DNA of 64,000 nucleotides from Slackia exigua ATCC 700122 (GTDB taxonomy: Bacteria; Actinomycetota; Coriobacteriia; Coriobacteriales; Eggerthellaceae): assembly GCF_000162875.1 (NCBI RefSeq), contig NZ_GG700630.1:822015-886014 (forward strand), written 5' to 3'. Under the pieces are notes generated by a model. The model saw only the letters and a program-made list of their open reading frames with translations, ran no database searches and was not told the origin of the DNA. Positions 1 to 64,000 of the stretch are shown one piece after another. The number at the start of each line of letters is the position of its first letter. Position 1 is the first letter of the stretch. Made by a program: the position numbers and the translations under genes.

Positions 1-223
1 CGGAACCGCCCAAGGGCCAATCCCGCGCCACGTCCACGGATCGGATGGCCGACCGCGCACGCGATGCCTCCTTCTCGATCGGGCGCTGCGACAGGCAGAT
101 CCCCAGAAGCGTGCACGCCGAACCGAATGCTTCGAGAAATCCCCGATCGGAAAGCAAATCATCGGATGCGTCCCGATCTTCGAGCCGATAGTCTTCGATG
201 CATCCATGGGAATTCTTCGGCAT
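1..223 (-). CDS. TorD-like molybdoenzyme chaperone, N-terminal part (runs off left edge)
   Basis: An open minus-strand frame starts with ATG at 223 behind a GAAAGGAA ribosome-binding site and stays open to the window edge, giving 74 residues (begins MPKNSHGCIEDYRLED). The stretch around residues 29-50 (FLEAFGSACTLLGICLSQRP) resembles the first helices of TorD/DmsD-family cytoplasmic chaperones, which bind the twin-arginine signal of a molybdoenzyme and assist cofactor loading. It begins 49 bases after the second ferredoxin gene and is read in the same direction, which is the usual place for such a chaperone in a dms-type cluster. The family call rests mostly on context, because only the N-terminus is visible and TorD proteins are poorly conserved there. 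Confidence 0.6.
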   Translation of the reverse strand, partial: MPKNSHGCIEDYRLEDRDASDDLLSDRGFLEAFGSACTLLGICLSQRPIEKEASRARSAIRSVDVARDWPLGGS

Positions 224-272
224 TCCGATTCCTTTCTTCTATCAGCAGACCGCCGCATTGCGGGCGCAGGTC

Positions 273-902
273 TTAGAATCCCAGTTCATCAACATTCGCG
301 ATGGCAAGATCGCCTTCTTGGGCGCGGCGCGCCGCCGCCGATGCATGGATCGTCAGATTGGGATACGTATAGGAGGAGGGCGGCAGAGGCAGGACGGCAT
401 AGGTCAGGTCTTCGCCCGCATGCGCGGCAGCGAGATCCGTGCGTTCGCCCCATCCAAGCGCGCGCAAAGGGCAGGCATCCACGCAGATCGGATTCTTCCC
501 CGCCTCCACGCGCGACGTGCATCCGTCGCACTTGGAACTCTGATGCAAGGCGGGATCTATCGAAGGGGCATGGTATGGGCAGGCGATCGTGCAGTAGCCG
601 CATCCGATGCAACGCATATGGTCGACCTGGACCAAGCCGAGCCCATCCTTATGCATGGCGCCCGTCGGACACACCTCCATGCAGGCCGGCTGGTCGCAAT
701 GGTTGCAGGCGAGCGACACGTGGTAGGCGAACGCATCGGTCGTGCACGTGCCGTCGGCGCCGCATGCGGTTTCGCCGCCTTCGCAGTCGATGACGCGCCG
801 ATACAGATGCCCGGCCTCAAGCGCATGGAAATCCATGCAGGCCATCACGCAGGTGCGGCACCCGGTGCAGCGCGCGTTATCGAAATAGAAGCCAAGCCCC
901 AC
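273..902 (-). CDS. DmsB-like 4Fe-4S dicluster ferredoxin subunit (second copy)
   Basis: This 209-aa protein has the four-cluster ferredoxin pattern of DmsB/PhsB/NrfC electron-transfer subunits: CTGCRTCVMAC near residue 15, CNHCDQPACMEVCP near 95, CIGCGYCTIACPY near 130 and CDGC...CVDACP near 155-175. Such subunits sit beside a molybdopterin catalytic subunit outside the membrane and pass electrons through a chain of [4Fe-4S] clusters. No export signal is visible, so it would travel with a Tat-exported partner. It is clearly homologous to the ferredoxin at 1233-1895 but lies 330 bases downstream of it, beyond a strong hairpin, and 49 bases ahead of the TorD-like gene. Whether both ferredoxins serve the same catalytic subunit cannot be told from sequence. 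Confidence 0.88.
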   Translation of the reverse strand: MGLGFYFDNARCTGCRTCVMACMDFHALEAGHLYRRVIDCEGGETACGADGTCTTDAFAYHVSLACNHCDQPACMEVCPTGAMHKDGLGLVQVDHMRCIGCGYCTIACPYHAPSIDPALHQSSKCDGCTSRVEAGKNPICVDACPLRALGWGERTDLAAAHAGEDLTYAVLPLPPSSYTYPNLTIHASAAARRAQEGDLAIANVDELGF

Positions 903-1232
903 GTCTCCCCCGTTCTGTCGCGCGATGCGCGAACGCCGCCTCGCGCGGTGCGATCGTCTGCGGGAACCGCGACGCGACGGCGCCTTCCATTGTACCCGTC
1001 CCGCACGGGACGCCTCAACATCGGGAAGGAATGTGCATGCCTCGCACGCGATCGAGCGATCGATCCGCCCTATGCACGTGCGGACCGCCCAGCTACGCGA
1101 GAAGGAGCGCCCACGTCACCGCCAGTTCGCCCCATGCGCGTGCAGGGGCCGCCATGACGACGGCCCCTGCACCGACCGAAATGCACCCGAGGAGAAAACG
1201 TCTCGGCCGTTTCGCATCCTGGCAGGATGGCG
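903..1232. other. 330-bp gap between the two ferredoxin genes
   Basis: No convincing gene is present. The stretch holds a 12-bp perfect hairpin (1140-1172, listed separately). In other dms operons a membrane-anchor gene (dmsC/nrfD) might occupy this place, but none is readable here. Confidence 0.6.
1140..1172 (-). terminator. Hairpin between ferredoxin genes, possible terminator
   Basis: The arms GTGCAGGGGCCG (1140-1151) and CGGCCCCTGCAC (1161-1172) pair perfectly over 12 bp with a 9-base loop. No clear U-tract follows on the minus strand, so it may act as a weak or Rho-assisted terminator, or as a 3' mRNA stabiliser that separates expression of dmsA-dmsB from the second ferredoxin and chaperone. 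Confidence 0.45.
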
Positions 1233-1895
1233 CTACTTCATCGCCATCGTGATCTCGCGCGCCTCCACGTAGGTGACCTCCGGCTCGTTCGTCACGGAGC
1301 CGGTCGCGTCGCCGACCGGCTTGGCCGCGGCGCTCGCGTTGATCGCAAGGCTCGGCGTGGTCTGAGATGGATCGGGCAAGGGCGCGATGCCGTCGAGCGC
1401 ATCGGGATGCGCGGCGCGCAGATCGTCGATCGGGCCGAACTCGAGCGCGCGCAAAGGGCAGGCGTCCACGCAGATCGGATTCTTCCCCTCCTTCACGCGA
1501 TCGATGCAGCCGTCGCACTTGTAGGCCTTGTTGTCTTCCTTGGACAGGATGGGGACGCCGTAGGGACAGGCGTCCACGCAGGCTCCGAAACCCTTGCATG
1601 CGTCCTGGTTCACGAAGACCAGACGGGTATCGGAATCCTTCTCGATAGCCCCGGCCGGGCAGGCTTCCATGCACGCAGGATTGGCGCAGTGGTTGCACGC
1701 CGCCGATACGTGATAGGCATACGACGTCGTGCTCAAAGTGCCGTCGCCGTTGTCCTTCCAATCGCCGCCCTCGTAGTCGAAGATGCGACGGAACGCCATG
1801 GTCTCGGACAGATCCTTGAAGTCCTTGCATGCCATCTCGCAGGTGCGGCAGCCGGTGCAGCGGGCGTTGTCGAAGTAGAAGCCGTACTGAGTCAT
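1233..1895 (-). CDS. DmsB-like 4Fe-4S dicluster ferredoxin subunit
   Basis: A 220-aa polyferredoxin with four cysteine clusters: CTGCRTCEMAC near residue 14, CNHCANPACMEACP near 75, CKGFGACVDACPY near 110 and CDGC...CVDACPLRAL near 140-160. One cysteine of the third motif is replaced (CKGFGAC instead of CxxCxxC); E. coli DmsB carries a related non-standard residue in one cluster. It lies 28 bases after the DmsA-like gene in the same direction, so the two should form the catalytic and electron-transfer pair. A C-terminal tail of about 45 residues follows the last cluster. No membrane segment and no separate anchor gene is visible, so the electron donor to this complex is unknown. Confidence 0.9.
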   Translation of the reverse strand: MTQYGFYFDNARCTGCRTCEMACKDFKDLSETMAFRRIFDYEGGDWKDNGDGTLSTTSYAYHVSAACNHCANPACMEACPAGAIEKDSDTRLVFVNQDACKGFGACVDACPYGVPILSKEDNKAYKCDGCIDRVKEGKNPICVDACPLRALEFGPIDDLRAAHPDALDGIAPLPDPSQTTPSLAINASAAAKPVGDATGSVTNEPEVTYVEAREITMAMK

Positions 1896-1923
1896 TGCTG
1901 ATCCCCCTTTCGTTTCCGGATGC

Positions 1924-4440
1924 CTACGCCTTGACCTTGGTCACTTCGGCGATGATGGAGTCGGACTGGCCGTTGCCGTGGGCAAGCGGCGTCGGACGGT
2001 ACGCGGTCAGCGTGTTCACGCATCCGCCCTCGTCGACCTTGTCCCCTTCCATATTCGCCTTATGCCAGGAACCCTGCGGCACGGCGATGGTGCCGGGAAT
2101 GATGCGGCTGGTCACCTTCGCTTCTATCCTGATGACGCCCGAGGGCGATTTGACCTGGACCATGTCTCCATGGGCGATGCCGCGGGCCTTGGCGTCGGCC
2201 GGGTTGATCCACAGCTGCTGGCGTGCGACCTGCTCGAGCTCGCGGATGAAGCCGAACGATGAATGGGTGCGGCTCTTATGGTGGAAGCCGGTGCAGTACA
2301 GCGGGTATTCGTCGGTCACGCTGCCGTAGCCCTCGTAGCCGGGATAGAAGACCGGGATCGGATTGATGGATTCGCCTTCCTTGAGCTCCCAGGTCTCGTT
2401 CAGGTCCGCCAGCTGTTCGGAATAGATCTCGATCTTGCCCGACGGCGTGCCGAGCGGATTGGCGGACGGATCGTCGCGGAAGGCCTTCAGGCCGATGGAA
2501 GGATCGCATTTCACCTTGTAGACGCCCTGCTCGCGGATCTCGTCCCAGGTCGGCATCTCAGGATGCGCCTCGCGGCCGGCTTCATACAGGCTTTTGACCC
2601 AGTCGTCATGCGTCATGCCGCCCTTGGTGAAGACGTCCTTGGTGCCCATCTTGTCGGCGATGTCGGTCATGACGTCGTAGGAGCTGCGGCATTCGCCGGG
2701 CGCCTGCTGCGCAGGCCCGCCCACGACGACGCCGGTATAGTACTCGGAATACCCCTGCGTCTGCATATTGAGCTGCTCGGAGCGCATCGCATCGGGAAGC
2801 AGGATATCGGCGTATTTGGCGGAGTCGGTCATGACCGTGTCCCACGTCAGGATGAAGAGATCCTTGGATTCGTCGGTGAGCGTCTCGTGCACGGCATTGA
2901 TGCCGCCATGCTGGTTGGTGATGCAGTTGCCCGCGTAGTTCCAGATGAAATGGACGTCGTTTTTGAGCATGCCGTCGGGAAGGGCGCCGGTCGGATCCTT
3001 GACGCCGGCGTTGACGGTGGACATCTTATGGCCGTGGTCGACCGCATTGAGCCATTCGTAGCACGGGATGGTCCATTTCACGGCATTGGGCGCGACGCCG
3101 CCTTCGATGGGAGCGCCCGATGCGTCCACGTCGGCGGCGGGAAAGCCTTTAACCAGATAGACAGGAGGCTCGGCCTCGCGCTGGCCGGTGTTCGTGCCGG
3201 GAAGGCCGATCTTGCCGAGCAGGATCGGAACCATGCAGATGGCGCGTGTGGTGTCCTCGCCGTTAGAGTGGCGCTGAGGGCCCCAGCCCTGGGCGACGAA
3301 CGGCGCTTCGGCGGCTTCGAGATCGGCGGCGAGGGCGCGGATCGTGTCGGCGGGAATCTGCGTGATGGGCGCGGCCCATTCAGGGGTCTTCTCCACCATG
3401 TCGTATCCGGTGCCCATGATGTAATCCTTGTAGGACCTGTTCTGGCCCTGCGCGGATTCAGGCATGGTCTCCTCGTCGTAGCCGACGCAGTAAGCGTGCA
3501 GGAAGTCCTCGTCCACCGCGCCGTCCTTGATGAACTCATGGGCAAGCGCGCTGGCCAGAGCGGCATCGGTGCCGTTGCAGATAGGCAGCCACTCATCGGG
3601 ATGGCCCGAGCTCGTCTCGTTGAGGCGGTAGTCGATATTGACGATCTTGCCGCCGCGACCGACGACGGCCTCGCGCACGCGGGCGAAGTCCCAGCAGGCG
3701 TTCGCGCCGCCCATACGCGTTTCGGCGGGCGAATTGCCCCAGAGCACGACCAGATCGGAATTCGCCTCCGCTTCGGAGAACGAAGACGCGTGCACGTTGT
3801 CGTACGGAGAGAACTGCGTGCCGAACATGTAAGGCATGGCGGCGGAAAGCTGGTTGGTCGAGTAATCGTAGTGGCGGGCGAGGAAGCCGCCGATGCTGTT
3901 GAGCAGCCGGGCGGACGGGTTGCCTGTCGCCGAATACATGCCTGTGGCATAGATCACATGGATGGCGTCGTTGCCGTAGGCGTCGATCGTGTACTTGAGC
4001 TTGTCGGCGATGGTCTGGATGGCCTCGTCCCAGGAGATCTGCTCGAATTCGCCGGAGCCGCGCTTGCCCGTGCGCTTCATCGGATACAGGATGCGCTCGG
4101 GGCTGTTGAGCCAGCGGCGCATGGAACGGCCGCGCAGGCAGGCGCGCGACTGGAACTCGGCGTCGCCGATGTTATCGGTCTCCATGTAGGCGACCTTGCC
4201 GTCGATCGAATGCCACTGGAAGATGCAGTTGCCTCCGCAGTTGACGTTGCATTGCGACCAGGCGATGGTTTCCTCTCCCGCAGCTTCGGACGCATCGGTC
4301 GCCGCCGTCGACGAGCATCCGGACGAGCATCCGTACATCGACGCGGATCCAAGGACGCCCGCTGCCGCGACCGCGCCCGCAAAGGAGCCTTTCACGAAAT
4401 TGCGGCGCGTGAACTCATGCGTGTCGGCACTCTTGCCCAT
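1924..4440 (-). CDS. DmsA-like Tat-exported molybdopterin oxidoreductase
   Basis: An 838-aa catalytic subunit of the DMSO reductase superfamily. I start it at ATG 4440 (RBS GAGGGGG) rather than at the longer open frame to 4569, because this gives a Tat signal with TRRNFVKG at residues 11-18 and a hydrophobic stretch after it. The N-terminal [4Fe-4S] site uses C64, C68, C72 (SQCNVNCGGNC) and C101. YDYSTNQLS at 191-199 aligns with the DmsA region that supplies a serine ligand to molybdenum, so S194 is the predicted ligand. The C-terminal MopB domain is complete (ends near QGSWHKANMEGD and the tail). The substrate is unknown: in Eggerthellaceae such paralogues reduce many different acceptors. 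It heads a dmsA-dmsB pair and is divergent from a membrane-LuxR regulator, its likely controller. Confidence 0.88.
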   Translation of the reverse strand: MGKSADTHEFTRRNFVKGSFAGAVAAAGVLGSASMYGCSSGCSSTAATDASEAAGEETIAWSQCNVNCGGNCIFQWHSIDGKVAYMETDNIGDAEFQSRACLRGRSMRRWLNSPERILYPMKRTGKRGSGEFEQISWDEAIQTIADKLKYTIDAYGNDAIHVIYATGMYSATGNPSARLLNSIGGFLARHYDYSTNQLSAAMPYMFGTQFSPYDNVHASSFSEAEANSDLVVLWGNSPAETRMGGANACWDFARVREAVVGRGGKIVNIDYRLNETSSGHPDEWLPICNGTDAALASALAHEFIKDGAVDEDFLHAYCVGYDEETMPESAQGQNRSYKDYIMGTGYDMVEKTPEWAAPITQIPADTIRALAADLEAAEAPFVAQGWGPQRHSNGEDTTRAICMVPILLGKIGLPGTNTGQREAEPPVYLVKGFPAADVDASGAPIEGGVAPNAVKWTIPCYEWLNAVDHGHKMSTVNAGVKDPTGALPDGMLKNDVHFIWNYAGNCITNQHGGINAVHETLTDESKDLFILTWDTVMTDSAKYADILLPDAMRSEQLNMQTQGYSEYYTGVVVGGPAQQAPGECRSSYDVMTDIADKMGTKDVFTKGGMTHDDWVKSLYEAGREAHPEMPTWDEIREQGVYKVKCDPSIGLKAFRDDPSANPLGTPSGKIEIYSEQLADLNETWELKEGESINPIPVFYPGYEGYGSVTDEYPLYCTGFHHKSRTHSSFGFIRELEQVARQQLWINPADAKARGIAHGDMVQVKSPSGVIRIEAKVTSRIIPGTIAVPQGSWHKANMEGDKVDEGGCVNTLTAYRPTPLAHGNGQSDSIIAEVTKVKA

Positions 4441-4707
4441 GCTTTCCCCCTCGTATATCTCAATTGTCCCCCTGAAGCGTCTCCGAATCCCGACGCGCAT
4501 GCCGCGCGTGCAATGGACGGAAACGCTTCCACTGCACAGAAAGGTACCAAGAAGGGCGTCATGGCGCATCGCATACGAGGTGTGATTTTTATGAAATACC
4601 TGTTCAGATTAATTCTGGAACAGAACATCCCGGGAAAGGCCCTGGAATGCCGCATGACGTACGCAGGCACGTCTGGTTAAATGGATATATCGAAAAAGGA
4701 GTCTTCC
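4441..4707. promoter_or_regulatory. Divergent promoter region of dmsA-like and luxR genes, with palindrome
   Basis: This 267-bp region separates the oppositely oriented oxidoreductase and LuxR genes, so it must hold both promoters. It is more AT-rich than its surroundings near 4580-4620. An inverted repeat CTGTTC-N12-GAACAG spans 4600-4623, about the size of a LuxR-family operator half-site pair. Binding by the neighbouring regulator is inferred only. Confidence 0.45.
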
Positions 4708-6318
4708 GTGCAGCCAAACGCCATGCGCCCGCATGTTTCAAGCATCGGGTTCGCGATATTCGTCGCCATCAACGCGACCCAGATATGGGGCGGCGTCTTC
4801 CCCTTCCTGCCTCAGAGCTTCCAAACCGACGATGTCACGATCCTCTTCTACCTTGCGCAGTCTCTCGCATACTTCGCGGCCTACGTCGTAAGCGCCATAG
4901 GGGCGTACTTCATCCCCCAGGCGACGCGGCGCATGCTCGTCGGACTGGTGACCGCGCTCGTCTTCATAGGATCCTCGTCCGTCATCGCGGCCATGTACGT
5001 GCCGTCGCTCACGCTCGAGCTCGTCGTCGCCGGAGCCGTCTTCCTCGGCGTCGGATGCGCGGGTATGTACATGCTTTGGCAGCGCTGCTTCGCATCCATG
5101 TCCGCGGACGAGGGAAACATGCGTCTCGCGCTGGGCACCGCGGCGGCGTCGGTCATCTATCTGTCCTTGCATGCCGTGCCCATCGCGCTCACGGCGTTTC
5201 TGCTTCCCATCGTGATGCTGCCGCTCTGCTCGCTCGCGTTGACGCTCAGCGTACGGGAGATGGAATTCGACCAGGCGATGTTCGAAGATGTGCCGCGCGA
5301 ACACGCGCAGGTCTATGCCCATCTGCTCAAGGACTCATGGACGAGCGCGGCCGCCATCGGCGCGTTGGCGTTCGCCGCAGGACTTGCACGGGGAATCGCC
5401 GTGCTCGAGGGAAGCCTCGCATCCACGGTGAACGTCGCATCGATGATCGGAGCGCTCGTCGCGGCGCTTGCGCTCGTCGCGGCATGGCGCCTGAGATCGC
5501 TGCGCTTCAGCATCAACTCGGCATACGTGACGGCCTATCCCTTCATCGCCGCATGCCTGCTCGTCTTCCCCTTCATGCAGAACGATGCAGGGCTCACGCT
5601 GTTCGCCGGCCTTACGCATACCGCATTCACGCTGGCCGTCATGGTGATGATGATGCAGTGCGCGCAGATTTCCCGCGACCGCGGCATCAACCCGGTCTTC
5701 ATCTACGGGTTTTTCGGAAGCGTCGCCTACGGCGTGCAAAGCGTCGGATTCTTGCTCGGATGGTTCGCACGCGATCTGCCTGTGCACAGCATGAAACAGG
5801 TAGGATTCCTATCGCTTCTCGCCATGTTCGTGCTCGGCATGGTGCTGTTCGCCGCCACGGGCCTCAGACGTCCGAGCCCGGTCGGACAGGTGGAGTTCAT
5901 CAATACCGACTCCTTCAAGCGCGCGGCGCGGCGAACGGAATGGAAGATGGAAACGACCGACGAGGCTTCGGGATCCGGGATGCCTCGCGCGGTTTCGAGG
6001 GGCGATGGACCCCTGGAAGAGAGCGTCGCGGATAGCAGGCCTGGAACAAGCGAGAAATGGCAGCGCGACGATGATTGGGGCGATCGCGTGATCACGGACC
6101 GCATCTCGAAGCAATGCCTCGTGCTCCAGCAGGAATACGGGCTGTCGACGCGCGAAACCGAGGTCTGCGAGGCCATCGCGCGCGGCCTGTCGATGGCGAC
6201 GATTGCTGAAAGACTCTTCATCTCGGAAAACACCGTGCGCACCCACAGCCGGCATATCTACGCGAAGCTCGATATCCATTCCCGTCAAGAACTCGGCGCC
6301 ATGCTGCAGGAGATGTAG
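4708..6318 (+). CDS. LuxR-family regulator with N-terminal multi-pass membrane domain
   Basis: About 400 hydrophobic residues in some ten to twelve membrane-spanning segments are followed by a charged linker (roughly 400-470) and a C-terminal LuxR/GerE helix-turn-helix: LSTRETEVCEAIARGLSM, then AERLFISENTVRTHSRHIY. I chose GTG at 4708 because AAAAGGAG lies six bases upstream; the in-frame ATG at 4681 has no ribosome-binding site. The protein would be 536 aa. Regulators of this shape are expanded in Eggerthellaceae and commonly sit beside respiratory molybdoenzyme genes, which fits here: it is divergent from the DmsA-like gene. A plausible role is sensing a membrane-permeant substrate or transported ligand and switching on dmsA-dmsB. 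The ligand is unknown. Confidence 0.88.
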   Translation: MQPNAMRPHVSSIGFAIFVAINATQIWGGVFPFLPQSFQTDDVTILFYLAQSLAYFAAYVVSAIGAYFIPQATRRMLVGLVTALVFIGSSSVIAAMYVPSLTLELVVAGAVFLGVGCAGMYMLWQRCFASMSADEGNMRLALGTAAASVIYLSLHAVPIALTAFLLPIVMLPLCSLALTLSVREMEFDQAMFEDVPREHAQVYAHLLKDSWTSAAAIGALAFAAGLARGIAVLEGSLASTVNVASMIGALVAALALVAAWRLRSLRFSINSAYVTAYPFIAACLLVFPFMQNDAGLTLFAGLTHTAFTLAVMVMMMQCAQISRDRGINPVFIYGFFGSVAYGVQSVGFLLGWFARDLPVHSMKQVGFLSLLAMFVLGMVLFAATGLRRPSPVGQVEFINTDSFKRAARRTEWKMETTDEASGSGMPRAVSRGDGPLEESVADSRPGTSEKWQRDDDWGDRVITDRISKQCLVLQQEYGLSTRETEVCEAIARGLSMATIAERLFISENTVRTHSRHIYAKLDIHSRQELGAMLQEM

Positions 6319-6358
6319 TTTCGAAAGCGCATCAAACGGCCTTGTGGAGGTGGTCGTC

Positions 6359-7537
6359 TTAGAAGAAGTTGACGCGGGAGCAGGCCTTGCATGCGACTTC
6401 GTCGCCTTCGGGCTTGAAGGCGCGACCGCATTTCTCGCACAGACGCAGCGAGACCGGATGTTCGACCAGCGCCGGGACATTCGCGGTCGTGATCGCATCC
6501 CATCCGCCGAGGTTTTCGTTCGGGCAGGTCATATAGCATAGCCCGCACTGCGTGCAGAGACTCGCGTCATGGATGAGCGCCTGTCCGATTCCTTCTTCGC
6601 GCGCATGCCCGACGGCCGCATCGTAGGCGGCCCGAGCCTCCTCGACGCTCATCGGCGGCGCCTCGCCTTCTGCAAGCCTGCGAGGCGCGCGCTTCGCACG
6701 CTTCTCGGCCTCGCGCAGCTCCTGGTACTCCGCCTGCCCGGGAATGCGCAGCTCGATCGCATGATGAGGGCAGATGCGCACGCAGATCTCGCATCCCTGG
6801 CAGTTCCCGTCCTCTTCGAGCGTCGGCCAGGTGACCTGCGGCCGTTCGTCGTCCGGCAACGATTCGAGCGCCTCGACGAGCATGGCTCGATAGTGCGACA
6901 TGATCACGGATCCAGGATTCACGGCCGCCTCCGCACCTGCGGCCAAGGCGCCGACGGCGGACCCGAACGCCTGACGGCGCAGAGTCCCGCGGGCTGCCCG
7001 ACGGTCTTTGGGCTCTGCGGAAAGCACGCGCCGCGCGAACTCTTCCTTGCCGAAGAAGCGGCGAAGCGTGCGCAGCAGATCCTTCACCCCGTCGAAGGAA
7101 GCCTGGTCGTCGCATTCCTTACAGGGATGCGTCTTGACGACCGCCGTGCGCGTGAGGGCCGCCGTGGCCAACACCTCCCACGGCAGAGCCGCCAGGCACG
7201 GCACCGTCACGTCCACATGGCCTTGGGCTTTCGGGCATCCGAACACGATGGCGTCCGTCGCCGAATCGAGCGCCGCGGTAAGGGCCGCGAAGCTCGACGA
7301 GGATTCGTGGATCGCTTCGGTCGGACAGGCGGAGACGCAGAGGTTGCAATTGATGCAGCCATGCCAATCGGGCTTCGATTCGTAGATGGACAGCCCCTTG
7401 GGGCAGACCGTCCCGCAGATGTCGCAGGGATTGCGCCGCTGCACCGTGTTCAGGCACAGATGGTCGAGGCGCACGGGATGGCTCTCGTGCATGTAATAGC
7501 CGAGGGCGTAAATCGCCAGATCGTCGGCGAGTGCCAC
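6359..7537 (-). CDS. Multi-cluster 4Fe-4S ferredoxin-like protein with C-terminal zinc ribbon
   Basis: I choose GTG 7537 as start because GGAAAGGA precedes it by about eight bases, giving 392 aa; the longer frame to 7597 has no site. Cysteine motifs in order are CDICGTVCPKG and CINCNLCVSACP (near residues 35-75), CKEC (near 140), CQGCEICVRICPHHA (near 250), CTQCGLCYMTCP (near 330) and a final CEKC...CKAC pair that looks like a zinc ribbon. The middle (roughly 80-200) has no cluster motif. A cytoplasmic electron-distribution role is likely, because no signal peptide is seen. It is convergent with the membrane-LuxR gene, 40 bases apart, and belongs physically to the respiratory module. I cannot name its partner. 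Similar proteins are common but uncharacterised in this bacterial group. Confidence 0.75.
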   Translation of the reverse strand: MALADDLAIYALGYYMHESHPVRLDHLCLNTVQRRNPCDICGTVCPKGLSIYESKPDWHGCINCNLCVSACPTEAIHESSSSFAALTAALDSATDAIVFGCPKAQGHVDVTVPCLAALPWEVLATAALTRTAVVKTHPCKECDDQASFDGVKDLLRTLRRFFGKEEFARRVLSAEPKDRRAARGTLRRQAFGSAVGALAAGAEAAVNPGSVIMSHYRAMLVEALESLPDDERPQVTWPTLEEDGNCQGCEICVRICPHHAIELRIPGQAEYQELREAEKRAKRAPRRLAEGEAPPMSVEEARAAYDAAVGHAREEGIGQALIHDASLCTQCGLCYMTCPNENLGGWDAITTANVPALVEHPVSLRLCEKCGRAFKPEGDEVACKACSRVNFF

Positions 7538-7653
7538 AACGATGTCCTTTCCCCCTGGAATGCACGCGCGAGCGCCTGGACGCAGCGCACGATGCACCTG
7601 GCGCGCCCGATACGCCTAACGTCGCTTCGACCGGCGATCAGGGCTGATCGGAA

Positions 7654-8301
7654 TCAGGCGATGGCGGATGCAGCGTTCTCCGCCGTGTCGCCCGACGCCA
7701 CGCTGATGAAGTCGGAGCAGCGACTCGCGCATTCCCGCACATCGTACCAGAGTTGGTCGTCATACGAACCCGAATCGCTTATGACCCCGTATGTGTCCAT
7801 TCCCGTGCCCACCCCATCGAAGACGGCGCGGGAAAGATGGTATTCCTGGGTCACGGCGATCGCGCTCGACGCCCCGTAGACATGCGCGCAGCGCCACATG
7901 CTGTCGAACGTGTGGTACCCGCCCTCATCGCATACGATGGCGGACTCGGGAACGCCCTTGCTCATGGCGTATTCCTTCATATGCAGAGGCTCGTCGTAGT
8001 TCGACGCACGGCCGTCCCCGGACATGACGATGACGGGAGCGGCGCCCGATTCGTAGAGTTCGACCGCCGCGTCCACGCGATGAGCGAGAATCGGGGACAG
8101 AGACCCGTCGGATAGCACGCTCGCCCCGAGCACCACGATGCAGTCCGCCTTGAGGCCTTCCGATTCGGCTTCCGCGAGCGTGCTCACCCGATCATGCGCC
8201 TGAAGGAGCACGATGCCGTTCAAGCCCGCGACGACAAGCGCACCGAAGAGCGCAAGCGTGAACACGAGCTTGATGAACGCTTTGACGAACGTGCGGAGCA
8301 C
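7654..8301 (-). CDS. SanA/ElyC-type DUF218 membrane protein
   Basis: A 215-aa protein with one N-terminal membrane segment (about residues 7-28) and a DUF218 domain recognisable from VVLGASVLSDGSLSPILAHR, VIVMSGDG and the later YHLSRA segment. GTG 8301 is chosen as start because AAGGAGG lies eight bases upstream; the open frame continues to 8595 but that part overlaps leuS and is low-complexity basic residues. SanA/ElyC-type proteins act at the cell envelope and have been linked to peptidoglycan precursor or barrier functions, but their biochemistry is unresolved. The 3' end lies 116 bases from the polyferredoxin start. A 7-bp palindrome, CGATCAG-GG-CTGATCG (7635-7650), sits between them and could be a weak terminator. 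Confidence 0.82.
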   Translation of the reverse strand: MLRTFVKAFIKLVFTLALFGALVVAGLNGIVLLQAHDRVSTLAEAESEGLKADCIVVLGASVLSDGSLSPILAHRVDAAVELYESGAAPVIVMSGDGRASNYDEPLHMKEYAMSKGVPESAIVCDEGGYHTFDSMWRCAHVYGASSAIAVTQEYHLSRAVFDGVGTGMDTYGVISDSGSYDDQLWYDVRECASRCSDFISVASGDTAENAASAIA

Positions 8302-8375
8302 GCGAGAGGCCTCCTTCGAAAGAACGGTCCCCGCAGGCAATGCGCACCCGCAGGAACCGAATGCATACGGACGAG

Positions 8376-10955
8376 CTATTTGGCGACGATATTGACCAGG
8401 CGGCCGGGAATGACGATCGTCTTGACGACGCGTTTCCCCGCAAGCGCAGCTGCAGCGGCATCGCGGCCTGCAGCGGCGATCGAATCCTGATCGAGATCGG
8501 CGGCAACGGTGATGCGCGCCTTCACCTTGCCGTTGACCTGGACGGCAAGCTCGATCTCGTCTTCCTTGGCAAGCTCGAGGTCGAACGCGGGCCATGCCTG
8601 GGCATGGACGGACGTTTCCTTATGGCCCAGAACCGTGGTCCACAGCTCCTCGGCCCAATGAGGCGCGATGGGCGCGAGCAGCTTGACGATGGTTTCGGCC
8701 ATGTCGGCATCGAACGATGCGGCCTCGTCGGAAACGCGATCGTCCGCGCCGGTCACGCGCAGATAATCGCTTGCGGCGTTCACGAGCTCCATGATGGCGG
8801 CGATGGCCGTGTTGAAGGCGTTGCGGCCGAAGTCGTCCGCAACCTTGGCGGCCACGCGATGACGTTCGCGCAGAAGCTTCGCACGGGCGGCATCGGACCG
8901 AGGCGCCCCCTTGCCGGGATCGGCCTGGAACAGCGAATCGTCCCCGCCCTCGCGCTTCAGGTCGAAGACGATGCGCCAAGCGCGGTTCAGGAACTTCGAC
9001 AGGCCGGCGAGGCCATCCTCGTTCCAGAGCAGCTCCTTGTCGGGCGGCGCCATGAACAGGATGTAGGCGCGTACCGCATCGGCGCCGTATGAGGCGATCA
9101 TGTCTTCCGGCGCGATGACGTTGCCTTTGGACTTCGACATGACGTCGCCATGCTCGTCGAGCACCATGCCCTGGCACAGCAGGTTCGAGAACGGCTCGTC
9201 GAAATCGAGCATGCCCATGTCGCGCAGGACCTTCGTGAAGAAGCGGCTGTAGAGCAGATGCAGGATGGCGTGCTCGATGCCGCCGATGTACTGATCGACC
9301 GGCATCCAGGCGTTCGCCGTCGCGGGATCGAAGGGCGCGCTTTGGTTATGAGGATCGGTATAACGCATGTAGTACCAGCTCGAACACGTGAACGTATCCA
9401 TCGTGTCCGTCTCGCGCCGGGCGGGGCGCCCGCACACGGGACAGGCGCAGTTCACGAAACCCTCGTGCGTCGCGAGCGTCTCCCCTGCCGCAAGGTCGAT
9501 GTCCTCGGGAAGCATGACCGGCAGATCCTCTTCGGGAACGGGCACGACGCCGCATTCCGGGCAGTGGATGGCCGGAATCGGATTGCCCCAATAACGCTGA
9601 CGGCTGATGAGCCAGTCGCGCAGGCGGAATTCGACCGTACGGCGGCCGCGGCCCATCTCCTCGAGCTTGGAGACCACGGCGGCCTCGCCTTCGGAATGCT
9701 TGCCTCCCGTCATGCCGGTGTATGCGCCAGATTGGACGAGCACGCCCTCGGCGGCGTAGGCCTCTTCCCAATCGACCTTCGTGACCGCGCGTCCGCGCTC
9801 GTCCTTGAGACGATCGTAAAGAGGGTCGTCCTCGGCCAGGATGATGGGGATGATGGGCAGGTCGTAGGCACGCGCGAAATCGAAGTCGCGCTGGTCGCCG
9901 CACGGGACGGCCATGACGGCGCCCGTGCCGTAATCCGCCACCACGTAGTCGGCAACCCAGACAGGCACCTTCTCGCCGTTGATGGGATTTACGACATAGC
10001 GGCCGGTGAAAGCCCCATGCTTTTCGTGGGTTCCTTGGGCGCGCTGGACGGCGGTGATCTTCTTGGACGCTTCGATCAGATCGAGGACGCCCTGCTCGTA
10101 CGCGCTGCCGGCGACGAGTTCGGGCAGGCGCGCGTATTCGGGTGCGAGCACGAAGAAGCTGCAGCCGAAAAGCGTGTCGGCGCGCGTGGTGAAGACCGTG
10201 ATGATATCGTCGTCGGACGGGTTCGCGGGTTCGGTGCCGTCGGCGTCGCACAGGACGAAGTCGACCTGCGCGCCCTCGGAGCGGCCGATCCAATTGGACT
10301 GCTGCTGCTTGACGCGCTCGGGCCAGCCTTCCAGCTGATCGAGGTCGTCCAGCAGTTCCTGGGCGTAGTCGGTGATCTTGAAGTACCACTGCGTCAGGTC
10401 GCGCTTCTCGACTTCGGAATCGCACCGCCAGCAACGGCCGTCGATGACCTGCTCGTTCGCGAGCACGGTGGCGCAGCTCGGACACCAATTCACCGGAGAG
10501 TTGCGACGTTCCACCAAGCCGCGCTTCCAGAACTGCTCGAAGATCCACTGGCCCCAGCGGTAGTATTCAGGGTCGCAGGCCACGACCGAGCGGTTCCAGT
10601 CGTACGAGAAACCCATCCGCTTGAAGCTGGCCTTCTGGGTCTCGATGTTGGAATAGGTCCACTTCGCAGGATGGCTATGGCGCTTGATGGCGGCGTTTTC
10701 GGCAGGCAGGCCGAAGGCATCCCAACCCATCGGATGCAGCACATCGAAGCCCTGCATGCGGCTATAGCGAGCGATGACGTCGCCGATCGTGTAATTGCGC
10801 ACGTGACCCATGTGGATGTCGCCCGAAGGATACGGGAACATCTCGAGCACGTACTTCTTGGGGCGTCCATCGCCCTCCGCCGCCTTATGGGCGCCGGATG
10901 CTTCCCACGAAGCCTGCCAGCGAGGCTCGATATCCTGCGGATTGTACTCTTTCAT
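8376..10955 (-). CDS. leuS: Leucyl-tRNA synthetase
   Basis: An 859-aa class I synthetase that charges tRNA-Leu in the cytoplasm. The HIGH-type motif is HMGH within [14 protein letters not shown] near residue 45, and the KMSKS-type motif is MSKSKGN near 600. Between them lies the CP1 editing domain, including the conserved threonine-rich stretch around [13 protein letters not shown] zinc-like CPSC...CWRC element is present near residues 155-180, and the C-terminal anticodon-binding domain ends with [17 protein letters not shown]. The ATG at 10955 ([13 protein letters not shown]) follows CAGGAGAC; the open frame extends to 11114 but that extension is unlike LeuS. The SanA-like gene follows 74 bases downstream in the same direction. 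Confidence 0.97.
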
Positions 10956-11025
10956 GCCTACCGGTCTCCTGAACGTACGAAGGGCCGCGCGTGCGCGGAC
11001 CCGCAAACGGATGCTGCCCAGTATA

Positions 11026-11054
11026 AGGCCGCACCCTCGACGAGGATGCGGCCT
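11026..11054 (-). terminator. Terminator after the RlpA/coiled-coil gene
   Basis: AGGCCGCA (11026-11033) pairs with TGCGGCCT (11047-11054), with further complementarity in the loop. On the minus strand it is followed by TTATAC. It ends the secreted-protein gene at 11078 before leuS. Confidence 0.6.
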
Positions 11055-11077
11055 AGATGCGATACCTGCAAAAACGC

Positions 11078-12175
11078 TTAGAGGAAGCGATACGAGACGG
11101 TGCGCACGCCCCAATCCTCGCAGGAGCTGGCCCCGAGCGCGCTCCAGACGCCGGGCTGCAGGTCGAGCACGCGGCTGCCGCCGAAACCGCCGCAGTCGTT
11201 GACGGTGGCGACCACCGTGCGCCCGCCGTAGGAGATTTCGACGGAACGTCCCAAGTAATCACGGTAGTTCGGCATAGACATGGAAACCGCCACGCCCATG
11301 GAGCTCTGCGTGACGATAGCGCCGGTCGCCGTGGCCTCTCCCAAGGTGCCGTCGCTCGTCGATCCGTACGCCGACGCCTCGCCGCTATGCCAGCCGTCCG
11401 ACGACGAGGGCGTATTCGAGGACGACGAGCCGGCGTTCGAAGACGAATTCGAGGCCGAAGGCGAACTCGACGATGGGCTGCTCGAGGTCGACGACGCGGT
11501 CGAGCTGGACGAGCTTGACGAAGAGCCGGTCGAATCATTCGAGGCCACGACGGCATCCTTGGATGACGCGGAGGCCGCCTGCGCGGCGGCGAGGGCCTTC
11601 GCCTCCTCCTGGAGCTTGGCGAGGCGCTCGGATTCTGCCTCGGCATCCTGGGCATCCTTGAGCTGGGCCTGCGCGGAATCCACGACCTGCTGGGCCTCGG
11701 CGGACTTGTCGGCCGCCTGGTTCAGTTTCTTGATCTGCAGATCCTTCTTGGCACCCAAATCCTCGAGCGCAGCCTGGTATTCGGCCTCGAGAGAGCGCTG
11801 CCGGGAGATGATGTCGGCTTGGGCGTCCTGAACGGCCAGGACATACTGGGCGTTGTCGATGAATTCATCGAGGCTTTGCGAAGCGAGCACGACATCGAGC
11901 AGCGAGATGCCGCCGGTCTTATATGCGAACTGGGCCGATTCGCCCAGCTTCTCGCGGCCCTTCTGGGCCGCGTCCTGGGCGTCGAGGACGCCTGCGGTCG
12001 CATCGTCGATCTGGGTTTGGAGATCGTCGACCTGGGCCTGCAGGTCATCGTATTCCTTCGTGATATCGGCGAGACGTGATTCAGCCTGATCGAGGCTTGT
12101 CCGAGCATCCGTGACGCTGCTGGTCGCGAACGCAGGAGCCGCAGGGACGACCGCGATGCTCGTCGCCACCCCCAC
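11078..12175 (-). CDS. Secreted coiled-coil protein with C-terminal RlpA-like double-psi beta-barrel
   Basis: This 365-aa product has a hydrophobic export signal (AAPAFA cleavage-like site near residue 17), a long coiled coil (about 20-200, rich in Gln, Ala, Asp and Leu, like PcsB/NlpC-associated coiled coils), a Ser/Thr/Asn linker of about 60 residues and a C-terminal DPBB/RlpA-type domain (GEASAYG ... [13 protein letters not shown] ... [14 protein letters not shown]). Such proteins act on or bind the cell wall. The start is uncertain: GTG 12175 has no ribosome-binding site, and the signal sequence remains in frame upstream to about 12225 without an ATG, so the real protein may be some 10-17 residues longer with a rare start codon. 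DPBB domains of this type may cleave glycan strands or only bind them. It is upstream of leuS and downstream of guaB, all on the minus strand. Confidence 0.75.
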
Positions 12176-12268
12176 GGCCAGGATCGCCTTCAGGATCGGC
12201 TTTCGTATGTTGGAATGAGCTTCTATGAGATGTTCTCTTTCTATCGGGAACAGGAAAGCGACCGGGCT

Positions 12269-13789
12269 TTACCCGATCGTGTTGCCCACGTAGGGCGACT
12301 TGTCCTTGAGCATGACGTCATGCGCGCCGCCCTCGGTGATGGACGTGGAGGAGACGACGGTGAGCTTCGCCTTGTCCTGCAGTTCAGGAATGGAAAGCGC
12401 CCCGCAGTTGCACATCGTGGACTTCACCTTCGAAAGCGTGGTATCGACGTTGTCTTTGAGCGAGCCGGCATAGGGCACGTAGGAATCGACGCCTTCCTCG
12501 AAGGCCATCTTCTTCTTGGTGCCGCCCAAATCGTATCGCTGCCAGTTGCGGGCGCGCGAGGATCCTTCGCCCCAATACTCCTTCATATAGGAGCCGTTCA
12601 CCGTGACGCGATTCGACGGGGACTCGTCGAATCGGGCGAAGTAGCGGCCCAGCATGACGTAGTCGGAACCCATGGCGAGAGCAAGCGTGATGTGGTGGTC
12701 GTACACGATGCCGCCGTCGGAGACGATGGGGATGTATTCGCCGGTCTCTTCGAACCATTCGTCACGGGCGCGCGCCACATCGATGACGGCTGTGGCCTGG
12801 CCGCGGCCGATACCCTTCTGCTCGCGCGTGATGCAGATCGACCCGCCGCCGATGCCGATCTTGATGAAATCGGCGCCATGCTTGGCGAGGAAGCGGAAGC
12901 CTTCGCGATCGACGACATTGCCGGCGCCCACCTTGACGGTGTTGCCGTAATGCTCGCGGATCCACTCGAGCGTGAAGCGCTGCCAGTCGGAATAACCCTC
13001 GGAAGAGTCGATGCACAGGACATCGGCACCCGCTTCCACCAGGGCGGGAACGCGTTCGGCGTAGTCGCGCGTATTGATGCCCGCGCCGACCATGTAGCGC
13101 TTCTCGGCGTCGAGCATTTCGAGCGGATTTTCCTTGTGGGAATCGTAGTCCTTGCGGAAGACCAGATAGGCCAGCGAATCGTCGGCATTGACGAGCGGCA
13201 GGCTGTTGAGCTTGTGATCCCAGATGATGTCGTTGGCTTCCCGCAGGGACGTGTCGGCCGGCGCGACGATGAGCTTCTCGCGCGGGGTCATGAACGTGGC
13301 GACCTTCTCTTCGAGGCCCATGCGGCTCAGGCGATAGTCGCGTTCGGTGACGATGCCGAGCAGCTTGCCGGCGGCGGTGCCGTCTTCGGTGACGGGCATC
13401 GTGGAGTGGCCGGTCGCCTCGCGAAGCTCGAGCACCTCGCCGAGCGTCGTTTCGGGAGAAAGGTTGGCATCGGAGACGACGAAGCCGGCCTTGTGCGACT
13501 TGACGCGCGCGACCATGGCCGCCTCGTCTTCGACGGTCTGAGAGCCGTAGATGAACGAGAGGCCGCCCTGGGTCGCCAGCGCGATGGCCATCTTGTCATC
13601 GGAAACGGCCTGCATGATGGCGGACACCATGGGGATGTTGAGCGAAATGGCGGGCTCTTCGCCCTTCTTGTGCTTGACGAGCGGAGTCTTCAGGGAAACC
13701 TTCTCAGGGATGCATTCCGAGGAAGAGTACCCAGGGACGAGCAGGTATTCGTTGAACGTCCGAGCCGGCTCATCGAAGTAGAACGCCAT
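12269..13789 (-). CDS. guaB: IMP dehydrogenase
   Basis: A 506-aa enzyme converting IMP to XMP with NAD+, the committed step of guanine nucleotide synthesis. The catalytic loop [19 protein letters not shown] contains the nucleophilic cysteine. The CBS pair lies within the TIM barrel (around residues 95-220, including [16 protein letters not shown]), and the IMP-phosphate site is [20 protein letters not shown]. The start is ATG 13789 with AAAGGAG seven bases upstream; the longer frame to 13873 crosses the promoter. The C-terminal part carries [18 protein letters not shown] and a longer flap than E. coli GuaB, typical of the larger actinobacterial/clostridial variants. The gene is divergent from the M18 aminopeptidase. 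Confidence 0.95.
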
Positions 13790-13831
13790 GTCGCAACTCC
13801 TTTTCTGGTGGTTCACGGTATGTGGCCGACC

Positions 13832-13837
13832 ATTATA
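13832..13837 (-). promoter_or_regulatory. Probable -10 box of guaB
   Basis: A perfect TATAAT on the minus strand lies 43 bases before the guaB start in the 126-bp divergent region. No good -35 hexamer is seen at 17 bp, so the promoter may be activator-dependent or use a weak -35. Confidence 0.45.
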
Positions 13838-13915
13838 CGCAAGGGGTTCCCCGTTGCGCCATAATGTCAGCAATCAACGGCATTTCGCCACGTACGCCGT
13901 AAGAAGGAAGGTTCT

Positions 13916-15370
13916 ATGAAACGCACGAACGCATGGCTGGCATACGACGAGGCCGCGCGCGGCGAAGCATTCGATTTCGCCGAACGGTACCGTATGTTCA
14001 TCAGCGAGAACAAGACCGAGCGCGAATGCGCCGCGACCGCGATCGACATGGCGCGCGCCGCCGGATACGTTTCGCTCGACGAGGCGCTTGAGCGCGGCAG
14101 CCTCAAGCCGGGCGACAAGGTGTACGCTGCCAATTACGGCAAGAGCGTCCTGCTCGCGCACATCGGAGCGCGCCCCTTATCCGAGGGCCTCAACATCCTG
14201 GGCGCGCACATCGACAGCCCACGCCTCGACGTCAAGCAGAACCCGCTGTACGAAGCGTGCGAGCTCGCCTTGCTCGACACGCACTACTACGGCGGCATCA
14301 AGAAGTACCAGTGGGTCACGATTCCGCTGGCCATCCATGGCGTCATTGCGAAGAAGGACGGCTCGGTCGAGCGCGTCGACGTGGGCGAGGACGCGGGCGA
14401 TCCCGTCTTCTGCGTAACCGACCTGCTCATCCACCTCTCGCAGGAGCAGCTGCAGAAGAACGCGGCGAAGGTGATCGACGGCGAGGCGCTCGACGTGCTC
14501 GTCGGCGGACGACCGGCGAAGAAGGGCGAGATCGAAGATGTGCCGGCATCGAAAGCCGACGCAGCCGGCGAGGACGAGGAAGACGAGACGCTCGCGAAGC
14601 TCGCCGAGAAAGAGCCGGTGAAGGCGTTCCTGCTCGATCTGCTCGCGCAGAAGTACGGCATGGAAGAGGAGGACTTCCTCTCCTCCGAGCTTGAAGTGGT
14701 CCCTGCCGGCGCGGCGCGCGATCTCGGGTTCGACCGGTCAATGATCCTCGGCTACGGTCATGACGACCGCTCCTGTTCGTTCCCTTCGCTCGTCGCGCAG
14801 CTCGAGGCGGAAGACCTGGAGCGCACCGGCGTCTGCCTGCTCGTGGATAAGGAAGAGATCGGCAGCGTGGGGGCCACGGGCATGACGTCGCTGTTCTTCG
14901 AGAACACGATGGCCGAGATCCTCGCGCTCGCAGGCGAACCGGGCGATCTGGCGCTGCGTCGCTGCCTTGCGCGCTCGAGCATGCTGTCTTCCGACGTGTC
15001 CGCCGGATTCGACCCGACGTACGCCTCGGCCTTCGAAGAGAAGAACGCCGCCTTCCTCGGGCGCGGCGTCGTCTTCAACAAATTCACCGGCAGCCGCGGC
15101 AAGGCGGGCTCGAATGACGCGAACGCCGAGTACATGGCGCGCATCCGTGCGGTCATGGAGAAGGGCGGCGCGGCATTCCAAACCGCCGAGCTGGGAAAGG
15201 TCGATGTGGGCGGCGGCGGGACCATCGCCTACATCCTGGCCCAGTACGGCATGGAAGTCATCGACTGCGGCGTGCCCGTGCTGAACATGCACGCGCCGTG
15301 GGAAGTGGTCGACAAGGCCGACCTGTACGAGGCGCTCAAGGGCTATCGCGCGTTTTTGAAGTGGGCGTGA
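13916..15370 (+). CDS. M18-family aminopeptidase
   Basis: A 484-aa M18 (aspartyl/lysyl aminopeptidase) metallopeptidase that trims N-terminal residues from peptides in the cytoplasm. Metal-binding and catalytic motifs are visible: GAHIDSPRLD near residue 100, LVDKEEIGSVGATG near 315 (Glu pair), the SSDVSAGFDP segment near 360, and the final NMHAPWE near 460, which supplies the last histidine. The start ATG 13916 follows AGAAGGAAGG. An acidic, low-complexity insertion (about residues 205-240, rich in Glu and Asp) interrupts the dimerisation domain and is longer than in typical family members. A peptidase of this kind suits an asaccharolytic, amino-acid-using anaerobe. It is a single-gene plus-strand unit. 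Confidence 0.9.
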   Translation: MKRTNAWLAYDEAARGEAFDFAERYRMFISENKTERECAATAIDMARAAGYVSLDEALERGSLKPGDKVYAANYGKSVLLAHIGARPLSEGLNILGAHIDSPRLDVKQNPLYEACELALLDTHYYGGIKKYQWVTIPLAIHGVIAKKDGSVERVDVGEDAGDPVFCVTDLLIHLSQEQLQKNAAKVIDGEALDVLVGGRPAKKGEIEDVPASKADAAGEDEEDETLAKLAEKEPVKAFLLDLLAQKYGMEEEDFLSSELEVVPAGAARDLGFDRSMILGYGHDDRSCSFPSLVAQLEAEDLERTGVCLLVDKEEIGSVGATGMTSLFFENTMAEILALAGEPGDLALRRCLARSSMLSSDVSAGFDPTYASAFEEKNAAFLGRGVVFNKFTGSRGKAGSNDANAEYMARIRAVMEKGGAAFQTAELGKVDVGGGGTIAYILAQYGMEVIDCGVPVLNMHAPWEVVDKADLYEALKGYRAFLKWA

Positions 15371-15424
15371 TCGGCATCGCGCGTTCATCAGCGATACCGG
15401 CCGCGATGCCGACGCATTCGTCTG

Positions 15425-15450
15425 CGAAGCCGGCCACTATGCCGGCTTCG
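15425..15450 (+). terminator. Hairpin downstream of M18 aminopeptidase
   Basis: CGAAGCCGGC (15425-15434) pairs perfectly with GCCGGCTTCG (15441-15450) around a 6-base loop, 55 bases past the stop codon. There is no U-tract, so terminator function is probable rather than certain. Confidence 0.55.
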
Positions 15451-15533
15451 ACGCATCGGGCGCGAAGCGAAGTCGATAGGGCGCATGCCGCCGTCGTCGG
15501 ATGCGACATGTCGGATGCATCCTTGGGACGGCT

Positions 15534-15679
15534 CCGCCCATGCACGGACGACCCTTTGCCGGGGTGCTTGTCGGGATGCAGCAGCTCAACGGCCCCGCCC
15601 ATATACGAACGACCCCTTACACGTTAGATGTAACAGCCGAGTATGAAAGACTGTCGTCCGCCCATATGCGGACGACCCC
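15534..15679. repeat. Three imperfect 22-bp direct repeats, period 61-63 bp
   Basis: Copies lie at 15534-15554, 15595-15616 and 15658-15679. Each starts CCGCCCAT, has a variable 3-4-base centre, and ends ACGACCC(C). They differ at only a few positions. The spacers between them are not conserved. They lie in the gap between convergent genes; the function is unknown. Confidence 0.65.
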
Positions 15680-15805
15680 GGACCGCGCATGCCGCCATCG
15701 GAGCGCCGTCGTCGGTGACGGATGCGGCATCGGATACGGCAGCATCGTCGCAATGTCGAGGGCTGCCCCGAACGCTTTGCGAGCGTCTCGCTCTTTCGTC
15801 GCACA

Positions 15806-15845
15806 GCAGGAGATCCGGAACGAACGGTCATCCCGGATCTCCTGC
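15806..15845. terminator. Long hairpin between convergent aminopeptidase and dps genes
   Basis: GCAGGAGATCCGG (15806-15818) and CCGGATCTCCTGC (15833-15845) form a perfect 13-bp stem with a 14-base loop. It lies 73 bases past the dps stop codon and could terminate either strand, although no U-run follows on either side. Confidence 0.5.
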
Positions 15846-15918
15846 GTAAGCCAATGTATGTCTTGTCCTGGCTATATGCTGTTTACGGACAGAAAGCGCG
15901 AAGCGTAAAGGAGGCTTC

Positions 15919-16350
15919 CTATCGCTCGGACTGGCCGAGCATCCACAGATGCTTGGAAAGCTGGGCGATATGATCGTCCATGGCGGCGGAAACGAGCGCG
16001 TTGCCCTCTTCGTCAGCAGCATCCTTGACGGCCTTGACATCTGCAAGGATGAGTTCGTAATCTGCCTTGGCCTGCGTCATGGCATCGTTGACGGAGATGA
16101 AGTCGGATTCGCGTTCCACGACGTTGGAGGCATCGAGGTATTCCTTCATCGAGGCGAGCGGCTTGCCGCCGTTCATGAGGATGAGCTCGGCCACGGAATC
16201 GACCGCTTCGTTGGCCTCGTCGTAGAATTCCTCGAGTTTGACATGGGCCTGGAAGAACGCGTGGCCCTTGACGTACCAGTGAAGGTTCTGAAGCTTACGA
16301 TGGGCGACGGCCCAGTCGGCGAGCAGGACGTTCAGCTTTTCGTTCAACAT
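15919..16350 (-). CDS. dps: Dps-family ferritin-like protein
   Basis: A 143-aa DNA-protection/ferroxidase protein that stores iron and removes peroxide as a dodecamer in the cytoplasm. The Dps ferroxidase signature is clear: NLHWYVKGHAFFQAH near residues 23-37, followed by EEFYDEANEAVDSVAEL. The ATG at 16350 follows GGAAAGGAAC, and the upstream in-frame extension is unlike the family. The short N-terminus lacks the basic DNA-binding tail, so iron and peroxide handling is more likely than DNA binding. The perR-like gene lies 80 bases upstream in the same direction, which suggests control by peroxide and metal, a known pairing of PerR with Dps. Confidence 0.93.
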   Translation of the reverse strand: MLNEKLNVLLADWAVAHRKLQNLHWYVKGHAFFQAHVKLEEFYDEANEAVDSVAELILMNGGKPLASMKEYLDASNVVERESDFISVNDAMTQAKADYELILADVKAVKDAADEEGNALVSAAMDDHIAQLSKHLWMLGQSER

Positions 16351-16430
16351 GATGGTTCCTTTCCTGCGGGACGATGCCCCGCATCTCATATGCGAGCTCC
16401 CCTGCATCTCATGCGCAGGCATCCCCGCAT

Positions 16431-16817
16431 CTAATCCTTGCTTTCCTTGAAGCATTCGTCGCACACCCCGTAGACCGTGAGCGCGAAGGACGAAGGCATG
16501 CCGGGAACCGAAGCCCCGAGCGCATCCTCAAGAGCCTGAGGCTCGATCGAGGAGACATCGAAGATCCGACCGCACTCCGTGCATTTGAAGTGCTGATGGT
16601 CGTCGGCGTTGCAATCGAATCGCGAGGTTCCGTCCCCTACGTCCACGAGCCTGATTTCTCCCGCATCCGCAAGCTGCATGAGGTTGCGATACACCGTGCC
16701 GACGCTGATGCGGGGAAATGTTTCGAGCACTTCCCGGTATACGTCCTGGGCGGTGGGGTGGTCCGACCGGTCCATGACGCATGCGCGAATGGCCTCTCTC
16801 TGTCTGCTGTACCTCAA
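16431..16817 (-). CDS. perR: Fur-family regulator, PerR-like
   Basis: A 128-aa metalloregulator. The winged-helix region reads HPTAQDVYREVLETFPRISV followed by TVYRNLMQLADAGEI. The metal sensor region has SRFDCNADDHQHF, where the Asp after Arg-Phe is the PerR-type residue (Fur proteins usually have Glu). The structural zinc site is CTEC...CDEC. I start it at TTG 16817, nine bases after AAGGA; TTG 16826 directly abuts that site. PerR senses peroxide through iron-catalysed histidine oxidation and represses peroxide-defence genes such as dps, which is adjacent. A perfect 7-1-7 palindrome immediately upstream suggests autoregulation. Distinction from Fur or Zur is by residue pattern only. Confidence 0.85.
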   Translation of the reverse strand: MRYSRQREAIRACVMDRSDHPTAQDVYREVLETFPRISVGTVYRNLMQLADAGEIRLVDVGDGTSRFDCNADDHQHFKCTECGRIFDVSSIEPQALEDALGASVPGMPSSFALTVYGVCDECFKESKD

Positions 16818-16833
16818 TTCAATCAATCCTTAT

Positions 16834-16848
16834 CAGTAACAGTTACTG
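16834..16848 (-). promoter_or_regulatory. 7-1-7 palindrome overlapping perR leader
   Basis: CAGTAAC-A-GTTACTG is a perfect 15-bp inverted repeat ending 17 bases before the perR start codon. The 7-1-7 layout is that of Fur/PerR/Zur operators, although the bases differ from the classical box. It is a likely autoregulatory site. Confidence 0.55.
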
Positions 16849-16883
16849 GTATTGTTTATATAGCATTCTTTGAATTCTTCAAG

Positions 16884-16898
16884 TGAGAATGATTCTTA
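16884..16898. promoter_or_regulatory. Fur/PerR-box-like sequence
   Basis: TGAGAATGATTCTTA resembles the 7-1-7 Fur consensus TGATAATNATTATCA, differing at about three positions, and contains the perfect core AGAAT-G-ATTCT. It lies 67 bases upstream of the perR start. Confidence 0.55.
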
Positions 16899-17193
16899 TT
16901 TAAGATTTCATCACATTCGGGTCTGGAGCCGCAACGAACCCGGACTTCCCATCCTTATCGCATGCGGGGACCATCGCCGTCCTGCCAGAGGCCTCGACGC
17001 ACCTGGCTTCCCGGAAAACCCGCGAATCGACCGAGAAGACAACCAGATATGACTCCGTCCGCGCATACGGGCGAGCACGCTCGGAATCGCGGGCGCATGC
17101 CCAAGAGCCTGACATGTCGGCCGGACATGCAAGCGAATGCCGCCGAAGGCCGTAAGTCAAACCCTTCCTTAATGCCAAAAAATCGACGTTTAG

Positions 17194-17212
17194 TATACCC
17201 TATAGGGGTATA
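17194..17212. promoter_or_regulatory. CsoR/CstR-operator-like palindrome without a neighbouring target gene
   Basis: TATACCC-TATAG-GGGTATA is a perfect 7-bp inverted repeat with a 5-base centre. CsoR-family repressors (copper, sulfur or nickel sensors) bind TACCC...GGGTA palindromes of this size. No metal or sulfur gene follows on either side. The motif match is by memory of the family consensus. Confidence 0.4.
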
Positions 17213-17226
17213 TTTTCAGTCCATAT

Positions 17227-17322
17227 GTTGTTATTGCAACGAAATGATGCTTGATTAGGGGCAGTTTCGTTGTGAATGCAACAAAAATGATGCACAAGAT
17301 TCTAAATGATGCACAAGATTCT
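17227..17322. repeat. Two families of short direct repeats in AT-rich DNA
   Basis: A 19-bp unit (AAATGATGCACAAGATTCT) is perfectly duplicated in tandem at 17285-17303 and 17304-17322. A second motif, GTTG-N6-CAAC followed by AAATGATGC, occurs at 17227-17250 and again at 17269-17293. AAATGATGC is thus present three times within 71 bp. Confidence 0.75.
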
Positions 17323-17365
17323 CTAAGCAGCGATTTTTTGACATCGGCATCGAATTCGATGGTCG

Positions 17366-17390
17366 AAAAGGGGCTATACCCCTTTTTTTC
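17366..17390 (+). terminator. Strong rho-independent terminator with no gene in front
   Basis: AAAAGGGG (17366-17373) pairs with CCCCTTTT (17379-17386) around CTATA, followed by a run of T. It is oriented for plus-strand transcription, yet no plus-strand gene precedes it for about 2 kb, so it may end a small RNA that starts near the palindrome at 17194. The A-run on the other side also allows minus-strand use. Confidence 0.6.
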
Positions 17391-17422
17391 TTGCTATTTT
17401 TCATGAGCGAAGCTTGGAACCC

Positions 17423-17575
17423 GGAGATTTGGGCGATTTGAAGCCTTGTGTGGTCAGAAGCCTTGGGCGACCTAAAATCTTGAACGACCCGAAACATTGG
17501 GCGTCCCGAAGCCTTGGACGGTCCGAAGCATTGAATGACCTGAAGCTTTGGATGATCCCAGGCTTTGGGTGCCCT
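17423..17575. repeat. Tandem array of nine degenerate 17-bp units
   Basis: Nine head-to-tail units of exactly 17 bp start at 17423, 17440, 17457, 17474, 17491, 17508, 17525, 17542 and 17559. The consensus is close to GAAGCCTTGGGCGACCC. A tenth, shortened unit (14 bp) precedes at about 17409. No two units are identical, but the TTG(G) core is nearly constant. The period is not a multiple of three, and no start codon with a ribosome-binding site reads through it. Confidence 0.85.
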
Positions 17576-17714
17576 GAACGCCGCAGTCCGCGCACCGATT
17601 CCCTTTCCGTTCCGAAAGTTAGCGGCACGTCCATGTTCGCAGCGTTCACCGCATCGCGCTTCAGACACAGGTCGTACAAGCTTGCCGTTGCCATTTGTCG
17701 ATCCCTTCCTCCCG

Positions 17715-17746
17715 CATGCAAAAAGGGCTGCATCGGAACCGATCCG
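17715..17746. repeat. Duplicate of the terminator's 3' half (32 bp)
   Basis: This 32-bp stretch matches 17789-17820 with a single mismatch, 74 bp apart. It contains the A-run and one arm of the NSS transporter terminator but lacks the pairing arm, so it is a partial duplication and not a working terminator. Confidence 0.75.
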
Positions 17747-17793
17747 GCGCGATGGGTGCCACGGGTTCTTCCTGAGAATCCTGATCTTCATGC

Positions 17794-17831
17794 AAAAAGG
17801 GCTGCGTCGGAACCGATCCGACACAGCCCTT
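17794..17831 (-). terminator. Terminator of the NSS transporter
   Basis: A 15-bp stem with one mismatch (17797-17811 with 17817-17831, loop ACCGA) is followed on the minus strand by five U. It lies 114 bases past the transporter stop codon. Confidence 0.8.
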
Positions 17832-17944
17832 CGAGGCGACGTGAAGCAATCCGAGCATCGCGCGCAATGAGTCCTACACACGTCTAGACGCCGAAAGAAG
17901 ATCGTCCGAACGCCCGTATCGCGCGCAGTGCACCCCGCAGGTGC

Positions 17945-19318
17945 CTAGACGCTGAAGAGGCCGAACTGCATACCGACGTATGCAACGAGGATGATGGCCA
18001 CCAGCACCGGCGCGATGTACTTGATCATGACGGTCCAAGCGCCGGCAGCCTTGAACGCGCTGCCGTCCTTGATCTCCTCGATGAACTGCTGGGGCTTCAC
18101 GAACCAACCGACCAGCAGGCATGTGAACAGCGCGACGATCGGCATGATGACCGAGTTGGAAAGGAAGTCGGCCAGATCGAGGATGGACGAGCCTTCGCCG
18201 AGCGGCTGGATGAAGGACAGGTGGTTGTAGCCGAGGTTGATGAAGATGCCTCCGAGGAAGATGGCGACCATCGTCACGACCATCGACTTCGTGCGGGTCC
18301 AATGCGTGGCGTCATGCACGATGGAGGTGCACGCCTCGACGAGCGAGATGGCGCTCGTCAGCGCCGCGAAGAGCACGAGCAGGAAGAACACGAGCCCGAC
18401 CACCTGGCCGGCGGCGCCCAGGCTGTCGAACAGCTGGGGCAGCGTGCCGAACATCAGGCTCGGACCGGCCTTTTCCGCAACCGCATCGCCGCCGCCGAGG
18501 GCGACGAACGAGGTCGGGACGATCATGAGGCCTGCAAGGAAGGATACGAGCAAGTCGAAGCCCGCGATGCGCGCGGAGGACTGGACGATGTCCTCCTTCT
18601 TCTCAAGGTAGCTGCCGTAGGTGATCATGATGCCCATGGCAAGCGACAGGCTGTAGAACATCTGGCCGAGCGCGCCGATGAGCAGCTCGGGAGAGAACTT
18701 GGAGAAGTCAGGGGTGACATAGTACAGCAGTCCGTCGATCGCGCCGGGAAGGGTCAGCGTGTAGACGGACAGCGCGATGGCCATGACGATGAGCGCAGGC
18801 ATCATGACGAGATTGGCCTTCTCGATGCCGCCTTTGACGCCGAGCGCGACGACGATGAAGGTAGCCGCCATGAAGATCGCCATGAACACGAAGCTCGACA
18901 CGGGACTCGTGATGAACCCTGCGAAATATCCGTCGCCGGTGACGGCGGACGGCTCGGCGATATAGGCGAACGCGTATTTGGTCACCCAGCCGCCGATGAT
19001 GCTGTAGTACGGCGTGATGATGAAGGGCACGAGGGACGCCAGGATGCCGATGGGCAGGTACTTACGCCCGAAATGGGAGAAGGCGCCGATCGCCGACAGC
19101 TTCGTGCGGCGACCGAGCGAGATTTCGAGAATCAGCATCGATACGCCGAACGTGAAGACGAGCACGACATAGGTGAGAAGGAACATGCCTCCGCCGTACT
19201 TGGCCGCAAGATACGGGAAGCGCCACATATTGCCCAGGCCGACCGCCGATGCCGCAGCCGCCAGGATGAACATCCATTTGCCCGACCACGTGGATCGGGT
19301 CTGAGTCGAATCCGCCAT
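17945..19318 (-). CDS. Sodium-dependent NSS-family amino-acid transporter
   Basis: A 457-aa integral membrane protein of the neurotransmitter:sodium symporter family, about 11-12 membrane segments. The first segments carry the family signature AVGLGNMWRFPYLAAKYGGG, which binds Na+ and substrate. Later segments include the unwound TM6-like MFYSLSLAMGIMITYGSY. The ATG 19318 follows CAAGGAGAG; the upstream in-frame extension is hydrophilic and unlike the family. Bacterial members import amino acids such as tryptophan, tyrosine or leucine with sodium; the substrate is not evident. It stands alone on the minus strand, with its own terminator. Together with the alanine symporter at 58.6 kb it points to sodium-coupled amino-acid uptake. 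Confidence 0.92.
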   Translation of the reverse strand: MADSTQTRSTWSGKWMFILAAAASAVGLGNMWRFPYLAAKYGGGMFLLTYVVLVFTFGVSMLILEISLGRRTKLSAIGAFSHFGRKYLPIGILASLVPFIITPYYSIIGGWVTKYAFAYIAEPSAVTGDGYFAGFITSPVSSFVFMAIFMAATFIVVALGVKGGIEKANLVMMPALIVMAIALSVYTLTLPGAIDGLLYYVTPDFSKFSPELLIGALGQMFYSLSLAMGIMITYGSYLEKKEDIVQSSARIAGFDLLVSFLAGLMIVPTSFVALGGGDAVAEKAGPSLMFGTLPQLFDSLGAAGQVVGLVFFLLVLFAALTSAISLVEACTSIVHDATHWTRTKSMVVTMVAIFLGGIFINLGYNHLSFIQPLGEGSSILDLADFLSNSVIMPIVALFTCLLVGWFVKPQQFIEEIKDGSAFKAAGAWTVMIKYIAPVLVAIILVAYVGMQFGLFSV

Positions 19319-19716
19319 TTTCTCTCCTTGCTCGCCGCCCTTGCAGGCGGCTTCGCGAAACACGCGTCCTCCGCACGAGTCGGATGCGACGCCTTCCGAA
19401 ACTATGACGCGTTATTCTAGCGAGGAGATTCCATCGGGAGTTTTTTCTTTCGAAAAAAGTAACAAAACGGTGGCAAACGGCTGTTCGCCCCGATGGATCG
19501 AGGAGTCTCCATGGAGATGGCGCGATGAAAGGCATGCGACCGTATCCCTAGGGCGAACGCAGGGAGGGCCGGCATGCGAGATGCTGGTGAGACCCGTTAC
19601 CCATGCCGCGCATCTCGAAAACGCGCCGATCCCCTGGCGTTCGGCATCCAATGCCCCTCTATGCGCCGGGATTCGAGCATCCTATCGAGACACGTCGATT
19701 CCCTGGCGTTCGGCAT
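19319..19716. other. 398-bp intergenic region upstream of the NSS transporter
   Basis: No supported gene. It contains an AT-rich palindrome TTTTTTC-TTTC-GAAAAAA (19441-19458) suited to a promoter or operator of the NSS gene, and a pair of 23-bp direct repeats near the truA stop codon. Confidence 0.6.
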
Positions 19717-19718
19717 CT
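19627..19718. repeat. Pair of 23-bp direct repeats 69 bp apart at the truA 3' end
   Basis: Copies at 19627-19649 and 19696-19718 differ at one base; both contain CCCTGGCGTTCGGCATC. The second copy covers the truA stop codon, so the 3' end of truA appears to have been locally duplicated. Confidence 0.7.
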
Positions 19719-20676
19719 AGTACCTGACGCTCCAGAACGTCAAGCCGCATGCCGGAGCCGTCTCGCCCGCGGCCGTGCGGTCGCGCGCCGCGAGCACGTC
19801 GGCGACCCAGGACGCATCACGCCTTCCCTGTCCCACGGCGACGAGCGTTCCGACGATGATGCGGATCATCGAATGCAGGAAGGCATTGCCGACGATGCGG
19901 ACCTCGACGACGGGCGTGCCCATCACGTGCGTCGAGCGCACGTCCGCCTCGATGACGCGTCGGCAGGTCGACCGCCCCTCCCCTTCCAGATGCAAGGCGG
20001 ACGAGGCGACGCAGAAGCTCTTGAAATCATGCTCGCCCACCAGGAACCGCGCCGCAGTGTTCATGGCGTCGACATCGAGCGGAGCGCCGCGCAGATGCCA
20101 GACGCTGCGCGCGATGAGCACGGGACGCGCGTTGCCCGTGGCGATGAAATAGCGGTACTCCCGCGACGTCGCGTCGAAGCGCGCGGAGAACCCTGCAGGA
20201 CGCTCTTCGGCGCATGTGACGGTGATGCGTTCGTCCACCAGCGCATTCATGGATTTCATGAGCGTCCGCAAAGGACGGCTCGCGAATTCCTCTTCGGTCA
20301 GGTCGAAGCTCACGACCTGACCGAGCGCATGCACGCCGGCATCGGTACGTCCGGCGCACACCGTGTCGACGGCGCGACGGTAGAGCACGGACAGCACCCG
20401 TTCGAGTTCTCCCTGCACCGTCGTCACATGGCTTTCGGCCTGGCGCGCGAACCCTGCGAAGGGCGCTCCGTCATAGGCGACGCCGAGAGCCACGCAGCGC
20501 GACAACCGCGATGTTTCCAAGGCTTCTGCGGCGGAGAACACCGCACCGGCGGCACAACCATCGCGTGCGACGTCCGTCACACCGACGGCATGCGCGATGC
20601 CGGCGCACGCGACGAATCCGTCGCGTGCGCCATACGTATGCCCTTCGTCCGCACGATGGACCGACACCTGTTCCAC
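19717..20676 (-). CDS. truA: tRNA pseudouridine synthase A
   Basis: A 319-aa enzyme isomerising U38-U40 in tRNA anticodon arms. The catalytic aspartate is in CAGRTDAGVHALGQVVSF; VAYDGAPFAGFARQ and FSARFDATSREYRYFI are further family motifs, as is GNAFLHSMIRIIVGTL. The likely start is GTG 20676, nine bases after AGGAG and just past the dnaE stop codon, which gives an operon with dnaE (5-base gap). Even so, about 60 residues precede the first conserved block (ALGVAYDG), more than in typical TruA, so a later start is possible. The 3' end carries a direct repeat. Confidence 0.9.
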   Translation of the reverse strand: MEQVSVHRADEGHTYGARDGFVACAGIAHAVGVTDVARDGCAAGAVFSAAEALETSRLSRCVALGVAYDGAPFAGFARQAESHVTTVQGELERVLSVLYRRAVDTVCAGRTDAGVHALGQVVSFDLTEEEFASRPLRTLMKSMNALVDERITVTCAEERPAGFSARFDATSREYRYFIATGNARPVLIARSVWHLRGAPLDVDAMNTAARFLVGEHDFKSFCVASSALHLEGEGRSTCRRVIEADVRSTHVMGTPVVEVRIVGNAFLHSMIRIIVGTLVAVGQGRRDASWVADVLAARDRTAAGETAPACGLTFWSVRY

Positions 20677-20681
20677 GACGC

Positions 20682-23600
20682 CTATCTCCTCTGCTCCTGC
20701 AGGCTCTTCCACACCGGGCGCCCGAAGAGCGTCATGATGCCCGAATAAAGCAGGTTATCGGCCGCATCGACCTTGATCGGAAGCTCGGCGCGGAACTTGC
20801 GCCCGTCGGACTGCTCCACGTATAGGACGACGGGATCGTTGCCCGGATAGTCCCCGAGTATGCCGTAGAGCCGCGTGGCGACGGACTGGTCGAAGTCGGC
20901 AGCGGCGAGCGAGATCTGCAGGTTGCTCGGCGTCTCGCGCATGCTGTCCACATCCAGACGTTCCACCTCGAAGGCGAGGATCTGGTCTCCGCGCTCAGAA
21001 TGCTCGAACCGGCCCTTGATCTTGACGATGGCGTCTTCCTGGATGGCTTCTTCGAAGTCGCTGTACTTGAAGCAGACGCACTCCATATGGCCCGTCGTGT
21101 CTTCGAGATCGAAGTTCGCCATCTTGGTGCCCTTGCGCGTCATCTTGACGGTGACGCTTGCCACGAGCCCCGCGAACACGGCGTTCTTGATATCGCCCTT
21201 GTGCTCCGCAAGGTCGCCCAGGTGGTACTTCGTGACCGACTCGAGCGACCGTTCGTACGGACGCAGGGGATGGTCGGAGACATAGATCTTGAGGATCTCC
21301 TTCTCATAGGCGAGCAGCATGCGCTTGTCCCACTCGATGCCGTCCGGCGCCGGCACGTCGTCGTCGAACCCGCTGTCGGGCACATCGGCGAACAGGTCGA
21401 ACATGCTCACCTGGCCGGCATCGCGATCCTTCTGGCGCTTCGCGGCGGATTCGAGCAGCGGCGTGTCGTCGATGAAGTGCATGAGCTGCTTGCGCGTGTA
21501 CCCCGTCGAGTCGAACGCACCCGACTTCACCAGCGCTTCGAGCGTTTTACGGTTATAGCATTTCGCATCCAGGCGGTTCACGAAGTCGTGCAGGCTCGAG
21601 TACGGGCCGTTGGCCTCGCGCTCGTCGATGATGGACTGCGCCACCGCCTCGCCGATGCCGCGCACGCCGGCAAGTCCGAAGCGGATGCCCTCCTCAAGCG
21701 GCGTGAATTCGAGATTCGACGTGTTCACGTCGGGCGGCAGCACGGGAATGCCCGAATGCGTGCAGCTGGAGATGTACTTGATGAGACGATCGGCGTTGCC
21801 CATGTAGCTGGAAAGCACGGCCGCCATGAATTCATACGGATAGTGCGCCTTCAGATACGCCGTGCGCATGACGAGCAGGGCGTAGGCCGCGGAATGCGAC
21901 TTGTTGAACGCGTACTTCGCGAACTTCTCGGCGTCTTCCCAGATCTGCTTCGCGATTTCGAGCGAATAGCCGTTCTCGACGGCCCCTTCGTTCCAATCGG
22001 CCTGAAGCTGGCGCATGATATCCAGCTTCTTCTTGCCCATGGCCTTGCGCAGGCGGTCGGCCTTGCCGGCCGAGAACCCGCTCATAGCCATCGAGATCTG
22101 CATGATCTGCTCCTGGTAGACCATCGTGCCGTAGGTCTCTTCCAGGATGGGGCGCAGACGATCGTCGTAGTAATGGATCTCGGTCGTGCCGTTCGCCACC
22201 TTGACGTAGTCGTCGACCATGCCTGATTCGAGCGGGCCCGGACGGTTGAGCGCGATGGAGGCGACGATATCGGAGAACCGACGCGGCGGAAGCCTGCTGA
22301 ACAGGCTCACATAGAGCGCGCCTTCGACCTGGAACAGGCCGTCCATGCCCCAGCGCATCTCGCCGCGCATGAGACGGAACGCCTCGGCGTCTTCGATGGG
22401 TATCTCGTCGGGACGGATTTCGAGACCGTGGCGCGCCTTCACGTTCTTGCAGGCGCGCGACAGCACGCCCAGCGTGCGCAGGCCCAGGAAGTCCATTTTG
22501 AGCAGGCCCAGTTCAGGCGTGTAGTGGCCGTCGTACTGGGTGATCATGCCGCCGCCCTTGGTATCGCGCTTCACGGGCACGTGGTCGACCAAGGGGTCGC
22601 GGCAGATGATCGTCGCGCAGGCATGCACGCCCTCGCCGCGGATGTTGCCCTCGATGGAACGTGCCGCATCGATGATGTCGCGCGTGTCGGCATCGTCGTC
22701 GTACATCTTCTTGAGGTCGACGTTGTTCTCCAGAGCGTCGTCGAGCGTGATGCCGAGCTCGTCGCCGATGGTCTTGCAGATCTTGTCGCCCACGCCATAG
22801 GGGTGTCCGAGCACGCGCGCGGCGTCGCGCACGGCGTTTTTCGCCTGCAGCTTGCCGAACGTGATGACACCCGCGATATGGTCGGCCCCATAGAAATCGC
22901 GCACGTGGTCGATGACGTCCTGGCGGTGCTGATCGTCGAAGTCGACGTCGATATCGGGCATCTCCACGCGTTCGGGCGACAGGAAGCGTTCGAACAGCAG
23001 CCCGTTGTCCAGAGGTTCCAGGTCAGTGATGCCCATCGCGTACGTGCAGATGGCACCTGCGGCCGACCCGCGCCCCGGACCGACGCCGATGCCGTTGTCC
23101 TTCGCCCAGCGGATGTATTCCTGCACGATGAGGAAGTAGGCGGGAAATCCCTGCTGGATGATGACGCCGGCTTCGTATTCGTATCGCTCGACCACGTCGG
23201 GGCGCGCGGCGCGCAGCTCGTCCATCGTCGTGATCTCGCCGTTGTTGCCGTAACGGTGGATGAGCCCCTTCTCGCATTCCTCGCGGAAGAGCATCTCCTC
23301 GGTGTAGCCTTCGGGCAACGGGAAACGCGGAAGGATGGAATCGCGCTCGAGCTCCACGGAGCATTTCTCGGCGACCTTGACCGTGTTGTCGCAGGCCTCG
23401 GGGAAATCGCGCAGGGCCTCGCGCATCTCTTCCTCGGTCTTCATGTAGAACTCGTCGTTCGCGAACCTCATGCGGTTCTCGTCGTCGTAGTTCGACCCCG
23501 TGCCGATGCACAGCATGATGTCCTGCGCCTTGGCGTCTTCGCGCGTCAGGTAATGGAAGTCGTTCGTGGCGATGGTTTCGAGCCCCAGATCATGGGCAAG

Positions 23601-24200
23601 GTTCGAAAGCTGCACGTTCAGCTCGTGCTGGGAGAAGCCCTCTTCCGTGGAAATGCCCTGATCCTGAAGCTCGATATAGAAATCCCCCGGCTCGAAGATG
23701 TCCTTGAACGTCTGGGCCCACTCCCGTGCCCCCGCGACATCGCGCTCGCGCAGACGCCGGGGGATGATGCCGGCGATGCAGGCGCTCGTCGCGACGATGC
23801 CCTTCGCATGCTTCTTGATCATATCGAGCGTCGTGCGGGGCTTGTAATAGTAATTGTCCATATGCGACTCGGACACGAGATGCAGCAGATTGTGATAGCC
23901 CTCGGAGTTCTTGGCGAGCATGATCATGTGATAGAGCGGAGAGCGCTTCTTCGTGCCTACCTCGGGATCTTCGGTGAAATAGATCTCGCAGCCGTAGATG
24001 GGCTTGACCTTCTTGCCCGTTTCCCTTTCGACTGCCGCGCAGGCGTCGCACAGCTCGGGCACGCCGCACATCACGCCGTGGTCGGTGATGGCGACGGCGG
24101 GCATATCGAGGTCGGCCGCGCGACGCACCATGTCCTTCACGTGCGTGGCGCCGTCGAGCATCGAATACTCGGTGTGATTATGCAGGTGGACGAACGGCAT
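20682..24200 (-). CDS. dnaE: DNA polymerase III alpha subunit
   Basis: The 1172-aa replicative polymerase. The N-terminal PHP domain begins FVHLHNHTEYSMLDGA and continues with further His/Asp motifs. The catalytic palm has the PDIDVDFDD triad (near residue 410). The finger region and helix-hairpin-helix (GIGEAVAQSIIDE) follow, and the C-terminus has an OB fold (VKMTRKGTKMANFDLEDTTG) and a tau-binding-like tail. The ATG 24200 matches the family N-terminus; 22 upstream in-frame residues are dropped. It is of the DnaE1 type, not PolC. The stop codon lies just before the truA start. Confidence 0.96.
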   Translation of the reverse strand: MPFVHLHNHTEYSMLDGATHVKDMVRRAADLDMPAVAITDHGVMCGVPELCDACAAVERETGKKVKPIYGCEIYFTEDPEVGTKKRSPLYHMIMLAKNSEGYHNLLHLVSESHMDNYYYKPRTTLDMIKKHAKGIVATSACIAGIIPRRLRERDVAGAREWAQTFKDIFEPGDFYIELQDQGISTEEGFSQHELNVQLSNLAHDLGLETIATNDFHYLTREDAKAQDIMLCIGTGSNYDDENRMRFANDEFYMKTEEEMREALRDFPEACDNTVKVAEKCSVELERDSILPRFPLPEGYTEEMLFREECEKGLIHRYGNNGEITTMDELRAARPDVVERYEYEAGVIIQQGFPAYFLIVQEYIRWAKDNGIGVGPGRGSAAGAICTYAMGITDLEPLDNGLLFERFLSPERVEMPDIDVDFDDQHRQDVIDHVRDFYGADHIAGVITFGKLQAKNAVRDAARVLGHPYGVGDKICKTIGDELGITLDDALENNVDLKKMYDDDADTRDIIDAARSIEGNIRGEGVHACATIICRDPLVDHVPVKRDTKGGGMITQYDGHYTPELGLLKMDFLGLRTLGVLSRACKNVKARHGLEIRPDEIPIEDAEAFRLMRGEMRWGMDGLFQVEGALYVSLFSRLPPRRFSDIVASIALNRPGPLESGMVDDYVKVANGTTEIHYYDDRLRPILEETYGTMVYQEQIMQISMAMSGFSAGKADRLRKAMGKKKLDIMRQLQADWNEGAVENGYSLEIAKQIWEDAEKFAKYAFNKSHSAAYALLVMRTAYLKAHYPYEFMAAVLSSYMGNADRLIKYISSCTHSGIPVLPPDVNTSNLEFTPLEEGIRFGLAGVRGIGEAVAQSIIDEREANGPYSSLHDFVNRLDAKCYNRKTLEALVKSGAFDSTGYTRKQLMHFIDDTPLLESAAKRQKDRDAGQVSMFDLFADVPDSGFDDDVPAPDGIEWDKRMLLAYEKEILKIYVSDHPLRPYERSLESVTKYHLGDLAEHKGDIKNAVFAGLVASVTVKMTRKGTKMANFDLEDTTGHMECVCFKYSDFEEAIQEDAIVKIKGRFEHSERGDQILAFEVERLDVDSMRETPSNLQISLAAADFDQSVATRLYGILGDYPGNDPVVLYVEQSDGRKFRAELPIKVDAADNLLYSGIMTLFGRPVWKSLQEQRR

Positions 24201-24373
24201 GGCAGTCCCTTCATGCGCGTGCGCGCACGCTCCCCCGCCGTCCTCGCCGGCCTGGACGCGTGCCATATGCTTGGATTCTTCGACGCGCCTATGATACCAG
24301 CCCGACGCTTCCGAAACGGGAACGGCCCTCTCGTTCCGGAAGCTCCATAGCGCCTGATAGGTCGGCTCATGAG

Positions 24374-24401
24374 AAAGGGCGCCCCTGATGGGACGCCCTT
24401 T
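24374..24401 (-). terminator. Terminator of the ATP synthase operon
   Basis: AAAGGGCG (24374-24381) pairs with CGCCCTTT (24394-24401), with inner CCC/GGG pairing. It lies 30 bases past atpC, followed on the minus strand by CTC rather than a full U-run. Confidence 0.7.
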
Positions 24402-24431
24402 CGGAAATCGTGAGGAATCCTCTTCGAAACC

Positions 24432-24701
24432 TCAGGCCGTACGCTCCTGGGCCTTGTCGGCCAGGATGATGACCTTCGTGCCGGTGACCTGCACGTAGCC
24501 GCCTTCGACGTCGAACTCCTTCACGGAGCCGGCCTCATCGAGCTGGACGCGGACAACGCCGTCGGCAAGCGCCGACACCAGAGGCACGTGGTCGTACAGG
24601 AAGCCCATCTGACCTTCGGTCCCCGGTACCACGACCATGAAGGCCTCGTCGGTGAAGCACTTCGCTTCAGGGGTCACGATGTCGCAGGTTAGCTTCGGCA
24701 T
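24432..24701 (-). CDS. atpC: F-type ATP synthase epsilon subunit
   Basis: An 89-aa subunit of the F1 central stalk. It begins MPKLTCDIVTPEAKCF and has the family GTEGQMGFLYDHVPLVSAL and GGYVQVTGTKVIIL motifs of the beta-sandwich domain. It is short: the C-terminal helical domain that inhibits ATP hydrolysis in many species is essentially missing (family members are often about 130 aa), so inhibition by epsilon is probably lost. It starts one base after the atpD stop codon and is the last gene of the operon. Confidence 0.93.
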   Translation of the reverse strand: MPKLTCDIVTPEAKCFTDEAFMVVVPGTEGQMGFLYDHVPLVSALADGVVRVQLDEAGSVKEFDVEGGYVQVTGTKVIILADKAQERTA

Positions 24702-24702
24702 G

Positions 24703-26160
<1,458 letters not shown>

Positions 26161-27075
26161 TTATTCCTCCAAAGCTGCTGCGCCACCAACGATCTCGTTG
26201 ATCTCAGTGGTGATGGCACCTTGACGTACACGGTTATACAACCTCGACAACGTCTCCACCATCTCGGTGGCGTTATCGGTCGCCGAGTGCATGGCACTGC
26301 GGCGAGCCGCCTGCTCCCCGGCCGCGGAGTCGATCAGCGCGCGGTAGATCGACGTGCGCAGGTACGCGGGCAGCAGACGTGCCAGCACGTCGGCGGGTTC
26401 AGGCTCGAACTCGATGCTCGCGGGGACGGTCTCGGTTTCGGCGGGTTCCTCGACGGCGGATGCCGTGCGGACGTGCGCCTGAGGTGCGGCCGTCGTATCG
26501 ACGGGAAGGATGACCTGCTCGGTGAGAACCTGCGTGGCAGCGTTCTTACTGTGGTTGTAGATCAGGACGACCTCGTCGATGCTGCCTTCCTCATACGCCT
26601 TGATGGCGTAGTCGGCGATTTCGCCGGCCTGCTCGATCGTGGGATCGGCAGACTGGTCCTTGAACTCGAGAACGGGCGTCATCTTGCGGAACCGGAAGAA
26701 CCCACCGGCCTTCTTGCCGCATGCGATGATGTCGACCTCGACTCCTTCGGACTTCTTCGCGCGAACGGTCTTCTCGACGGCGCGCAGAACATTCGAGTTG
26801 AAGCCCCCGGCAAGGCCGCGGTCGGAAACCACGGCTACCGCCAGGATGCGTTTCACGCTCTCATGCTTCTCCAGCAACGGGTTCTCGCTGGGCTGCACGC
26901 GCTCCGCGACACCTTGCAGCATCTCGACCATGGAATCGGAGTACGGCGCGGCGGCGGCGATGCGTTCGGTCGCATGCTTGACTTTCGCGCCGGCCACCAT
27001 CTCCATGGTGCGCGTGATCTGCTTAGTCGATGAAACCGACTTGATGCGCTTATCGATGTCGTGCAGGTTAGGCAT
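26161..27075 (-). CDS. atpG: F-type ATP synthase gamma subunit
   Basis: The 304-aa rotor shaft of F1. The N-terminal helix DIDKRIKSVSSTKQITRTMEM and the C-terminal helix NATEMVETLSRLYNRVRQG...TEINEIVGGAAALEE are typical of the coiled-coil shaft; the middle has DRGLAGGFNSNVLR. A short extra segment around residues 195-225 (rich in Glu, Pro and Thr) is not part of the usual Rossmann-like domain. It lies 13 bases after atpA. Confidence 0.95.
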   Translation of the reverse strand: MPNLHDIDKRIKSVSSTKQITRTMEMVAGAKVKHATERIAAAAPYSDSMVEMLQGVAERVQPSENPLLEKHESVKRILAVAVVSDRGLAGGFNSNVLRAVEKTVRAKKSEGVEVDIIACGKKAGGFFRFRKMTPVLEFKDQSADPTIEQAGEIADYAIKAYEEGSIDEVVLIYNHSKNAATQVLTEQVILPVDTTAAPQAHVRTASAVEEPAETETVPASIEFEPEPADVLARLLPAYLRTSIYRALIDSAAGEQAARRSAMHSATDNATEMVETLSRLYNRVRQGAITTEINEIVGGAAALEE

Positions 27076-27088
27076 GTCTCACGCCTTC

Positions 27089-28650
<1,562 letters not shown>

Positions 28651-28657
<7 letters not shown>

Positions 28658-29226
28658 TCACCTCCATCATTAGATTCCGAAAGCACGGTGCGAGCCTGCT
28701 CCAGCTTGGAGACGATGCTCGCGTCGATGCGTTTACCTTGAGTGCTCATGATGATCCCGCCCAGGATGGACGGATCGACATGCTCGCGCAGCACGACGCT
28801 CTTGCCAAGGTCGGCGGCGACCTTCTCGGAAATGAGGGTCCGCAGCTCGTCGTCGAGTTCTACGACGGTCGTCACGTCGACGACGGCGAGACCCAGCCTT
28901 TCGTCGATCAACGCAGCGAATGCATTGTTGATCTGGGAAAGTTCCGAAAAGTCCTGACGCTCGGCCATGACCGAGAGGACGCTTGCGAGCAGAGGATCGA
29001 AGCCTTCGAACACGCCCTGGGCAATGGTGCGGCGCTGTTCTGCCGTATAGGCGATCTCATCGAAGGCATCGCGCAGATCGGCGTTCCCGCGATACAGGAA
29101 CACGACCTGCTCGAGCTGGTCGCGCACGGCCAACACGCGCTCCTGGCCCTCGGCCGAAGCGGCCGAGAAGAGCGTCTCGGCATACGTCGCGATCTCTTCT
29201 TTGACGAGCAGTCGATTATGAGGCAT
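28651..29226 (-). CDS. atpH: F-type ATP synthase delta subunit
   Basis: The 191-aa peripheral-stalk subunit that joins F1 to the b subunits. The start [19 protein letters not shown] (ATG 29226) overlaps the atpF end by 11 bases; the longer frame to 29280 lies inside atpF. The C-terminal domain has [18 protein letters not shown] and [19 protein letters not shown], typical of OSCP/delta. Confidence 0.92.
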
Positions 29227-29827
29227 TGAAGCTACCTGCCTCTTCGACGTAGCGCTTGATGATCGCGCGATGCTCGTCATCGGAAAGGTCGGTGCCGATG
29301 AGCTTGGACGCCACGGACACCGAGATGTCCGCCACGGACTTCTGCAGGTCGGAAACGGCCTGCTTGCGCTCGGCCTCGATGGCCGCCTGGGCCTTCTCGA
29401 TCATGCCGGCGGCTTCGTCGGCCGCCTTCTTCTGGATATCGGCCTTCACGGCCTCGCCGGTCTTCTTCGCCTCGGCAACGATGCTCGATGCCTCGGCCTT
29501 CGCGTCGGCGAGCTGCTGCTTGTATTCGGCAAGGAGCTTCTCGCTTTCCTGACGGGCGGCTTCGGCGCTCTTCAGGTCTTCGCGGATGGTGGTCGCGCGC
29601 TTTTCGAGCATGCGGTCGAACACCGGCCAGCCGAACTTGGCAAGGATGACCCAGAGGATGACGAAGGCGACGAGCATCGGGATGAACTCGTTCATCTTGG
29701 GGAGGATGGCGCTGATGCCGCCGCTCTCCTCAGCGAACGCATACGCCGGGGTCGAAAGGGCCACGGCCGCGGCGGATACGCCTGCGGTGCCGATGAACGC
29801 CTTCGCCTGTGCGATAGATGCCTTCAA
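29216..29827 (-). CDS. atpF: F-type ATP synthase b subunit with N-terminal signal-like extension
   Basis: The 203-aa peripheral-stalk b subunit. I start it at TTG 29827, eight bases after AGGAGG. The product then begins with a basic/hydrophobic stretch ending STPAYAFAEE (residues 25-34), which looks like a cleavable signal peptide, before the real membrane anchor FIPMLVAFVILWVILAKFGW (about 47-66). A long coiled coil rich in Ala, Glu and Lys follows and dimerises with the partner b. The usual b subunit begins directly with the anchor, so this N-terminus is unusual; a TTG start at a strong site may set its level. Confidence 0.9.
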   Translation of the reverse strand: MKASIAQAKAFIGTAGVSAAAVALSTPAYAFAEESGGISAILPKMNEFIPMLVAFVILWVILAKFGWPVFDRMLEKRATTIREDLKSAEAARQESEKLLAEYKQQLADAKAEASSIVAEAKKTGEAVKADIQKKAADEAAGMIEKAQAAIEAERKQAVSDLQKSVADISVSVASKLIGTDLSDDEHRAIIKRYVEEAGSFNAS

Positions 29828-29877
29828 TTCGCTTCCCTCCTGTCCTTCTCTCGTATATGCCATACGGAAGATCCGTC

Positions 29878-30099
29878 TTAGCCGATGAAGAACAGAACCA
29901 GGCCGAGCAGGGCCAGGGCCTCGGACATGGCGGCGCCGATGAAGAAGTAGCCCATGAGCTGACCCTTCATCTCAGGCTGACGGGCGGCGGCGACGCACAG
30001 ACCGTAGGTGGCGATGCCGATGCCGATGCCGGGGCCGATGGCGGCCAGGCCGTAGCCGACGACCTTCAGTGCGGCAAGCGTAAGGGTGATCTCTGTCAC
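29878..30099 (-). CDS. atpE: F-type ATP synthase c subunit
   Basis: The 73-aa ring proteolipid. The start is GTG 30099 after AAGGAGG; the longer frame to 30159 is not family-like. Two membrane hairpins are joined by the polar loop ARQPEMKG. The ion-binding carboxylate is E60 in GAAMSEALALLG. The residue after it is Ala, not Ser/Thr, and the first helix lacks the extra polar ligands of sodium-type rings, so proton coupling is more likely. It lies 116 bases after atpB. Confidence 0.95.
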   Translation of the reverse strand: MTEITLTLAALKVVGYGLAAIGPGIGIGIATYGLCVAAARQPEMKGQLMGYFFIGAAMSEALALLGLVLFFIG

Positions 30100-30214
30100 A
30101 ATTTCCTCCTTCGACGGGTCCCAGCCTTCTTGGGACCTTCTACCTAAACTATGTGCCAAGCTGCAAGGAAGACAGCCGTGTCACCGAAGCGGTGCGCCGT
30201 TGCCGGCGCGCGTC

Positions 30215-31009
30215 CTAGTGGCGATGGATCGCCATGCCGATGTAGGACGAGGATAGAATCGCGAACACGAACGCCTGAAGGAACGCGACCAGGCATTCGA
30301 GCGCATACATGAGGACGAGCAGCGCGAACCAGACGATCGAGGTGCCCGCCGCCGCGATGGACATGGAGGCATCGAGCAGGCCGCAGTAGATGAACGACGT
30401 GGTGGCGATGCCGAAGACGGCCAGGATCATATGGCCCGAGAGCATGTTGCCGTAGAGTCGGACGGCCAGCGTGAGCACGCGGATGACCATGGAGAAAAGC
30501 TCGAGGAACCAGATGATCGGCGCCATGAGGGCGGGAACGCCGCTCGGGCAAAGATTGCCGAGATAGCGGACGGGGCCGAAGGTCTTGATGCCGTAGATGT
30601 TGAAATACAAAAACGAGATGATGGACAGCGCCCACGTGCAGGAGATCGCGCCCGTCGATGTCTTGAAGCCGGGAACGAGCCCCAGGATGTTGCAGATCAG
30701 GATGAAGAAGAACAGCGATGCCAGAAACGGCACGTGCTTCTTGAAGCCTTCGCCGATGACGTCTTCGGCGATGTTGCGATTCACGAATTCGTAGCCGTAC
30801 TCGACCATGTTCACGAACTTGCTGGACGGAACGATCCTGATCTTCTTCGCGGCCAGAAGGACCACGAGGAAGGTGACGGCCAAGGCGATGAAGAGCCAGA
30901 CGACGTACTGGGTGACGTGCCATCCGCCGATGCTGAGCACCGTGGTGGGATTGAAGTCTTCCGAGACGTGCTGCGCCTGGGAGACGAACAAATCAAGAGC
31001 TTCGCCCAT
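30215..31009 (-). CDS. atpB: F-type ATP synthase a subunit
   Basis: The 264-aa membrane stator that forms the ion half-channels. The essential arginine is in VLTLAVRLYGNMLSGHMIL. About five to six membrane segments are visible, starting at VTQYVVWLFIALAVTFLVVL, and ending with LVAFLQAFVFAILSSSYIGMAI. The 116-bp gap after it holds the ribosome-binding site for atpE. Confidence 0.95.
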   Translation of the reverse strand: MGEALDLFVSQAQHVSEDFNPTTVLSIGGWHVTQYVVWLFIALAVTFLVVLLAAKKIRIVPSSKFVNMVEYGYEFVNRNIAEDVIGEGFKKHVPFLASLFFFILICNILGLVPGFKTSTGAISCTWALSIISFLYFNIYGIKTFGPVRYLGNLCPSGVPALMAPIIWFLELFSMVIRVLTLAVRLYGNMLSGHMILAVFGIATTSFIYCGLLDASMSIAAAGTSIVWFALLVLMYALECLVAFLQAFVFAILSSSYIGMAIHRH

Positions 31010-31035
31010 GCTTTGACCCTTCCTTGAAAACGACC

Positions 31036-31335
31036 CTATTCCCCGCGACGGGTTCTGCGCTTCGCGAGGACGTTCTTATACACGACATAGGCTATGGTCG
31101 CGCCTAGAAACACGATTCCCTCCGCGACGACGAAGGGGACGAGCGCGCCTCGTGCGTTGAACGCGCATGCCAGCAGGCCGGCGATCAGGACGACGAGGGA
31201 CGCGAAGACGCCGACGAGCCCATAGAGGCCGATGGTGAGAGCAGCTTGGGATGCCGAGCGGCGCGAAAGCCTCATCGACAGGAAGATGGGCGCGAAGCCG
31301 AAAGCTCCGGCCAATGCCCCGAGGACGATAGGCAT
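31036..31335 (-). CDS. Small AtpI-like membrane protein at the head of the ATP synthase operon
   Basis: A 99-aa protein with three to four membrane segments (about residues 4-20, 30-52, 62-85) and a basic C-terminus (KRRTRRGE). It lies 26 bases before atpB, the place of atpI/uncI in many operons, whose product aids c-ring assembly or Mg2+ uptake. Sequence similarity to AtpI is weak, so the call is mainly positional. AAGGGGG lies about 13 bases before the ATG, rather far, and the true start could differ slightly. Confidence 0.6.
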   Translation of the reverse strand: MPIVLGALAGAFGFAPIFLSMRLSRRSASQAALTIGLYGLVGVFASLVVLIAGLLACAFNARGALVPFVVAEGIVFLGATIAYVVYKNVLAKRRTRRGE

Positions 31336-31507
31336 GACGTGCGTTCAACCCCCTTTTCTCAACCATTCGGTTACAGCCGCATTGCGGAATGCTATCAGAT
31401 ATTCAGCAAGCCGAAAGGAACCGCGCAACTAAAAGCGCAAAAAGAGGGAAACGTCCTTCGAACGGCGGAAACGACTGCGGGCGAAACGCTCGGGCACGAA
31501 AAGCGGC

Positions 31508-31969
31508 TCAATCTCTTTCGACCTTGCGCACGACGATGTCGGTATCGGCGAGGAGGTCGAGCGAAAGCCGGTCGGGATACCCTTCGGCATAGACGATCTC
31601 CCCGATGCCCGCGTTGATGATCATCTTCGTGCAGACCGAGCAGGGCTGCGTGGTGATATAGATCGACGAACCCTGGATGTTGATCCCGTGGCGGGCGGCC
31701 TGGATGATGGCGTTCTGCTCCGCATGCAGGCCTCGGCAGATCTCATGGCGCTGACCGGAGGGGACGCCGAGGCGCTCGCGCAAGCATCCGACCTCTTCGC
31801 AGTGGCGCAGGCCCGTAGGAACGCCGTTGTAGCCGGTCGCCAGGATGCGGCGGTCCTTGACGAGAAGCGCGCCCACCGCGCGACGCAGGCAAGTGGCGCG
31901 CCCGGACACCTCGAATGCGAGGTGCATGAAGTATTCGTCCCAGCTTGGACGTTCGATATGCGATTTCAC
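31508..31969 (-). CDS. dCMP deaminase family protein
   Basis: A 153-aa zinc-dependent deaminase that converts dCMP to dUMP for thymidylate synthesis. Zinc and catalytic motifs are HAEQNAI and [16 protein letters not shown] (HAE and PCxxC). The N-terminus [21 protein letters not shown] includes the ComEB-type extra cysteine, and [19 protein letters not shown] matches the ComEB/dCMP deaminase insert with a second zinc. The start is GTG 31969 after AGGGGGGC. It lies 83 bases after upp on the minus strand, consistent with pyrimidine metabolism. Confidence 0.92.
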
Positions 31970-32052
31970 GACGCCCCCCTACGCGAAGCCGCATGCGCGC
32001 CCCGGACACGTGCCGAGATGACGCATGCGGCGACGATGCCTTCGTGCGACGG

Positions 32053-32697
32053 CTAGCAGGTGCCGAAGATACGGTCGCCCGCATCGCCCAGGCCGGGCAC
32101 GATGTAGGCGTTTTCATTGAGCTTGTCGTCGATCGCGCACGTATAGACGGCCACGTCCGGATCGGCGGCGAGCACGGCATCGATGCCCTCGGGCACGGCG
32201 ACGAGCACGAGAAGCTTGAGGTTCTTCACGCCCGCTTTGCGCAGATATTCGATGGCCGCGATGGCGCTTCCGCCGGTCGCGAGCATCGGATCGACGACGA
32301 AGACCTCGGCCTCGGCCGCGTCCTCCGGGACGTTCGCGTAATACTCATGCGGACGATGGGTCTCGGGGTCGCGATACATGCCCAGGTGGCCGACGCGGGC
32401 GGTCGGGATGAGATCGAGCATGCCCTCGGTCATCCCGAGGCCGGCACGGATGATCGGAACGATGACGACGTCGCGACCGCGTACGGATTCGCACCGTGCG
32501 ACCGCGATGGGCGTCGTGACGTCCGTCGCGGTCGTGGGCAGGTCGCGCGTCGCCTCGTACGCCTCGAGCTGCGCAAGCTCGCGTACGAGCTGGCGGAAGA
32601 GCGACGAGGGCGTGTCTTCGGCGCGCAGGACGCCGATCTTGTGCTTCACGAGGGGATGGTCGACGAGCACGACCCTGTCCGTTTCGGTGTAATCCAT
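32053..32697 (-). CDS. upp: Uracil phosphoribosyltransferase
   Basis: A 214-aa salvage enzyme making UMP from uracil and PRPP. The PRPP-binding loop is VFVVDPMLATGGSAIAAIEYL; the substrate loop is VVIVPIIRAGLGMTEGMLDLIP; the C-terminal uracil site is YIVPGLGDAGDRIFGT. The ATG 32697 follows TAGGAGC; the in-frame codons upstream to 32730 are dropped. It lies between glyA, with a terminator in the gap, and dCMP deaminase. Confidence 0.96.
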   Translation of the reverse strand: MDYTETDRVVLVDHPLVKHKIGVLRAEDTPSSLFRQLVRELAQLEAYEATRDLPTTATDVTTPIAVARCESVRGRDVVIVPIIRAGLGMTEGMLDLIPTARVGHLGMYRDPETHRPHEYYANVPEDAAEAEVFVVDPMLATGGSAIAAIEYLRKAGVKNLKLLVLVAVPEGIDAVLAADPDVAVYTCAIDDKLNENAYIVPGLGDAGDRIFGTC

Positions 32698-32746
32698 GCT
32701 GAAAGCTCCTATCGATGCTGCGAGGCGCATCCTCGCTCTGAAGAAC

Positions 32747-32780
32747 CGGCCGCGCGCGGCGTCGATCCCGCGCGCGGCCG
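32747..32780 (-). terminator. Strong GC hairpin after glyA
   Basis: A perfect 13-bp stem, CGGCCGCGCGCGG (32747-32759) with CCGCGCGCGGCCG (32768-32780), lies in the glyA-upp gap. No U-run is seen beyond GTTC, but the stem is very stable. Confidence 0.65.
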
Positions 32781-32793
32781 TTCAGATTATGCC

Positions 32794-34044
32794 CTAAAAA
32801 TCGTATTCGGGGTACAGGGGATGCGCGGCGAGGATGCGCTCGACCTCTTCCGAAACCTCGGCGAGGGCGGCCGCGTCTTCGATCGAGAAAACCGTCTTGG
32901 CGATGAGGAGCCCCACCGCACGGAAGTCGTCCGCGGTCAGGCCGCGCGTCGTGGCGGCGGCCGACCCGACACGGATGCCGCTCGTCACGAACGGGGAACG
33001 CTGCTCATGGGGAATCGTGTTCTTATTGACGGTGATGCCCACGCGATCGAGCGCGCGCTCGGCGTCGCGGCCGCTCACGTCGGCGGGCGTGAGGTCGACC
33101 AGGCACAGATGATTGTCGGTGCCGCCGGATACGAGGCGCAGGCCGCCCTCGACCAGGCCGTCCGCAAGCGCGGCGCAGTTGGCGACGACGCCATCGATAT
33201 AGGTCTTGAACTCAGGCTTCAAAGCTTCCCCGAACGCGACCGCCTTGCCGGCGATGACGTGCATGAGGGGGCCGCCCTGGCTGCCGGGGAAGACCGCCTT
33301 GTCGATCTTCTTCGCGAGCTCCTCGTCGTTGGTGAGGATCAGGCCTCCGCGCGGGCCGCGCAGGGTCTTGTGCGTCGTGGTGGTGACGACGTCGGCGAAG
33401 GGCAGAGGGCTCGGATGCGCGCCGGTGGCGACGAGGCCCGCGATGTGGGCCATGTCCACCATGAAGCGCGCGCCGTGACGATGCGCGATGTCGGCCATGC
33501 GCTCGAAGTCAATCACGCGCGGATAGGCCGAGGCGCCGCCGACGATGAGCTTGGGATGGAGCTCGTCGGCCATGCGGTCGATCGCATCGTAGTCGATGGT
33601 CTCGTCTTCTCCCAGGCCGTAGCCGTGGAAGTCGTACAGCTTGCCCGAGAAGTTGACCGGGGAGCCGTGCGTGAGATGCCCACCGTTGTCGAGGCTCATG
33701 CCGAGCACCGTATCGCCGGGCTCGATGAGCGCGAAATACGCGGCGAGGTTCGCGTTGGCGCCGCTATGGGGCTGCACGTTGGCGAAATCGGCGCCGAAGA
33801 GCTCTTCGGCGCGGTCGCGTGCGAGATTCTCGACGATATCGACCTTCTCGCAGCCGCCGTAGTAGCGCTTGCCCGGATAGCCCTCGGCGTACTTGTTCGT
33901 CATGACGGACCCCATGGCCTCCATGACCGCAGGGCTCGTGAAATTCTCGGATGCGATGAGCTCAACGGAATCGCGCTGACGGGACAGTTCCGCGGAAATG
34001 GCTGCGGCTACTTCCTGATCGGCAGAAACATACGAAAATGGCAT
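32794..34044 (-). CDS. glyA: Serine hydroxymethyltransferase
   Basis: A 416-aa PLP enzyme interconverting serine and glycine with tetrahydrofolate. The PLP lysine is in [49 protein letters not shown] and the C-terminal [15 protein letters not shown] are family motifs. The ATG 34044 follows GGAAGGCGAG. It lies 51 bases after rpiB in the same direction. Confidence 0.96.
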
Positions 34045-34095
34045 TGCTCGCCTTCCTTTCTGGTCATCCGGCGCGACTATGCCGCACCTGCGGCA

Positions 34096-34551
34096 TCAGG
34101 CCTCTTCGACGACGGTCCCCTCGAGCTTCATGATCTTCTCGACGCGGCCGGCATGGCGTCCGCCGGCGAAATCGGTCGAGAAGAACGCGTCCAGGATGTG
34201 CTCGTTCGTCTCAAGGTCAACGAAACGTCCCGACAGCGCGATGACATTCGCATCGTTGTGTTCGCGGCAGAGCTCCGCGAACTTCACGGACACGATGTTC
34301 GCGGCTCGAACGCCGGCGACCTTGTCGGCCGCGAGCGCCATGCCGATGCCGGTGCCGCACACGAGGACGCCCCTCTCGGAGAACCCGCGCGCGACATCGA
34401 GCGCGACGGGAAGCGCGAAGTCGGGATAATCGACCCGATCGTCGGTGGCAGGACCGCGGTCGACCACGTCGAAGCCACGTTCGACCAGATAGGCCGCAAG
34501 GGCTTCCTTCTGCTCGAACCCCGCATGGTCGCTTGCGATCGAAACCTTCAT
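34096..34551 (-). CDS. rpiB: Ribose-5-phosphate isomerase B
   Basis: A 151-aa RpiB/LacA-family isomerase converting ribulose-5-P to ribose-5-P. IASDHAGFEQKEAL, the active-site cysteine loop VLVCGTGIGMALAADKV and the catalytic-threonine-like position just before it are visible. The start ATG 34551 is chosen because the family N-terminus begins at once; the frame continues to 34818 with unlike sequence. The 268 bases between it and glpK hold no gene I can support. Confidence 0.93.
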   Translation of the reverse strand: MKVSIASDHAGFEQKEALAAYLVERGFDVVDRGPATDDRVDYPDFALPVALDVARGFSERGVLVCGTGIGMALAADKVAGVRAANIVSVKFAELCREHNDANVIALSGRFVDLETNEHILDAFFSTDFAGGRHAGRVEKIMKLEGTVVEEA

Positions 34552-34819
34552 CCTCGCACCCCTTCGTTCGCCCGAACGGAGCATCCGTCCGCGCATGCTG
34601 AATCGAAACTCGACCATGATACCGTCGCCCGCATGCCGGCCGCGCAACAAGGCCGCGGCGCACGACGAGATGCCCGCATGGCTCCGTGAAGGGCACACGG
34701 GCGAGGCGACGGCGCCGAAGCGCTCGTCGGCCTTGGACGATCGCCGCCGCGCGGCGCCTCCGACGCTCGAGGGGAGCTCGGCACGAACGCGCCGCAACCC
34801 GACGCGCCCCTGCGACATC

Positions 34820-36316
34820 CTACCGCGTCATGATGCGCCCGACGGCTTCGTGCCACCCCGCAAGCCGCGCCGCGCGTTCGCGTTCGCCCATCTTCGAGAT
34901 GAAACGGTCGCCCGAAGAGCACAGCAGCGCAAGCTCGTCGGTGCTTTCCCAGAAACCGGTGGATAGGCCTGCAAGCATCGCCGCGCCCCAGGCCGTGCTT
35001 TCGGTCACGGCGGGCCGCAGGAGCGTCGCGTCCAAGATATCGGCCTGGAACTGGAGCATGAGGTTGTTGACCGATGCCCCGCCGTCGACATGGAGCTCGG
35101 CGATGGGGATGCCGGCGTCCGCCGCCATCGTCGAAGCGACGTCGGCGACCTGGAACGCGAGGGATTCCAGGCCGGCGCGGGCGATGTGCCCGCGCGAAGT
35201 TCCGCGCGTCAGGCCGAGGATCGCCCCGCGCGCATCGGAATCCCAGTACGGAGCGCCAAGGCCCGTGAAGGCGGGCACCACGTAGACGCCGTCCGAGCTT
35301 TCGACCGTCCGCGCGAGGTCTTCGCTTTCCGATGCCGTGGCGATGATGCCGAGCTCGTCGCGCATCCACTGCACGAGCGCGCCGGCGACGAACACGCTGC
35401 CCTCGAGCGCGTATTCGATGCCGCGGACGTCTGGAGCGCTGGCGGCGATCGTCGTGACCAGGCCATGAGGAGAGAATACGGCGTCCGAACCGGTATTCAT
35501 GAGCAAGAAGCAGCCGGTGCCGTACGTGTTCTTCGCGCTGCCCGGCGTGAAGCAGCATTGCCCGAAGAGGGCCGCCTGCTGATCGCCCGCGACGCCGCGG
35601 ATAGGGATGCCCGAGGGGATGCTGCCGAACGCGGTGCGGCCGAAGTCGCCGGCCGACGGACGGACGTCGGGCAGCATGGACGCGGGAATGCCGAACAGCT
35701 CGAGCAGCGATTCGTCCCACCGTCCCTCGTGAATGTCGTAGAGCATCGTGCGGGACGCGTTCGTTCGATCGGTCGCGTGGACCGCACCGCCGGTCAGATT
35801 CCAGATGAGCCAGGAATCGACCGTGCCGAACGCCAGATCGCCGGCCTCCGCGGCCTCCCGCGCGCCGGGCGTGCGGTCGAGGATCCATTTGATCTTGCTC
35901 GCCGAGAAATAGGCGTCGGGCACAAGCCCCGTCTTGGCCGTGATGCGCGCGCGGACGTCGGGATCGGAACAGAGCTCTTCGATGATAGGAGCCGTGCGAC
36001 GGCATTGCCATACGATGGCGTTCGCGACCGGAAGGCCCGTCCGACGGTTCCAGACGATCGTCGTCTCGCGCTGGTTCGTGATGCCGATGGCTTCGATGTC
36101 CGCAGGGTTGACGCCTGCCGAAACCATGACCTCGGTCATAACGCCCAGCTGGCTCGACAGGATATCGTTCGGATCGTGCTCGACCCAGCCCGGCTGAGGA
36201 TAGATCTGCGGAAACGAATGCTGGGCAACTCCCTGGATCGCGCCGGCATGATCGAAGAGGATGGCTCGGGACGAGGTTGTTCCCTGGTCGAGCGCCATGA
36301 TGTACGTACGTGCCAT
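34820..36316 (-). CDS. glpK: Glycerol kinase
   Basis: A 498-aa FGGY kinase phosphorylating glycerol to glycerol-3-phosphate. The start MARTYIMALDQGTTSSRAILFD has the N-terminal phosphate loop; FGTVDSWLIWNLTGG, GVAGDQQAALFGQCCF, NTYGTGCFLLMNTG and VDGGASVNNLMLQFQAD are family motifs. It follows the lipase-like gene by 13 bases, so the two probably form an operon: the lipase would free glycerol and GlpK would trap it. Confidence 0.97.
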   Translation of the reverse strand: MARTYIMALDQGTTSSRAILFDHAGAIQGVAQHSFPQIYPQPGWVEHDPNDILSSQLGVMTEVMVSAGVNPADIEAIGITNQRETTIVWNRRTGLPVANAIVWQCRRTAPIIEELCSDPDVRARITAKTGLVPDAYFSASKIKWILDRTPGAREAAEAGDLAFGTVDSWLIWNLTGGAVHATDRTNASRTMLYDIHEGRWDESLLELFGIPASMLPDVRPSAGDFGRTAFGSIPSGIPIRGVAGDQQAALFGQCCFTPGSAKNTYGTGCFLLMNTGSDAVFSPHGLVTTIAASAPDVRGIEYALEGSVFVAGALVQWMRDELGIIATASESEDLARTVESSDGVYVVPAFTGLGAPYWDSDARGAILGLTRGTSRGHIARAGLESLAFQVADVASTMAADAGIPIAELHVDGGASVNNLMLQFQADILDATLLRPAVTESTAWGAAMLAGLSTGFWESTDELALLCSSGDRFISKMGERERAARLAGWHEAVGRIMTR

Positions 36317-36329
36317 TGCCCTGCCCTTC

Positions 36330-37271
36330 CTATCGCAGATGCTTCTCGAGCCAAGAGGTCACATCCGCGACGACCGTGCCCGCTTCGGCTTCGTTCAGGA
36401 TCTCGTGACGCAGGCCCTCGTAGAGAACGAGATCGACATCGCGCATTCCGGCGCGTCGGTATTCTTCGACGGCTTCGCGCACGCCCCTTCCCTGCGCGCC
36501 CACAGGATCGTCCGCGCCGGAGATGAAGAGCATCGGCAGGTCGGCAGGGATGCGGGATGCCTTCGCGGCGTTCGCGGCCTCCTTCGTGAGGGACAGCACC
36601 GCTTCGTAGCCGCCGACGGAGAACATGAAGCCGCACAGGGGGTCGGCGATGTAGTCGTCGACGTTCTTCTCGTCGCGCGAAAGCCAGTCGAGGGGCGTGC
36701 GCGCATCGCGTATCGCCTTCGCATACGCCCCGACGCCCATGGAGTCCAGAAGCGGAGATCGGTGCTCCTCGCCCTTGATCGTCCTGAGGGCGTGCGCGAC
36801 CAGGAGCCCCGCCGTCGAAAGGGCCGCCGGCACCTGGCCCGTTCCGCACATGATCGCCCCGGCGAGCCCGTCGGCATGGCGCGTCAGGTACGCGCGCACC
36901 ATGTAGCTGCCCATGGAGTGCCCGAACATGACGTACGGAACGACCGACGAATAGCGGCCCGCGACGATGCGCCGAAGCTCATGCATGTCTTCGATGAGGG
37001 CGTCCGCCCCGGCGTCGTGGGGAATATGGCCCAGCTGGGACGTGCTCGACACGCTTCCGCCGTGTCCGATGTGGTCTTCCGCGCAGACCACATACCCTTG
37101 GGATACCAGCTGCTCGGCAAAGGGCGCATAGCGTTCGATATGCTCGGCCATGCCGTGGGCGATCTGCACGATGCCGGCGACCACGGGGCCGGACGAGTCG
37201 GGTTCCCACGTACGTGCATGGATGCGCGATACGCCGTCGCTGCTCATGTAACCGACGGTCGATGTCCTCAT
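36330..37271 (-). CDS. Monoacylglycerol-lipase-like alpha/beta hydrolase
   Basis: A 313-aa hydrolase of the Hydrolase_4 (monoacylglycerol lipase) group. The catalytic serine is in VMFGHSMGSYMVR (about residue 118), the acid in FISGADDPVG (about 252) and the histidine in EGLRHEILNE (about 286). The oxyanion-loop motif IVQIAHGMAEHIERY is typical. The ATG 37271 follows an excellent AAAAAAGGAGG. No signal peptide is seen, so it acts on intracellular monoglycerides or related esters. Position just upstream of glpK supports a glycerol-yielding role. Another ester substrate is possible. Confidence 0.85.
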   Translation of the reverse strand: MRTSTVGYMSSDGVSRIHARTWEPDSSGPVVAGIVQIAHGMAEHIERYAPFAEQLVSQGYVVCAEDHIGHGGSVSSTSQLGHIPHDAGADALIEDMHELRRIVAGRYSSVVPYVMFGHSMGSYMVRAYLTRHADGLAGAIMCGTGQVPAALSTAGLLVAHALRTIKGEEHRSPLLDSMGVGAYAKAIRDARTPLDWLSRDEKNVDDYIADPLCGFMFSVGGYEAVLSLTKEAANAAKASRIPADLPMLFISGADDPVGAQGRGVREAVEEYRRAGMRDVDLVLYEGLRHEILNEAEAGTVVADVTSWLEKHLR

Positions 37272-37299
37272 ACGAATTCCTCCTTTTTTCGCAGAGGTG

Positions 37300-37830
37300 T
37301 CAGATTATACCGCCTATGAGAACCAGGGCCGACGCGCATGCGAGGTACGGAGCGAAGGGAAACGGCGGCGCGCATCCGCGCACGAAGCGGCGGACGAGCT
37401 GGACCGTGCACGCGAGCATGCATGCCGACAGAAGCATGACCAGCCCCGACGAGGGACCGAGCCAAAGGCCGAGCGCCGCAAGGAGCTTGACGTCGCCCCC
37501 GCCGAGAACCTCCGTGAGGTCGAAGACGCGCTCCAGCAGAATCGCGCAGAGAAGAGGCAGGCCTCCCAGAAGCAGGAAGCCCGTCAGCGCGAAGACGAGC
37601 AGACCGGGCGCGAACCGCGCGTCGATACCGGCCGCATCCGACCCCGAACGCAGCGCGCACGCGCCCGCATGAAGGATCCAGGCGCAGGCGATGGCGCCGA
37701 CGAGAGCGTTCGGAACGACCCTTGAACGCACGTCGTGCCAAACAATGAGGACAAGGGCGCAGGCAAGCACGCTGCATCCCGCCGTCTCCAGCGCGATGCA
37801 TGCCGATTCGTATGTCAGAACGGTTGCCAT
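37300..37830 (-). CDS. A24-family prepilin peptidase
   Basis: A 176-aa membrane aspartyl protease. The two catalytic aspartates are in IVWHDVRSRVVPNALVG (about residue 32) and the GxGD-type motif EVLGGGDVKLLAALGLWLG (about 105). About five to six membrane segments are present. The N-terminal cytoplasmic methylase domain of PilD is missing, so it is the short TadV/CpaA-like form. The start ATG 37830 has only a weak ribosome-binding site. No pilin, secretion ATPase or Tad gene is found in this window, so its substrate must be elsewhere. It lies 28 bases before the hydrolase gene. Confidence 0.85.
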   Translation of the reverse strand: MATVLTYESACIALETAGCSVLACALVLIVWHDVRSRVVPNALVGAIACAWILHAGACALRSGSDAAGIDARFAPGLLVFALTGFLLLGGLPLLCAILLERVFDLTEVLGGGDVKLLAALGLWLGPSSGLVMLLSACMLACTVQLVRRFVRGCAPPFPFAPYLACASALVLIGGII

Positions 37831-38027
37831 ACGGACAGGCTCGCATGCAGGCCCTGCGCAGACCTTGGCCGCAGAAAGCGGCATCCTGGTCCGAGCCTTA
37901 CGAACGCCCCGGCCGATTCCGACCGGAATCCCGCCCGCATCCGTCGAAACCTTCCCTATCCCGTCAGGATCGAAGCAGGAATCCGGCACGATTCCGTCCT
38001 GCATCCGGCCAAGGCGGCACGTAGCTC

Positions 38028-38648
38028 TTATGCATCGATGCCGGCGGCGCGGACGGCATCGCGCATCGCCTCTTCCGAAACGCCGCCTGCGCGCAGGATC
38101 CGGAATGCCGCACCCGTGCAATCGGCGATCGTCGACGATCGCCCGCTGCGCGCGCGTTCATCCCCGATGCATGCAGCGACGCCCGACCGAACCTCGGCAC
38201 TGACTTCGGAGCGCAGATGGGGAGGCGTATGGGCTTGGATGTTCGCGCTCGAGGTCGCCATGGGGCAACCGACCGCGCGGATGACCGCGAGCGCCCATTC
38301 GTCATCGGGCATGCGCAGGGCGATCGTCCCGCCCGTTCCGACGAACGCCGGAGGCACCGCCGCAGAGGCGCGCACGATGAGGGTCAGCGCGCCCGGCCAG
38401 AACGCGTGCGCGAGCGCCGACGCGTACGACGGGACGTCGCGCCCGTATCGCATCAGATCATCCATCGACCCGACCAGCCACGGAATCGCCTTGCCCGCAT
38501 CGCGTCGCTTGATGCCGTAGATGAGATCCGGGGTCCGCGCATGCGCCACCGAGACGCCGATGCCGTAGACGGTATCCGTCGGAAAGACCACGGCCTTGCC
38601 TTCCCGCGCCGCGCGCGCGGCCTGCGCAACCGCTTCCCCCATATCCAT
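38028..38648 (-). CDS. tsaC: L-threonylcarbamoyladenylate synthase, YrdC/Sua5 family
   Basis: A 206-aa enzyme making threonylcarbamoyl-AMP, the precursor of t6A37 in tRNA. KAVVFPTDTVYGIG is the N-terminal family motif, IYGIKRRDAGKAIPWLV the ATP/bicarbonate-binding segment, and MATSSANIQ the C-terminal motif. The ATG 38648 is chosen because AGGAG lies seven bases upstream; earlier in-frame ATGs overlap the S-component gene. It is only 38 bases downstream of that gene, so it is the last member of the ECF operon or has its own promoter inside it. The C-terminal Sua5 domain is absent. Confidence 0.9.
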   Translation of the reverse strand: MDMGEAVAQAARAAREGKAVVFPTDTVYGIGVSVAHARTPDLIYGIKRRDAGKAIPWLVGSMDDLMRYGRDVPSYASALAHAFWPGALTLIVRASAAVPPAFVGTGGTIALRMPDDEWALAVIRAVGCPMATSSANIQAHTPPHLRSEVSAEVRSGVAACIGDERARSGRSSTIADCTGAAFRILRAGGVSEEAMRDAVRAAGIDA

Positions 38649-38686
38649 GGAAACGCTCCTGACCTCGAAGAATCCATTGCCTATCG

Positions 38687-39412
38687 TCATGATCGGGCAC
38701 ACCCGTCGCCGATACCGTACCGCCGCTTCACGCGTGCGATCTTGCGACGCCACGGCGCATAGAGAACCACCAGAAAGAACACCGTGGACGCCGCATGGAC
38801 GGCATCGAATGGAACGGCGGCGGCGTATACGGCGATGAGCTCGGCGAACGTATGCGGATGGAAGAACCCGACGACGCTCCAGAGATTAAGGACGAACCCG
38901 TAGCCGAATCCCGATACGAATCCGTACGCGTACAGAGGCCACGTCCGCCCGCCTCCGTCCGCTTCGCCGCCGGCCCCGTCCCCGCACGCCTTCGCCACGA
39001 ACGCCGCACCGTAACCGACCATGCCCCACGCATACATCTGCCACGGGGTCCATGCGCCTTGCCCGAAGAAGAAGTTCGAGACCAAAGCCGCAAGCGCGCC
39101 GACGAGAAACCCCGCTTGACGGCCGAAGGAGGCGCCGGCGACGATGGCGATGGCCGATACGGGCTTGAAGTCGGGAATAGGTGCGAACAGGATGCGCCCG
39201 GCAGCGGCCAGGCTTGCCAGCACGACAATGGGCATGGTGTCGCGCAGGCGAGGGCGGCGATGCTCGAAGGAGGCGAAGAACGCCGCGAGGGAGACCGTCA
39301 CGACGACGAAGCTCAACAGCCCCGCTTGGTCTATGCCCGCAGCCGCGCAGACGGCAAGTCCCAGCGGGACGATCGCGACGGCGACGGCCTCGAGTGCGGA
39401 AGCGACCGTCAT
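38687..39412 (-). CDS. ECF transporter S component, candidate corrinoid-specific
   Basis: A 241-aa membrane protein with about six membrane segments. IPDFKPVSAIAIVAGASFGR and GALAALVSNFFFGQGAWTPWQM, followed by YAWGMVGYGAAF, are typical of ECF S components of the type found beside DUF4430 proteins. S components bind the vitamin and toppled in the membrane deliver it via EcfT and the ATPases. The start codon overlaps the ATPase stop by four bases (ATGA). The cobalamin-riboswitch-like leader and DUF4430 genes upstream suggest it carries corrinoid. The substrate call is inference; riboflavin or other substrates are not excluded. Confidence 0.8.
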   Translation of the reverse strand: MTVASALEAVAVAIVPLGLAVCAAAGIDQAGLLSFVVVTVSLAAFFASFEHRRPRLRDTMPIVVLASLAAAGRILFAPIPDFKPVSAIAIVAGASFGRQAGFLVGALAALVSNFFFGQGAWTPWQMYAWGMVGYGAAFVAKACGDGAGGEADGGGRTWPLYAYGFVSGFGYGFVLNLWSVVGFFHPHTFAELIAVYAAAVPFDAVHAASTVFFLVVLYAPWRRKIARVKRRYGIGDGCARS

Positions 39413-40857
39413 GAAAGGGCTCCGAACAGGCGCGAGGAATCGTTCGCCCGATAGATGAGGTTGTTCTCGAAGAAGTCGGCCACGGCCTCCGTGCAGACGA
39501 CCTGCCCGTCGAAGACCATCGAGACCACATCGGCCGTCGCATAGGCGAAATCGAGGTCGTGCGTCACGAGCACGACCGTGACGCCCCTATCGGCGGCCGC
39601 CCGCAAAACATCGTGAACCTGCGCGCAGAATGCAGGATCGAGCCCCTTGGTCGGTTCGTCGAGCATCAGCAGATCGGGCTTGCAGAGCAGAAGCTTCGCC
39701 AAGGCGAGCATCTGCTGCTGCCCGCCCGAAAGGTCGTACGGATGCCGGCCTTCGCACCTCGCAAGCCCGTACCGTTCGATGGCGGCGCGCACCTCGTCTT
39801 CGCCGTACGCGCAGCGCCCCGACCATTCCATGAGCTCCTCGAACACGTCGTCGCACACGAAGAGGGCCCGAGGATCCTGAGGAAGCAGCGCCTGGGACCC
39901 GCGGAAGGCGTTGCGCACGCGGCCGCGCGCGACCTTGGGCGGCACACCGGCCGCGACGCGCACGAGCGTCGTCTTGCCCGAACCGTTGCCGCCTACGACC
40001 GCATGCACCGATCCGCGCGCGACCTCGAGATCGGCGCCTCGCAGCACCCAAGGGTCCTGCCTGTCGTAACGCGTGTAGACATCGTCGAAGGAAAGCGCCC
40101 GCGCAGCACCGAAGCGTTCCTCGAAACGGCGCTTCTGGGATGCCATCAGATCCGCTATCGCGGAGCGCGGCGCGCAAGGTTCCAGCGGCGAGAGCGAGAC
40201 CGTCTGAGTGGCGATCCCTTCCACCTCCTCCGGAGCGTGCGTCGTCATGACGACCGTCACGCCGAGCTCGCGGTTCACGCGCGCGAGCAAAGACGCGAAT
40301 CGCCGGCGGGCGTTCGGATCGAGCTGGGCCATAGGCTCGTCGAGCAGGATGACGCGCGGGCGCAGCGCGAGCACGGCCGCCAAGTTCACCAGCTGCTTGC
40401 TGCCGCCCGAAAGGCTCTCGGTCGACGTGTTCATCCAGGATTCGATGCCGAAGAAATGCGCGACCTCCGCGATGCGGCGGCGCATGGCGTCAGGGTCTTC
40501 CCCGAGATTCTCGAATGCGAAGGCGAGCTCGTGCCAGACGGTGTCGCAGACGATCTGGGCATCGGGATCCTGCCCCACGAACCCGATGCGCGCGGCGGAT
40601 TCGCGCACGTCGATGCCTTCGACGGGCATTCCGTCGCACACGACGGCGATCCCGTCCGCCGACGCCGACCCGCCGTAGACGCCCTGAGGCATGAGCTCGG
40701 GTTTCAGCGAGCGCAGCAGCGTCGTCTTGCCCGAACCCGTCGATCCGACGACGACGCAGAACGCGCCTGCTTCGACGCGAAGCGTGGTCGGCGGCAGGGC
40801 GCAGGCGGCAAAGCCGGCATAGGAGAACGAAAGGCCGCGAACCTCTACGATCGCCAT
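39409..40857 (-). CDS. Fused double ATPase of an ECF transporter (EcfA-EcfA')
   Basis: A 482-aa protein with two complete ABC ATPase halves. The first (about 1-225) has Walker A VGSTGSGKTTLL, signature SLSGGSKQLVNL and Walker B VILLDEPMAQLDP. The second (about 260-470) has GGNGSGKTTLV, LSGGQQQMLALA and LLMLDEPTKGLDP. Both halves appear catalytically complete. They would form the energy module with EcfT. The start ATG 40857 (MAIVEVRGLSFSYAG) overlaps the ecfT end by 13 bases; the frame extends further to 41637 but that part lies in ecfT. In most bacteria EcfA and EcfA' are separate genes, so the fusion is notable but known. Confidence 0.92.
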   Translation of the reverse strand: MAIVEVRGLSFSYAGFAACALPPTTLRVEAGAFCVVVGSTGSGKTTLLRSLKPELMPQGVYGGSASADGIAVVCDGMPVEGIDVRESAARIGFVGQDPDAQIVCDTVWHELAFAFENLGEDPDAMRRRIAEVAHFFGIESWMNTSTESLSGGSKQLVNLAAVLALRPRVILLDEPMAQLDPNARRRFASLLARVNRELGVTVVMTTHAPEEVEGIATQTVSLSPLEPCAPRSAIADLMASQKRRFEERFGAARALSFDDVYTRYDRQDPWVLRGADLEVARGSVHAVVGGNGSGKTTLVRVAAGVPPKVARGRVRNAFRGSQALLPQDPRALFVCDDVFEELMEWSGRCAYGEDEVRAAIERYGLARCEGRHPYDLSGGQQQMLALAKLLLCKPDLLMLDEPTKGLDPAFCAQVHDVLRAAADRGVTVVLVTHDLDFAYATADVVSMVFDGQVVCTEAVADFFENNLIYRANDSSRLFGALS

Positions 40858-41726
40858 GCCAGACGCTCCCTTGCATACAGGGCCGCAGGGGCCAGGACGA
40901 ACGATGCGTACGGCGCATACCCCCACCACAGGGCGGGCATGTCGAGCCGGGGATAGAAGGCGAATCGGGCGCAGGCGACGGCGACGAGCGCGGCCGATGC
41001 GGCTGCAAGCGCAAGCGCGATCGCAAGGAATGCCGCATCCCGCGCGCGCATGCGGTAGCGCCGATAGGACGTGCGGCGCGCCGTAGCGCCGAAGCCGCGG
41101 GCACGCATCGCGTCGCTGCGCACGAGGCCGTCTTCCATGGCCCATCCCATCAGCACCGACGTGACGCGCATGCGCGCCTTGCCCGCTGCGCGGATGCCCG
41201 AGGGAGCGCCGGCGCTCATGGCTTCCTGCACGGACAGGATCGAACGTCCGCGCTTCACGAGCTGGGGAGCCAGCCGCAGGACCTGCGAAACCATGAGCGA
41301 CACGACGGGAAGCGCGCGTCCTGCCACCGCCAGCGAACGCTCGCTGTCCATGCAGGCCGCATAGCACGAGAACCAGAGGATCATGGCGGCGAAGACGCAG
41401 CCTGCCACCGCGCCGTACGCAAGCGCCTCGAGATAGACGGCGCGCGCGCCGATATGGAAGAGCAGCGTCGACCCGGACGAAGTGAACAGCGGATTCGCGA
41501 TCGCGATGGCGCAGGCCATGGGAACGGACCAGCCGAGCGAGCGCACCGTCGGCCGCGCGCCGCGGGTCACGAACGAGCACGCGAGCGCGCCGACGAACGA
41601 AATGCCTGCGCACACGGGATGAAACGCCCCCATGCACAATGCGATCGCGCAGGCCAGGTACGCGAACGTGACCGACGGATGGAACGCGTCGAAGGGATTG
41701 CCCCCTACCCCGTCACGTACACCCAT
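40845..41726 (-). CDS. ECF transporter transmembrane component EcfT
   Basis: A 293-aa EcfT protein with about five to six membrane segments and a coupling-helix motif MRARGFGAT (ARG signature) near residue 207, preceded by VRSDA. It couples ATP hydrolysis by the fused ATPases to the S component. The start ATG 41726 overlaps the DUF4430 gene end by 22 bases; GTG within the overlap is an alternative. It is transcribed with the rest of the operon. Confidence 0.88.
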   Translation of the reverse strand: MGVRDGVGGNPFDAFHPSVTFAYLACAIALCMGAFHPVCAGISFVGALACSFVTRGARPTVRSLGWSVPMACAIAIANPLFTSSGSTLLFHIGARAVYLEALAYGAVAGCVFAAMILWFSCYAACMDSERSLAVAGRALPVVSLMVSQVLRLAPQLVKRGRSILSVQEAMSAGAPSGIRAAGKARMRVTSVLMGWAMEDGLVRSDAMRARGFGATARRTSYRRYRMRARDAAFLAIALALAAASAALVAVACARFAFYPRLDMPALWWGYAPYASFVLAPAALYARERLAWRS

Positions 41727-42532
41727 GAGACCGCATCCCCATCGGAAAGCACGTAGTTCCCCGCGCTGTACGAGGGGAACGACCCGTTGACGTAGTAGGT
41801 CCATCCGCTCGTCGCGCCGTATTCCTTCTCGGCAAGCCCCCCGATGGCGCTCACGTACAGCCCCATGGACGTCGACACCGCATTGACGTTGCCGTTCGTG
41901 GCGACGAGCGCATCATAGGCCGTGGCGCCCTTCTCGAAGGTGAGCGTCGCCGAGCCGCCCACGCTGCCGTCCGCCGCGCTTGAATCGATGCTGCACGTCA
42001 CCGTGATGGTCCGGTCGCGCTTCCCTGCCGCATCCTCCGACGAGGACGACGACGGTTCGGACGGAGACGACCCCGCATCCGCGGACGACGATCCCCCCGC
42101 CTCGTCCGGCGAGGCGGCGCTCGACGAAGATCCCGCATCGGACGATGCCTTCGCCTGGGATGCGGAATCCGTGCCCGATGGGGCCGCAGAACCCGATGAG
42201 GCATCTGCGGCGGCGGCGCCGGATTCATCGGACGCCGAGGCGCCGGCATCGTCCCGATCCAAGGCGGAGGCCTCGGCCCCATCGGCCTGCGACAGGGAAC
42301 CCTCGCCCAGGACGGTGGCGAAGAGCCCGTCGTCGGCCGGGATGCCGGAGTGGACGAGCGCCCACGACGACGTCGCGATCAGGGCGGCCGACGCGAGGGC
42401 GAGAAGGGCGATCAGAGGATAGGGCGCACGGTACGACGCGCGGCCCCTTTCGGACGCGCGTCGTTTCTCCGTAGGATCGAATGCGCCTCCGGCGGAGCCG
42501 AGGGGGGCTATGCGTTCGTCTTTATCGACCAT
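41705..42532 (-). CDS. Membrane-tethered DUF4430 (transcobalamin-like) protein
   Basis: A 275-aa protein with a cytoplasmic N-terminus, one membrane segment (about residues 39-60: LIALLALASAALIATSSWAL), a long Ser/Ala/Asp-rich linker (about 65-175) and a C-terminal DUF4430 domain (about 178-275) recognisable from SATLTFEKGATAYDAL and SGWTYYVNGSFPSYSAGNY. DUF4430 resembles the C-terminal, ligand-binding beta domain of transcobalamin and intrinsic factor. It would display this domain outside the membrane. It begins nine bases after the giant gene and precedes ecfT, so it is a likely ligand-capture partner of the ECF transporter. Confidence 0.88.
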   Translation of the reverse strand: MVDKDERIAPLGSAGGAFDPTEKRRASERGRASYRAPYPLIALLALASAALIATSSWALVHSGIPADDGLFATVLGEGSLSQADGAEASALDRDDAGASASDESGAAAADASSGSAAPSGTDSASQAKASSDAGSSSSAASPDEAGGSSSADAGSSPSEPSSSSSEDAAGKRDRTITVTCSIDSSAADGSVGGSATLTFEKGATAYDALVATNGNVNAVSTSMGLYVSAIGGLAEKEYGATSGWTYYVNGSFPSYSAGNYVLSDGDAVSWVYVTG

Positions 42533-42541
42533 GGACCTCTC

Positions 42542-45500
42542 CTAGCCCTCGGCCGTATCGCTGCGACGACGCGCGACCAAGAACCACCAGAACGAACCGA
42601 TGAGCCCGCACATGCCCACGACAAGCCCGACGAGCGGAAGCGGAGAAGCCGACGAACCGGATGGCTCGGCGACGCTCTTGAGGACGGCTCCGCCCTCATC
42701 CATGCCCCTGGCCCCCGCGGTGCCGGACGGTGCGGAGGAAGCGTCGAGCGCCTCGCCGTCGGTCGACCCGTCGCCCTTTTTCTCGGAACCTTTCGCCTTG
42801 TTCTTGACGAGCGCGCCGGAGACAGGCGCATGGGACGGCGCGACCCTGCCGCCGCGCGCATGCGGGGCGTCGGAATCGGACGATGCCCGTGTCTCGCCCT
42901 GAGATCGCGGCGCATCCGATGTCCCGGCGCCCTCCGGATCGGGAATCCGGGGCGTAGGCGCGTCGGGGCCCGCGGTCTTCGACCATTTCGCGAAAAGACG
43001 CGTATCGGAGGCTACCGGCTGAGAGAAATCCCAGGCCGTCGTGCATGCCTTATCGGAGAACCAGCCTTCGAAGGCGTATCCTTCGCGCGTCGGATCCGCA
43101 GGCCTTTCGACCGTGCCTCCCGCTTCGACGATCGGGGATTCGATGGCGCTGCCGCCGGTCGAGTCGAACGTGACGGCGAAGCCGTCGGCAGGCACGAGCT
43201 TGAACAGATGCCCCGAGTCGTTCGTGTAGTACAGAGACCCCTGCGCATCGGCGACGACCGACGCCGTCGTGTAATTCCGCTTGTCGGCATCGGGCACGTA
43301 GAGCGCATACGCGCGATCGTCGCCGACGCGGTAGCGATACACGCCGCCGGGATTGCAGTTCACGGTGAAATAGACGTAGGTCTCGCCGCCGCGGGAAGAA
43401 ACCAGAGGCGTGGCCTGGGCTGCTCCCGCACCGATGGCAACGGTGCGTTCCACCTGCATCGTTGCAAGGTCGATGACCGAAAGCGTGCCCGCGCCCGTCG
43501 CATCCATGCCGCAGACGAAGGCTTTGCCGCCCGACACCGTGGGCGTCGAGGTCGACGTCGCGGCGAATCTCACGGATCCGCTCTCTTCGAGGGAATCGCC
43601 GACGCGCACGATCCGATGGAGCGTCCCGTCGTTGCGGCTCACGGCAAGATAGGCATCCTGGCCTGCGGCATCGGCCGCGGGCACCTTCGTGATGCCGGCG
43701 CGCACGGCACCGCCCACCGAAACCGAGGACAGCTCCTTGCCGGTCGCGCCGTCGAGCAGTTTCACCGAGCCGGATTCGCCGCCGATGACGACATCGGAAG
43801 CGGAGGCCGCGGCGCCGGCCCAGTAGTAGCCTTCGGGCGTTTCATCCGCCTTATCGACCTTCTTCCAGACCACGGCTCCCGTACGGGCGTTCACGCAGAC
43901 GAGCGTGCCCGCCGCGCCGTTCCATTTCGCGTCGAGCGACGTATACCCCGCCACGACGTAATCGCCGATGACCGAGACCGAAGAAAGCGCCTGCGCGTCG
44001 GGCGCGAGGCCCGTAAGCGACCAGACGCAGGTCAGATCATCGGCCGCATAGGCGGACAGGGCACCGCCGTCGGCAGGCACGATGATGCGGCCGCCCGCGT
44101 AGACCGGGCGGGAGAAATATCCGACGGAAGCCGTCATGGGAGCTTCCTTGAGCACCGTGCCGTCGGCGCCGCTCACGATGCGCAGCGTATGCTTCGTCGC
44201 GATGTACGCGTTCCCGTTGACGAGCAGCGGATCGGAGGCGCCGCTGAAGTCGGCGCCCGAACGCCAAGCATAGCTCCAGGCGAGCTTCGCCGCGCGCGAC
44301 GGCGTCGATGCGTCCGTGGTCGCGCCGCCGACCTTGCCGCTCGCGAACGCCGGCCAGTCGGCATCGTAGGAAGGCAGATCGTCGCGCGGATGGATGGGAA
44401 CGTCGGGGGCCTTCTCCTTGCCCGACGCATCGACGTAACGCAGCTCGAGAGACGTCGTCGAGGAGTCGATCAGGAAGTTCCCGATGGACGTCTGCGCCAT
44501 CTTGCCGTTGACGAGGAACTGCCAGTAGCTCCAACCGCCGCCCTGCTCCTGTTTCGTGCCGAGCGTGCGCGTGCCGTCCGCCGAAGTGATGGAGTTGAGG
44601 AATCCGCCGGCGTAGTCGTATGTGAGGCCCGCCTCGTCGAGCACCGGCTTGAACGCATCCCATGCGGTCTTGTCGCCGTCGGTCGAAAGGGAGACCTGCG
44701 TGGGCGTCGCCCACGGCTCCATGACGAACGAACCGTCGGCGCCCGCGCGGGACGGCCCTGTGACCGTAACCGCGATATCGGCCGCATGTCCGGCGTTCGG
44801 ATCGTCCTGACCCGACGTTCCCGCGACCGTGAACGTCGCGCTCACGGGCTGGCGGTACAGCATCCGGTACTTCGCGAGCGTCGTGGCATCGATGCCCGCA
44901 TCCTTGTAGCGCTCGTAGTATCCGCCGAACTTCTCGCTGGTCAAGCAGCTGGTCACCGTGACCTTGGCATTGTATTCGGGCGTGTGCACGAGACGCAGCG
45001 TTTCATGCGCAATCACGCCCGGCCTGCTGGAACGGAAGAGGTTCCACTGCTCGGAGGGATGCGTCGAATCGATGTCGGTGACGATGATGCCCGAGGCCGA
45101 CGTGTCGGAACGCGACCAGGACAGCCCAGTCGCGCCGCAACGAGACGCCTCCTTGAAGGCGTTCAGATCGCCCGTCACATGATCGACGGCATCCGCGCCT
45201 CCGGCCAGGTGCGCAGCGTATTCGCCTTGCACCTGCATCATGAGCGCGACCTCGGCGTCGAGCTCGGCCGGATCGGTCTCCTTGACGGTCAGGGGGATAT
45301 CGAGCGAATCGGACGTGCCGTTGAGCGCGACGGCGACCGTCAGGACGTAGTGCGCATCGCCGGCCCCCGGTATGGGTCGAACGACCTTGAGACGGTAGCC
45401 GTTCACCGTAGCGGAGCCGGATGCGTCGGTCGCCTCGTCGGCGAGAGGCGCGCCATTCGCATCCACCTTCTTCACCGTCGTGGAAACGGAATAACCCGAG

Positions 45501-47764
45501 CCCGTGGCCTTCAGGTCGCGCTTGCGCGGCAGCTGGATATCGGCCGTGACCGCGGTCGGATCGACGATCTCGCCGCTCTGCGAATACGTCAGCTTGACGC
45601 GGCCGAGCGCCGCGCGGACCTTGTCGAGGTCCGTCGGATCGGATGCGGTGGCCTTCGCGGTCACATGGAAGGTTCGATCGACGGTCGGCGCCGACTCCGA
45701 TGCATCGGCGAGCTTGAACGCCAGATGCGCGGTGATGTCCGCGCTGCGGTCCTCGTCGGCCAGGCGCGTGACCGCGCCGTCGGATGCGACGACGCTCTCA
45801 TCGGTGGATTCCCATGTCACGGATGCCCATGAGGGAAGAGACAGGCGCAAGGAGAGGTCGCCGCGGGCATCGATGGAAGACGCCTCGTCATCGGCTTCGC
45901 CGCCTTCATACCTGACCAGGTTCGACGCGACGAGCTTCTTGGCGGCCAGGGCTTCGAGATCGGCCGCGACCTTATCCATATCCCAACGGATCTTCGGGCT
46001 GCACGTCCAGGTCTCGATCGTTGCGCCCGAGGAGACCTCGAACGTGACGCGCGGCGATCCGAATCCCACAGGCGTGCGGGACGGATCCTCGTAGTAATAG
46101 GAGATGGTCCCGTTCGAGTCGCCGGCATCCGCCGAGACGGATGCGCCTCCCTTGGCGGAACCGCAGGTCGCAACGCGCACCGTCGCATCAGGGAAGCCGA
46201 GTTCGGCGAGCTTCGACGCGACCATGGCGTTCATGTTCGCGTCGGCGCCGAAGACGGGCGCGGGAACGTATCCCGCATCGCGCAGCGCCGCGACGGCGGC
46301 CTTCGCGGAATCGGCCGCGACGACCGGCCCCGCCGAGGCGGACTTCTCGTTATAGCCGCCCGCCGTGGCCGTGACTTTGAGGGTCGCGCCCTCCCAGTCG
46401 GATCGGACGACGAGCGTCTTTCCCGTCTGCCCTGCGATCTCCTCGAATTCGGACGCGTCTGCGCGTTTCACGTACCACCGGTAGCTCATGGCCGTTTCGT
46501 CAGGCAGCACGCCTCCCGAGAGACGGGCCTGGGCCGTCAGCGTGTCGCCCGTGGCGACGACGCTCTTGCCGTTCGGCTTCTCGATATCGAGCCGCGCGAG
46601 ACGCAGCGAGCCTTTGGGCGTGATGGGGCCCATGGTGAACGAGACCTCGTTCGCGCCCGCCGACGCGACGACGCGCAGGAACTTGCCGTTCGCCGAGCCG
46701 TCGTCCGGGATGGCGACGGATGGCGACGTCCCAAGCGATGCGCCCGTCGTCGCCGTCGGCGAATCGACGAGCGTCCACGCATAGGTCGCTTTGGAGGCGT
46801 CGACCGCGGTCCCGTTCGACGCCGTCGCGGCGCTCGAGCCCCCCGTGAAGGCGACCGCACCGATCGTGTCGCCCGGATTGATGATCGCGTCGACGTCGCC
46901 GCTTATCTTGGTCGCGCCGCGATGCATCTCGACGCGGCTCAGGAACGCCGCGCCCTGGGGCGCCAGCGGACCGACGCCCGATGAATCCTGGGTTTCCCAT
47001 GCCGATTCGTCCGAAGCATGCACGCGCACGTACATGCCCGAAAGATCGATGCCGCCCGCCGTCCCCGCCTCGGGTATCGCGAACGTAGCGCCCGTGGCGC
47101 CGGGAATGTCCTTGTACCCCCACGTGTCGTGCGAGGAGTACTGCCATTGGAAGGTGACGCCTTCGGTCAGGAGCTTCTTCGAGGAATCGTACGCATACGC
47201 CTTGAGCGTGGCGCCGAATTCGGCCTTGGGAGCGACGCCCTCGCCGGCTGCGTCGTATACCGCGACGCTCGAAATATCGACATCCGTCGAGGCGCCGGGT
47301 TCGTCGTCGTCGCCTCCCCAATCGTCATCGTCGTCGCCCCAGCCCGCAGGCTTGGCGGCAGCCGAAGGCTCGGAAGCGTCCGGAACGTCCGCGGAAGGCG
47401 CCGCTTCGGGATCTGGGTCGGAAACGGGGTTCGCAGACGGTTCGTCGACGGCCGAAGCGTCCGCCTCGCCCTCAGGTTCCACCGCAGCCGCATGGCTCTC
47501 GGCATCCGATGCGCTTCCCGCAGGCTCGGGCGCCGCAGCGGATGACGGCCCTTCGGCGGAACCTTCGATGGCGGCGGACGGCCCGTCCTGATCGGCAGCG
47601 GCTTTTTCGACCTCGTCCGCCCAAGACGGCATCGGGCAGAGGGAGACGGCGAGAACCACGGACGCAAGCACCGCGATCACGCGATCGGGAATGCTCGCAA
47701 GCGTCACCTCGGGAGTGCCGTCTGCCGCCGAGAGGCGAACGCGACGAGAGAAGGCTCCGGACAT
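42542..47764 (-). CDS. Giant secreted, C-terminally anchored protein with DUF4430, beta-propeller and InlB repeat
   Basis: A 1740-aa protein. A signal peptide ends at about residue 49 (CPMPSWA-DE). Next come an acidic Pro/Ala/Ser stretch (50-180), several Ig/cadherin-like modules (about 180-1010), a DUF4430-like domain (about 1020-1120, with GGGWSYWQFLVNGKMAQTS), a PQQ/YncE-like beta-propeller (about 1160-1525), an InlB/Listeria-Bacteroides repeat (about 1530-1597: VTFDSTGGSAIESP, GYAFEGWFSD), a Ser/Gly-rich stalk and a C-terminal membrane segment (about 1705-1728) with RRRSD after it. There is no LPXTG. I start it at ATG 47764 with GAAAGGTG; the frame to 47959 is the riboswitch leader. It heads the ECF operon. 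A surface receptor or adhesin for corrinoids is inferred. Confidence 0.88.
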   Translation of the reverse strand: MSGAFSRRVRLSAADGTPEVTLASIPDRVIAVLASVVLAVSLCPMPSWADEVEKAAADQDGPSAAIEGSAEGPSSAAAPEPAGSASDAESHAAAVEPEGEADASAVDEPSANPVSDPDPEAAPSADVPDASEPSAAAKPAGWGDDDDDWGGDDDEPGASTDVDISSVAVYDAAGEGVAPKAEFGATLKAYAYDSSKKLLTEGVTFQWQYSSHDTWGYKDIPGATGATFAIPEAGTAGGIDLSGMYVRVHASDESAWETQDSSGVGPLAPQGAAFLSRVEMHRGATKISGDVDAIINPGDTIGAVAFTGGSSAATASNGTAVDASKATYAWTLVDSPTATTGASLGTSPSVAIPDDGSANGKFLRVVASAGANEVSFTMGPITPKGSLRLARLDIEKPNGKSVVATGDTLTAQARLSGGVLPDETAMSYRWYVKRADASEFEEIAGQTGKTLVVRSDWEGATLKVTATAGGYNEKSASAGPVVAADSAKAAVAALRDAGYVPAPVFGADANMNAMVASKLAELGFPDATVRVATCGSAKGGASVSADAGDSNGTISYYYEDPSRTPVGFGSPRVTFEVSSGATIETWTCSPKIRWDMDKVAADLEALAAKKLVASNLVRYEGGEADDEASSIDARGDLSLRLSLPSWASVTWESTDESVVASDGAVTRLADEDRSADITAHLAFKLADASESAPTVDRTFHVTAKATASDPTDLDKVRAALGRVKLTYSQSGEIVDPTAVTADIQLPRKRDLKATGSGYSVSTTVKKVDANGAPLADEATDASGSATVNGYRLKVVRPIPGAGDAHYVLTVAVALNGTSDSLDIPLTVKETDPAELDAEVALMMQVQGEYAAHLAGGADAVDHVTGDLNAFKEASRCGATGLSWSRSDTSASGIIVTDIDSTHPSEQWNLFRSSRPGVIAHETLRLVHTPEYNAKVTVTSCLTSEKFGGYYERYKDAGIDATTLAKYRMLYRQPVSATFTVAGTSGQDDPNAGHAADIAVTVTGPSRAGADGSFVMEPWATPTQVSLSTDGDKTAWDAFKPVLDEAGLTYDYAGGFLNSITSADGTRTLGTKQEQGGGWSYWQFLVNGKMAQTSIGNFLIDSSTTSLELRYVDASGKEKAPDVPIHPRDDLPSYDADWPAFASGKVGGATTDASTPSRAAKLAWSYAWRSGADFSGASDPLLVNGNAYIATKHTLRIVSGADGTVLKEAPMTASVGYFSRPVYAGGRIIVPADGGALSAYAADDLTCVWSLTGLAPDAQALSSVSVIGDYVVAGYTSLDAKWNGAAGTLVCVNARTGAVVWKKVDKADETPEGYYWAGAAASASDVVIGGESGSVKLLDGATGKELSSVSVGGAVRAGITKVPAADAAGQDAYLAVSRNDGTLHRIVRVGDSLEESGSVRFAATSTSTPTVSGGKAFVCGMDATGAGTLSVIDLATMQVERTVAIGAGAAQATPLVSSRGGETYVYFTVNCNPGGVYRYRVGDDRAYALYVPDADKRNYTTASVVADAQGSLYYTNDSGHLFKLVPADGFAVTFDSTGGSAIESPIVEAGGTVERPADPTREGYAFEGWFSDKACTTAWDFSQPVASDTRLFAKWSKTAGPDAPTPRIPDPEGAGTSDAPRSQGETRASSDSDAPHARGGRVAPSHAPVSGALVKNKAKGSEKKGDGSTDGEALDASSAPSGTAGARGMDEGGAVLKSVAEPSGSSASPLPLVGLVVGMCGLIGSFWWFLVARRRSDTAEG

Positions 47765-47850
47765 GGGAGGCACCTTTCTTCCAGGGCTCTGAATATCGAT
47801 GGACAGGCATTCCGACTTGTCGTCATTCGGAAACGGCGCGCGCCCGATCA

Positions 47851-47953
47851 GCGCACGCATCGACTCATTCCCGTCGGATTCACGGTTACTGGCATAGCCG
47901 GGGAATCCCACCCCGATTTCCCCAAGCGCGCCTGCGCGCGCCCGCGTGTCGCC
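47851..47953 (-). ncRNA. Cobalamin-riboswitch-like leader of the DUF4430/ECF operon
   Basis: Read on the minus strand, the leader has the core elements of B12 riboswitches in order: GGGGAA (47918-47923); a CGGGG/CCCCG stem (47911-47915 with 47899-47903); GCTATGCCAGTAACCGTGAA (47879-47898), which aligns with the conserved GCTGNCCCGCAACTGTGA; and a B12-box-like GAGTCGATGCGTGCG (47852-47866). An outer stem pairs GCG-A-CACGC (within 47941-47953) with GCGTGCGC (47851-47858). A short P6-like stem CCGT/ACGG suggests a compact class. A 6-bp hairpin TTCCGA/TCGGAA lies between it and the ribosome-binding site, with no U-run, so control may be translational. The call is by eye. Confidence 0.7.
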
Positions 47954-47969
47954 ACGCATCCATCATGGC

Positions 47970-47992
47970 CATACATATGTATGCGGATTGTA
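47970..47992 (-). promoter_or_regulatory. Palindrome and -10-like box ahead of the riboswitch
   Basis: CATACATATGTATG (47970-47983) is a perfect 14-bp palindrome; a minus-strand TACAAT lies at 47987-47992. Together they suggest a promoter and operator just upstream of the leader. No good -35 is seen. Confidence 0.4.
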
Positions 47993-48000
47993 CCATGCAG

Positions 48001-48627
48001 CTAGGACAGCAGCGCCTTCACGCCGATGGCTACGAGAACGAGACCGCCCGCCATCTGGGCACGGTCGCCGAGCACGATGCCGAAGCGCCGCCCGATGCGC
48101 AATGCCGCGAGGCAGACGAGAAACGTGGCGGCGGCGATGATGAGAGACGACGACAGGATGTCGGCGCCGACGGCGCGCAGGCTCACGCCCACGGCGAAGG
48201 CATCGATGCTCGTGGCAACGGCCTGCGTGAAGATCGATGCCGCCGAGAGCTGAGAACCCGTCTTGGCGCAGGAATCATCCGAACCCGACTCCCATGCATT
48301 CGAGCCGGCTTCCGAGGCGCCGCCCGAGACGGACCTTCCTTCCGCACGCGCATCGCGCAGGGCCGCTGCGCCGTCTTTGACCATGCCGCCGCCGATGACG
48401 GCGAGAATCAGGAACGACACAAGTCCGGCGTACGATTCGATCACGGAGCCGAACAGGTCGCCCAATACGAAACCGAGCGCAGGCATGATGCCTTGGAACA
48501 GGCCGAACGCCGGAGGAAGCGCCCGCAGACGACGTCGATCCTTGCAGGCCGCTGCGTCTGACACGGTGACGGCGAAGGCGTCCATCGAAAGGGCGATGCC
48601 GAGAAGGATGATGTCGAACAGACCCAT
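48001..48627 (-). CDS. MntP-family manganese efflux-type membrane protein
   Basis: A 208-aa membrane protein of the MntP/YebN (DUF204) type with six membrane segments. The two repeat halves contain GIALSMDAFAVTVSDA (about residue 10) and ATSIDAFAVGVSLRA (about 137), whose aspartates bind Mn2+. A hydrophilic loop of about 45 residues (85-125) separates the halves. It lies three bases after the DUF554 gene, so the two are co-transcribed. MntP exports manganese and prevents its toxicity; the pairing with PerR-type regulation elsewhere in the window is only suggestive. Assignment to this family is secure, but Mn specificity is inferred. Confidence 0.85.
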   Translation of the reverse strand: MGLFDIILLGIALSMDAFAVTVSDAAACKDRRRLRALPPAFGLFQGIMPALGFVLGDLFGSVIESYAGLVSFLILAVIGGGMVKDGAAALRDARAEGRSVSGGASEAGSNAWESGSDDSCAKTGSQLSAASIFTQAVATSIDAFAVGVSLRAVGADILSSSLIIAAATFLVCLAALRIGRRFGIVLGDRAQMAGGLVLVAIGVKALLS

Positions 48628-48630
48628 GGG

Positions 48631-49353
48631 CTACCCGAGCAATGCAGCCGCGAAAGAGACGGCCGGGACGAGAGCGATGGGCACGAAGGCGGCAGGAAGG
48701 AAGTTCGCGGCATTGATCTCGGTGATCTTGAGCATGTTGAGCCCGACGGCGAGCAGAAGCAACGACCCGACGCACACCATCTGCGCGATGACGGCGTCGG
48801 ACAGCAAAGGAGCGATGAAGCTGGCGCCGAGGCTCAGCAGCGCCTCATAGACGAAGACCGATAGTCCCGAAAACGGCACGCCGATACCGAGCGTGGTGGC
48901 CATGACCATCACGACTACGGCATCGATCAGAGCCTTCGCGAACAGCGTCGTGTGATCGAGCTGCAGGCCGCTTTGCAGGGATCCGACGATCGCCATCGCG
49001 CCCACGCAGATGAACAGCGAGGACGTGACGAAGCCCTCGGAAAAGCTCCCGAGCGACGAGGTTCCGGATGCGGCGCGCGTCAGCCGATCCTGAGCCCAAT
49101 CGCCCAAGCGGCGAATCCAGCCGTCGATTCCGACGAGATAGCCGAGAATGCCTCCTGCGATCATCGAGAGCACGACGACGATGATATCGCCGCCCTTCGC
49201 CATCCCCGAGATGGCGACCAAGAGCACGACGAGCCCCATGCCCTGCATGAGGAAATCGCCGAGCCGTGTCGACACGCGGCTCTTGAACGCAAGCCCTATC
49301 GTTCCTCCGGCGACGGTCGCAATACCGTTGACCAGCGCTCCCAGAATGACCAT
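48631..49353 (-). CDS. DUF554 family membrane protein
   Basis: A 240-aa membrane protein with about seven membrane segments. It begins MVILGALVNGIATVAGGTIGL, and FVTSSLFICVGAMAIVGSLQSGL is a DUF554 (YdfK/YqgA) family motif. The function is unknown. It is transcribed with the MntP-like gene (three-base gap), which may hint at a role in ion homeostasis. Confidence 0.85.
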   Translation of the reverse strand: MVILGALVNGIATVAGGTIGLAFKSRVSTRLGDFLMQGMGLVVLLVAISGMAKGGDIIVVVLSMIAGGILGYLVGIDGWIRRLGDWAQDRLTRAASGTSSLGSFSEGFVTSSLFICVGAMAIVGSLQSGLQLDHTTLFAKALIDAVVVMVMATTLGIGVPFSGLSVFVYEALLSLGASFIAPLLSDAVIAQMVCVGSLLLLAVGLNMLKITEINAANFLPAAFVPIALVPAVSFAAALLG

Positions 49354-49495
49354 GCGCGTCCCGAGCCCCCCCTTCGCATGAAGATTCTGACATCCCGTTT
49401 ACATCGCGCAAACGCGAGGCTTTCGCATTGCGCGCCAGAAAATAATAACGGTTGAGACGTGCGATAGTGTATCTCGCACAAGAAAGGCGGACGAC

Positions 49496-49849
49496 ATGGC
49501 TCAGACATCGCAGAGCACAGGCTATGAGGCCTACGTCATAAATCCTGACGGCACCACGACGGAGACCACGGTCTCCTATGCCGACGCGCCGTCGTCATCC
49601 GCTTCCGCGCCGCGCGGCTTCGCGGTGGGCACGCCCTTCCCGGGATTCGCATACGTGCGGACCGAAGGCGCGCAGGGCACGCGTCAATATGCGGGCCCTG
49701 CGGTGAACACGGCACCTGCGCCGAAACTTCATATCGGCCGCAGGCTGGCCGGGCTCGTCGTCGCCGCCGTCGGCGTGCCGCTGCTCATCCTTCCCGGACC
49801 GGGCCTCCTCCTCATCGGCATCGGCCTGGCCATGGCCATCGCGCCGTAG
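49496..49849 (+). CDS. Small membrane protein with PGPGW-like hairpin
   Basis: A 117-aa protein. The first 75 residues are polar (Ser, Thr, Pro, Gly, Tyr). The C-terminus is a hydrophobic hairpin with LAGLVVAAVGVPLLILPGPG then LLLIGIGLAMA, resembling the PGPGW transmembrane family, here with Leu in place of Trp. The ATG follows AAGAAAGGCGG. It is a single plus-strand gene between minus-strand units. The function is unknown. Confidence 0.7.
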   Translation: MAQTSQSTGYEAYVINPDGTTTETTVSYADAPSSSASAPRGFAVGTPFPGFAYVRTEGAQGTRQYAGPAVNTAPAPKLHIGRRLAGLVVAAVGVPLLILPGPGLLLIGIGLAMAIAP

Positions 49850-49914
49850 AATCTCGCTACCCCTTCTGCACGGGACCGCCTCAATCCCGTTACGCAGCAT
49901 ATCCTCCTTGCAAG

Positions 49915-49954
49915 AGCCCCGACGCCCGCCCTGGCGCCGGGGCTCGCCCCTTTT
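49915..49954 (+). terminator. Terminator after the PGPGW-like gene
   Basis: AGCCCCG (49915-49921) pairs with CGGGGCT (49938-49944), with inner CGCC/GGCG pairing, followed by CGCCCCTTTT. Confidence 0.55.
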
Positions 49955-50172
49955 CCGGCCGCCGTGCGCGAGACTCGCGAGCTGGACGACGCGGCTCCTC
50001 CCTCGTGGAGCCGATGCCGCGCGCAGGGGGCTCGCTCTTCTTCGGCCGTCGTGCGCGGCGCGCCGTTTCGCCTCTTCGCACCGCGCCATCACGCCGGCGC
50101 GTCTCGGCCGCGCGGGCGATTCGCGCACGCCGCCTCTTCGCAACGCTGCGACATGCTGCGCTCGAACGGAAA

Positions 50173-50206
50173 CGGCCCGGCGCTCCTTGTCGGATACGCC
50201 GGGCCG
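50173..50206 (-). terminator. Terminator of rpoBC
   Basis: CGGCCCGGCG (50173-50182) and CGCCGGGCCG (50197-50206) form a perfect 10-bp stem. On the minus strand it is followed by TTTCC, 37 bases past the rpoC stop codon. Confidence 0.75.
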
Positions 50207-50242
50207 CATGCGATTCGTTTCAGGCCTTACGGCCGCACGCCG

Positions 50243-58189
<7,947 letters not shown>

Positions 58190-58647
58190 AGGTTTTCCTT
58201 CCGCTGGTGAACAGATGAGATGCACTAAAAGATGCAAACTTGATATTTAAGCACGCAGAAAAATCAAGTCAAGACTTTTTTTCACAAACTATGTAGCTTC
58301 TGTAGTTTTATATGGGCATGCGCGTCAGGCGACGGGAAGAAGCCGCGTGGCGAGGATCCCGCGGCCGGCCCCGCCCATGCGCACCCATGCGCCTTGGCGC
58401 CGGCAACGCCGTGCAGACGGATCCGGTTGCTCCGCGCATGCGCCGTCGAGCACGTGAGGACGCATGCATGAACATCCTGCGCAGCGCGGCCGCACATCCG
58501 CGCGAAGGCTCTTTTTTGCGCATCGGCGTCGATTTAATTCCTTTGAAACGGCACAAACGCGTCATCGAACGGTAAAATACCGCGTTATGTAACTGTAGGA
58601 GCATGTCGCCGCGATGCGCAGCCGCATGCATACAAGAAAGGCCGTCC
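58190..58647. other. Divergent intergenic region of rpoB and the alanine symporter
   Basis: It holds the rpoB promoter and, toward the symporter, an AT-rich stretch (58530-58600) with TAAAAT near 58574 as a possible -10. The middle (58310-58500) is GC-rich with no gene that I can support. Confidence 0.6.
58244..58272 (-). promoter_or_regulatory. Promoter of rpoBC
   Basis: On the minus strand TTGACT (58267-58272) and TAAATA (58244-58249) are separated by exactly 17 bp, a sigma-70-type promoter about 55 bases before the rpoB start. The site lies in a strikingly AT-rich stretch. Confidence 0.75.
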
Positions 58648-60177
<1,530 letters not shown>

Positions 60178-60231
60178 GGACGCTTCGCGAGAAGGGTTTC
60201 CCGCGTCTGAACCGAACCATTCGCTCGTATT

Positions 60232-60258
60232 CGAAGCCTCGCATTCTGCGGGGCTTCG
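60232..60258 (+). terminator. Terminator of the alanine symporter
   Basis: CGAAGCCTCGCA (60232-60243) pairs with TGCGGGGCTTCG (60247-60258), 12 bp with one G-T pair and a 3-base loop, followed by TTCG. It lies 54 bases past the stop codon. Confidence 0.7.
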
Positions 60259-60400
60259 TTCGTAGAGGGCTCTTTCGCCGAATGCGCCGATGCCCCGGCC
60301 TTCCCTGCCGTCTCTTCCTGCCGCTCCATAAGAGAAATATCTCAATACATAGACTTAGATTTCCTGCGTGTATGAAACGAAGATTACAGAACGGTATCGT

Positions 60401-60443
60401 ATTGGCACTCTCGCTTGCAGAGTGCCAATCAAGCTCCTATGCT
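60401..60443 (+). promoter_or_regulatory. CIRCE element overlapping the hsp20 promoter
   Basis: TTGGCACTC-N9-GAGTGCCAA (60402-60428) is a CIRCE operator with perfect 9-bp arms (10 bp with the flanking A/T), the binding site of HrcA. It overlaps a promoter with TTGCAG (60415-60420) and TATGCT (60438-60443) at 17-bp spacing. HrcA bound here would block transcription of hsp20 until heat shock. Confidence 0.88.
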
Positions 60444-60507
60444 TCAAGGCGTCAAAAGAAATGCGGCCTGAACGATAGCCGCGACCTCTTGCTAGGAGAT
60501 GATGATC

Positions 60508-60954
60508 ATGATGCTGGTACCCCGCAATCACGGCTTCTTCGATGACTTCCTGAGCGATCCGTTCGACAGCGTCTTCGGAACCCCTGCCCGCAGCACTGCT
60601 CGCAAGCCCCTGCCCACCACGATGAGGACCGATATCAAAGAAACCGACACGACGTTCGAGATCGATATCGACCTGCCCGGCTTCAAGAAGGAAAACGTCC
60701 ACGCGGAAATCGAGGACGGATACCTGACCATCGAGGCGTCCACCGAATCCGAGAACGAAGAGAAGGACGAAGCCGGAACCTATCTGCGCAAGGAGCGCTT
60801 CACCGGCAAATGCCGCCGCAGCTTCTATGTCGGAGAGGATATCTCCGAGGAAGACATCCACGCGAAGTTCGAGAACGGCATCCTTTCCGTCACCGTCCCG
60901 AAGAAGCAGGCGCTTCCCGAGGTCGAGACCAAGAAGCTCATCTCGATCGACTAG
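60508..60954 (+). CDS. Hsp20-family small heat-shock protein
   Basis: A 148-aa alpha-crystallin chaperone. The core domain runs from about residue 40 to 130 (RTDIKETDTTFEIDIDLPGF, DGYLTIEAS, RRSFYVGEDISEEDIHAKF, NGILSVTVPK), with the terminal IxI-like LISID. It binds unfolding proteins without ATP. Four ATGs cluster near the start; the one at 60508 is nine bases after AGGAG, better than 60499 or 60502. The CIRCE element upstream puts it under HrcA. Confidence 0.93.
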   Translation: MMLVPRNHGFFDDFLSDPFDSVFGTPARSTARKPLPTTMRTDIKETDTTFEIDIDLPGFKKENVHAEIEDGYLTIEASTESENEEKDEAGTYLRKERFTGKCRRSFYVGEDISEEDIHAKFENGILSVTVPKKQALPEVETKKLISID

Positions 60955-60996
60955 AGCCGCACCTCCATACGCCCAACCCGCTTCTCCTTCCCCTTT

Positions 60997-61025
60997 GACG
61001 GCCCCGCGATGCATGCGGGGCCGTC
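60997..61025. terminator. Bidirectional terminator between hsp20 and uvrB
   Basis: GACGGCCCCGC (60997-61007) and GCGGGGCCGTC (61015-61025) form a perfect 11-bp stem with 7-base loop, flanked by AAA on the minus-strand side (CCCTTT on plus) and TTC on the other. It lies between convergent genes. Confidence 0.75.
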
Positions 61026-61044
61026 TTCGCATGCAAAGGACGTC

Positions 61045-63204
<2,160 letters not shown>

Positions 63205-63263
63205 GCGCGAACTCCTCCGTCGTGCGTCTGCCCGCCTGCACGGTGCAGGCGGGGACGTTTCGG

Positions 63264-63908
63264 CTATCGTACGTCTGATGGAGATGCGCGGCGCGCACCA
63301 GGGGGAAAACCCGTCAGGACATCGACGAGACGGCGGACCTGCTTCTCGACGTCCTCGATGCGGCCGTCGTTCACGATCGCATAATCGGCCCATGCACGCA
63401 GCGTGGCCTCGTCCGGCTGGCGCGATGCCCGTGCACGGGCATCCTCTTCGCGTTGCCGGCCGCGCGCGACGACGCGGGCGATGCGGGTCTCGAGAGGGGC
63501 CACGACGGCGACGACGGCATCGGACCAGGGGTACCGTTCATGCGTGGCTTCCCCTGCGCTCACCTCGACCGCGACGAGAGGATGCGTAAGCGCAAGCGCC
63601 TCGGAACGTGCACGGGCAGCCTCGATGATGGCGGGATGCGTTATCCCGTTGAGCGTCTCGGTTCCTTCGGGCGTCGAGAACGCCGCACGCGCAAGCGCGG
63701 CAGCATCGACGCGTCCGTCGGAATCGACGACGTCCGGACCGAACGCATGCGCCAGGGCGGACGCGACGTCAGGATCGCGCAGGACGTCGCGCCCGATGGC
63801 GTCCAGATCGATGACCGCCGCTCCATAGTCGGACATGAGGCGCGCAACCAGGCTTTTTCCGGAACCGATCCCGCCTGCCACTATGACGATGGGCGCGCGT
63901 CCGCTCAT
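63264..63908 (-). CDS. coaE: Dephospho-CoA kinase
   Basis: A 214-aa enzyme for the last step of coenzyme A synthesis. The P-loop is [30 protein letters not shown] has the conserved substrate Asp; ITHPAII and ARASRQ follow. ATG 63908 lies after AAAGGAG, and its first bases overlap the stop of the upstream frame (ATGA). Confidence 0.93.
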
Positions 63909-64000
63909 GCGCCGACTCCTTTCGATGCGCCGTGCATCTCTTCCTCGGTACGCGATACTACCTCATCTACGCATACGAAGAACCCGACGCCCATGATGCA
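63905..64000 (-). CDS. 3' end of a gene cut by the right edge
   Basis: The minus-strand frame ending with TGA at 63905-63907 is open to the window edge (31 codons, tail [13 protein letters not shown]) while the other two minus frames are closed. The stop overlaps the coaE ATG by four bases (ATGA), the usual sign of translational coupling. I do not recognise the family from this tail. Confidence 0.45.
   Translation of the reverse strand, partial: CIMGVGFFVCVDEVVSRTEEEMHGASKGVGA

Follow-up and report, generated by a model that had tools for sequence, protein, structure and literature searches.

The gene that heads an ECF transporter operon in Slackia exigua ATCC 700122 encodes a surface protein that is rather probably a two-site cell-surface receptor for vitamin B12 (corrinoids), serving an ECF-CbrT uptake operon. 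The window analysed is the whole stretch of 64,000 nucleotides that contains this operon. On sequence comparison, regulation by a cobalamin riboswitch and the identity of the transporter as ECF-CbrT are both well supported. From analogy, we infer that the DUF4430 domain or the beta-propeller of the surface protein would bind B12. The vitamin is named B12 on the combined grounds of the riboswitch, the CbrT-like S component, and the transcobalamin fold. The coordinates of all features are collected in Table 1.

Table 1. Features of the surface-protein gene, its leader, and its operon (window positions)
Feature	Position	Strand	Basis
AdoCbl-II-type cobalamin riboswitch aptamer, full model 1-81	47853..47939	-	RF01689, core pattern
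Whole gene, 1740-aa surface protein	42542..47764	-	ORF reading and leader alignment
Start codon of the 1740-aa protein	47762..47764	-	AAGAAAGG and the ATG behind it, in the leader alignment with Slackia relatives
Signal peptide region, cleavage near PSWA/DE	47618..47764	-	Sequence inspection, hydrophobic stretch
Ig-like beads, probably three (residues 180-485 of 1740)	46310..47227	-	AlphaFold2 model and structural matches
aBig_2 (PF20578), atrophied Ig domain	45719..45892	-	Pfam, 690-747 of the 1805-aa frame, E 2.6e-8
DUF4430 / transcobalamin-type beta domain	44435..44791	-	Pfam, PDB profile search, AlphaFold2 model
BamB/PQQ-type beta-propeller, apparently eight-bladed; proposed corrinoid-binding face	43187..44305	-	PQQ_2, AlphaFold2 model, conserved motifs
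InlB B-repeat / List_Bact_rpt (PF09479)	42986..43180	-	Pfam, 1594-1658 of the 1805-aa frame, E 3e-18
C-terminal membrane helix, then RRR tail	42569..42640	-	Sequence and pattern search
Small DUF4430 protein, 275 aa, N-terminal membrane stretch	41705..42532	-	PF14478, E 7.9e-16
EcfT transmembrane component	40845..41726	-	4hzu_T E 0.0076, 4huq_T E 0.0098 (weak); start codon by eye
Fused EcfA-EcfA' ATPases, 482 aa from the ATG of MAIVEV	39409..40857	-	ECF_ATPase models, two ABC_tran stretches
CbrT-like S component	38687..39412	-	6fnp_A, Pfam DUF6580

The longest open reading frame spans 42542-47959 on the minus strand and would encode 1805 residues, and it was ruled out as the gene because riboswitch models cover its first 65 codons. 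A start at 47764 is favoured, since riboswitch models match 47785-47978 and AAGAAAGG with the following ATG aligns with the leaders of Slackia relatives. The Pfam domain search was run on the 1805-residue frame, and subtracting 65 converts its numbering to that of the 1740-residue protein. Two AlphaFold2 models were built from sequences of the window and the named loci (described below) only: residues 245-1175 of the 1805-residue frame gave a pLDDT of 87.1 and a pTM of 0.50, and residues 1085-1597 gave a pLDDT of 93.5 and a pTM of 0.88.

The earlier note had described a 1740-residue protein with Ig-like modules, a DUF4430 domain, a propeller, an InlB repeat, and a C-terminal helix but no LPXTG, and Pfam, AlphaFold2, and pattern searches agree with that layout. 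Structure prediction, named there among the checks, returns both the DUF4430 and the propeller fold, with transcobalamin matches for the former and YxaL, Cake8, and BamB for the latter. In the first model, the third Ig-like bead resembles the Ig domain of SCAB1 (Z 13.1, rmsd 1.8, 88 residues aligned), and the first two are seen only within multi-Ig matches of large rmsd. A Foldseek search with the whole N-terminal model gave multi-domain matches such as complement C3 and contactin, with TM-scores of 0.2 or less, which are taken as Ig-like beads only. The single InlB repeat matches internalin B (2y5p, E 9.4e-6); neither leucine-rich repeats nor GW modules are among the Pfam matches of the surface protein. 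A pattern search of the whole 1740-residue protein found no LPxTG, [LIM]PxT[GSA], or NPxT, and no lipobox cysteine could be read in its signal region. The membrane-helix type of tail is that of most relatives; SLH domains take this place in three (L069, L071, L072) and a sorting-type tail in one (L147).

The DUF4430 domain provides the most direct tie to B12 carriers. Pfam places it at residues 1097-1165 of the 1805-residue frame (E 9.8e-5; 23.2 bits, just short of the cut-off at 23.8), and in the genome search it reaches 28.8 bits, over the cut-off. In the AlphaFold2 model it occupies model residues 813-931 and superimposes on haptocorrin 4kki with Z 12.3 and rmsd 1.9 over 94 residues. Moreover, it matches the isolated beta domain of human transcobalamin, in 5no0 (Z 10.4, 97 aligned) and 5np4 (Z 10.3), which are the apo form and the form with cyanocobalamin, respectively. 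The DUF4430 profile compared with all PDB sequences gave six entries with E no higher than 1. Transcobalamin-1 (4kki) came top at E 0.0047, followed by transcobalamin-2 (E 0.058) and 3u7z, a putative metal-binding protein (E 0.07), and transcobalamin-2 filled ranks four to six. These computations show that the modelled DUF4430 domain is folded like the beta domain that binds B12 in transcobalamin and haptocorrin, a fold found also in intrinsic factor. In contrast to that family, which carries an N-terminal alpha/alpha barrel, the surface protein has a propeller and Ig-like beads instead, and no alpha/alpha-barrel domain matched it in Pfam at E up to 0.1. No B12 function of a bacterial DUF4430 domain was found in the literature, judged by title and abstract.

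The propeller belongs, on the model, to the BamB/PQQ type and is apparently eight-bladed. Pfam finds PQQ_2 at residues 1231-1368 of the 1805-residue frame (E 6e-10). The fold covers residues 136-507 of the second AlphaFold2 model, which match YxaL (Z 40.2). It also fits the eight-bladed design Cake8 over 314 of 320 residues (Z 39.0), and Rv3035 and BamB at Z about 36. Eight repeats can be made out in the sequence by eye, and the sequence profile finds BamB and PQQ enzymes. The propeller shares its fold and a recognisable profile with the BamB, YxaL, and PQQ-type propellers, whereas the operon and the partners here are different, and PQQ enzyme activity is not implied. Seven residues in model numbering (R200, Q239, Y295, W296, Y446, T448, N450) are constant or nearly so, in 53 to 55 of 55 sequences. 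The near-constant aromatic and polar residues lie in a few motifs (GYYWxG, Q-x-L-S-T, YFTxN), which by eye seem to occur singly and not once per blade. In window coordinates, GYYW falls within 43808-43831, the Q codon occupies 43991-43993, and YFTxN spans 43358-43372. Such single-motif conservation would suit a putative binding site; in the stretch 490-499 the conservation is biased by the peptide search pattern.

By computation, the surface-protein gene follows a predicted cobalamin-type riboswitch, a feature absent from the earlier note. The AdoCbl-II model RF01689 scores 29.9 bits on the window leader (E 8e-5, below the curated 36.5 bits), and RF00174 scores 23.0 bits over 47785-47978 (E 7e-4, below the curated 31.5). 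That the window riboswitch falls below both curated cut-offs counts against the B12-receptor reading. The leader is the only RF00174 match listed in this genome at E up to 0.001. A pattern of the aptamer core, made of the columns invariant across the riboswitches of 27 relatives, has one match in the window, at 47882-47912, and none in 100 shuffles. The underlying alignment used full-length matches only and held 27 of 31 riboswitch sequences, with L034, L061, L067, and L069 omitted as long. Further upstream lie RpoB and RpoC, and an unnamed ORF and the DUF554 and Mntp genes are located in between.

Downstream on the same strand, the surface-protein gene is followed by genes for a small DUF4430 protein, EcfT, a fused EcfA-A', and an S component. 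The sequence comparisons show by computation that the predicted operon holds genes for all parts of an ECF transporter, its S component being CbrT-like, and for a further DUF4430 protein, which is small. The earlier note was right to speak of a vitamin-uptake operon, and B12 can now be given as the vitamin. The clostridial relatives of the small DUF4430 protein resemble lipoproteins by eye. The EcfT gene had no Pfam match. For the fused ATPases, the ECF_ATPase models score best yet remain below their cut-offs. An open reading frame at 39409-41637 was ruled out as a single protein, its first part being an out-of-frame reading of the EcfT gene. The S component matched a sole PDB sequence at E up to 1, namely 6fnp_A (E 8.1e-8), and as a profile it found only 6fnp_A (2.2e-16) and 4hzu_S (7.1e-4). 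In Pfam it matches DUF6580 (E 1.4e-12) and, below the cut-off, ECF-ribofla_trS (E 3.8e-5). The structure 6FNP is ECF-CbrT, which PMC5997447 describes as proven to take up cobalamin and cobinamide. The S component and EcfT here are related to those of this Lactobacillus delbrueckii transporter, whereas the present operon has its own EcfT, a fused EcfA-A', and surface proteins.

The arrangement was followed in relatives through two overlapping sets of genomes. Some match to the surface protein occurs in 93 of 138 genomes of the family, many of these matches covering the InlB repeat alone; S-component relatives are present in 110 of the 138, and AdoCbl-II matches at E up to 0.001 in 86. From the matches listed in these genomes, 43 propeller genes were picked by hand, the window's own included. 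In 37 of the 43, an AdoCbl-II match precedes the gene by at most 9 kb on its own strand; a CbrT-like S component lies downstream in 33, and both are found in 29. The second set comprises 80 named loci, the best 80 of 198 from a propeller-alignment scan of named genomes, which were found by the single peptide pattern GxLYYxND[SA]G, so that conservation at this peptide is by construction. They come from Slackia, Eggerthella, Gordonibacter, Collinsella, Olsenella, Atopobium, and others, including seven clostridial loci. Because the two sets overlap (L074 and L038 share a contig), their counts are not independent. A small DUF4430 gene lies directly downstream of the propeller gene in 73 of the 80 loci, or in 72 when only the 75 loci that retain 1.5 kb of sequence are counted. 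A CbrT-like S component is located on the stretch examined in 39 of the 80; the other 41, including all 26 Collinsella and both Enorma loci, have no such gene on that stretch, and this counts against the B12-receptor reading. No B12 enzyme was named beside the cassette among 10 neighbouring genes at five loci (E up to 1e-10).

Cobalamin riboswitches accompany the propeller gene in much of the named set. The exact aptamer core, derived from family members of which some are among the 80 loci, immediately precedes the propeller gene at 48 of the 80, and the two strands of the 1.25 Mb hold only two core matches elsewhere. Among 44 genomes outside the family set, AdoCbl-II is present in 15 and absent in 29. 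All 15 matches on locus contigs lie just before the propeller or its frame, assuming the same contig, and one of the 15 positive genomes has a second match elsewhere. These 29 negatives count against the B12-receptor reading. A scan with the complete Rfam set at curated scores took in 24 of their loci (L099, L110, L113, L135, and L144 were left out). RF00174 precedes the gene at 74-88 bits in 10 of these 24, namely the seven clostridial loci, L133, L104, and L130; none was found before the gene in the other 14, three of which (L126, L132, L137) hold the exact core. The eight loci formed by the clostridial group and L133 all have RF00174 before the propeller gene at 75-88 bits, a count that describes this group, drawn from AdoCbl-II-negative genomes and not at random. 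Full-score cobalamin riboswitches thus precede the gene in all seven clostridial relatives. Counting any cobalamin-type signal (core, AdoCbl-II, or RF00174), the total is 59 of 80, with tests that differ between loci.

The architecture of the surface protein itself is variable. Relatives not cut by a contig end have frames of 520 to 2952 residues and carry zero to five in-chain DUF4430 domains. The earlier note called the domain combination unusual, but at least one in-chain DUF4430 domain is present in 69 of 76 propeller proteins scored in the named set and in 35 of 39 scored in the family set (zero in 7 and 4, respectively), in overlapping sets from which six cut or gapped proteins (L018, L060, L088, L115, L136, L141) were dropped. 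As judged from these sequences, the combination is ordinary among Coriobacteriia. Four of the seven clostridial relatives (L122, L147, L148, L149), with frames of 520-548 residues, consist approximately of a signal peptide, a propeller, and an anchor only; the remaining three exceed this length, and two of them, L143 and L153, carry a DUF4430 domain in chain. The riboswitch and the small DUF4430 gene mostly stay with the propeller, which is itself constant by the way the set was found. With that proviso, the sequence comparisons show by computation that the predicted propeller is the conserved core, the part that persists across two phyla.

The proposed receptor would work as follows. Low intracellular B12 would relieve the riboswitch and allow expression of the operon. 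The Ig-like beads would hold two putative corrinoid-binding modules, the DUF4430 domain and the central face of the propeller, off the membrane, and these modules would capture corrinoids. The small DUF4430 protein, located near the membrane, would then receive the captured B12 and hand it on to CbrT, which together with EcfT/A/A' would import it. Capture and handover are proposed on account of the transcobalamin fold and the parallel with BtuG. In the accounts given by PMC10404256 and PMC6143338, the central cavity of BtuG binds B12, and BtuG1 adds a second B12-binding domain in one polypeptide. The BtuG proteins of Bacteroides, including the BtuG1 G-H fusion, are like the present protein in placing a surface propeller in a B12-riboswitch uptake locus. 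BtuG1 has two B12-binding modules in one polypeptide and the present protein two putative ones. Linkage to B12 transport genes and a riboswitch is likewise found here. In contrast, BtuG is seven-bladed, whereas the propeller here matches eight-bladed structures. BtuG is also an outer-membrane lipoprotein that caps BtuB and carries a Bacteroidetes export signal, whereas the present protein has a membrane-helix anchor and an ECF transporter. BtuG (3DSM) is not among the 50 structural matches listed nor the 59 profile matches, an absence that alone excludes nothing. A negative face like that of BtuG is not argued, since the window propeller (pI 5.5) is less acidic than the median of 80 relatives (4.5). 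The receptor would resemble BtuG/BtuH in its working, though made of other components and suited to a cell that lacks an outer membrane, and a Gram-positive B12 surface-capture system of the BtuG/BtuH kind, as a variant, is the probable identity of the surface protein.

The main rival to a two-site receptor is a division of labour in which the DUF4430 domains bind B12, whereas the propeller serves as a scaffold by which the surface protein docks onto its small DUF4430 partner, the ECF complex, or the cell wall; it is judged unlikely, if still worth serious weight. Propellers of the BamB/Rv3035 fold can be protein scaffolds, which speaks against the propeller as a binder, and both BamB and Rv3035 are close structural neighbours here. 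An orthologue of Rv3035, MMAR_1667, was reported in complex with FecB, with a scaffold role proposed (PMC12802301). In addition, it is the DUF4430 domain that directly shares its fold with B12 carriers, and no B12-binding propeller appears among the propeller matches listed. The four short clostridial proteins argue the other way, as they keep the propeller as the only recognised domain besides signal and anchor, under a cobalamin riboswitch, and so does the gathering of near-constant residues in a few motifs. The idea in the earlier note of a second ligand-binding or docking platform is plausible for a propeller beside a transcobalamin-type domain in a vitamin operon.

The two-site B12 receptor must also be weighed against other ligands and other functions. 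The operon could take up a ligand other than B12, for instance a precursor of corrinoids, a complex of cobalt, or some unrelated vitamin, with the riboswitch reporting only the B12 status of the cell, and this is considered improbable. In its favour, no member of the B12-using families PF02310, NrdJ_Z, and QueG, the three that the search covered, was found in the genome. Their absence counts against the B12-receptor reading. The weak Pfam match of the S component to a riboflavin family and the FMN riboswitches downstream in two loci (L148, L095) point in the same direction. Against it, the riboswitch, the CbrT-like S component, and the transcobalamin fold all point the same way, riboswitch and S component doing so in two phyla, and a precursor would be a ligand of the same kind, because CbrT as characterised in PMC5997447 also carries cobinamide. 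CbiC was not found in the genome, which fits scavenging of the vitamin, and five FecCD permeases over the cut-off make other corrinoid (B12) or iron routes possible. Bacterial surface adhesins commonly contain Ig-like beads and InlB repeats. A mosaic adhesin that binds host or partner cells through these parts, with an incidental place in the operon, would accord with the many weaker family-genome matches that cover the InlB repeat alone. It is nevertheless very improbable, given that relatives differ in whether they have the beads and the InlB repeat but retain the linkage to the riboswitch and the small DUF4430 gene.

Surface capture of B12 by Gram-positive gut and oral bacteria is little known. 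Identification of B12 transport systems in numerous gut genomes "remains an open problem" in the words of PMC6593275, and PMC6143338, as far as its account goes, reports BtuG only from Bacteroidetes. No Gram-positive B12 receptor with a propeller or a DUF4430 domain was found in the literature, judged by titles and the openings of abstracts. A wider proposal, to which we give somewhat less than an even chance, is that such capture is widespread in Gram-positive bacteria. An eight-bladed BamB-type propeller distinct from BtuG would itself be a high-affinity corrinoid receptor, joined to transcobalamin-type beta domains, assembled separately in Coriobacteriia and Clostridia, and perhaps taking B12 from host carriers. 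The operon offers short, expressible proteins in two phyla. If the B12 receptor is real, bacterial DUF4430 domains would gain a function, one fold would carry B12 in both animals and bacteria, and the strategy would be the same as in Bacteroides.

A tandem pair of AdoCbl-II-type cobalamin riboswitches lies upstream of the propeller gene at L045 and L040, and the doubled aptamer core is also present at L082 and L084. In one genome, two propeller genes (L034 and L035) share a single contig, G017:C25, with a separate riboswitch before each and a gene for the CbrT-like S component near just one of the two. Directly upstream of the window aptamer, an extended -10-like sequence, TGGTACAAT, was recognized by eye. 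FMN riboswitches scoring above the curated score occur downstream of the propeller genes of L148 and L095, and may mark a flavin-related gene nearby.

Coordinates of features in the window and at related propeller-gene loci
Feature	Location	Strand
Extended -10-like sequence	window 47987-47995	-
N-terminal half of the propeller protein	window 44435-47227	
RpoC	window 50243-54619	-
L045 AdoCbl-II riboswitches	4787-4883; 5062-5136	+
L040 AdoCbl-II riboswitches	G068:C23:263601-263665; 263853-263954	-
L148 FMN riboswitch	7790-7924	+
L095 FMN riboswitch	10769-10962	+

Despite the cobalamin uptake operon, no B12-using enzyme was found in the whole genome of Slackia exigua ATCC 700122 by PF02310, NrdJ_Z or QueG. 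Near its C-terminus, at residues 1310-1361, RpoC in the window matches PF03118, the C-terminal domain of the RNA polymerase alpha subunit (E 4.4e-10), which is an odd location for this domain.

The minimal clostridial propeller proteins of L122, L147, L148, and L149 carry the C-terminal sorting-like stretches TPATGD, PKTGD, NPKTSD, and NPPTGE, each followed by a membrane helix; these tails are perhaps non-standard sortase signals. The N-terminal half of the window protein has 44% identity to the L137 and L126 proteins of Collinsella sp. BA40 and C. intestinalis, whereas it shares 31-33% identity with proteins from loci of Slackia, L076 and L079 among them. This closer resemblance to the Collinsella proteins hints that the outer part of the surface protein has been exchanged.
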